Source: Bacteroidaceae bacterium (GTDB taxonomy: Bacteria; Bacteroidota; Bacteroidia; Bacteroidales; Bacteroidaceae). From it: DNA of 32,075 nucleotides. How positions within the stretch are numbered: the first letter of the stretch is position 1; every line of letters starts with the position of its first letter. Position numbers and translations under genes: made by a program. Below, in pieces: positions 1-32,075 of the stretch. A model generated the notes under the pieces. It made no database searches. It was not told the DNA's origin and saw only the letters and a list, made by a program, of their open reading frames with translations. The stretch spans positions 1-32,075 of the forward strand of contig JAFZZI010000022.1 in NCBI GenBank assembly GCA_017615835.1, given 5' to 3'.

Positions 1-31
1 AAGCAAGCGGCCTGGCCGCTTGCTTTTGTTT
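1..31. terminator. Bidirectional hairpin terminator at left edge
   Basis: Bases 1-10 (AAGCAAGCGG) pair perfectly with 16-25 (CCGCTTGCTT) around the loop CCTGG. A T-rich run (TTGTTT) follows on the plus strand and A-rich sequence precedes it, so it could stop transcription from both sides. It lies just past the stop codon of the minus-strand oxidoreductase (stop at 50-52). Any plus-strand gene it serves is outside the window. Confidence 0.8.
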
Positions 32-49
32 ATAAGTCCGGCGTAACAG

Positions 50-1018
50 TTATATCTTGCCCAGAATCCTGTCCATAACCCAGTTGACAGGTGTAGCGCT
101 AATGCCGTCGCATGTACAAACAGATTTCCCGTTAAGGTGGTCTACAACAGCCTGTACAAGCGGGAACTGGACATGATCCGGATTTGGTATGTCAAACTCG
201 TGTCGGCCTGTCGAATCGTGCAGGGCTATGGGCTGGAAAGTGAAAACGGAAAAGCAAATCATTCCCCGGTCACCTATGATTTCAATTCTGTCTTCTTTTG
301 CCGACTCATCGGCAACGAAACACCAGGAACCGGAGCCTACAAGTCCGTCCTCAAACTTGAAACAGGCGCTGACGCTGTCCTCAGCATCGTATAGCCCGGC
401 TCTGTTAGTGCTTACGCCACAGGCATCAAGAATATAGCCGAACAGTTCCTGAAGAATGTCAATCTGGTGGGGAGCCAGATCGTAGAAATAACCGCCTCCG
501 GCAATGTCGGGTATTACCCTCCACGGAAGGTTTGAGCGGTCATAGGCGAGCTCCTTAGGGGGCTGCGCAAAGCGTATCTGAACGTTTATCACCTTCCCTA
601 TCTGGCCGATGAGTTCCTTGACCTTTAGGAAATATGGAAGATATCGGCGATAATATGCTACAAAACATGGAACGCCTGTTTCTTGTGACACCCTGTTAAT
701 GCGCAGACACTCGTCATAGCTTGCAGCCATGGGCTTTTCTATATAGACCGGTTTCCCGGCTTTCATTGAGATGACTGCGTATGTGGCATGCGATGAGGGT
801 GGGGTAGCAATATAGACCGCATCGACATTGGGATCGTTGATAAGTTCAATGGGATCAGTGTAGTACTTGCCAATGTTGTGTCTCTGCGCATACGATGCAG
901 CCTTGGATGCATCCCTGCTCATTACTGCCTCAATTGCCGATCCCTCGGCCAGTCCGAAAGCAGGACCGCTCTTTTTCTCGGTCACTTCGCCGCATCCAAT
1001 GAATCCCCATCTAACCAT
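50..1018 (-). CDS. Gfo/Idh/MocA family oxidoreductase
   Basis: A 322-residue NAD(P)-dependent dehydrogenase of the Gfo/Idh/MocA family. The N-terminal Rossmann fold opens with GFIGCGEV (residues 5-12). The family EKP motif is at 94-96, with Lys95 the expected catalytic lysine. The C-terminal domain carries GGGYFYDLAPHQID, with Asp180 and His184 at the positions usually conserved as D...H. Length is normal for the family. Members oxidise or reduce sugars, inositols or related polyols; the substrate cannot be read from the sequence. There is no signal peptide, so it should be cytosolic. It starts 5 bases after the porin stop codon and is probably the last gene of the minus-strand operon, which suggests work on something imported through that porin (inference). 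Confidence 0.9.
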   Translation of the reverse strand: MVRWGFIGCGEVTEKKSGPAFGLAEGSAIEAVMSRDASKAASYAQRHNIGKYYTDPIELINDPNVDAVYIATPPSSHATYAVISMKAGKPVYIEKPMAASYDECLRINRVSQETGVPCFVAYYRRYLPYFLKVKELIGQIGKVINVQIRFAQPPKELAYDRSNLPWRVIPDIAGGGYFYDLAPHQIDILQELFGYILDACGVSTNRAGLYDAEDSVSACFKFEDGLVGSGSWCFVADESAKEDRIEIIGDRGMICFSVFTFQPIALHDSTGRHEFDIPNPDHVQFPLVQAVVDHLNGKSVCTCDGISATPVNWVMDRILGKI

Positions 1019-1023
1019 AACCG

Positions 1024-3117
1024 TCAGTCAAAAAACGTCCAGCTTACTCCAAACTGCAACATTCGTGGGTTTATTGGATAGTGGGGCGCCCAATATGGTC
1101 CGCCTGACTCGACAGTCATTCCCGAATTGACATGATAAAGCATGACATAGAGCCTTACACCGCGTAAAACGCAGTTCAGATAGACATTGACAAGAGGGTA
1201 GTTGCCAACCTCTATCCTGTTCTGTTCATTCTGTATGTGGAACTGTCCTAAGGCGGGTGAATAGTTCGGAGCGTAGTAACTGGTAAACCATGTCACATCG
1301 GCACCTATCTCCAATCTGAGCCGTTTTGCATAAAGGAACTTCAGGTAAAGGTTGCTGAATACGTTGAGCATGGGCAGGGGGAGCACTTCTTTGTTTGATG
1401 ACGTCTGCCATGTGACGGCATTATCCCAATGAAGAATTCCAAGGGAAAAGTCCTGATGAAGTGTAGCGTCTATTACTTGTATTCCTTCATCACACTGGTT
1501 AATGGTAATATCACTGATCGAAGTGCCTTCGTTTGTAATTGCGCCATTGTCTGAGAAGTAAGTGTAGTTGTTCAGGTTTGTTACGCCGACAGTCAGACGA
1601 GTGTGCCAACGTTCTATTTTCAGTTCGCCCTCAACTCTTGTGGTTATCTCTTTCTTCAGTTCGGTGTCCCACCAATAGTGTTGTGAGTGAAAGTGGCGCA
1701 TGTAATAATCGGGGGTAGAACCGTTGAACTGAACTCTCGCCGTGATGCCAGCGTCCTGTTTCATCAGTCTGAACCGATAGCCTATTCCCCCGCTGAGATC
1801 GAAGTCTCCGAATCGGCTGCCCAGCAACACTGTCTGGGCACTGACATTCAAATCAAGATGTTTCCCTGTCTCTCTCTGGATGGAAGCTCCTATAGCGATG
1901 TTGAACTCGTTTTGTCTGTTCAGAGTTTCGGTGCGTTTACCGTCGGCCAAGGTATCGGCCATGGAATGGCTGCGGAACTCATATCTTGCGAATGCCTTAA
2001 GACCTGCTACCGCCCATTTGCTGAATCCCTCGTTAAGGTTGAAACTGAGGGTGTTGTCAAGGTAGAAGTCTTTGAATGTGTCAAGTGAATCGTCCTTCAG
2101 CCATTCGTACCTGTAGTAGTTTGCCGGCGAGGTGTAGGCTATAAAGGTCCTGTTCATGAAACCGAACTCGGTCGTGTTGGCAATCGAGCCCAGTTCTTTA
2201 TAGCTGGTGCGCGTTATTATTGTGTCGCCAATGCTGTCGGTCCTGAGGTACGATTTGCGGATGTCCAGTTTCTGGTTGACCAGAAACTGTCTTCTTCTAA
2301 GCTCGTTCCAGTTGCTCTGAAGCCTTACGGGAATCTCTTCTGCATCGTACTGTTTCCTTCCTTCAGCCATCGCTATGGGATTCGAGATATAGCGGTCGTC
2401 TGTTATTCCACCGTTTTCGGTTACCTTCATCAGGTCGGTGTTGAAACTCAAGTGTGCAGAGTACAAGTCACCATGGTAGTATCCGTAAATACGGGTGTCG
2501 AACAGCGATGTCGCCTGATTACTGTATCTGCCGCTGCTATGAAGGTAATCCATGTTGAAACCTATCCCGAATTTCCTGCCGAAGTTTGCCGAAAAATATC
2601 CTTTGAGATGGTCCTCGCCAGTTTGCTGGCCACCGCCGCTGAAGTATGTGATATTGACGTGCGGTGTCTTTGTATCGGTGAACCGGAACTCTGTGGGATC
2701 CTTTACGAACAGACTATAGGGCTTATCAAAGAAAAAGGCACGATTGCCGTCACGCTCGCTGAAGAGGCGTGACACACGTGGCGTTCCACTGCTGCTGAGA
2801 TTATTGTATGTGCCTTCCAGACCTTCGTTCTTGTGCGTGTTGTGGAAGAGATACTGGGCGGTATCAGGTTCCATCGGATCCATCAATCCTGTCAAGGGGT
2901 TGATGGTCCATTGGCTGTAATCTTTCGGGACTTCACGCTGTATTACCGTCGAGTCACGTTGGGGAGTTGCGTTCAGATTGCCTTCGTAAAGGTTACTCTC
3001 AAATCCGTCCTGGTTCTGTGACAGCTCCCTCTGGGCGACACCCTGTTGTATAGACATGACAGCCAGCATTGCCGCCATGATAAGTCTAAGCTTGAGTGTC
3101 AAGTGGCTTTGTGTCAT
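1024..3117 (-). CDS. Putative outer-membrane porin (Porin_10 type)
   Basis: A 697-residue outer-membrane beta-barrel candidate. A signal peptide covers about residues 1-28 (LRLIMAAMLAVMSIQQGVAQ region). After a polar, Pro/Asp-rich linker the rest is an alternation of aromatic-rich strands and polar turns (for example NITYFSGGGQQTGEDHLKG and GKHLDLNVSAQTVLLGSRFG). The chain ends in a hydrophobic strand finishing WTFFD, as barrels often end in an aromatic residue. This pattern and length match the Bacteroidetes 'putative porin' family (Porin_10). It sits between a J-like protein (9 bases upstream) and an oxidoreductase (5 bases downstream) in one operon. The transported substrate is unknown. 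The family call comes from recognition of the pattern, not from a search. Confidence 0.82.
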   Translation of the reverse strand: MTQSHLTLKLRLIMAAMLAVMSIQQGVAQRELSQNQDGFESNLYEGNLNATPQRDSTVIQREVPKDYSQWTINPLTGLMDPMEPDTAQYLFHNTHKNEGLEGTYNNLSSSGTPRVSRLFSERDGNRAFFFDKPYSLFVKDPTEFRFTDTKTPHVNITYFSGGGQQTGEDHLKGYFSANFGRKFGIGFNMDYLHSSGRYSNQATSLFDTRIYGYYHGDLYSAHLSFNTDLMKVTENGGITDDRYISNPIAMAEGRKQYDAEEIPVRLQSNWNELRRRQFLVNQKLDIRKSYLRTDSIGDTIITRTSYKELGSIANTTEFGFMNRTFIAYTSPANYYRYEWLKDDSLDTFKDFYLDNTLSFNLNEGFSKWAVAGLKAFARYEFRSHSMADTLADGKRTETLNRQNEFNIAIGASIQRETGKHLDLNVSAQTVLLGSRFGDFDLSGGIGYRFRLMKQDAGITARVQFNGSTPDYYMRHFHSQHYWWDTELKKEITTRVEGELKIERWHTRLTVGVTNLNNYTYFSDNGAITNEGTSISDITINQCDEGIQVIDATLHQDFSLGILHWDNAVTWQTSSNKEVLPLPMLNVFSNLYLKFLYAKRLRLEIGADVTWFTSYYAPNYSPALGQFHIQNEQNRIEVGNYPLVNVYLNCVLRGVRLYVMLYHVNSGMTVESGGPYWAPHYPINPRMLQFGVSWTFFD

Positions 3118-3126
3118 CTGCCGGTA

Positions 3127-3561
3127 TTACTGTATGAGACGGAGAAGGTATTCGGCTATCTTGATAAACAGCGAAATACCGCATACATAATAAAAAGGTG
3201 TGGCACTGTTCCCTGACAGATGCAGTGCGAAAAGGACAGCAGACACAGCGGCTCCGCACAGGAATATTCTGTTTAGTATTTCCCTCGCTTTGATTATCGG
3301 CGACTGCTCTGAATCCTTGCTGCCGGTTCTCTTCTTCCTCTTTACTCCTTTGTCTCCCTTGATGTCATATAGGGCGCGCCTATCCATGTCGGAGAGAATG
3401 TAGTAAGCTTCTGTCAGGTATTTGTAATGTTCGGACGATGCCGCATCAACATTGCCGTTCTGCGGGTCACAGTCTGCAGAAAGCCTCTTGTAAGCCTCTT
3501 CAATCTGACTTTCAGTGGCGTCTTCGTCAAGCCCCAGCCTTGTGTACAGTTCTTTTGCCAT
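3127..3561 (-). CDS. Degenerate J-domain protein with C-terminal membrane segments
   Basis: A 144-residue protein. Residues 1-65 resemble a DnaJ J-domain: ELYTRLGLDEDATESQIEEAYKRLS (read in two parts) matches helices I-II, and YLTEAYYILSDMDRRALYD matches helices III-IV. The invariant HPD tripeptide that activates DnaK is not there; the equivalent loop reads DCDPQN. A basic linker (KRKKRTG) follows, then two hydrophobic segments near residues 95-115 and 120-140, so it should be anchored in the inner membrane with the J-like part in the cytosol. The start is taken as ATG 3561, which shares a base with the upstream stop (TGATG, translational coupling); GTG 3564 is possible. A classical DnaK co-chaperone role is doubtful without HPD. 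Confidence 0.78.
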   Translation of the reverse strand: MAKELYTRLGLDEDATESQIEEAYKRLSADCDPQNGNVDAASSEHYKYLTEAYYILSDMDRRALYDIKGDKGVKRKKRTGSKDSEQSPIIKAREILNRIFLCGAAVSAVLFALHLSGNSATPFYYVCGISLFIKIAEYLLRLIQ

Positions 3562-4136
3562 CACTCTGTGACAGAAGAGAGAGTCTCGTTCAGCGAACTC
3601 TCAAGCATGTTCACCAGATTGATTGTCATGACACGGAATTTGGCAGTTGTCCTGAGCATCTTGCCCCTGCGGTTAAAGGCTTCTTTGTCGGTAATCCACG
3701 ATTCAGCAGTAAATCTCAGGCCTCCTCCGTCGCGATGCTCCTCGTAATCATAGTTGATGTTGGTTATTCTGAAGGAACATTTTCCGTCGTCAAGATCAAT
3801 CGTGAGCCTGTAGTTTATGTTGGACTCGTCGGTTACGAACTTTGTTTTCTTGAAGGTCAGGACCTCCTCTGCGTTTACCGTTATCTTGTCGGACATCTCC
3901 CTTATGGTTCCTGAAATAACCCTGGGTTTTGCAAAACGCTCGGCCGCCCATCTCGAGACTGCTTTGAAAATTGCCGTTTTCGAGGCGTTGTCCGGAACGT
4001 TCAAATGGCGTTCGAATACTACGTTGCCGTCAACTTCAGGAACAGCACCGAAACCATATATAGGATCCGAGCTTGTCTGTGCGGGCAAAAGCATCGGAAT
4101 GATGCAGGCCAGAACTATGACTGAGAGTTTTTTCAT
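3561..4136 (-). CDS. DUF4468 (TBP-like fold) secreted protein
   Basis: A 191-residue protein with a signal peptide at about residues 1-19 (MKKLSVIVLACIIPMLLPAQ). The mature part begins with the pattern typical of DUF4468 proteins in Bacteroidetes (VPEVDGNVVFERHLNVP, then a helix KTAIFKAVSRWAAERF) and ends with a second conserved block (AESWITDKEAFN). The function of this family is not known; proteins are periplasmic or envelope-associated. The reading frame is open further upstream, but a -7 box at 4158-4165 and the signal peptide favour ATG 4136. It appears to be the first gene of the operon leading to the J-like protein, porin and oxidoreductase. Confidence 0.8.
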   Translation of the reverse strand: MKKLSVIVLACIIPMLLPAQTSSDPIYGFGAVPEVDGNVVFERHLNVPDNASKTAIFKAVSRWAAERFAKPRVISGTIREMSDKITVNAEEVLTFKKTKFVTDESNINYRLTIDLDDGKCSFRITNINYDYEEHRDGGGLRFTAESWITDKEAFNRRGKMLRTTAKFRVMTINLVNMLESSLNETLSSVTE

Positions 4137-4157
4137 AATCATTTGCTTTATCAGTTG

Positions 4158-4165
4158 CAAACTTA
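4158..4165 (-). promoter_or_regulatory. Probable -7 box upstream of DUF4468 operon
   Basis: On the minus strand this reads TAAGTTTG, a full match to the Bacteroidetes -7 element TAnnTTTG. It would place the transcript start near 4151, about 15 bases before ATG 4136, and so excludes the longer upstream open frame. No well-spaced -33 TTTG is seen. Confidence 0.5.
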
Positions 4166-4221
4166 CGTTTTTTTTTCGAAAGGGGAATACAAAAACGGGC
4201 AGTATGAGGGAATCGTAGGCA

Positions 4222-4262
4222 CAAATAGAAAAGGGGGTGACCGTCAACCAGTCATCCCCTTT
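4222..4262 (-). terminator. Rho-independent terminator of the histone-like gene
   Basis: Bases 4230-4241 pair with 4251-4262 as a 12-bp stem (AAAGGGG/CCCCTTT outer part, one G-T pair) around a 9-base loop. Read on the minus strand, the stem is followed by TTTTCTATTTG, a T-rich tail. It lies between the stop of the histone-like gene (4296) and the promoter of the DUF4468 gene. Confidence 0.75.
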
Positions 4263-4295
4263 CCAAAGATTTTTCTGTCAGAAACCGGATTCCGA

Positions 4296-4469
4296 TTACT
4301 TCGCAGCGGCAAGAGAGGCCTTGCGGAACTCCTTCATCAGTTTTTCCAACTCGAGAGAAGCCTTGCGGGCACGTGTGCCGGCAGCCTTGTTCCCCTTCTC
4401 AACCTGTGAATTTGCATCTGCTGCGAAAGCTGCATAGAGCTCAGCGGCCTGTTTCAAAATTTTCTCCAT
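4296..4469 (-). CDS. Histone H1-like (Hc1 family) protein
   Basis: A 57-residue, Lys/Ala-rich protein (MEKILKQAAELYAAFAADAN... ending KEFRKASLAAAK). The single amphipathic helical pattern and composition match the short Hc1-type histone-like proteins that most Bacteroidetes carry, named after the chlamydial nucleoid protein. It probably binds DNA non-specifically and affects nucleoid packing (family knowledge). The start ATG 4469 is supported by a complete promoter 42-80 bases upstream. The gene stands alone, with its own terminator at 4222-4262, as expected for an abundant small protein. Confidence 0.85.
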   Translation of the reverse strand: MEKILKQAAELYAAFAADANSQVEKGNKAAGTRARKASLELEKLMKEFRKASLAAAK

Positions 4470-4517
4470 AATACAGTTAAACGGTTTGTTGTTAAAAAAA
4501 ATATAGTCTGTTTGCGA

Positions 4518-4548
4518 CAAAGATATGATAAAACCGAATAGTTGCAAA
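4518..4548 (-). promoter_or_regulatory. Bacteroidetes promoter of histone-like gene
   Basis: On the minus strand TTTG (4548-4545), then 19 bases, then TATCTTTG (4525-4518) gives an exact -33/-7 pair of the Bacteroidetes primary sigma factor. Predicted start of transcription is near 4511, leaving a leader of about 40 bases before ATG 4469. It is the cleanest promoter in the window. Confidence 0.75.
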
Positions 4549-4627
4549 GCCTTTATTGACTTTTTTTCACAACTTTTTCACAAATGAATAAAAAAACATC
4601 AAAAGTGCTCATTTTTAAGGGTTTTCC

Positions 4628-4635
4628 TATATTTG
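4628..4635 (+). promoter_or_regulatory. -7 box for secreted TapB-like gene
   Basis: TATATTTG matches TAnnTTTG exactly. The transcript would begin near 4642, about 25 bases before ATG 4668. An ATG at 4651 inside the leader opens a seven-codon frame that stops at 4669-4671 and overlaps the real start. Confidence 0.55.
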
Positions 4636-4667
4636 CAAACGAATAAGACAATGGCATTCAATTGGCT

Positions 4668-5477
4668 ATGATTTGTTTGCGTACGAAAATAAAAACTCCC
4701 AATATCTGTCGGACCATAAGATTCAGGCTGTCGCATTCTGCTAATTCGGACAGTCAGCCATCATCCGTACTGACGGGTCGCAGCAGCTGTATCGTCCGCA
4801 CAAGTTTTCTTTTGTGTATTCTTGTGCTTTTTGCCGCTCCACAGACTGCAACGTCCCGGGGGTTCTTCTGTACAAGACAGGGTGCCAGATTGCAGTATGT
4901 ACGCCGGTATGTATCCAATGATAAGGTGAGATGGCGTCATACCATGACTATCGGACAGATTGACAGAAGACCGGATGGCTCTCTGCTCGTAAGTTACAGT
5001 TCGGATTTTGTCAAGGCCAACGGCAGGCAAATGTACGGAGGCCCGATAAACCTGAAGGCGAATGTCGGTCCCGACGGCACAGTCACGCTTGATCTTGCCG
5101 AGTCACTGACCTCGACTCTTAAAAACATTTTCCCTAAAGCCGATGTTGTGTCTACGGCCGGAATCACGTCGCTGTCTCCCGACCTGAAGCCTGGTGATGC
5201 CTTGCCTGACGTTTCTGCTGAGGCAAAACTGCTTGGCATTACATATAAGGTTTCCGTAACCGACAGGCATGTACTGTATGCAGACACTCTTGAAACAAAG
5301 GCCGGAAAGTTTGCCTGCCTGGTGGTATCGGAACATAAAGTAGAGAAAGCTCCCGCGCATAACCGTACGACTACGGCACATACGTGGTACAGCCCTGAAG
5401 TCGGGATGGTACGTCATGATACATACGACGCCAAGATGGTGCTTGAAACAATAGAAATGCTGGAAGCTGTAGAATAG
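4668..5477 (+). CDS. Secreted protein resembling the TapB/DUF3108 group
   Basis: A 269-residue protein of uncertain function. The hydrophobic export segment (TSFLLCILVLFAAPQTATS) lies unusually far in, at about residues 44-63, after a basic polar N-terminus. The mature part starts with a Gly/aromatic region (GARLQYVRRYVSNDKVRWRH) and continues as beta-strand-rich sequence ending in EVGMVRHDTYD and a short tail, which resembles DUF3108/TapB-like periplasmic proteins of Bacteroidetes. No catalytic motif is visible. TTG 4662 is an alternative start, but no start codon lies directly before the signal segment. The gene stands alone between two promoters. Family assignment is tentative; that it is a real secreted protein is likely. 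Confidence 0.65.
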   Translation: MICLRTKIKTPNICRTIRFRLSHSANSDSQPSSVLTGRSSCIVRTSFLLCILVLFAAPQTATSRGFFCTRQGARLQYVRRYVSNDKVRWRHTMTIGQIDRRPDGSLLVSYSSDFVKANGRQMYGGPINLKANVGPDGTVTLDLAESLTSTLKNIFPKADVVSTAGITSLSPDLKPGDALPDVSAEAKLLGITYKVSVTDRHVLYADTLETKAGKFACLVVSEHKVEKAPAHNRTTTAHTWYSPEVGMVRHDTYDAKMVLETIEMLEAVE

Positions 5478-5516
5478 TGTTTTTTTAGTGGTGTAAGTCT
5501 GAATTTTTGGCAAACG

Positions 5517-5548
5517 CTTGATTCTAATCATATCTTGCACTATATTTG
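5517..5548 (+). promoter_or_regulatory. Promoter of partner-switch/alarmone operon
   Basis: CTTG (5517-5520), 20 bases, then TATATTTG (5541-5548) fits the Bacteroidetes -33/-7 arrangement with one mismatch in the -33 element. Predicted start of transcription near 5555, about 26 bases before the ATG at 5581. Confidence 0.6.
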
Positions 5549-5580
5549 AAGGATAAAATAAAAAATTCAATTTTGTTGTA

Positions 5581-5982
5581 ATGTTTAAGCTTAGATTTGA
5601 ACCGATTGCCGGAAAATCGGCTGAGATTATTGAAAAAGTAATGAGTTCGGAAGACATTTCGAGCGAGCCGGCCTTGGAGTTCAAACTCCGTCTTTGCATT
5701 GAAGAGGTAGTTGAGAACATCGTCAACTATGCATATGAAAGGGGGAACGGATTCATGGAAGTCGGGACGTCACGCGAGGACGGTGTCCTGGAAATCTATT
5801 TCAAGGATGGAGGAGTGGAGTTCAATCCTCTTGACGCTCCAGATCCTGACATAACTCTGTCCGCAGATGACAGACCTATTGGAGGACTTGGCATTTTCAT
5901 ATGCAAGAAACTGATGGATGAGATGTCCTATTCGTACGAAAATGGATTCAACGTTCTCCGGATGAAGAAGAGAGTCAATTGA
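5581..5982 (+). CDS. Anti-sigma regulatory factor / RsbW-SpoIIAB-like serine kinase
   Basis: A 133-residue protein made of a single GHKL ATPase domain (HATPase_c_2). The N-box is at residues 41-49 (EEVVENIVN; Glu42 and Asn46 fit the ExxxN pattern that binds Mg-ATP). The G1 box is DGG at 76-78 and the G2 box GGLG at 101-104. Length matches RsbW and SpoIIAB. Such proteins bind a target protein and also phosphorylate a STAS antagonist on serine. The STAS partner is the next gene, 47 bases downstream. Bacteroidetes lack sigma-B and sigma-F, so the target is unknown. First gene of a five-gene operon. Confidence 0.9.
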   Translation: MFKLRFEPIAGKSAEIIEKVMSSEDISSEPALEFKLRLCIEEVVENIVNYAYERGNGFMEVGTSREDGVLEIYFKDGGVEFNPLDAPDPDITLSADDRPIGGLGIFICKKLMDEMSYSYENGFNVLRMKKRVN

Positions 5983-6029
5983 TTGCGTCGCAAGATGACG
6001 TAGTGTTTTTCAATAAAAAATAGTAGAGT

Positions 6030-6332
6030 ATGTTTGTAAAGATAGACAACGAAGGTGACAAGTATGATGTAGCTGTTTCCGGCAGGATTGACACAACTAA
6101 TGCAGATCAGTTCCAAAAGGATATTGCTCCCTTGATGGAGTGCGGTAAATGTGATATTGTCATGGATTGCACGGAACTGGAGTACACATCGAGCCAGGGA
6201 CTCAGAATGTTCCTGATGCTTCAGAAGTCAGTAAATCAGAGAGGCGGAACCTTGGAACTCAGAAACATGCGCCCCCAGGTCAAGGAGGTGTTCGACATTA
6301 CCGGTTTCTCAAGCATAATAAGAATCGTCTGA
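6030..6332 (+). CDS. STAS-domain anti-sigma factor antagonist
   Basis: A 100-residue single STAS domain of RsbV/SpoIIAA type. The phosphorylation loop reads TSSQGLR (residues 53-59). By alignment with RsbV Ser56 and SpoIIAA Ser58, which sit two places before the conserved glycine, Ser55 is the expected phospho-acceptor. The start of the domain (VAVSGRIDTTNA) and the end (VKEVFDITGFSSIIRI) are typical. In the unphosphorylated state it should capture the kinase encoded just upstream. No PP2C/SpoIIE-type phosphatase is present in the window, so reactivation must come from elsewhere. The next gene begins 20 bases downstream. Confidence 0.92.
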   Translation: MFVKIDNEGDKYDVAVSGRIDTTNADQFQKDIAPLMECGKCDIVMDCTELEYTSSQGLRMFLMLQKSVNQRGGTLELRNMRPQVKEVFDITGFSSIIRIV

Positions 6333-6352
6333 TCTGAAGAGAATCTCGGAAA

Positions 6353-7459
6353 ATGAAACGGAACATCGAGGACTACGGTCTCGACCTTCATTGCAACATG
6401 ATTCTCGAGGAATACCGTGAGCAGAGTCATGTCTTCGCCAAGATAAGGGATGTTGTCCTCGATTCACTGAGAAAGGCCATTGACGAGAGGGGCCTGTTCA
6501 TTACTGCTGTCGAAGGTCGTGTCAAGGCCGAAGAGAGTCTCGTCGGCAAGTTGGAGTTGAAGGGCTATAAGTATGCTGCTCTCAGCGATATCACTGACAT
6601 CGTCGGTACGAGGGTCGTTACTTTCTACACTGATGATGTTGACAAGGTGGCAGTCATAGCCGAGAATCTGTTTGAAATCGACTGGCAGAACTCGGTTGAC
6701 AAACGGAAGATGCATGAGCTGGACAGTTTCGGCTACATGTCTCTCCACTATATATGCCGCATTCCGAAAAGCCTGTATTACGATCCCGACAATCCCAGGA
6801 TAAACGAATACCGCTTCGAGGTGCAGTTGCGTACTACGCTCCAGCACATGTGGGCAGTAATGCATCATGACATTGGGTATAAGTCTGGAGTGGAGGTGCC
6901 TAAAGAGCATCTCCGAAACTTGAATCGTCTGGCCGGTGTGCTTGAACTGGCTGATGATGAGTTCAGCCGTCTTCGTACATCCATTAACGACTACAGACGA
7001 CGGGTCAAGGAACTGGTGTCCAACGGTAATTTCAGCGAAGTTTCTCTCAATGGCGATACGTTCAGAAGTTATCTCAACCTGAGACCTTTTGACAACCTGA
7101 ACAGGAGGATTGCAGCCATTAATCAGGCCGAAATACACGAAACTACCCTGATGCCCTATCTTGCGGTATTCAAATACCTCCATTTCGAAACCCTTGCCGA
7201 CATAGACAATCTTATTAAGACCGAGAGCGATGATGCCTTTCAGCTGGCTGTCTATCAGATTGGTGATACCGATATTGATATCATTGCCTCGAATGTGGCC
7301 GTATTGAACCTGTGCGTTGTTTATATGCTCCGCAAGGGAGCCGGTATAGAAGAACTGACCGAACTGTTTGAATCACTGAACGGCCCCTCGGACTATAACC
7401 GAATCCGGGCTTCCAGGATAATTGAGAAATCGTCAAAGCTGTCTTTTTCCAAAAAATAG
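6353..7459 (+). CDS. RelA/SpoT synthetase-domain protein
   Basis: A 368-residue putative (p)ppGpp synthetase. The N-terminal part carries the RelA_SpoT fold: a basic ATP loop RVKAEESLVGK (residues 56-66), the metal-binding region DITDIVGTRVV (79-89), the nucleotide-stacking segment FGYMSLHY (126-133), and FEVQLRTTLQHMW (155-167) with Glu156, followed by HHDIGYK. No HD hydrolase motif and no TGS or ACT domain are visible, so it is not a long Rel/SpoT. It has an extra region of about 140 residues (225-368) that I cannot assign. Its position between a partner-switch pair and nucleoside-salvage genes suggests nucleotide stress signalling. Activity towards ATP/GTP is inferred from motifs; some RelA_SpoT proteins act on other acceptors. 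Confidence 0.88.
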   Translation: MKRNIEDYGLDLHCNMILEEYREQSHVFAKIRDVVLDSLRKAIDERGLFITAVEGRVKAEESLVGKLELKGYKYAALSDITDIVGTRVVTFYTDDVDKVAVIAENLFEIDWQNSVDKRKMHELDSFGYMSLHYICRIPKSLYYDPDNPRINEYRFEVQLRTTLQHMWAVMHHDIGYKSGVEVPKEHLRNLNRLAGVLELADDEFSRLRTSINDYRRRVKELVSNGNFSEVSLNGDTFRSYLNLRPFDNLNRRIAAINQAEIHETTLMPYLAVFKYLHFETLADIDNLIKTESDDAFQLAVYQIGDTDIDIIASNVAVLNLCVVYMLRKGAGIEELTELFESLNGPSDYNRIRASRIIEKSSKLSFSKK

Positions 7460-7475
7460 ATTTTCACAGGAGTTA

Positions 7476-9152
7476 ATGGCAAGGACAATAAAGATACAGT
7501 GCATTAATACGGGGAAGGAACTGTTCCTCCCGAACGGAATAAGCCTGAAGGAAATTGCCGAGCAACTGGAGGATGAACTTGGGTTCGTTCCGATTGCTGC
7601 GAATGTAAACAACAGGATGGAGTGTCTCAGCATGGAACTCTACCATCCGAAACAGGTTGAGTTCGTGGATGTCCGCTCCTATCAGGGACTCCACGTATAC
7701 ATACCGACTCTTGTGTTCGTTGTGGCTTCTGCCTTTGAGGAACTGTTTCCTTCCGGCGCTTTCAGGTTGGCTCACCTTTCAGCAGGTGAGATGTTTTGTA
7801 CATTCAATACCGGAACAGATAATGAAGATGAGCCTGAAAAAGTTGTTTCTGCTATTGTGAACCGTGTTACCAAGATATGCGATGCCGACATTCCGATTGA
7901 GCCCATTGAGGAGGAGACGGCCATAGTCATAGAGAAATTCCGCAAGGCAGGAAGGAAGGATATAGTCCAGTTGCTCTCAAATTATCATGACCTGTATGCC
8001 ACCTACTACAAAATGGGCCAGCATATTGAGTACTCCTACGGACCTCTTGCTTTCTCTACCAGGTACGTGTCTCAGTTTAAGCTTGAGGCTTGTGAGGGTG
8101 GAATGATGTTGTCTGCACCGCTCACCCTTCCCTCAATATATAAGGAAGGAGAGAATAAGATATCACAACAGGAACTGGATGTCTGCTGTGAGGTCGCTGA
8201 ATGGAACCGCAGGATGCATGCATCGAGTGTCGGTGAAATCAATGCCAACTGCATGGAACGTAAGGGCAGCGGATGGCTAATCAAAGTGGCGGAATCGTTG
8301 CAGGAACGGAAGATATGGCAGATTGCCGAATCCATAGTTTCATCGGGTAAACGCATTGTTCTCATTGCCGGACCTTCTTCATCCGGCAAGACTACATTCA
8401 GCAAACGCCTTGAGGTCGCACTTGAAGCCATAGGGCACATGTCGTTTCCCATATCATTAGACGACTTCTTTGTAAACAGGACCGAAACTCCACGTGACGA
8501 GAATGGCGAATATGACTACGAATGCATTGAGGCTCTTGATGTAAAGCTCTTCAACGAGTGTCTGAGCTCGCTTCTTTCAGGGAAACCCGTAGATTTGCCT
8601 ACATACAATTTCGTTACCGGCATAAAGGAGTATCGTAAACACAACAGAAAAGTCGTTGCTCCAGGCTATACGTTTATAGTGGAGGGTCTTCACGGACTAA
8701 ATCCTGACCTGCTTACCGAGATAGGGCCAGACCAGGTGTTCCGGATATATGTGTCACCGATGACCTCTCTGGCACTCGATGACCATATGCGTGTGTCTGC
8801 AACCGACAACCGGCTTCTGAGGCGCATAACACGCGATGCCGTGCAACGCAACCGTACAGCCCGCGTAACTCTGTCTTCATGGCAAAAGGTACGTGAGGGA
8901 GAGGTTAAGTGGATATACCCTTACAGAAGCAATGCCAACGTATTCTTCAACACTTCGCTGGTTTACGAGATAGCGGTGATTAAGCCATTCGCCGAGGATC
9001 TGCTTCGCGAAGTACCGCAGAACTGTCCTGAATATGCCGAAGCCAAGAGATTGTTGATAATTCTGAGCTACTTGGTGCCCTTGAGTGACCGTGAAGTTCC
9101 GCCCACATCGATAATACGCGAATTTGTGGGCGGCAGCAGCTTCAGATATTGA
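7476..9152 (+). CDS. Nucleoside (uridine-type) kinase with N-terminal TGS domain
   Basis: A 558-residue protein in three parts. Residues 1-60 resemble a TGS domain (IKIQCINTGKELFLPNG). The middle has a threonyl-tRNA-synthetase-like region (residues about 70-230, with THR-type AHLSAGEMF in place of a metal site). The C-terminal half is a uridine kinase/phosphoribulokinase-type P-loop kinase: GPSSSGKTTFSKRL near 299-312, LDDFF near 329-333, and VEGLHGLNP. This architecture is the 'nucleoside kinase' common in Bacteroidetes and Firmicutes; it phosphorylates nucleosides for salvage. Start ATG 7476 is chosen because CAGGAG lies just before it and the preceding gene ends at 7459. It is followed 18 bases later by a nucleoside phosphorylase, consistent with a salvage role. 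Confidence 0.88.
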   Translation: MARTIKIQCINTGKELFLPNGISLKEIAEQLEDELGFVPIAANVNNRMECLSMELYHPKQVEFVDVRSYQGLHVYIPTLVFVVASAFEELFPSGAFRLAHLSAGEMFCTFNTGTDNEDEPEKVVSAIVNRVTKICDADIPIEPIEEETAIVIEKFRKAGRKDIVQLLSNYHDLYATYYKMGQHIEYSYGPLAFSTRYVSQFKLEACEGGMMLSAPLTLPSIYKEGENKISQQELDVCCEVAEWNRRMHASSVGEINANCMERKGSGWLIKVAESLQERKIWQIAESIVSSGKRIVLIAGPSSSGKTTFSKRLEVALEAIGHMSFPISLDDFFVNRTETPRDENGEYDYECIEALDVKLFNECLSSLLSGKPVDLPTYNFVTGIKEYRKHNRKVVAPGYTFIVEGLHGLNPDLLTEIGPDQVFRIYVSPMTSLALDDHMRVSATDNRLLRRITRDAVQRNRTARVTLSSWQKVREGEVKWIYPYRSNANVFFNTSLVYEIAVIKPFAEDLLREVPQNCPEYAEAKRLLIILSYLVPLSDREVPPTSIIREFVGGSSFRY

Positions 9153-9170
9153 TGTTTTTCAGATACAGAC

Positions 9171-10034
9171 ATGTACTATCCCGATTCCGAATTGATTATC
9201 AATGAAGATGGCAGTGCATTCCATCTTCATCTTAAACCGGCACAACTTGCCGACAAGGTTGTTCTGGTAGGTGATCCGGACCGAGTAGAGATGTTGGCCT
9301 CAATGCTGGACTCGATTGAGAGTCATGTACGTAACAGGGAGTTCAACTGCGTTACCGGATTTTTCAGGAACAAGCGCATAACCGTTGTCAGTACCGGAAT
9401 AGGGTCGGACAACATTGACATTGTCGTAAATGAACTGGACTCTTTGGCCAACATAGATTACGGCACGCGTGAGGAAAGGCCTGTTCACCGAACACTCACT
9501 CTTGTCCGAATCGGCACATGCGGAGCATTGCAGGAGGATCTTCCTGTCGGTACGTTTCTTGTGTCGGAGAAGTCTGTCGGGACCGATGGAGTCCTAAACT
9601 ATTACCCCGCGGCAGACACTATCTCTGAATCTGATTTTGAGGAGGAGTTTTGCCGGCAGACCGGATATCTTGACAGATGGACCAGACCCTATGTGGTGAG
9701 TTCCGATCCGGAGTTGGTTTCTACTATAGGTAAGGATATGAAACTGGGGGTCACTGTAACGGCCATAGGTTTTTATGGACCTCAGGGCCGTATGCTAAGG
9801 GGTGGCCTGGCACATCCCGAATTCAACGAAAAGCTGCGTGCTTTCCGTTATGGGAAATATCGGATTACCAATTACGAAATGGAGAGCTCCGCTCTGGAAG
9901 GCATGTCTCTGATGCTCGGCCACAAAGCCATGACGGTCTGTCTCGTCATCGCAAACCGCTATTCCAAGTCAATGGATACAAGCTATCATGCCGGTATGGA
10001 GGATCTTGCCAGAATTGTTCTTGAAAGAATCTGA
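9171..10034 (+). CDS. Nucleoside (uridine-like) phosphorylase
   Basis: A 287-residue protein of the PNP/UDP phosphorylase family 1. The phosphate-binding motif GDPDRVEML lies near residues 34-42, the second conserved block VVSTGIGSDNIDIVVNEL near 71-88, and RIGTCGALQEDLPVG near 113-127. The base/ribose-binding end NYEMESSAL near 234-242 has the Met-Glu-Ser that contacts ribose. It splits nucleosides with phosphate into base and ribose-1-phosphate; pyrimidine versus purine preference cannot be fixed from sequence. It closes the five-gene operon and converges on folE, with only 7 bases between. Confidence 0.88.
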   Translation: MYYPDSELIINEDGSAFHLHLKPAQLADKVVLVGDPDRVEMLASMLDSIESHVRNREFNCVTGFFRNKRITVVSTGIGSDNIDIVVNELDSLANIDYGTREERPVHRTLTLVRIGTCGALQEDLPVGTFLVSEKSVGTDGVLNYYPAADTISESDFEEEFCRQTGYLDRWTRPYVVSSDPELVSTIGKDMKLGVTVTAIGFYGPQGRMLRGGLAHPEFNEKLRAFRYGKYRITNYEMESSALEGMSLMLGHKAMTVCLVIANRYSKSMDTSYHAGMEDLARIVLERI

Positions 10035-10041
10035 CAACAAG

Positions 10042-10623
10042 TTATTCCTTTACGTAAGCAAGAAACTCATTGCGCACTTGAGCGCTTTTTCTGAAGGCAC
10101 CTGTCAGGTAAGTTGATGTCATGGTGCCTCCTTTTTTTACGCCACGGCTCTCCTTGCACATGTGGCGGCCTTTCATCATCAGCGCCATCCCCAAAGGCGG
10201 GTGTTCTGTACCAAGTGCTTCGGTCAGCATATGAACGACATCGAAAACAAGCCTCTCCTGTACTTGCAATCTTGCAGCACAGTAGTCAACGGTGCGCCCA
10301 ATCTTGGACAATCCCAGAATCCTACCCTTTGGATTTGGTATGTAGGCGAACCAGTATTCACCGAAAAAGGTTCGGCAATGATGTTCGCACACGGAATAGA
10401 AAGTCCCGGTATCGACTACCATGTTGTCGTAAATAATACCATCCTGTCCGTTCGGGAATGTCGTTATAACGGGTTTTTCCTGTTCGTTGTAGCCACGGAA
10501 CATCTCCTTGAACATCCTGAGCATTCTGTCAGGGGTCTCCTTCAGTCCTTCGCGATTAGGGTCTTCGCCTATAAACTCCAGCAGTTCTCTGATATCCTGC
10601 CTGGCCTTCTCTTCAGAAATCAT
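10042..10623 (-). CDS. folE: GTP cyclohydrolase I
   Basis: A 193-residue GTP cyclohydrolase I, which turns GTP into 7,8-dihydroneopterin triphosphate, the entry to folate and to queuosine. Zinc ligands are in place: Cys79 and His82 in VCEHH, and Cys156 in RHMCKESRG. The segment after CEHH reads CRTFFG rather than the usual LVPFFG, but GLSKIGRTVDYCAARLQVQERL continues the family pattern (shown in parts). Length is that of a compact bacterial FolE without a long N-terminal extension. Its start overlaps the queD stop codon by one base (TAATG), so the two are translationally coupled. Confidence 0.92.
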   Translation of the reverse strand: MISEEKARQDIRELLEFIGEDPNREGLKETPDRMLRMFKEMFRGYNEQEKPVITTFPNGQDGIIYDNMVVDTGTFYSVCEHHCRTFFGEYWFAYIPNPKGRILGLSKIGRTVDYCAARLQVQERLVFDVVHMLTEALGTEHPPLGMALMMKGRHMCKESRGVKKGGTMTSTYLTGAFRKSAQVRNEFLAYVKE

Positions 10624-10961
10624 TATTCAGCCTGATCTTCGTAAATGGCAATATTGTTTTCGCTTTCCTGTACATCCACTCTATAGCAGTTGTCAATCTG
10701 GTCATGAATCCATTTTGCAATGTTCTCGGAGGTAGGATTGAACGGAAGCTTCTCATTCAGGTCGGCATGATCCAGAAATCCGTGTATTTTATTCTTGATA
10801 ACGGTGAAGTCCGTTACCATGCCGTCTTCGTCAAGTGTGTCGCTCTTGCAATAGACCCTGACCTTGAAGTTGTGTCCGTGCAGAGACTCACACTTGCTCT
10901 GGTGGTCCAGCGTCAGCCTGTGGCTGGCTGATATTTCCATTGTCTTTATTATTCTGTACAT
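10623..10961 (-). CDS. queD: 6-carboxytetrahydropterin synthase
   Basis: A 112-residue PTPS-family enzyme. Zinc-binding His14, His28 and His30 are visible (SASHRL and LHGHNF), with the nucleophile Cys24 four residues before His28. VTDF (49-52), LDHADLN (63-69) and the late Glu of ESENN (99-103) complete the site. Cys24 next to CESLHGH favours the QueD branch of the family. It makes 6-carboxytetrahydropterin from the FolE product for 7-deazaguanine (queuosine) synthesis. The queE and queC genes are not in the window. It overlaps the amidohydrolase gene upstream by 13 bases and folE downstream by 1 base. Confidence 0.9.
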   Translation of the reverse strand: MYRIIKTMEISASHRLTLDHQSKCESLHGHNFKVRVYCKSDTLDEDGMVTDFTVIKNKIHGFLDHADLNEKLPFNPTSENIAKWIHDQIDNCYRVDVQESENNIAIYEDQAE

Positions 10962-12142
10962 TGTCGTTGTCTGTTGAAAATGACGCGACCGTCACATATC
11001 ACAGTGTTTATTATGTCCGATGAAGCTGCGTAAACCCAATTGGCTATAAGGTTGTGGCAGGGCTGCATCCGGAAGTCGTTCATGTCTATGAGCAGGCAGT
11101 CTGCCGCCTTGCCCTCTGCAATTACTCCGCCGTCTATTCCGAACGCTTCTGCCCCGTTGCGGGTAGCCCATTCCAGTACCATACCTGCTGGCAGGCACTC
11201 AACATCGCCATCAACCTTCGAAAGCAGTGCGGCAAACTTCATCTCCTCGCGCATGTCAAGGTTGTTGTTCGAGGCGCAACCGTCAGTAGCCAGGGTGATG
11301 CGTACGCCCGACGCTATTGCCTCCCTGTATGGGAATCGTCCGCTTCCGAGTTTCATATTCGAACATGGACAATGAGCAATAGTCACACCCCTTTCAGCCA
11401 TCAGGTCAAGTTCCTGCCTGTTAAGCCATACGCAGTGGGCTGCCATGACATCCGGCCCCAGGAACCCTAAGGAATCAAGATAGTTCACCGGGGTCATGCC
11501 GGTTGCCTTCAGACAGTTGTCAACCTCCTCCTTTGTTTCTGATATGTGTATCGTTATCAGCGATCCGAGATCGCGGGCTATACCAGCTGCCTTTTTCAAT
11601 GATTCGGCATCGTTCGTATAAATGGCATGGGGGCCTACAGCGAGCAAGGTCTTGCCGTCCGTCTGGGAATTCCATCCCCTCATCGTGTCGGCATAGTCAT
11701 CAATGGAACCTATGTTGTGGCTGAAGAAAGTCTCAGCAACTATTGCACGCATTCCCGCCTTTGCAGCCAAGCGTGCTGTGCCGTCAACGTGAAAGTACAT
11801 GTCGTAGAAACCTACAGTTCCCGTCCGCATCATCTCGTCCATGGCCATCCGGCTTCCACTCACCATATCTTCCGGGGTCATTTTAGCCTCAAACGGCCAG
11901 ATATACTCATTCAGCCATCTCTTCAGAGGCATGTCATCTGCATATCCCCTCAGAAGGTTCATGGGAGAATGGGTGTGCGTATTATAGAATGCCGGCATTA
12001 TCGCCATTCCTTCCGCATCGATGCGTTTGTCGGCTCCGGTATCGTCAGGAACCCCGATTGATTTAAACCTTCCGTTTTCAATCAGAATGTTTTGTCTCCT
12101 GCCGTCCAGCCACGCTCCATTGATAAGTGTGGTTTGTATCAT
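10949..12142 (-). CDS. Amidohydrolase of the MTA/SAH deaminase (TRZ/ATZ) family
   Basis: A 397-residue metal-dependent deaminase. The metal site opens with NTHTHSPMNLLRGYADDM (residues about 54-71), the typical start of the 5'-methylthioadenosine/S-adenosylhomocysteine deaminase family. ITIHISETKEE gives the next metal His, AAHCVWL the third region, and LATDGCASNNNLDM the catalytic Asp. The end (NVIADW-like NLIANWVYAASSDIINTVICDG) is also typical. Likely reaction is hydrolytic deamination of an adenosine derivative or related purine/pterin; the exact substrate is not certain. It overlaps queD by 13 bases, which ties it to the pterin/queuosine genes. Confidence 0.87.
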   Translation of the reverse strand: MIQTTLINGAWLDGRRQNILIENGRFKSIGVPDDTGADKRIDAEGMAIMPAFYNTHTHSPMNLLRGYADDMPLKRWLNEYIWPFEAKMTPEDMVSGSRMAMDEMMRTGTVGFYDMYFHVDGTARLAAKAGMRAIVAETFFSHNIGSIDDYADTMRGWNSQTDGKTLLAVGPHAIYTNDAESLKKAAGIARDLGSLITIHISETKEEVDNCLKATGMTPVNYLDSLGFLGPDVMAAHCVWLNRQELDLMAERGVTIAHCPCSNMKLGSGRFPYREAIASGVRITLATDGCASNNNLDMREEMKFAALLSKVDGDVECLPAGMVLEWATRNGAEAFGIDGGVIAEGKAADCLLIDMNDFRMQPCHNLIANWVYAASSDIINTVICDGRVIFNRQRQCTE

Positions 12143-12200
12143 GACGCAAAATCAGACAATAACAATTGTCACATGGCCGCAGGTAGAGCAGCCTGTCTTT

Positions 12201-13370
12201 CTATTTGAACAGCTCCTTTGCTGTCAGTTCAATATAATCGCGGCAGTTCATCCAAGTGTGTCCTCCGCCAGGATTGTAGAAGGTGTGTTTCAACCCTTGT
12301 TCTGTCAGGTAAGAGTCAAGTCCGCGAGAGGCCTGAATCAGAAAATCATCAGAACCGGTTCCCAGCCACATCAGTTTCAGCTTCTTCTGGAGATCCTTTA
12401 TGGGAGCATAAGTGCCATTCTGGAAATTCGTTTCATACTCGTTTCCGAATATCGCGGGAGCATAGGCGCAGACATAGTGGAACTTGTCGGGATTGCCGAA
12501 TCCGCAGGCGAGAGTCTGCCTGCCTCCGAGCGAGAAACCTGCAATTGCGCGGTTGTCGGCCTTGGTCAACACATTGTAGTTGGATTCGATAAACGGAATC
12601 ACTTCTTCCGTAATCTCCTTGCAGAACACATCTGTGCCCATTATGTCCTGAGGGATATTCAACCCCCTTGCCTGAATCTCGGGATTAGGGTTGGCGTACG
12701 GCATTACAATGATCATTCTTTTGGCAAGTCCCTGAGCTATCAGATTGTCCATTATGATATTTACACGGCCTACCTTGAACCAAGTCTCGTATGTGTCTGT
12801 CATGCCGTGTATGAGGTACAGCACCGGAAGTTTCTCCTTCCCTGCAGGATCGTAGCCGGCCGGGGTATAGACGCACAGCGGTCTGTCAAAGCCCAGTTGC
12901 TTGGAATGATAGTATCTGTACGAAACCTTCCCGTGGGGAACCTGCTGCATATCCTGCATTGACGGTGCCTCGCCGCGTACGTCAGCCAGACTGTACTTGA
13001 ATCCTTCGTTAGGGAATATGAACATATTGTTGGGGTCTGCAACCTGGGTACCGTCAATGACAAAGCAGTAGGGATAAATGTCAGGCTGGTCTGGAGTGAC
13101 TGTTATTTCCCATACTCCACGTTCGTTGCGGGTCATCGGCCTGTTGCCACTGAACATCTGGCATTCCAGTTCTACCTTCTGTGCGTCAGCAGCCTGACAA
13201 CGGAATGTAACACTTCCGTCACTGTTGTACTCAGGCGATTTCACACCTTGAGGAAACAGCTGAGCCATGAGTTGAGGAGTAAGCCTCTGACCTCCCTGGC
13301 CTTGTGCCAAAGCGGAATTGGCGGTGATGAGTGCCGCCAGCGTCAATATTACGGTTATTGTTCTTTTCAT
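12201..13370 (-). CDS. Secreted esterase with CBM48-like N-terminal domain (copy 1)
   Basis: A 389-residue exported alpha/beta-hydrolase. A signal peptide covers residues 1-22 (ends NSALAQ). Residues about 45-115 form an Ig-like/CBM48-type domain with the pattern GVWEITVTPDQPDIYPYCFVIDG. The esterase domain follows: the nucleophile is Ser280 in GFSLGG, Asp341/Asp342 lie in GTGSDDF, and His371 is in GGGHTWM. This is the layout of feruloyl/acetyl-xylan-esterase-like proteins (XynZ/IroE type) that Bacteroidetes use on plant polysaccharide side chains. Substrate is not determined. It is a paralogue of the next upstream gene (13392-14507), 21 bases away, and is probably cotranscribed with it. Confidence 0.87.
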   Translation of the reverse strand: MKRTITVILTLAALITANSALAQGQGGQRLTPQLMAQLFPQGVKSPEYNSDGSVTFRCQAADAQKVELECQMFSGNRPMTRNERGVWEITVTPDQPDIYPYCFVIDGTQVADPNNMFIFPNEGFKYSLADVRGEAPSMQDMQQVPHGKVSYRYYHSKQLGFDRPLCVYTPAGYDPAGKEKLPVLYLIHGMTDTYETWFKVGRVNIIMDNLIAQGLAKRMIIVMPYANPNPEIQARGLNIPQDIMGTDVFCKEITEEVIPFIESNYNVLTKADNRAIAGFSLGGRQTLACGFGNPDKFHYVCAYAPAIFGNEYETNFQNGTYAPIKDLQKKLKLMWLGTGSDDFLIQASRGLDSYLTEQGLKHTFYNPGGGHTWMNCRDYIELTAKELFK

Positions 13371-13391
13371 AATTTTTGAATGCTTTTCGGT

Positions 13392-14507
13392 TTATTTCTG
13401 GAATAACAGTCTCAGTGAACAGTCCAGGAAGTAGCGGGCGTTCATCCACGTGTGCCCGAACTTGTCGTCTGTGAATACCTTCGTGTTCTTTATCCCGTGG
13501 TTGTCAAGGAAGTCCATGAAATCCTTGGCATTGCCGTACAGGAAGTCATCTGTGCCTACGCCCAGCCAAAACAGGTTAATCTTGCTGTTGGTCTTGTCAG
13601 CATCATCAAAGACACCCGGGATGTTGGTCTGTGTGAACGAACTGTACGAGCAGAGGTAAGAGAACTTGTCGAGATTGCTGAGTCCTATTGCCAGCCCCTG
13701 GTTCCCACCTCTTGAGAATCCGCCGATACCACGGTATTCCCTGTCTTCGATTGTCCTGTAGTTCTTTGCTATGAATGGCATCAGATCCTCAATGAAATCC
13801 TTGTTGAAATTAGCGCTGTGTCCTTCGGATGGCCTCTTTCCGTCAAAATAGAGCGAGGGATTTCCGTATGGCAGAACAAGAATCATATCTTTGGCAGCCC
13901 CTTCGGCAATCAGGTTGTCCAGAATGAAGTTCATCTTGCCCACCTTGAAATATACCTCTTCAGTATCGGTGGTGCCGCTTATCAGGTACATCACAGGATA
14001 TCTCTTGTTGGGGTTCTGGTCATAGAAGGGTGGGGTGTACACAATCGCGTTTGAGTATAGGCCGTATGTCTCTGACCAATAGTTCACATAGTCGACTGAG
14101 CCATGAGGAACCTCCTTTACTGCATGGATAAGGTTGCCGTCCCCGCGAATGTCCAGCAGACTGTTCTTGAAAGTCTCATTAGGAAACCATTCGGGGTTCT
14201 GTGAGTCCATCACGCTTATTCCGTCCACAATGAAGTGATACGGGTAGATGTCAGGCTTGGCCGGACCCAGAGTGATGGTCCAGACACCATTGGCATCTTT
14301 GGTCATTTCGTGCCGTCCGGCGAACTGTACGTCAACTTCAACTTTTTTTGCGTTGCTGTTGCTGTAATTGAAAGTCACTGTGTTGTCATCGTTCACTACG
14401 GTTGACTTCACCTGCCGTCCGAAACCGCCGCCCGGTTGGGAGCAGACGGGAACTGACACGCAGGCCGCGGCAAGCAACAGTGTCAGGTTCTTTAAAAATC
14501 TCTTCAT
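13392..14507 (-). CDS. Secreted esterase with CBM48-like N-terminal domain (copy 2)
   Basis: A 371-residue exported esterase, paralogous to copy 1. The signal peptide is residues 1-23 (ends VPVCSQ) followed by a Gly-rich stretch. The Ig-like domain has GVWTITLGPAKPDIYPYHF, and the hydrolase domain has the nucleophile Ser265 in GFSRGG, Asp320/Asp321 in GVGTDDF, and His352 in FGHTWM. The elbow is GFSRGG here against GFSLGG in copy 1, and the loop before the histidine also differs, so substrates may differ. The open frame runs further up, but ATG 14507 precedes the signal peptide and a -7 box is found at 14587-14594. Confidence 0.87.
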   Translation of the reverse strand: MKRFLKNLTLLLAAACVSVPVCSQPGGGFGRQVKSTVVNDDNTVTFNYSNSNAKKVEVDVQFAGRHEMTKDANGVWTITLGPAKPDIYPYHFIVDGISVMDSQNPEWFPNETFKNSLLDIRGDGNLIHAVKEVPHGSVDYVNYWSETYGLYSNAIVYTPPFYDQNPNKRYPVMYLISGTTDTEEVYFKVGKMNFILDNLIAEGAAKDMILVLPYGNPSLYFDGKRPSEGHSANFNKDFIEDLMPFIAKNYRTIEDREYRGIGGFSRGGNQGLAIGLSNLDKFSYLCSYSSFTQTNIPGVFDDADKTNSKINLFWLGVGTDDFLYGNAKDFMDFLDNHGIKNTKVFTDDKFGHTWMNARYFLDCSLRLLFQK

Positions 14508-14586
14508 ATCCTTGTCAAAAAAATGAATAATCAAGCCAAGTCCTGGGATCCTGCAATTCTGTGACGAGTCATCCCTCATCGGCAAA

Positions 14587-14594
14587 CAAAGGTA
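14587..14594 (-). promoter_or_regulatory. -7 box for the esterase operon
   Basis: The minus strand reads TACCTTTG, a full TAnnTTTG match. Transcription would begin near 14580, giving a leader of about 70 bases before ATG 14507. It supports the shorter start of esterase copy 2. The -33 element is not clear. Confidence 0.5.
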
Positions 14595-14648
14595 ATGTAT
14601 TTTTTTCATCTCAATCCCGTGTCTGCCCAAAATGCCGTGCTTTTGTCC

Positions 14649-14656
14649 TATTTTTG
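14649..14656 (+). promoter_or_regulatory. -7 box for YqiA-like esterase gene
   Basis: TATTTTTG matches TAnnTTTG. Predicted transcript start near 14663, 17 bases before ATG 14680, so the upstream in-frame ATG at 14632 is outside the transcript. It is divergent from the box at 14587-14594. Confidence 0.5.
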
Positions 14657-14679
14657 TGCTGTTAACAAAAAAGTCTTTC

Positions 14680-15258
14680 ATGAAGCTGGTATATTTTCAT
14701 GGGTTCGGCTCTTCCGGCGCAAGCGGAACAGTAGAGGGGTTAAGACGTATGCTGCCTCAGCTTGAAGTCTATGCTCCCGACATTCCCGTAGATCCTGATG
14801 ATGCCCTTCCTTACCTTCGGCAGTTCGTGGCCGGTTTGCAGCCTGACATTATTGTGGGAACCTCAATGGGAGCAATGTATGCCCAGCAGATGTTCGGCTA
14901 CCGTAAAATATGTGTTAATCCGTCTTTCAACATGTCTGTGATGTCGAAAGTGATGAAGGCAAATACAACCTATAAGTTTCAGAACGGACGTCGTGACGGC
15001 CAGAAGGAGTTCCGGATAACCGGTGAGATCGTGAAACACTTTAATCAGATGGAACGCAGTCAATTCAAGGGAATAACAGATTTTGACAGGGATAATACGT
15101 ATGGCCTGTTCGGAGTGGACGATACTACTGTGAACTGCTATGATCTGTTCCGAAAGTACTACACGAAGGCTTTCCGGTTTGAAGGAGGACACAGGCTGAA
15201 TGACAAGTCGCTGAAGAATGCGGTTGTGCCCCTCATTGTGCAGATACTTGGAATATGA
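14680..15258 (+). CDS. YqiA/YcfP-family alpha/beta-hydrolase
   Basis: A 192-residue small cytosolic esterase. It starts with MKLVYFHGFGSSGAS, the family hallmark. The nucleophile is Ser62 in GTSMGAMYA, Asp147/Asp148 lie in FGVDDTTVN, and His171 is in EGGHRLND, completing a triad. Length fits the UPF0227/YqiA group, whose physiological substrate is not known. ATG 14680 is chosen over ATG 14632 because of the promoter position and because the family motif begins at residue 2. It converges on the lipoprotein carboxylesterase, with a shared terminator between them. Confidence 0.85.
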   Translation: MKLVYFHGFGSSGASGTVEGLRRMLPQLEVYAPDIPVDPDDALPYLRQFVAGLQPDIIVGTSMGAMYAQQMFGYRKICVNPSFNMSVMSKVMKANTTYKFQNGRRDGQKEFRITGEIVKHFNQMERSQFKGITDFDRDNTYGLFGVDDTTVNCYDLFRKYYTKAFRFEGGHRLNDKSLKNAVVPLIVQILGI

Positions 15259-15296
15259 ATCCCGAAGACTTACCCGCCGACAGGTAAATGTCAATA

Positions 15297-15337
15297 AAAA
15301 AGAGAGCTCCAGACAATCACTGGAGCTCTCTGCCTTT
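15297..15337. terminator. Shared terminator between convergent esterase genes
   Basis: A perfect 12-bp stem, AGAGAGCTCCAG (15301-15312) with CTGGAGCTCTCT (15320-15331), around the 7-base loop ACAATCA. It is flanked by A-rich sequence on the left (AATAAAAA) and CCTTTT on the right, so it can work for the plus-strand gene ending at 15258 and the minus-strand gene ending at 15354. Confidence 0.85.
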
Positions 15338-15353
15338 TCGGTCGGATCAATTG

Positions 15354-16928
15354 TCAGTAACCGAGTTCAGTGACGGTCTGACCCATCTCTGAAGCCTCGT
15401 TGTCGTTGGCATCAAGCTTGAAGATCATAAAGTTTGGATTCTCCTTGGTGCAGGGAGTCCACTCGCCTCCGTCAGGACCGTTGGGATCGCTGTACTTGGC
15501 GAAGTTTGTCCATGCGGTGAGCATCTTTTCCGAAAGATCCCAGTCACCCTTGGTCCAAGGTCTCCAGCAGTGCTTGAGGGACTTGAACACATACCACAGG
15601 TCTGATGAATGGAATGCTCCTTTCAGACGCTGTGTGACCTCCGGATGTGAACCGTCGTCAGGCAGCGGACGGGCGAATTCGTATGCCCAAGCCTTGTTGC
15701 CCTTCTCCTGGCGGTTCTCGCAGAAAGCCTGAATGCCGGCAGTCATGTTGCCCATATCGTTCATGGTGAATCCTATCATGTATGGAACGTTGGCCAGCGA
15801 GCCGTCGAGAGCGGCTTCGTCAAAACTTTCGCGCGATACATATCCGTCTACTATAGGCATGCCTGTGATGCTGCCCCTGTTGCCGGTTGCGTTGTTGTAG
15901 ATTGTGGCTACAGAGTGCATGACCTCGGTATCGGCTGCACGCATCTTCTGGAGAGTGTTATATCCTGCCCAGTCCATGATGACCTTTGTGTTGAACTCTG
16001 CACGCTGCAGGGCATTGAGGTTTTCCGGTGCCTCGGGAGCCTTATAGGCCGCAATCCTGGCCGGCTCTTCGCGTGATCCGCCCTGACCGAAGCCGGGGAA
16101 TCCGCCCGGGAAACCGCCACGCATGCCGCCCATGCCCATGCCCATGCCTCCCATTGCACCGCCCTGACGCGGAACTGAGAGACCGTTAGCACTCATGATC
16201 ACAGCCTTGTGGAACAGACCGCGAGCCAAAGGTGATTCGCAGAGAGTACGGACGCTGCCGCCACCTGCACTTTGGCCGAAGATCATCACGTTGTCGGGGT
16301 CGCCGCCGAATTGGGCGATGTTCTTCTTGACCCACTTCAGAGACTCAATCTGGTCAAGTATTCCATAGTTGCCCGAAACTCCGTGCTCGCTCTCGGCTGA
16401 AAGTTCGGGGTGTGTCAGGAATCCGAACACGCCGAGACGGTAGTTGATGGTAACGATTACCACGTCTTTGGCAGCCCATTCCTGTGAGTCGAACTCAGGT
16501 TCTGTACCGAAGCCCTCACGATAGCCACCTCCGTGAATCCATACCGCAACGGGCAGTTTTGCGTTTGTCTGTCCAGGCTTCTTGGTCCATACGTTCAGAT
16601 AGAGGCAATCCTCGCTGAACGGAGCCTCGTCACCGTATCCCCACTCGGTATAATAGCCACCCTTGTACTGAATGTGCTGGTAGCTGGGATTTGCAAACCT
16701 GTCGCATTTCATGACTCCCTCCCAAGGCACGACCGGCTGAGGGGCTTTCCAGCGAAGATCTCTGATTGGAGGTGCTGCATAAGGTATTCCTTTGAACACA
16801 AACACATCCTTGATGTCAGCCGTTACGCCCTGAACCTGGCCTCCTTCGATAGTCAGGACGGGACACTCCTTAACGCCACAGCAACTGGCCATGGCCATGA
16901 CAAGCAGTGAATAAAACAGTTTTTTCAT
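15354..16928 (-). CDS. Lipoprotein carboxylesterase (type B family) with Gly/Met-rich insertion
   Basis: A 524-residue carboxylesterase. The N-terminus (SLLVMAMASC, Cys16) looks like a lipobox, so it is probably an envelope lipoprotein. The oxyanion motif is IHGGGY (131-136) and the nucleophile Ser220 in FGQSAGGG. Asp391 (TMNDMGN) sits where family members usually have Glu, and His440 is in GAFHSSDLWYVF. Residues 256-284 form an unusual Gly/Met/Phe/Pro stretch inside the domain. The segment between Asp391 and the conserved YEFARP (416-421) is much shorter than in usual members. Activity on aryl or sugar esters is inferred. A terminator lies downstream; no clear -7 box was found upstream. Confidence 0.88.
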   Translation of the reverse strand: MKKLFYSLLVMAMASCCGVKECPVLTIEGGQVQGVTADIKDVFVFKGIPYAAPPIRDLRWKAPQPVVPWEGVMKCDRFANPSYQHIQYKGGYYTEWGYGDEAPFSEDCLYLNVWTKKPGQTNAKLPVAVWIHGGGYREGFGTEPEFDSQEWAAKDVVIVTINYRLGVFGFLTHPELSAESEHGVSGNYGILDQIESLKWVKKNIAQFGGDPDNVMIFGQSAGGGSVRTLCESPLARGLFHKAVIMSANGLSVPRQGGAMGGMGMGMGGMRGGFPGGFPGFGQGGSREEPARIAAYKAPEAPENLNALQRAEFNTKVIMDWAGYNTLQKMRAADTEVMHSVATIYNNATGNRGSITGMPIVDGYVSRESFDEAALDGSLANVPYMIGFTMNDMGNMTAGIQAFCENRQEKGNKAWAYEFARPLPDDGSHPEVTQRLKGAFHSSDLWYVFKSLKHCWRPWTKGDWDLSEKMLTAWTNFAKYSDPNGPDGGEWTPCTKENPNFMIFKLDANDNEASEMGQTVTELGY

Positions 16929-17036
16929 TTTCTTGAATATAATGATGGATTTGATTGTTTACCAGACGCGAATTTATACATTTATTTTAACAAACGTTTT
17001 TAAAAAACTTTTGTTTTTTGAATATGGAGGTCTGTT

Positions 17037-17068
17037 TTTGCTTAATGTCTTGTTTTGGATTAATTTTG
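17037..17068 (+). promoter_or_regulatory. Promoter of formimidoyltransferase gene
   Basis: TTTG (17037-17040), 20 bases, then TAATTTTG (17061-17068) gives both Bacteroidetes promoter elements. Start of transcription is expected near 17075, about 19 bases before ATG 17094. Confidence 0.6.
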
Positions 17069-17093
17069 AACTGTAAACAGCTACATATGATAT

Positions 17094-18122
17094 ATGAAAA
17101 GGGTGATGGAGTGCGTGCCTAACTTCAGCGAGGGACGCGACAGAGATGTAATAGACAAAATAGCTGATGCCATAGCCTCGGCAGATGAAGTGAAGATTCT
17201 GAACATAGATCCGGGAGAGGCTGCAAACCGTACCGTCATAACCTTCATCGGTTCACCGGAGGCGGTCTGCGAGGCGGCTTTCCGTGGCGTTAAAGAGGCT
17301 GCCAGACTGATAGACATGCGCAGTCACCATGGCACACATCCCCGCTTGGGAGCAACCGATGTGCTCCCGTTGGTGCCCGTCTCAGGCATTACTCTTGAGG
17401 AATGTGCCGTTATGGCGCGTGAGTTGGCTTCCAGAATCTTCAGGGAACTCGGAATTGCCAGTTACTGTTACGAGGCCGCTGCCTACAGGCCCGAGCGCAG
17501 GAATCTTGCTGTCTGCCGTTCCGGTCAGTATGAAGCCTTGCCTCAAAAAATGTCCGATCCTGAGAAACGTCCGGATTTTGGTCCTGAAACTTATGATGAG
17601 GTGACAGCCAAAGCCGGTGCCATTAACATAGGTGCGAGGAACTACCTGATAGCCGTCAACTTCAATCTCGACTCCAAATCGGCCGGACTGGCGGACGAGA
17701 TAGCCTGCGATGTGCGCGAAAAAGGGCGCAAGGTAGGAATCGGGGCTGACGGAAAAACACTGTGGAAGCGTGGACCTCTGAAGGGGTGCAAGTCTATCGG
17801 ATGGTATATAGAGGAATATGGAGTGGCTCAAGTTTCGATGAATATAACCGATATAGATGCCACACCGCTGCACACCGCGTACGAAGAGGTCTGCCGTGCA
17901 GCACAAGCGCGTGGTTGCAGAGTGACAGGTACAGAAATAATAGGTCTGGTTCCGAAAAGAGTACTGGTAGAGGCAGGCCGTCATTTCCTTGGCAAAGACA
18001 AAGTGACAGAAGATACCGACGAAGACATACTGATAGGCGCTGCAGTCCGTTTCATGGGTTTGGATGACCTTTGTCCGTTCGATCCTAAAAGCAGGATTAT
18101 AGAATTTCTGGCCGATTTTTAG
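17094..18122 (+). CDS. ftcD: Glutamate formimidoyltransferase
   Basis: A 342-residue enzyme containing the N- and C-terminal formiminotransferase subdomains. The start VPNFSEGRD (residues 8-16) is the family signature. His82 in HHGTHPRLGATDVLP matches the catalytic histidine of animal FTCD. The cyclodeaminase domain found in the bifunctional animal enzyme is missing. It moves the formimino group of N-formimidoyl-glutamate to tetrahydrofolate in histidine breakdown. In Bacteroidetes it often stands with hutI, hutH and a separate cyclodeaminase, but none of these is beside it here. Confidence 0.92.
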   Translation: MKRVMECVPNFSEGRDRDVIDKIADAIASADEVKILNIDPGEAANRTVITFIGSPEAVCEAAFRGVKEAARLIDMRSHHGTHPRLGATDVLPLVPVSGITLEECAVMARELASRIFRELGIASYCYEAAAYRPERRNLAVCRSGQYEALPQKMSDPEKRPDFGPETYDEVTAKAGAINIGARNYLIAVNFNLDSKSAGLADEIACDVREKGRKVGIGADGKTLWKRGPLKGCKSIGWYIEEYGVAQVSMNITDIDATPLHTAYEEVCRAAQARGCRVTGTEIIGLVPKRVLVEAGRHFLGKDKVTEDTDEDILIGAAVRFMGLDDLCPFDPKSRIIEFLADF

Positions 18123-18370
18123 TTGTATAATCGTTAACTAATGTTTTTGCTGCTTTTGACGATATGTCCAGTTAATATTCTGATTACAAGTCTGATACAT
18201 TCTTTATTGATAGTTATGGGCGGAATCCCTTTTTGTTAAAATAGGTCAAATATCGTCCGTTCGTTTTTACTTTTTGCCTTCCCGGCAATCTTATTTGTGA
18301 ACGCCGGTTGAAACGGGGCGCGAAAAAGAAATTACAAAAACGAATTTAACAATTTAAAAAATAAAGAATT
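18123..18370 (+). other. 248-base intergenic region before secreted orphan
   Basis: No open frame of note. A weak GGG/CCC hairpin followed by TTTTT (about 18220-18236) could end the formimidoyltransferase transcript. The 3' half holds TTTTTG and TTATTTG elements that only partly fit the promoter consensus, then an A-rich leader to the ATG at 18371. No riboswitch fold was recognised. Confidence 0.4.
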
Positions 18371-18769
18371 ATGAAGACAAGAGTTTTGACAATCGTCGCA
18401 GTGTTAGCAATGGCAGTAACAACCGCAAGTGCACAGGGTTTCCGCAGTTTCCGTCCTTTCGGATTTCCCCACATTCACCACATGTTCCAGTTTGAAGCAC
18501 CTGTCACCAACAACCCGGATGTACTTGAGATAGTGAAGGGTCTTGATGCAGAGACTGCAGTGGAGTTCACCACTGAGTATCAGAAGTACCTGAACGAGCT
18601 TGAAGGAATCTACGGTTCACAGAAACTGAACGATGAGCGCAAGGAGGTCCGCGTGAATGACGCCAAGGAAGAATTCTATGTAAGGTTCAGCCAGTTGATT
18701 GATCCCGCTCAGGCTACCGTGGCAGTCGAAGTGCCTACCGAATACATTGACGGCAGAATAAGCAGGTAA
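18371..18769 (+). CDS. Small secreted protein of unknown function
   Basis: A 132-residue protein with a clear signal peptide (residues 1-22, ending TTASAQ). The mature N-terminus is rich in Phe, His and Pro (FRSFRPFGFPHIHHMFQF), followed by an acidic/polar, mostly helical region (residues 50-115). I do not recognise the family. It has its own strong terminator (18792-18827) and a 248-base upstream gap, so it is transcribed alone. The A-rich stretch before the ATG is typical of well-expressed Bacteroidetes genes. It may bind a metal or stick to a surface, but that is only a guess from composition. Confidence 0.75.
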   Translation: MKTRVLTIVAVLAMAVTTASAQGFRSFRPFGFPHIHHMFQFEAPVTNNPDVLEIVKGLDAETAVEFTTEYQKYLNELEGIYGSQKLNDERKEVRVNDAKEEFYVRFSQLIDPAQATVAVEVPTEYIDGRISR

Positions 18770-18791
18770 CAGAAAAACAGTTACAGGTTTT

Positions 18792-18827
18792 ATCCCCTCT
18801 GCGAGAATCCGCAGGGGGGATTTTTTT
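18792..18827 (+). terminator. Rho-independent terminator
   Basis: ATCCCCTCTGCG (18792-18803) pairs with CGCAGGGGGGAT (18810-18821) around a 6-base loop with one T-G pair, followed by a run of T. It closes the secreted orphan gene. Confidence 0.85.
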
Positions 18828-18884
18828 CGTTCACAGCAGTATACAAAGAGAACCGTCACTACCGTGTTATTAAAATATTATAGG

Positions 18885-18892
18885 TATATTTG
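18885..18892 (+). promoter_or_regulatory. -7 box of the ABC efflux operon
   Basis: TATATTTG is a full TAnnTTTG match. Predicted start of transcription near 18899, about 26 bases before ATG 18925. It separates the efflux operon from the terminator at 18792-18827. Confidence 0.55.
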
Positions 18893-18924
18893 CGATTTAA
18901 AGTAGGCACGTCTGAAGGTACGTT

Positions 18925-19599
18925 ATGATAGACTTCAAGGGAGTACACAAGACATATCCCGGAGCTGAGCCGCTTCATGTCCTGAAGGGCATAGATCTGC
19001 ATATCGATGAGGGTGAACTGGTCAGCATAATGGGAGCTTCCGGCTCCGGCAAATCAACCATGCTCAATATTATGGGCATTCTCGATTCGTATGATGACGG
19101 AGAGTACCATCTGGCAGGGCAGCTCATTAAGGGGCAGAGCCGAATGGAGCAGTCAAGACTCAGGAACGAGTTGATTGGCTATATATTCCAACGCTACAAT
19201 CTTATCTCGTTCAAGAATGCCATGGAGAATGTAGCCCTGCCCCTGTACTACAGAGGTGTCAACATGAGAACCCGCAACCGCATGGCAATGGAGTATCTTG
19301 AAAGGGTGGGACTTGCATCCCACTGGGATCACTTGCCAAACCAGCTTTCCGGTGGTCAGCAGCAGCGTGTAGCCATTGCGCGCGCTCTCGCCATGCGTCC
19401 CAAGATAATTTTAGCCGACGAGCCGACCGGTGCCTTGGACAGTGTCACCACTCAGGAGGTAATGAACCTGCTCAAGGCTCTGAACAGCGAGGAGCGGCTT
19501 ACGATGGTAATTGTCACTCACGAGGCCTCGATATCCGAACAGACTCACAGACGTGTCAGGCTGAGTGACGGCAGGATAACTGATGACGAGCGGTTATGA
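18925..19599 (+). CDS. ABC transporter ATPase (MacB/LolD type)
   Basis: A 224-residue ATP-binding subunit. Walker A GASGSGKST (37-45), Q-loop Gln89 (IFQRYNLI), signature LSGGQQQR (141-148), Walker B IILADEPTGALD (161-172, with catalytic Glu166) and the switch His199 (VTHE) are all intact. It belongs to the MacB/LolD/FtsE group, which powers mechanotransmission rather than direct transport. Its stop overlaps the start of the next gene (ATGA), so the ATPase and permease are coupled. Confidence 0.92.
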   Translation: MIDFKGVHKTYPGAEPLHVLKGIDLHIDEGELVSIMGASGSGKSTMLNIMGILDSYDDGEYHLAGQLIKGQSRMEQSRLRNELIGYIFQRYNLISFKNAMENVALPLYYRGVNMRTRNRMAMEYLERVGLASHWDHLPNQLSGGQQQRVAIARALAMRPKIILADEPTGALDSVTTQEVMNLLKALNSEERLTMVIVTHEASISEQTHRRVRLSDGRITDDERL

Positions 19600-20837
19600 G
19601 AGAGATGCTGTCAGAGGTTTTCGCCTCAATCAGGATGAACAGGCAAAGGAGCATTCTGGCAGGTATCTCGACAGCTTGGGGCATGTTCATGCTGATTGTA
19701 CTCCTTGGAGTAGGACAGGGCGTGATCCGCGGTATCGGCTCTAACTACAATTACATGCGCCGCAACATAATGCGGATTATTCCGGGAACTACGGCTTTGC
19801 CTTTCAACGGTCGTCAGGAGGGGCGCGATATTGTCCTTGATTCGGATGATGCCGACTTCATACGCGCACAGTTCGGAACAGTCGTATCAGACGTTTTGCC
19901 CATGGTGGGCAGGGAGATGCTCGCATCAAGGGGGAAAAACAGTACGGTAACCACAATGCATGGTGTTACTCCCGGATATCATGATGCAAAATACGTGCGG
20001 GTAAGGCAGGGCAGGGACATTAACGGTCTTGATGTTGAAAACAACCGCAAAGTATGTGTTATATCGGAAAGGATGGCTTCGCAACTTCTGCCGGGTGAGA
20101 GTGAGGCAGTAGGCAGTTACATTCAGATTGGGGGCATTCCGTTCCAGGTGGTAGGCATCTACAGGCCGGTACGCAGTTTTATCTTGGTCAACGACATTTT
20201 CGTCCCGCTTTCCACATCAGTTTTTCTGTGGGAACCGTCAGGCCACTATGATGAGATAGACCTGTTCCTGGAGGGACTTGACACTAAGGAGAAAAACGAG
20301 GAGTTCAAACAGTTGCTGTTCGAGGCTATGGGTGCCTGGAAGGGCTTCGATTCGGCTGATGTGGCAGCATTGTCACTCGAAGAGAACATGGATTTCTTCC
20401 TTATGATTACCGGCCTGCTCGGTGCCGTATCAATAGCGATATGGATAATAGGCATCCTGGCGCTTGTATCCGGAATAGTCGGTGTCGGCAATATCATGTT
20501 CATTTCAGTCAAAGACCGTACATTTGAGCTTGGGCTGCGTCGTGTCATGGGTGCTTCCGACGCCTCAGTCATTACTCTTGTCATAACCGAGGCAGTGATA
20601 ACGATGCTGATATTCGGATATGTGGGGATATTGGCCGGAATAGGTACTATGCGTCTGGTTTCGTTAGGTACCGCCGGCATGGGCACTGCTGACTATAATG
20701 TTTTCGGCAGCATGGATGTACAGCTTTCAATTGTTCTTATAGCCAACGTAGTCCTTATTGCGGGGGGTGTCATAGCCGGTCTCGGACCGGCCTTGAATGC
20801 CACAAGGATGGAACTTACAGAAGCTTTAAACTCATAG
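19596..20837 (+). CDS. MacB-like ABC permease 1
   Basis: A 413-residue permease with one N-terminal membrane helix (residues about 18-42), a large periplasmic MacB_PCD domain (about 50-270), and three C-terminal helices of the FtsX domain. The motif FELGLRRVMGAS just after the second helix is the usual coupling region. It overlaps the ATPase gene by 4 bases and is followed 4 bases later by a second permease. The two probably form a heterodimer around the single ATPase type, as in other two-permease MacB-like systems. Confidence 0.9.
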   Translation: MREMLSEVFASIRMNRQRSILAGISTAWGMFMLIVLLGVGQGVIRGIGSNYNYMRRNIMRIIPGTTALPFNGRQEGRDIVLDSDDADFIRAQFGTVVSDVLPMVGREMLASRGKNSTVTTMHGVTPGYHDAKYVRVRQGRDINGLDVENNRKVCVISERMASQLLPGESEAVGSYIQIGGIPFQVVGIYRPVRSFILVNDIFVPLSTSVFLWEPSGHYDEIDLFLEGLDTKEKNEEFKQLLFEAMGAWKGFDSADVAALSLEENMDFFLMITGLLGAVSIAIWIIGILALVSGIVGVGNIMFISVKDRTFELGLRRVMGASDASVITLVITEAVITMLIFGYVGILAGIGTMRLVSLGTAGMGTADYNVFGSMDVQLSIVLIANVVLIAGGVIAGLGPALNATRMELTEALNS

Positions 20838-20841
20838 TGGA

Positions 20842-22107
20842 ATGTTCGGCAGGGATTTCTGGAGGGAAATATGGTACACCATAAGCAAGCAGAAGGTCAG
20901 AAGCCTGCTGACAGCCTTCGGCGTGTTCTGGGGGACATTCATGCTTGTAGTGGTGGTAGGAGCCTTCAGCGGACTCAACCACGGATTCATGGGACTTATG
21001 AGCACCATGGATTATGAGACCCTGCTTATGAGTCCCAAACTTACCACCATCCCCTACAAGGGAATGTCGAACAGCCGTGAGTGGACGATAAAGTATGATG
21101 ACCTGTCAGTTATTGAAAAAAGGTTCCATCGCAATGTGCGCATGTGCGGCGGCATCAGTATGATACCCGGAAAGAAACGCCTGGCTTCTGTGGACGGCAA
21201 AACCGGTTTTGCCAAAATACAATGCGTCATGCCATCCTATTTCCTGCCAATCCCGCTCAAAATGACTTCGGGCAGGTTCATCAACGACATAGACATGCTT
21301 CAGAAGCGGAGGGTTTGTGTTATCGGTGCCAATGTGGCGGCCAGACTTTTTGGCGACGGAATAGACCCATGCGGCCAGCAGCTTAGTGTCGAGCAGTTCA
21401 GCTATACCATAGTAGGAGTCGTGAAGAAGACCAACAGTACTGTGGTGGTAATTGATAATGAGGACGATCTGGTGCTGCTGCCGTTTACCACGGCAGACGC
21501 TGTCTACAAGCTTGAAGGCAAGTGTGACGTGGCCTATGCGCTTATGGACATGACTTCCACTCTCGACCGGGATGAGAAGGAACTTACGGCGTTTGTGCGC
21601 GAGATGCACAATGTTTCGCCGGATGACGATTATGCCATTGAGCTCGTAAGCATGCAGGACTATGTAAAACAGTGGGGGCTTGTTTTCAAAGGCATGAACA
21701 TTCTGACAGTGGTGGTCGGTGCGGGAATGCTCGTTGCCGGCATCATGGGCATATTCAACATCATGCTAATTTCAATAAGGGAACGCCGGCAGGAACTGGG
21801 AATCAGACTGTCATTGGGGAGCAATCCCCACGGAATAGTTTGGCAGGTTGTATGTGAAAGCCTTGTACTGACGCTTTCAGCAGGCTTTGCCGGACTGCTC
21901 TCAGGGTTGGGCGTTATTACAGTCATGAGACGCATGGTCGAGTACGGCATGAATGGCGGCGGTTTTCTGGGCATTCCGCAGATCCCTTTCGGAGTGACTG
22001 TGGCATCCCTTGTACTGATGCTCATCGGCGGTACACTGGCAGGTTTTCTGCCCGCCAGCAAAGTAGTGGAAAATGAGGTGATAGACTTATTGTCAAAACA
22101 GGAATAA
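20842..22107 (+). CDS. MacB-like ABC permease 2
   Basis: A 421-residue permease with the same layout as the preceding one: N-terminal helix (LLTAFGVFWGTFMLVVVVGA), periplasmic MacB_PCD domain, and three C-terminal helices with the coupling motif RRQELGIRLSLGSN. The C-terminus ends ASKVVENEVIDLLSKQE, with the usual 'A..i...dAL' type ending. Sequence differs enough from permease 1 to point to an old duplication and a heterodimer. Confidence 0.9.
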   Translation: MFGRDFWREIWYTISKQKVRSLLTAFGVFWGTFMLVVVVGAFSGLNHGFMGLMSTMDYETLLMSPKLTTIPYKGMSNSREWTIKYDDLSVIEKRFHRNVRMCGGISMIPGKKRLASVDGKTGFAKIQCVMPSYFLPIPLKMTSGRFINDIDMLQKRRVCVIGANVAARLFGDGIDPCGQQLSVEQFSYTIVGVVKKTNSTVVVIDNEDDLVLLPFTTADAVYKLEGKCDVAYALMDMTSTLDRDEKELTAFVREMHNVSPDDDYAIELVSMQDYVKQWGLVFKGMNILTVVVGAGMLVAGIMGIFNIMLISIRERRQELGIRLSLGSNPHGIVWQVVCESLVLTLSAGFAGLLSGLGVITVMRRMVEYGMNGGGFLGIPQIPFGVTVASLVLMLIGGTLAGFLPASKVVENEVIDLLSKQE

Positions 22108-22122
22108 AAACAGGAATCATAT

Positions 22123-23226
22123 ATGAAGAAGGTACTGAAAACTATCGGTTGGTCTCTATTGGGACTGTTTGTGCTCTACACATTCTATTTTCTCTGGAAG
22201 CAGGCCCAGCCTGTCAAGGATGTGTACGAGGTTGTCAATCCTGAGATCCGCGACCTGGTACGCCGGACCGTTGCCACCGGTAAAATAGAGCCTCGCCGAA
22301 GAGTCAACATTAAGCCCCAGACAACCGGTACCATAATCGAACTTTGCGTGCAGCCGGGCGATATGGTTCGCGAAGGACAGGTAGTCGCCCGCATAAAGGT
22401 GATTCCGGATATGTCAAGGCTTGATCAGGTCAAGTCGCAGATTCAGTCGGCCGAGATTGGACTCAATGAGAAGGAACGCGAGTTTACCCGTACCAAAGGA
22501 CTGTATGAAAAGGGAGTTGTGAGCCGCGAGGAATACGAAATGGCCGAGACTTCACTGGCATCCGCCCGCGAGGAACTGGAATCGGCCAAGTCTCAGCTTG
22601 AAGTCGTGACAACCGGGTCTTCTGCCCGTTCCGGCAGTATTAATACGACTGTCGTTACCAGTTCTATGTCCGGGACTGTGTTGAGTGTACCGGTAAAGGA
22701 AGGCGCCTCCGTTTCGGGCACAAGTATGTTCTCTGACGGAACTACAATCTGCTCCGTCGCTGACATGAGTGACGTGCAGTTCAAAGGCAACATCGACGAG
22801 ACCGAAGTTGACATGCTGCGTGTCGGCATGCCTATCATTCTCATCCCCGGTGCTATGCAGAACAGACGCATACCTGCAACCCTCGAATACGTTGCTCCTG
22901 AGGGTGTCGAACAGAACGGAGCCATGCAGTTCGAGATCAAGGCCTCGACAAATATTCCCGAAGGGGTGACGCTGAGGTCAGGATACAGCGTCAATGCCGA
23001 GATTGTACTTGAGGAGGTCAAGGGAGTTCTATCGGTTGATGAGACAGCAGTCACTTTCGAGAACAACTTGGCATACGTCTGGCGTCTCACGTCAAATCCT
23101 GAGAACTCCAGGAAACAGGAGTGGGAGAGAGTTCCTGTAAAGACTGGCCTGAGCGATGGCCTATATATTCAGATTCTGGACGGAGTGAGTCCCGGCGACC
23201 TGCTCCGTGGAAACATACTTAATTGA
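22123..23226 (+). CDS. MacA/RND-type periplasmic adaptor subunit
   Basis: A 367-residue membrane-fusion protein. One N-terminal membrane helix (residues about 8-25) is followed by a lipoyl half-motif (KPQTTGTIIELCVQPGDMVREGQ), a coiled-coil hairpin (about 95-160, KSQIQSAEIGLNEKEREFTR in part), the second lipoyl half (SMSGTVLSVPVKEGASV), and beta-barrel and membrane-proximal domains. It would join the ABC permeases to the TolC-like channel encoded next. Confidence 0.9.
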   Translation: MKKVLKTIGWSLLGLFVLYTFYFLWKQAQPVKDVYEVVNPEIRDLVRRTVATGKIEPRRRVNIKPQTTGTIIELCVQPGDMVREGQVVARIKVIPDMSRLDQVKSQIQSAEIGLNEKEREFTRTKGLYEKGVVSREEYEMAETSLASAREELESAKSQLEVVTTGSSARSGSINTTVVTSSMSGTVLSVPVKEGASVSGTSMFSDGTTICSVADMSDVQFKGNIDETEVDMLRVGMPIILIPGAMQNRRIPATLEYVAPEGVEQNGAMQFEIKASTNIPEGVTLRSGYSVNAEIVLEEVKGVLSVDETAVTFENNLAYVWRLTSNPENSRKQEWERVPVKTGLSDGLYIQILDGVSPGDLLRGNILN

Positions 23227-23234
23227 CCGGTCGT

Positions 23235-24566
23235 ATGAATTATCGTTATCATCTGTTTCTGACGGTTCTGCTTAGCCTCCCGCTTTGCCTCTTTGCCCAG
23301 CGAAAGTGGACTCTGGACGAATGCGTACAGTATGCTGTTGAGAACAACATTAATATACAGCAGAGAGAGATAGACCTGAAAATTCAGGAGATAAGGCTGA
23401 ACACTTCGAAGAACGCCTGGCTGCCAGATCTGGGTCTTCTTCTGGCCGAGCAGGTCAGTTTCGGCAACTACAACCTTTCGACCGGTGTCGTAAAGGATCA
23501 GACTGAGGATGAAAGCAGCGATTTGTCATACACCACAGGGCGTATAACCATGACCATGCCTATATATGGCGGCAGGCGTATCAGGAACACTGTCGAGGCT
23601 GAGACTTTCTCGCTCAACGCGGCTACGGCCAATCTTGAGAAGGCTCGCAAGGATATAGGAATCCAGATTGCTTCATACTATCTCCAGTGCCTTTACAGCA
23701 AAAGTATGGAAGACGTTGCACGCTCTCAGGTTGAAGTCTCCAGAAAGTTGGTTGAAAGGGCCACCATTCTTGTCAATGACGGCAAACGTCCGCTCAGCGA
23801 GAAGGCCGAGGCGGAGGCTCAGCTTTCGAACGATGAATATCTCCTGGCTGATGCCGAGGGCCAGTCTGTCCTTTCATGTCTGTCGCTGAGCCAACTGCTG
23901 AATCTTCCTTCGGTCGAGAACTTCGATGTGGCCGAACTGGACTCGGCTTTCGAGTCCGAGGAGTTTCCCCATCCCGACATGATGTACGACGAAGTGGTTG
24001 AGACCTTCCCGTCCATTGTGGCAGCAAGGTCGCTGATAGAGTCGGGCAAGGCCAGGGTCAAGATTGCCAAGTCGGCCTTCTATCCCACTGTTGAACTGGT
24101 CACTTACATAGGGGCTTTCTATGTCAAGATGTTCAACCGTGAGTTCAATCCGGACCTCTCAAACTTCAACTTCTTCAGGAATAGCATGAACGAGGTCGTC
24201 GGACTGCACATGTCTGTACCGATATTCAACCGTTTCGCGACGCGCAACAACGTCAACATGGCTAAACTGGGAGTTCAGAATATGCAGCTCTCGCTCGATG
24301 ATGCCCGACTGACGCTTCGCAAAGAGATTCAGACGGCATATTACAACGCTGTTGTGGCAAAAGGGAAACTGGATGCTGCCTTGAAGTCAGTTCAGTCAAG
24401 CGCAATCTCCGTCGGGTTTGAGGAGGAACGGTATGATGCCGGCCGCAGCAACATCTTCGACCTTCAGATGGCGCAGCAGAAACACCTTCAGGCTCAACAG
24501 AACGCCGTGCAGACAAAATACGAATACCTTATCAGGAAACGGATCCTGCAATTCTACTACGACTGA
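23235..24566 (+). CDS. TolC-family outer-membrane efflux channel
   Basis: A 443-residue protein with a signal peptide (residues 1-21, ending CLFAQ). It has the paired OEP repeats of TolC proteins: WTLDECVQYAVENNINIQQ at the start of the first and AARSLIESGKARVKIAKSAFYP in the second. Long helices end in IFDLQMAQQKHLQAQQNAVQ. The start ATG 23235 is preferred to the TTG at 23223, which overlaps the upstream stop. It completes a tripartite pump whose cargo (antibiotic, peptide, lipid or siderophore) cannot be told from sequence. Confidence 0.92.
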   Translation: MNYRYHLFLTVLLSLPLCLFAQRKWTLDECVQYAVENNINIQQREIDLKIQEIRLNTSKNAWLPDLGLLLAEQVSFGNYNLSTGVVKDQTEDESSDLSYTTGRITMTMPIYGGRRIRNTVEAETFSLNAATANLEKARKDIGIQIASYYLQCLYSKSMEDVARSQVEVSRKLVERATILVNDGKRPLSEKAEAEAQLSNDEYLLADAEGQSVLSCLSLSQLLNLPSVENFDVAELDSAFESEEFPHPDMMYDEVVETFPSIVAARSLIESGKARVKIAKSAFYPTVELVTYIGAFYVKMFNREFNPDLSNFNFFRNSMNEVVGLHMSVPIFNRFATRNNVNMAKLGVQNMQLSLDDARLTLRKEIQTAYYNAVVAKGKLDAALKSVQSSAISVGFEEERYDAGRSNIFDLQMAQQKHLQAQQNAVQTKYEYLIRKRILQFYYD

Positions 24567-24571
24567 CACCG

Positions 24572-26386
24572 ATGTCCCGCACCAAATATCTGGTCAGGCT
24601 GGCCTTTGTATATGCCGTGCTGTCAATGACGGCACGCATCATATTCATACTGTACAACAAGGCTGATGTCAGTATCAGTTTCCCCGAAGCTGTCAATTCG
24701 GTTGTCGCAGGCATCCCGTCTGACCTTTGCGTAATAGGGTGGTGTCTGCTTGTACCATGGGTGGTCTGCGCAATGAGCGCTTACAGGCCCGGACTCAGGG
24801 TGCGCCGTATTCTCCTGCCCTTCCTGATTTTTGCAGCATTTCTTACTACGTTCAGCTATATCGGCGACCTTTTCCTGTATGAACAGTGGAAGTTCAAGCT
24901 TCACGGTCAGGTCTTTATCTACATGATGTCACCTGCCGCCATCGGTGACAGCCTCTCCTTCTATGAAGTTCTCAGAAATTTCGGTTCTGCCATAATGCTG
25001 ATGGCTATTGTAGTGCTTGTCACTGTCATGATTACACCTGGACGGATAGACCAGCCGCTGCCTGTCCGCTCGTCAGAAAGGAGAAAATTCATAGCCGGCG
25101 GTGTCGTAATAGCTTTCCTGATAGCAGGCGGCTTTACATCTGTTCTTGGTGTGGGCAGTGCCTACCATAACAGGCAACTGTTCCTGAACCATGCCTCGGC
25201 CAACCCGCTGGTGAACATGATGGGTACTACACTGCGGATGCTGAGACCTTATCAAAAGCAGTATGAGTACCTTGACGATGAGATGTGCGACAATCTGTTC
25301 AAAGGTCTTTACCCCGAAGATACAGAGGATATTACAGATACGCTTCTGAACAGTCAAAGGCCTAACATCCTGTTTATACAACTGGAAAGTTTCGGTGCCA
25401 GGTACATAGAGAAGATCGGCGGATTAAAGGATGTGTCTCCGGAACTGGACAAATGGATTGGCAGGGGAGTCTTCTTCGACAGTGTCTATGCCAACAGTTT
25501 CAGAACAGACAGAGGCACTCTATGCACCATGAGTGGCTGTGTAACAATTCCGACTTCAGGCTATTTTGCCGTTGAGTCAAAAGTGACAGCCTATCCTTCG
25601 GTGGCATCCTCGCTTGCCGGAGAAGGTTATTCGACTGAACTCATCTATGGCTCCTCTCTCAAGGATATGGGCGAAGGCGACTATCTGTCGTCAATAGGCT
25701 TCAGACATCTGTTCGATGTCGATGGGTTCAGAAGCATCGGAGAAAACTGTGACGCTTGGGGTGCCAACGACAGTATATCGCTTGATTATCTGTATGATGC
25801 TATCAGCGGCCGCGACCTGGACAGCCACTGGTTTACTGTCTATCAGAGCATCTCCAGCCATCAGCCGTGGAATGTCTCCTACGGCCCTCTTTCCGACATA
25901 ATACTGAACAGTTTCTCCTATACCGACCATTATGTCGGAAAATTCCTTGACCGTATCAGCCAGACACCTCAGTGGGACAATCTGCTTGTGGTTCTCTATG
26001 CCGATCACAGCAACCTGTACCACCAGACCCTCCAGGACCATGAGTTTTTCCATATACCGCTACTGATGCTCGGAGGTGCCGTAAAGGAACCCAGAGTCAT
26101 CAGCGTCATCATGAACCAGAGCGACATTGCCGCCACACTGCTCTCTCAACTCGGCATTTCGCACAAAGGGTATCTTTGGAGCCGCAATGTGCTGAGCCAG
26201 AACTACACCGATCCATTTGCCTACAGCAGCTATCCCGCAGGAACAATGTTCAAGGACAGTACAGGTGTGACAATGTTTGATATCGTCGCCAATAAGCCGG
26301 TGTCGCAACTTCCGACTGCCGACAAAGACAGAATTCTGCGGATGAAAGCCATTCTGCAGAGCAGTTATGACTGGCTGGCAGAGTGA
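24572..26386 (+). CDS. LTA-synthase-like membrane sulfatase-fold phosphotransferase
   Basis: A 604-residue protein. About five membrane helices lie in residues 1-200. The extracytoplasmic domain has the sulfatase/phosphatase fold of LtaS-type enzymes: PNILFIQLESF with Glu272, FRTDRGT with the nucleophile Thr312, and LYADHSN with Asp478-His479 as metal ligands. These match LtaS Glu255, Thr300, Asp475 and His476. Bacteroidetes make no lipoteichoic acid, so it probably transfers phosphoglycerol or phosphoethanolamine to a lipid or glycan. It begins 5 bases after the TolC-like gene, so it appears to be in the efflux operon. Confidence 0.88.
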   Translation: MSRTKYLVRLAFVYAVLSMTARIIFILYNKADVSISFPEAVNSVVAGIPSDLCVIGWCLLVPWVVCAMSAYRPGLRVRRILLPFLIFAAFLTTFSYIGDLFLYEQWKFKLHGQVFIYMMSPAAIGDSLSFYEVLRNFGSAIMLMAIVVLVTVMITPGRIDQPLPVRSSERRKFIAGGVVIAFLIAGGFTSVLGVGSAYHNRQLFLNHASANPLVNMMGTTLRMLRPYQKQYEYLDDEMCDNLFKGLYPEDTEDITDTLLNSQRPNILFIQLESFGARYIEKIGGLKDVSPELDKWIGRGVFFDSVYANSFRTDRGTLCTMSGCVTIPTSGYFAVESKVTAYPSVASSLAGEGYSTELIYGSSLKDMGEGDYLSSIGFRHLFDVDGFRSIGENCDAWGANDSISLDYLYDAISGRDLDSHWFTVYQSISSHQPWNVSYGPLSDIILNSFSYTDHYVGKFLDRISQTPQWDNLLVVLYADHSNLYHQTLQDHEFFHIPLLMLGGAVKEPRVISVIMNQSDIAATLLSQLGISHKGYLWSRNVLSQNYTDPFAYSSYPAGTMFKDSTGVTMFDIVANKPVSQLPTADKDRILRMKAILQSSYDWLAE

Positions 26387-26389
26387 ATT

Positions 26390-26851
26390 CTATTGTGTGA
26401 GTGGGGAAAATTTCAGCATCGCCTCGCATGCTGACAGAATATCCTGGAAGGTAGTTTCAAAATCGCCTGTGTACCAAGGGTCTGCCACGTCTCTCGGATT
26501 TCCTGTGTACGACATCATAAGGTGAATCTTACCTTCGGGATCATCCGGAATGATATGTCTTAGCCATCTCAGGTTCGAGTGATCCATGCAGATTATCCTG
26601 TCAAATCTGTCATAGTCCGAAGGAGTGATTCTGCGGGCTCTCTTGCTCCTGTCGAAAGCTACTCCATGTTGGGCAAGACTCCTTTGTGCAGGAGGATATA
26701 TGGGATTCCCGATCTCCTCGTCTGAGACAGCTGCCGATTCAATGTGGTATTCACCATTTATGCCATACGCCTGCACCAAGGCCTTGAGGATGAACTCTGC
26801 CATAGGTGATCGGCATATGTTTCCGTGGCAGACAAAAAGTATTCTATTCAT
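26390..26851 (-). CDS. Low-molecular-weight protein-tyrosine phosphatase
   Basis: A 153-residue phosphatase. The P-loop CHGNICRS starts at Cys8 (nucleophile) with Arg14, and the general-acid aspartate is Asp124 in ADPWY. Length is typical. In bacteria such enzymes often control tyrosine kinases of capsule or exopolysaccharide export, but no such genes are present here. The start ATG 26851 is supported by a -7 box at 26873-26880. It converges on the LTA-synthase-like gene, with 3 bases between. Confidence 0.92.
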   Translation of the reverse strand: MNRILFVCHGNICRSPMAEFILKALVQAYGINGEYHIESAAVSDEEIGNPIYPPAQRSLAQHGVAFDRSKRARRITPSDYDRFDRIICMDHSNLRWLRHIIPDDPEGKIHLMMSYTGNPRDVADPWYTGDFETTFQDILSACEAMLKFSPLTQ

Positions 26852-26872
26852 CGGGTCGCTTCTTCCTGACTG

Positions 26873-26880
26873 CAAATTTA
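26873..26880 (-). promoter_or_regulatory. -7 box for phosphatase gene
   Basis: The minus strand reads TAAATTTG, a full TAnnTTTG match. Transcript start is expected near 26866, 15 bases before ATG 26851. Confidence 0.55.
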
Positions 26881-26939
26881 AGAATTTTCCTTATTGCTTT
26901 ATCTTCACGACCGCGTCCGGCTATTCCGAATAAAAGGAT

Positions 26940-26947
26940 TACCTTTG
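26940..26947 (+). promoter_or_regulatory. -7 box immediately before manganese exporter gene
   Basis: TACCTTTG is a full TAnnTTTG match lying 3 bases before ATG 26951. It would start the transcript at about 26952-26955, at or past that ATG, so initiation at 26963 (GTG) or 26972 (ATG) may be the true one. No clear -33 element. Confidence 0.4.
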
Positions 26948-26950
26948 CAC

Positions 26951-28021
26951 ATGCTTTCAATTGTGTGGACGATGTGGCTGAATAGCCTTACTGATGTAAT
27001 CCTTACATCAGTCATGATTACCGGAATGGTCGTGGTAATGATGCTGATGATTGAATCGCTTAACATCAAGTCGCGCGGCAGGTGGTTTGATACGTTGAAG
27101 CGGAGCAGGGTGGGGCAGGTCTTCGTATCCGCGCTCCTGGGTATAATTCCAGGGTGTATGGGAGGTTTTGCATCAGTTTCACTCTATTCGCATGGTATGA
27201 TCAGTTTCGGTGCACTTGTCGCTATGATGATAGCCACATCCGGCGACGAAGCCTTTGTCATGCTTGCAATGTTCCCTGCAAAGACTTTTAGGCTTATGTT
27301 GGTTCTCTTTGTCATTGCCGTCGTTGCGGGACTGACTATAGATACATTCCGAAACAGACGGGGCAAGAGAGCCGCTGTTGCATGCAGCAACCTGAACATA
27401 CACGACAGTGACAGCCACGAGTCGCCCAAATCCCGGCATTTCGGCTGGAAAAGAGTGACCATTGCCATCGTGCTGATCCTTTATACGGCAGCTCTGGCTT
27501 TCGGCCTGTTTGACGCGGATGCCGATACTGACGGCAGTAAAGGTCTCAACCTGTTGAACGAGAGGTGGATGAATATCATGTTCGCCTGCTTCAGCCTGTT
27601 GCTGCTTGTCATAATACTGTTTGCGTCAGACCATTTTGTTGATGAACACCTGTGGAACCACATAGTCCTGGGACATCTGCCGAGAATCTTTTTATGGACA
27701 TTCGGAGCGCTGATGCTGGTTGAATTCTGCTTTCCTCTGCTTGACATTGATTCATGGATAGGGTCCAACATACCTCTAATGATAGTGATAGCATCGCTTG
27801 TCGGCATAATTCCTGAATCGGGGCCGCATCTTATATTTGTCACACTGTTTGCCGCCGGTGTCGTCCCCGCTCCTGTCCTTCTTGCAAGTTGTATTTCGCA
27901 GGACGGCCATGCGTCACTGCCGCTTCTCGCTGAGTCACGCAAGGCCTTTCTTGCCGCCAAGGCAGTCAACTGCATCCTGGCCGTTGCTGCAGGTCTGGGA
28001 ATGTATTGGGTGATGGCCTGA
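26951..28021 (+). CDS. Putative manganese transporter (ArsP_2-like, about 10 TM)
   Basis: A 356-residue membrane protein of the 'putative manganese transporter' group. The two halves carry related motifs: GIIPGCMGGFASVSLYSHG with TSGDEAFVML in the first half, and GIIPESGPHLIFVTLFAAG with CISQDGHASLPLL in the second, as an internal repeat of the transport core. Between them lies a polar, His/Arg-rich cytosolic loop (about 140-165). Direction and metal are from family knowledge only. ATG 26972 would give a start right at the first helix and fits the -7 box better. It converges on the Sel1 gene with 16 bases between the stops. Confidence 0.8.
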   Translation: MLSIVWTMWLNSLTDVILTSVMITGMVVVMMLMIESLNIKSRGRWFDTLKRSRVGQVFVSALLGIIPGCMGGFASVSLYSHGMISFGALVAMMIATSGDEAFVMLAMFPAKTFRLMLVLFVIAVVAGLTIDTFRNRRGKRAAVACSNLNIHDSDSHESPKSRHFGWKRVTIAIVLILYTAALAFGLFDADADTDGSKGLNLLNERWMNIMFACFSLLLLVIILFASDHFVDEHLWNHIVLGHLPRIFLWTFGALMLVEFCFPLLDIDSWIGSNIPLMIVIASLVGIIPESGPHLIFVTLFAAGVVPAPVLLASCISQDGHASLPLLAESRKAFLAAKAVNCILAVAAGLGMYWVMA

Positions 28022-28037
28022 ACCTCACATCGGAATT

Positions 28038-29246
28038 TTACAGTGACAGCGTGGAACTGGCGTTCTCTTCGGCTGTAGTTGCAATGCTCTCAAAGTTTGT
28101 ACTGCTGTCAGTATATATGTCCATAAGCATCTGGCTTGAGTAACTGTCGCCCTGAAGCGATGCCTTGTTGAACCAGCATACAGCTTCGCGGGGATTGACA
28201 TCGGTGCCAATGCCCTCATAGTAACACATTGCAAGACTGTTCTGACCGTCCTGACTACCCAGTTCGGCGCTCTCCTTGAAACACAGATAAGCATTCTCGC
28301 CGCTTACCTTCACTCCTTCGCCGGCCATATACATGTAGCCCAGCTGGAAGTATGCCTTGGCAAGATTACGTTTGTCGTCAATGTTGTTCTTCTCATATCG
28401 TGACAGATACTCGCTGTAGAATCTGTAGGCCTGGTCGTAGTCAATCTTGCCGGCCTTGCCGCTGAAGTTGTAGTCGGCCAGCATCATGAATGCCTCGGTA
28501 GAAAGTTTGTCCGCATTGTTGACCAGTGCCTTGCAGATGTAGTCATAAGCCTGTGAGTAGTTGCCGAGTCCATCGTGTATGAAGGCAAGTTGCTGAAGAA
28601 CCCAGTTGTCGTCTTTCTTTATGTGGTTCAGATCTTCGGCCAGGGCCAACGCCGTCTCGAAGTCGCGGTCTATCCTGTTACCGTAGTAGTATTCATTGAC
28701 CAGAGCCACTTTGGCGTCATAGCAGCCGTAGGCGGATGCCTGTGTAAGGTATCCGATGGCTTCCTGTATCATCTCCTTTGACCTTTCGGTGGCAAGTATC
28801 GAGTTGGCATAGTCCACCATGGCATCAATGCATCCCTGCTTGCTTGCACGGAGGTTCCACTTGCGGCGCTCTGACATGTTGTCTCTCTGACTTGGGAAGA
28901 AAAACTCATTGTGAAAACTCCCGTATGCCTTGACGAGTTCCCGGTTGCAGGCCAGGTCATCATTTGAGGCACCGTTGATAAGATAAACCATGGCATCATC
29001 CCAATTGCCCTCCCTTTCGCATAAAAGTGCCGCGCCCAGGTTCAAGAAAACATAACCCCTTTCAATAAGGGCATCGTATTTGCTTATGTCGGAAAAAGCC
29101 GTGCAGTTTTCATGCAAGTAATCCACCATGGCTCTGTCATCTCTCATTGCAGCTTCGAAAATCTGTTTCTCGCTGTAGTTTTGCGCTACGGCCAGTACAC
29201 CCAAAGACAAGGCCGTAAATAATGTGTACAGTCTCTTCTTTCCCAT
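28038..29246 (-). CDS. Secreted Sel1/TPR-repeat protein
   Basis: A 402-residue protein with a signal peptide (residues 1-22, ending VLAVAQ). The rest consists of Sel1-like/TPR helical repeats, seen as A-x-G-x(7)-A-x2-Y/W patterns: KQGCIDAMVDYAN, QASAYGCYDAKVALVNEYYYG, LGYMYMAGEGVKVSGENAY (in part), LAMCYYEGIGTDVNPREAVCWF. Such repeats mediate protein contacts in the periplasm. No enzymatic domain is visible. It is transcribed alone, divergently from the queuosine operon. Confidence 0.85.
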   Translation of the reverse strand: MGKKRLYTLFTALSLGVLAVAQNYSEKQIFEAAMRDDRAMVDYLHENCTAFSDISKYDALIERGYVFLNLGAALLCEREGNWDDAMVYLINGASNDDLACNRELVKAYGSFHNEFFFPSQRDNMSERRKWNLRASKQGCIDAMVDYANSILATERSKEMIQEAIGYLTQASAYGCYDAKVALVNEYYYGNRIDRDFETALALAEDLNHIKKDDNWVLQQLAFIHDGLGNYSQAYDYICKALVNNADKLSTEAFMMLADYNFSGKAGKIDYDQAYRFYSEYLSRYEKNNIDDKRNLAKAYFQLGYMYMAGEGVKVSGENAYLCFKESAELGSQDGQNSLAMCYYEGIGTDVNPREAVCWFNKASLQGDSYSSQMLMDIYTDSSTNFESIATTAEENASSTLSL

Positions 29247-29304
29247 AATAATGTGTTCTTTCCAAGGTCACCGGCGCGAAACCGGGCCGTTGACCGCCTT
29301 AAAG

Positions 29305-29325
29305 ATACTTCTTATTTCGAAGTAT
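29305..29325 (-). other. Small inverted repeat in Sel1-gene leader
   Basis: ATACTTC (29305-29311) and GAAGTAT (29319-29325) form a perfect 7-bp stem with a 7-base loop, 59 bases upstream of the Sel1 gene start. It could be a leader hairpin or an operator; function unknown. Confidence 0.35.
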
Positions 29326-29380
29326 TTAATTTTAATGGTATTTTTTTTCAAAAAAAACGGTCATCCTTTGCACACACTGA

Positions 29381-29388
29381 CAAAAATA
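29381..29388 (-). promoter_or_regulatory. Possible -7 box for Sel1/TPR gene
   Basis: The minus strand reads TATTTTTG, a TAnnTTTG match. It would give a leader of about 130 bases before the start at 29246 and overlaps the -33 region of the divergent queuosine operon promoter. Confidence 0.35.
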
Positions 29389-29411
29389 GACGTATTGTAA
29401 CGAAATAATAC

Positions 29412-29419
29412 TAAATTTG
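29412..29419 (+). promoter_or_regulatory. -7 box of queuosine transporter/queF operon
   Basis: TAAATTTG matches TAnnTTTG. The transcript should start near 29426 and run straight into the hairpin and pseudoknot leader before ATG 29481. An ATTG at 29394-29397 is near the -33 position but spaced short. Confidence 0.55.
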
Positions 29420-29423
29420 CGGC

Positions 29424-29478
29424 GCCGATTGGGAAATTCCTGTCGGCAGTGTGCTTGTCAACCACTCAAAAAACAAGG
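29424..29478 (+). ncRNA. preQ1-I-type riboswitch in leader of queuosine operon
   Basis: P1: AGTG (29448-29451) pairs with CACT (29463-29466). The 11-base loop ends in CAAC, like the UAAC of the Thermoanaerobacter aptamer whose last C pairs with preQ1. P2: loop bases CTTGT (29454-29458) pair with ACAAG (29473-29477) after the A-rich linker CAAAAA, giving an H-type pseudoknot. The P2 3' strand includes the AAGG next to the ATG, so ligand binding would hide the start region. An extra hairpin (GCCGA 29424-29428 with TCGGC 2943-29447 region, i.e. 29443-29447) abuts P1. The downstream genes are a queuosine-precursor transporter and queF, the expected targets. P1 is only 4 bp, shorter than usual. 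Confidence 0.72.
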
Positions 29479-29480
29479 TC

Positions 29481-30185
29481 ATGTCAACAGAAAAAATTAT
29501 TCCCCGACAGGGTTTCTCTGTCATCTTCCTCTGGCTGGCGATACTATTCAATGTCTGCCTCATCACTTCGAACCTCTTTGCTGCCAAGGTCTTTCAGCTT
29601 TGGGACTGGTGTGTCCTGCCTGGTGCCGTGATAATATTTCCGATATCCTATGTTATAAACGACTGCTTAAGCGAAGTTTACGGATTCCGCAAGTCGCGTC
29701 TGGTCATATGGACGGGATTCGCCATGAACTTTTTTCTTCTTCTTAGTTCATGGATTGTCATCGCCCTGCCGGGAGCCCCCTTCTGGGAAGGCGATGCCTC
29801 ATTCAGATACGTGTTCGGAGCTGCACCGAGAGCTGCCTTCGCATCGCTTGCTGCATTCCTCGTGGGTTCCACCCTCAATGCCATCGTCATGAGCCGCATG
29901 AAGGTCGCCGACCGGGGACTTCATTTCTGGCGGCGCGCCATAATCTCGTCCCTGTTGGGCGAGGCGGCTGATTCGGCCATATTCATACCAATCGTGTTCT
30001 GGAGTTCCGGAGTCCGCGTCATTCTGGTCATGATGGCCTGCCAGGTTGTTGCCAAAGTATTGTACGAGATCATAGTACTGCCCTTCACATCTGTCTTCGT
30101 GAAGAGACTCAAGAGCATTGAGCACATTGACACTTTTGACAGTTCCATATCGTACAATCCATTCAAAATAAGGGATATAGACTGA
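29481..30185 (+). CDS. yhhQ: Queuosine precursor transporter (YhhQ/VUT family)
   Basis: A 234-residue membrane protein with about six helices. Family marks include [29 protein letters not shown] (the conserved Asp-Glu-x-Tyr-Gly region) and the late [19 protein letters not shown]. It imports preQ0/preQ1 or queuine. The start ATG 29481 follows AAGG at 29475-29478; a GTG at 29451 lies inside the riboswitch and is rejected. queF starts 5 bases after the stop region, so the two form an operon for uptake and reduction of the queuosine precursor. Confidence 0.92.
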
Positions 30186-30190
30186 CAAAT

Positions 30191-30649
30191 ATGAAAGACG
30201 AGAAAAAGAGAGGACTAAAGGCCCTCGGTGAGAAGACCGGTTACAACTACAGTTATTCACCCGAACTGCTTGAGGCTTTCGCCAATCAGCATACAGATAA
30301 CGACTACTGGGTTCGTTTCAACTGTCCTGAATTCACTACACTGTGCCCCATCACGGGACAGCCCGACTACGCAGAAATCCGAATAGGCTACATCCCCGAC
30401 CTACGTATGGTCGAAAGCAAGAGCCTGAAACTCTATCTGGTCAGTTTCCGCAACTACGGCGGATTTCATGAGGATTGCGTGAATATAATCATGAAGGATC
30501 TTATTCGTCTGATGGATCCCAAGTACATCGAGGTGACAGGATTCTTTCTTCCCCGAGGCGGTATTTCGATACATCCCTATGCCAACTATGGCAAACCCGG
30601 AACCCCATACGAGCAACTCGCACAGCAGCGTTTGGCTACGCACGAATAG
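30191..30649 (+). CDS. queF: NADPH-dependent 7-cyano-7-deazaguanine reductase
   Basis: A 152-residue unimodular QueF, which reduces preQ0 to preQ1 with NADPH. The nucleophile Cys52 is in [15 protein letters not shown], with the general acid Asp59. The family NADPH motif ESKSLKLY is at 75-82 and HED at 93-95. Length is that of the short bacterial form. Transcribed with the transporter under the preQ1-type leader, so the product of the enzyme would feed back on its own expression. Confidence 0.95.
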
Positions 30650-30682
30650 TTGACCGTATTCCCTGAAAATTGTGCTTGGAGA

Positions 30683-31600
30683 TTATCTCTGTTCCGTTCT
30701 GCCGGGGCTCTTCCTGTCACGGAGCGATGAGTCAGAGCCTTTTGAGGCTTTCGTGTCCTGATCCGGCTGAGCGGGCGCACCGCCGAGTGCGACACCATAA
30801 ATGCAGTAGCCAACGGCACATGCGGCTGAGCCGATAGCAGCAAGTTCGTCAAGGTTGTTTTCCGGAGTCGTATTGTCGTCAATGGGGCCGTTTTCGCCTC
30901 CCACGCCTTTGCAGCCGTCCGGATTGTTATCACTGGTGTCAAGGTAGTTGCAGCCGGTGATGTCGCCGTCATAGTTTTCACCTGCCACCATGCCTGTCAA
31001 CGGTGATGTGCAGTTTACGGTACCAAGGAAAGCGCAGTTCCCGACCGAGCCGTGACAGTTGCTGCCGACAATTCCCCCCACCTTACCGGCACCGGCGGAA
31101 CTCCCGGTGATGTCGCCCGAGGCTGCGCAATATCTTATGTTGAGGTCGTTGTAGCCTGCTATGCCTCCAATGGCCAACTCACCATCGTAATTTGATGTAA
31201 TGTTAACGGAGCTGAGACAGTTCTCGATGGTGCCCGAGTTGGAACCCGCTATGCCGCCGTACTCAGTGTTTGTCCCGCTGATGGAGCCTGCCACGCGCAG
31301 GTTTCTGATAGTGCCGTAGTTGGTTCCGAACAGGCCGCTTGCATTGGCTGCGCCCACAACGTTGTAGGTGATGGTGTGGCCGTTGCCGTTGAATGTCCCG
31401 TCGAATTCAGCTATAGGTATCCAACTGTCAACACAGACGATGTCGGCGGTGAGAATGTAGTCGCCGTCGGTGTTGTCAACCACGGCCCTCAACTCCTTCT
31501 CGCTTGAAACCGGTATCGGCTCCTGCGCCCACACCCTGGCTACGGCGCAAGACATGAATGCCATCAGCATTATGAGTGGTATCTTTTTCTTGTCTGTCAT
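30683..31600 (-). CDS. Secreted GLUG-repeat protein
   Basis: A 305-residue protein with a signal peptide (residues about 1-26, ending RVWAQ). An initial segment (PIPVSSEKELRAVVDN...DGTFNGNGHTITYN) is typical of GLUG/beta-helix surface proteins. Five GLUG-like repeats follow: GLFGTNYGTIRNLRV, GGIAGSNSGTIENCLS, GGIAGYNDLNIRYCAA, GGIVGSNCHGSVGNCAF, GMVAGENYDGDITGCNY. They probably form a right-handed beta-helix. Many cysteines occur in the repeats. The C-terminus is a hydrophobic patch then a charged tail, with no recognised sorting domain. ATG 31600 is chosen at the signal peptide. Function is unknown, probably adhesion or surface structure. Confidence 0.82.
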   Translation of the reverse strand: MTDKKKIPLIMLMAFMSCAVARVWAQEPIPVSSEKELRAVVDNTDGDYILTADIVCVDSWIPIAEFDGTFNGNGHTITYNVVGAANASGLFGTNYGTIRNLRVAGSISGTNTEYGGIAGSNSGTIENCLSSVNITSNYDGELAIGGIAGYNDLNIRYCAASGDITGSSAGAGKVGGIVGSNCHGSVGNCAFLGTVNCTSPLTGMVAGENYDGDITGCNYLDTSDNNPDGCKGVGGENGPIDDNTTPENNLDELAAIGSAACAVGYCIYGVALGGAPAQPDQDTKASKGSDSSLRDRKSPGRTEQR

Positions 31601-31669
31601 TTTTTGTTCGAAACTGTTGTCAAATATCACCGCAGCACCGTTGGCGGCAGAGTAGGGCGTCCGTTTGGG

Positions 31670-31948
31670 TCATGATTTGTATGCCCTGAGCATGCTGACA
31701 ATAGTTTCGGTGGACAGGCTGCTCAGTCGGACTGGGCTGAAACTCCAGGTATCTGCATACTCGTATGCTGGTACTTCTGTGGAAGTAAAGGATACGTTGT
31801 CCAGTTCAGCCACTTCAAACTGGACAGTCTCGCCGTTCTTCTTGAATACGTTCATGTAATACTGGGCAGAGGCCGGCGTATAGCCAAGAAACAGCAATGC
31901 TGCTGCGATGCTGCATGTCAGAAAGTGACGCAAGGTGTTTCGTTTCAC
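31670..31948 (-). CDS. Small secreted protein
   Basis: A 92-residue protein starting at GTG 31948, with a signal peptide (residues about 1-29, ending TPASAQ). The mature N-terminus YYMNVFKKNGETVQFEVAEL-DNVSF resembles the short beta-hairpin segment (hydrophobic stretch, KNG turn, 'v.el..vsF') found at the start of many Bacteroidetes surface proteins. The rest is unrecognised and the protein is short, so it could be a cut-down relative. The GTG overlaps the stop of the upstream gene (GTGA), suggesting coupled translation; ATG-less starts add some doubt. Confidence 0.65.
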   Translation of the reverse strand: MKRNTLRHFLTCSIAAALLFLGYTPASAQYYMNVFKKNGETVQFEVAELDNVSFTSTEVPAYEYADTWSFSPVRLSSLSTETIVSMLRAYKS

Positions 31949-32075
31949 TGCTTGAGGATTTTGCAGGTCAGTGATTCGGATTTGATAATGTATATGCCTT
32001 GAGGCAGGTCAGCGATGCTGAACGTGACGGAGCCGTCCTGGTCGGTCTCGTATGTGGAAAGAGTCTTGCCGGAGG
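31945..32075 (-). CDS. C-terminal fragment of surface protein with sorting-like domain (continues beyond window)
   Basis: The frame is open from the right edge to the TGA at 31945-31947 and encodes 42 residues of a C-terminus: SGKTLSTYETDQDGSVTFSI, then ADLPQGIYIIKSES, then LTCKILKQ. The pattern 'D.s.l..G.Yiik......KilK' at the very end is that of the type IX secretion C-terminal sorting domain and related tails. It therefore is probably the end of a large secreted or surface-anchored protein. It is not in the supplied gene set because its start lies outside the window. Confidence 0.65.
   Translation of the reverse strand, partial: SGKTLSTYETDQDGSVTFSIADLPQGIYIIKSESLTCKILKQ

Follow-up and report, generated by a model that had tools for sequence, protein, structure and literature searches.

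A predicted preQ1-I-type riboswitch variant with an adjoining 5′ hairpin in the yhhQ-queF leader of Bacteroidales

The window analysed here, a stretch of 32,075 nucleotides on contig JAFZZI010000022.1 of a Bacteroidaceae bacterium, carries a short, potentially structured leader directly upstream of two queuosine genes. The question that this locus raises is whether the leader senses a queuosine precursor and, if so, how it relates to the known preQ1 riboswitches and by what means it could control the genes behind it.

The yhhQ-queF operon and its leader

A preliminary description, made from the letters alone, had read the downstream genes as a queuosine transporter and queF, and profile searches bear this out:

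29481..30185, + strand: yhhQ, queuosine precursor transporter, 234 aa (TIGR00697, 87.5 bits over the cut-off; PF02592)
30191..30649, + strand: queF, preQ0 reductase (preQ1 synthase), unimodular QueF-II, 152 aa (TIGR03139, 161.3 bits)

The queF gene begins 5 nt after the yhhQ stop codon. The window's genome also encodes TGT and two genes of the QueA family (G000:C32:91747-92784 and G000:C30:120815-122011). No full-length QueC was found in any of the 37 genomes of the window's genus, which gave only partial profile matches of at most 33.5 bits, compared to 271 bits for the true QueC of genome G027; these partial matches exceed the Pfam QueC cut-off (22 bits) in 33 of the 37 genomes, and we infer that they represent other PP-loop enzymes. 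The window's genome is 82% complete, and single absences are weak there. Having TGT and QueA without a full-length QueC in the genus fits the salvage of preQ0 by way of YhhQ and QueF.

The YhhQ of the window shares 45-52% identity with the best copies in the sampled genomes of its own genus (38% in one case), 64% with that of G030, which belongs to another genus, and 64-72% with those of several named MAGs. Judged by these identities, the yhhQ-queF operon may possibly have been transferred or replaced in the window lineage. Further upstream, positions 26894-28021 of the window encode a putative heavy-metal or arsenic exporter (PF11449, NF037962) that adjoins a Sel1-repeat gene.

Read from the sequence, RNA 29448-29477, upstream of yhhQ-queF, can form an H-type pseudoknot, and the leader can be divided into the following elements:

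29412..29419, + strand: -7-like promoter box TAAATTTG, matching TAnnTTTG
29424..29447, + strand: P0, additional 5′ hairpin adjoining P1, 6 outer pairs (sequence, stem placement and compensatory changes)
29448..29451, + strand: P1 5′ strand AGUG, partner 29463-29466
29452..29453, + strand: L1 UG, its first base U in 174/174 sites
29454..29457, + strand: P2 5′ strand CUUG, partner 29474-29477
29458..29461, + strand: L2 UCAA, variable, 3-5 nt in 145 short-loop sites
29462, + strand: candidate specificity C, preceded by A as in type II, an invariant column in alignments A2 and A5
29463..29466, + strand: P1 3′ strand CACU (covariation)
29467..29473, + strand: L3 CAAAAAA, A-rich linker, its final base A in 174/174 sites
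29474..29477, + strand: P2 3′ strand CAAG, ending 3 nt before the ATG at 29481 (sequence and covariation)

The TAnnTTTG pattern is, we assume, the Bacteroidetes -7 promoter consensus, and the position of this box places the transcript start near P0. The preliminary description had proposed a pseudoknot with a P1 of 4 bp, an A-rich linker and a P2 next to the ATG, which could be confirmed base for base; the would-be fifth pair of P1 is a C-C apposition in the window. It had also claimed five pairs for P2, of which the four of CUUG with CAAG stand, but the fifth (U29458-A29473) is not conserved, as different bases occur at the L2 position opposite a constant A. This A29473 presumably corresponds to the ligand-contacting adenine of known preQ1-I structures, and we likewise take the first U of L1 to be the counterpart of the U that contacts the ligand in preQ1-I. 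The best nested fold of 29421-29490 in RNAfold contains P0 and P2 without P1, with a z-score of -0.99. Folding of the single sequence gives no evidence for P1, and the support for the predicted pseudoknot is entirely comparative.

Comparative evidence for the pseudoknot and its gene context

The leaders of yhhQ relatives share a P1 of 4 bp (NGUG/CACN or NGAG/CUCN), followed by UN, CUUG, 3-5 nt, the C, the 3′ strand of P1, an A-rich linker and CAAG. A covariance model, R1, was built from 21 of these leaders, including that of the window, with P1 as its only structure. R1 gives the window leader 44.3 bits (E 7.9e-6), the next best place in the genome reaching 17.1 bits, a score that is not independent, as the leader is one of the training sequences. 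The case against chance rests on covariation and on the genes that stand behind the motif elsewhere.

Covariation had been named beforehand as the feature to look for in related leaders, and it is present in P1, in P2 and in the extra hairpin. In alignment A5, with 101 distinct sequences, 95.0% of the cells of P1 and P2 together are paired, compared to 82.0% in shuffles, and five of the eight pairs have changed on both sides (two of four in P1 and three of four in P2). The covariation score is 0.277 against 0.067 after shuffling, a value that 0 of 500 shuffles reach, and sliding the partners against each other destroys the signal. P1 by itself is paired in 99.0% of its cells, its outer pair occurring as C-G, A-U, G-C and U-A and its third as U-A, A-U and G-C; in P2, the outer pair is C-G, A-U or G-U, the second U-A or C-G, and the third U-A, A-U or G-C. 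A5 includes the tandem copies and the g6 form described below and omits the UUCUAG/UUCCAG subtype as well as six of the 107 listed sequences (from G102, G709, G877, G613 and, twice, G875); a longer L3 displaces nine rows at their 3′ end, and these were counted as unpaired. Alignment A2 gave a similar picture, with 97.6% of cells paired and two-sided changes in both helices.

The C and the first U of L1 are invariant in both alignments. The counts of 174/174 for the pocket bases have to be read with the knowledge that the C is required by the parser and that the L1 U and the L3 A are favoured by R1. In 171 of the 174 sites, an A precedes the C. The three T's (G022, G132 and G174) are parsing errors: the P1 3′ strand was misplaced, so that these sites counted as long loops, and their sequence reads AAC too.

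We then examined how widely the motif occurs. R1 matches were found in 122 of 201 family genomes (E≤0.1), 14 of which had supplied training sequences, in 48 of 295 genomes of the order (E≤0.05), and in seven of 395 genomes of a phylum sample, six of them in the window's order and one a weak match before no Q gene. This near confinement of the matches to the window's order implies that the motif is essentially a Bacteroidales element. Of the 37 genomes in the window's genus, 27 carry an R1 site and 10 do not; among the 26 relatives that carry one, 22 have the same 30-nt core and four (G891, G119, G894 and G884) have different cores, with P0 weak or absent.

Among the 141 yhhQ orthologues of the family sample (E≤1e-40), 119 are preceded by an R1 site at a distance of no more than 160 nt. 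When the 22 copies without a site were inspected by eye, five were found to carry UUCUAG/UUCCAG versions and five AGGGG/CCCCU, and G033 has a long L3 insert; nine have no motif recognisable by eye, three of these being second copies in genomes with the motif at the other copy, G076 is doubtful, and one fragment in G098 was left out of the inspection. The aptamer before yhhQ in G033 (L266, G033:C5) reads GGGAG...CUCCC, and several tens of inserted bases separate this from AAAAAAACAAG; the inserted stretch seemingly lies inside L3, with the 3′ strand of P2 retained. The UUCUAG version occurs in Bacteroides finegoldii (NZ_OY725915.1) before an annotated queuosine precursor transporter, which is followed by queC, and in Phocaeicola massiliensis (OY725983.1), where it is unannotated, before a frame whose DNA resembles yhhQ. 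The CUUG version is found in Bacteroides sp. 224 (L045) and Candidatus Cryptobacteroides onthequi (L047).

The genes behind the sites were called by blastp against the window's YhhQ and QueF, together with Pfam-checked QueC and QueD. After the exclusion of nine upstream tandem-copy matches and of places matched repeatedly, 173 of 178 R1 sites lie before yhhQ (161), queC (11, including two with a longer leader in G649 and G753) or queD (1). As the training set consisted of yhhQ leaders only and so included none of the 12 queC and queD sites, the link to queuosine genes does not depend on yhhQ alone. Four sites of 24.8-29.8 bits have no Q gene behind them (G101, G758, G743 and G242) and were dropped from the 174-site counts for their gene context, not for their score; the lowest-scoring site before yhhQ has 26.0 bits. 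One further site (L123, G117:C42, 84024-84056, minus strand) is a near copy of the yhhQ leader on the same contig. Beyond a short frame, it is followed by the gene of a lipoprotein-like nucleoside hydrolase (PF01156), a candidate for an enzyme of queuosine salvage that the same switch may control.

At 160 of the 161 yhhQ sites, between 0 and 6 nt separate the match from the ATG (1-4 nt at 151 of them), and so a closed P2 would put structure at the ribosome loading site. At four queC sites (G657:C3:75146, G649:C1:427557, G845:C1:1923672 and G753:C1:390140), the distance is 70-167 nt; occlusion of the start codon cannot fully explain leaders with such a gap, and their expression platform must differ.

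The hairpin adjoining P1 and tandem arrays of the motif

A second hairpin that ends at the base before P1, as first proposed, is found at 29424-29447. Its outer stem of six pairs, one of them U-G, joins GCCGAT (29424-29429) with GTCGGC (29442-29447), and one unpaired base per side separates it from an inner GGG/UCC (29431-29433/29438-29440). We next looked at its occurrence in 140 non-redundant leaders, a set without the tandem genomes. In 49 of them, a stem of 6 bp or longer has its 3′ end 0-1 nt from P1, compared to 16.6 in dinucleotide shuffles (100 sets, sd 3.9, maximum 30). With the pin set 0-2 nt before P1, the best hairpins have a mean energy of -6.0 kcal/mol against -3.5 kcal/mol in shuffles, and a pinned hairpin reaches -4 kcal/mol in 85 leaders, compared to 39-47 when the pin is moved 6-36 nt upstream. 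The placement is sharp: the 3′ end of stems of at least 6 bp abuts P1 in 37 leaders and lies one base off in 17, with 3-13 at each of the next 19 positions.

The base pairs of P0 were counted from the hairpin ends, since MAFFT shifts hairpins of unlike loop length. In the 22 genus relatives with the same core, P0 has 7-9 bp, and across their 15 distinct hairpins the seven outer pairs are intact in all 105 cells (expected 91.4; none of 5000 shuffles), a count that is full partly by construction, as the longest stem at that place was picked, and that kinship may reduce to few events. Two-sided exchanges occur at three of these seven pairs (A-U/U-A, G-C/A-U and G-C/A-U) and are the informative part of the evidence. 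In 14 near-relative hairpins including that of the window, 68 of 70 outer cells are paired (42.7 expected; 0 of 2000), the hairpins and register being hand-chosen and L040 and L041 omitted as near copies of L039. On this comparative reading, P0 is conserved as a structure while its letters drift, and it is frequent and sharply placed but far from universal.

We also considered whether P0 compensates for the missing fifth pair of P1. This idea is unsupported, as a stem of at least 6 bp is present in 38 of 107 leaders in which the fifth pair is impossible and in 11 of the other 33, and a test on hairpin energy found no difference (Fisher p 0.54).

The most surprising part of the analysis lies outside the window, in the related genus g15, where 11 of the 12 genomes with an R1 site among the matches listed carry two or three aptamers head to tail before yhhQ. 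These tandem loci (L110-L119 and L121, in G081, G014, G127, G113, G063, G042, G197, G183, G169, G155 and G098) comprise nine triplets and two doublets (G042 and G155), and the twelfth genome (G141) has a single copy. The repeat period is 29-32 nt. P2 directly abuts the P1 of the following copy in the triplets and in G155, and 3 nt lie between them in G042. First copies have a P2 of CCUG/CAGG or CUGG/CCAG, last copies one of CUUG/CAAG. In the middle copy, P1 and the C are retained, whereas P2 is complete only in G197 (4/4) and weak in the other eight triplets (2-3 of 4 pairs); this copy may be Tte-like, or it may have decayed in part. Leaders that hold more than one aptamer for a single ligand are likewise known from the tandem glycine, c-di-GMP-I and similar riboswitches; in contrast to these, the g15 copies mostly follow each other without a linker. 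In Table 3 of a 2022 survey of 44,270 genomes, preQ1-I is among the classes not found in tandem (PMC9481103), perhaps because such sequences score below the usual models. A phrase search of 5.39 million open-access papers found no report of tandem preQ1; nor was a report of tandem preQ1-I, or of preQ1-I studied in Bacteroidales, found in the literature covered, which included few subscription papers.

What P0 does can be weighed against these arrays. Probably, P0 stacks on the short P1 and steadies the fold. It is nonetheless quite conceivable, if somewhat against our expectation, that P0 lies outside the switch, as a hairpin at the 5′ end of the mRNA that shields the transcript or keeps P1 apart from the sequence upstream. 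In favour of this, P0 lies where the 5′ end is expected, some leaders lack it, and both its letters and its length are free to vary; nor is it more frequent in leaders without a possible fifth P1 pair (38/107 vs 11/33). It also follows the room available: a TAnnTTTG box is found within 90 nt upstream in 115 of the 140 leaders, and a stem of at least 5 occurs in 60 of 80 with at least 21 nt between box and P1 and in seven of 35 with less, so that P0 is common with room and rare with the box close by. However, the 3′ end of P0 falls 0-1 nt from P1 far more often than elsewhere, a spacing that pure end protection would not fix, and in the tandem arrays the preceding P2 occupies the same abutting place as P0; both speak against a hairpin outside the switch.

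Class assignment and predicted mode of control

An Rfam scan of the window at the gathering threshold gave no match at all, and around the leader (29340-29600) no Rfam family was found at E≤10, including RF00522, preQ1-II (RF01054) and preQ1-III (RF02680). Eighteen related loci scanned with Rfam likewise gave no preQ1 family match, and RF00522 exceeded its cut-off (39 bits) in 0 of 201 family genomes, under stricter filters, and in one of 14 control genomes. The comparison with the Rfam preQ1 models that the preliminary description called for has thus put the leader outside current Rfam coverage, as expected of a variant. Below the cut-off, the window's genome has four weak RF00522 matches of 12.6-16.6 bits, none of them at the yhhQ leader. 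When the matches in the family were compared by eye with the positions of yhhQ, the two best (29.6 and 26.1 bits, in G056 and G092) and at least nine of those listed at E≤1 proved to fall in its leader; since each genome has millions of bases, such clustering is not expected by chance.

The proposal of a Bacteroidales variant of preQ1-I type with an extra hairpin is supported by the comparative evidence. The leader has a covarying H-type pseudoknot, the pocket C, U and A, and a context of queuosine genes, but it scores below the RF00522 gathering cut-off of 39 bits and its P1 is shorter than the 5-6 bp of the known types (PMC10622847); because of these two points, we file it as a variant working like preQ1-I rather than as a standard member. 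Among the types, the 3′ strand of P1 is preceded by AC in type II and by UC in type I (PMC11625349), and the window reads AAC, the mark of type II. With type II (RF00522; Tte, Bsu) the leader also shares the H-type pseudoknot, the initial U of L1, an A-rich L3 ending in A, a P2 that uses the 3′ tail and the queuosine-gene context; it differs in its P1 of 4 bp, a mostly plain CUUG/CAAG P2, the abutting P0, a score below the RF00522 cut-off, an expression platform without a Shine-Dalgarno sequence and the tandem copies in one related genus. In type III, described as almost confined to gamma-proteobacteria, the loop is short and pyrimidine-rich and P2 contains an AAGG Shine-Dalgarno (PMC10622847, PMC11625349). 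The type III switch of E. coli yhhQ shares with the leader the control of yhhQ, the AC before the P1 3′ strand and a start-adjacent 3′ tail in P2, but the window has a longer loop, UGCUUGUCAAC, and the tail CAAG, which do not fit the type III definition. Bacteroidota are named among the phyla of type I, with type II spread similarly, in a review (PMC11625349).

The g6 genus has an intermediate form, AGGGG-UACUUGAUCAAC-CCCCU-UUAACAAAA-CAAG (also UUAACAAAACAAG), and such forms give the two best RF00522 matches. We take the linker and tail of the g6 form to match those of the T. tengcongensis type II aptamer, and this likeness ties the Bacteroidales form to the known class. On the other hand, the motif could be a protein operator or another cis-element unrelated to preQ1 and conserved for another reason, as the assignment of preQ1 as the ligand comes from comparison. 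A covarying pseudoknot with the pocket bases of preQ1-I, the queuosine-gene context across several families and the scores of the g6 forms on RF00522 make this the least probable account of all, and we give it hardly any weight.

Hence, we regard it as highly likely, on comparative sequence evidence, that the leader acts as an OFF switch of translation and represents a Bacteroidales variant of preQ1-I closest to type II, with preQ1 as its candidate ligand. Transcription would start at or near P0. In the absence of ligand, CAAG and the A-rich bases ahead of the ATG would be single-stranded, and ribosomes could load. By homology with the known structures, preQ1 would pair with C29462, the A-rich L3 would dock along P1, and CUUG 29454-29457 would close on CAAG 29474-29477, giving a compact pseudoknot 3 nt from the ATG, the OFF state. 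Published translational preQ1 switches are described by occlusion of the Shine-Dalgarno sequence (PMC11625349, Table 1). Bacteroidia ribosomes, according to two studies (PMC9976891, PMC6847099), do not recognise the Shine-Dalgarno sequence, and initiation is partly tuned by structure near the start codon. Since these ribosomes ignore it, the block is most likely a structural occlusion of the initiation region. That the element acts instead by transcription attenuation, as do some preQ1-I type II switches (B. subtilis, PMC11625349), seems very unlikely; the four queC leaders with 70-167 nt after the match would leave room for it, but the P2 of the window ends 3 nt before the ATG, with no space for a terminator ahead of the gene.

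In this translational OFF switch, the logic would be that of end-product repression, as preQ1 is the product of the operon: YhhQ would import preQ0 and preQ1, QueF would reduce preQ0 to preQ1, and the operon would be shut as preQ1 accumulates. A pocket of the preQ1-I kind could also have preQ0, or queuine, as its physiological ligand, that is, the imported compound. PreQ1, preQ0 and queuine present the same guanine-like face, E. coli YhhQ prefers preQ0 (PMC10622847), and in a genus without a full-length QueC match imported preQ0 could be the signal. Against this, the motif also stands before queC or queD elsewhere, where end-product feedback is the usual logic, and the E. coli type III switch before yhhQ is reported to have an approximately 138-fold lower affinity for preQ0 than for preQ1 (PMC10622847). 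We therefore consider preQ0 or queuine an unlikely ligand and retain preQ1.

More tentatively, and with rather less than even confidence, we suggest that these leaders form a separate Bacteroidales subtype of preQ1-I, in which a P0-P1-P2 stack would steady the short P1, control would be free of Shine-Dalgarno sequences, and linkerless arrays of two or three cooperative sites would make a steeper switch. If the assignment is true, a large group of gut-type bacteria would gain a riboswitch that annotation has so far missed: in 201 sampled genomes of the window's family, RF00522 reaches its cut-off in none and R1 finds a site in 122. It would also provide a riboswitch of approximately 30 nt on ribosomes that work independently of the Shine-Dalgarno sequence, so that the mechanism could be tested where sequestration of that sequence cannot explain it. 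Finally, the g15 relatives with one, two and three copies at the same gene would offer a natural series for the study of cooperativity in a class listed without tandem forms.
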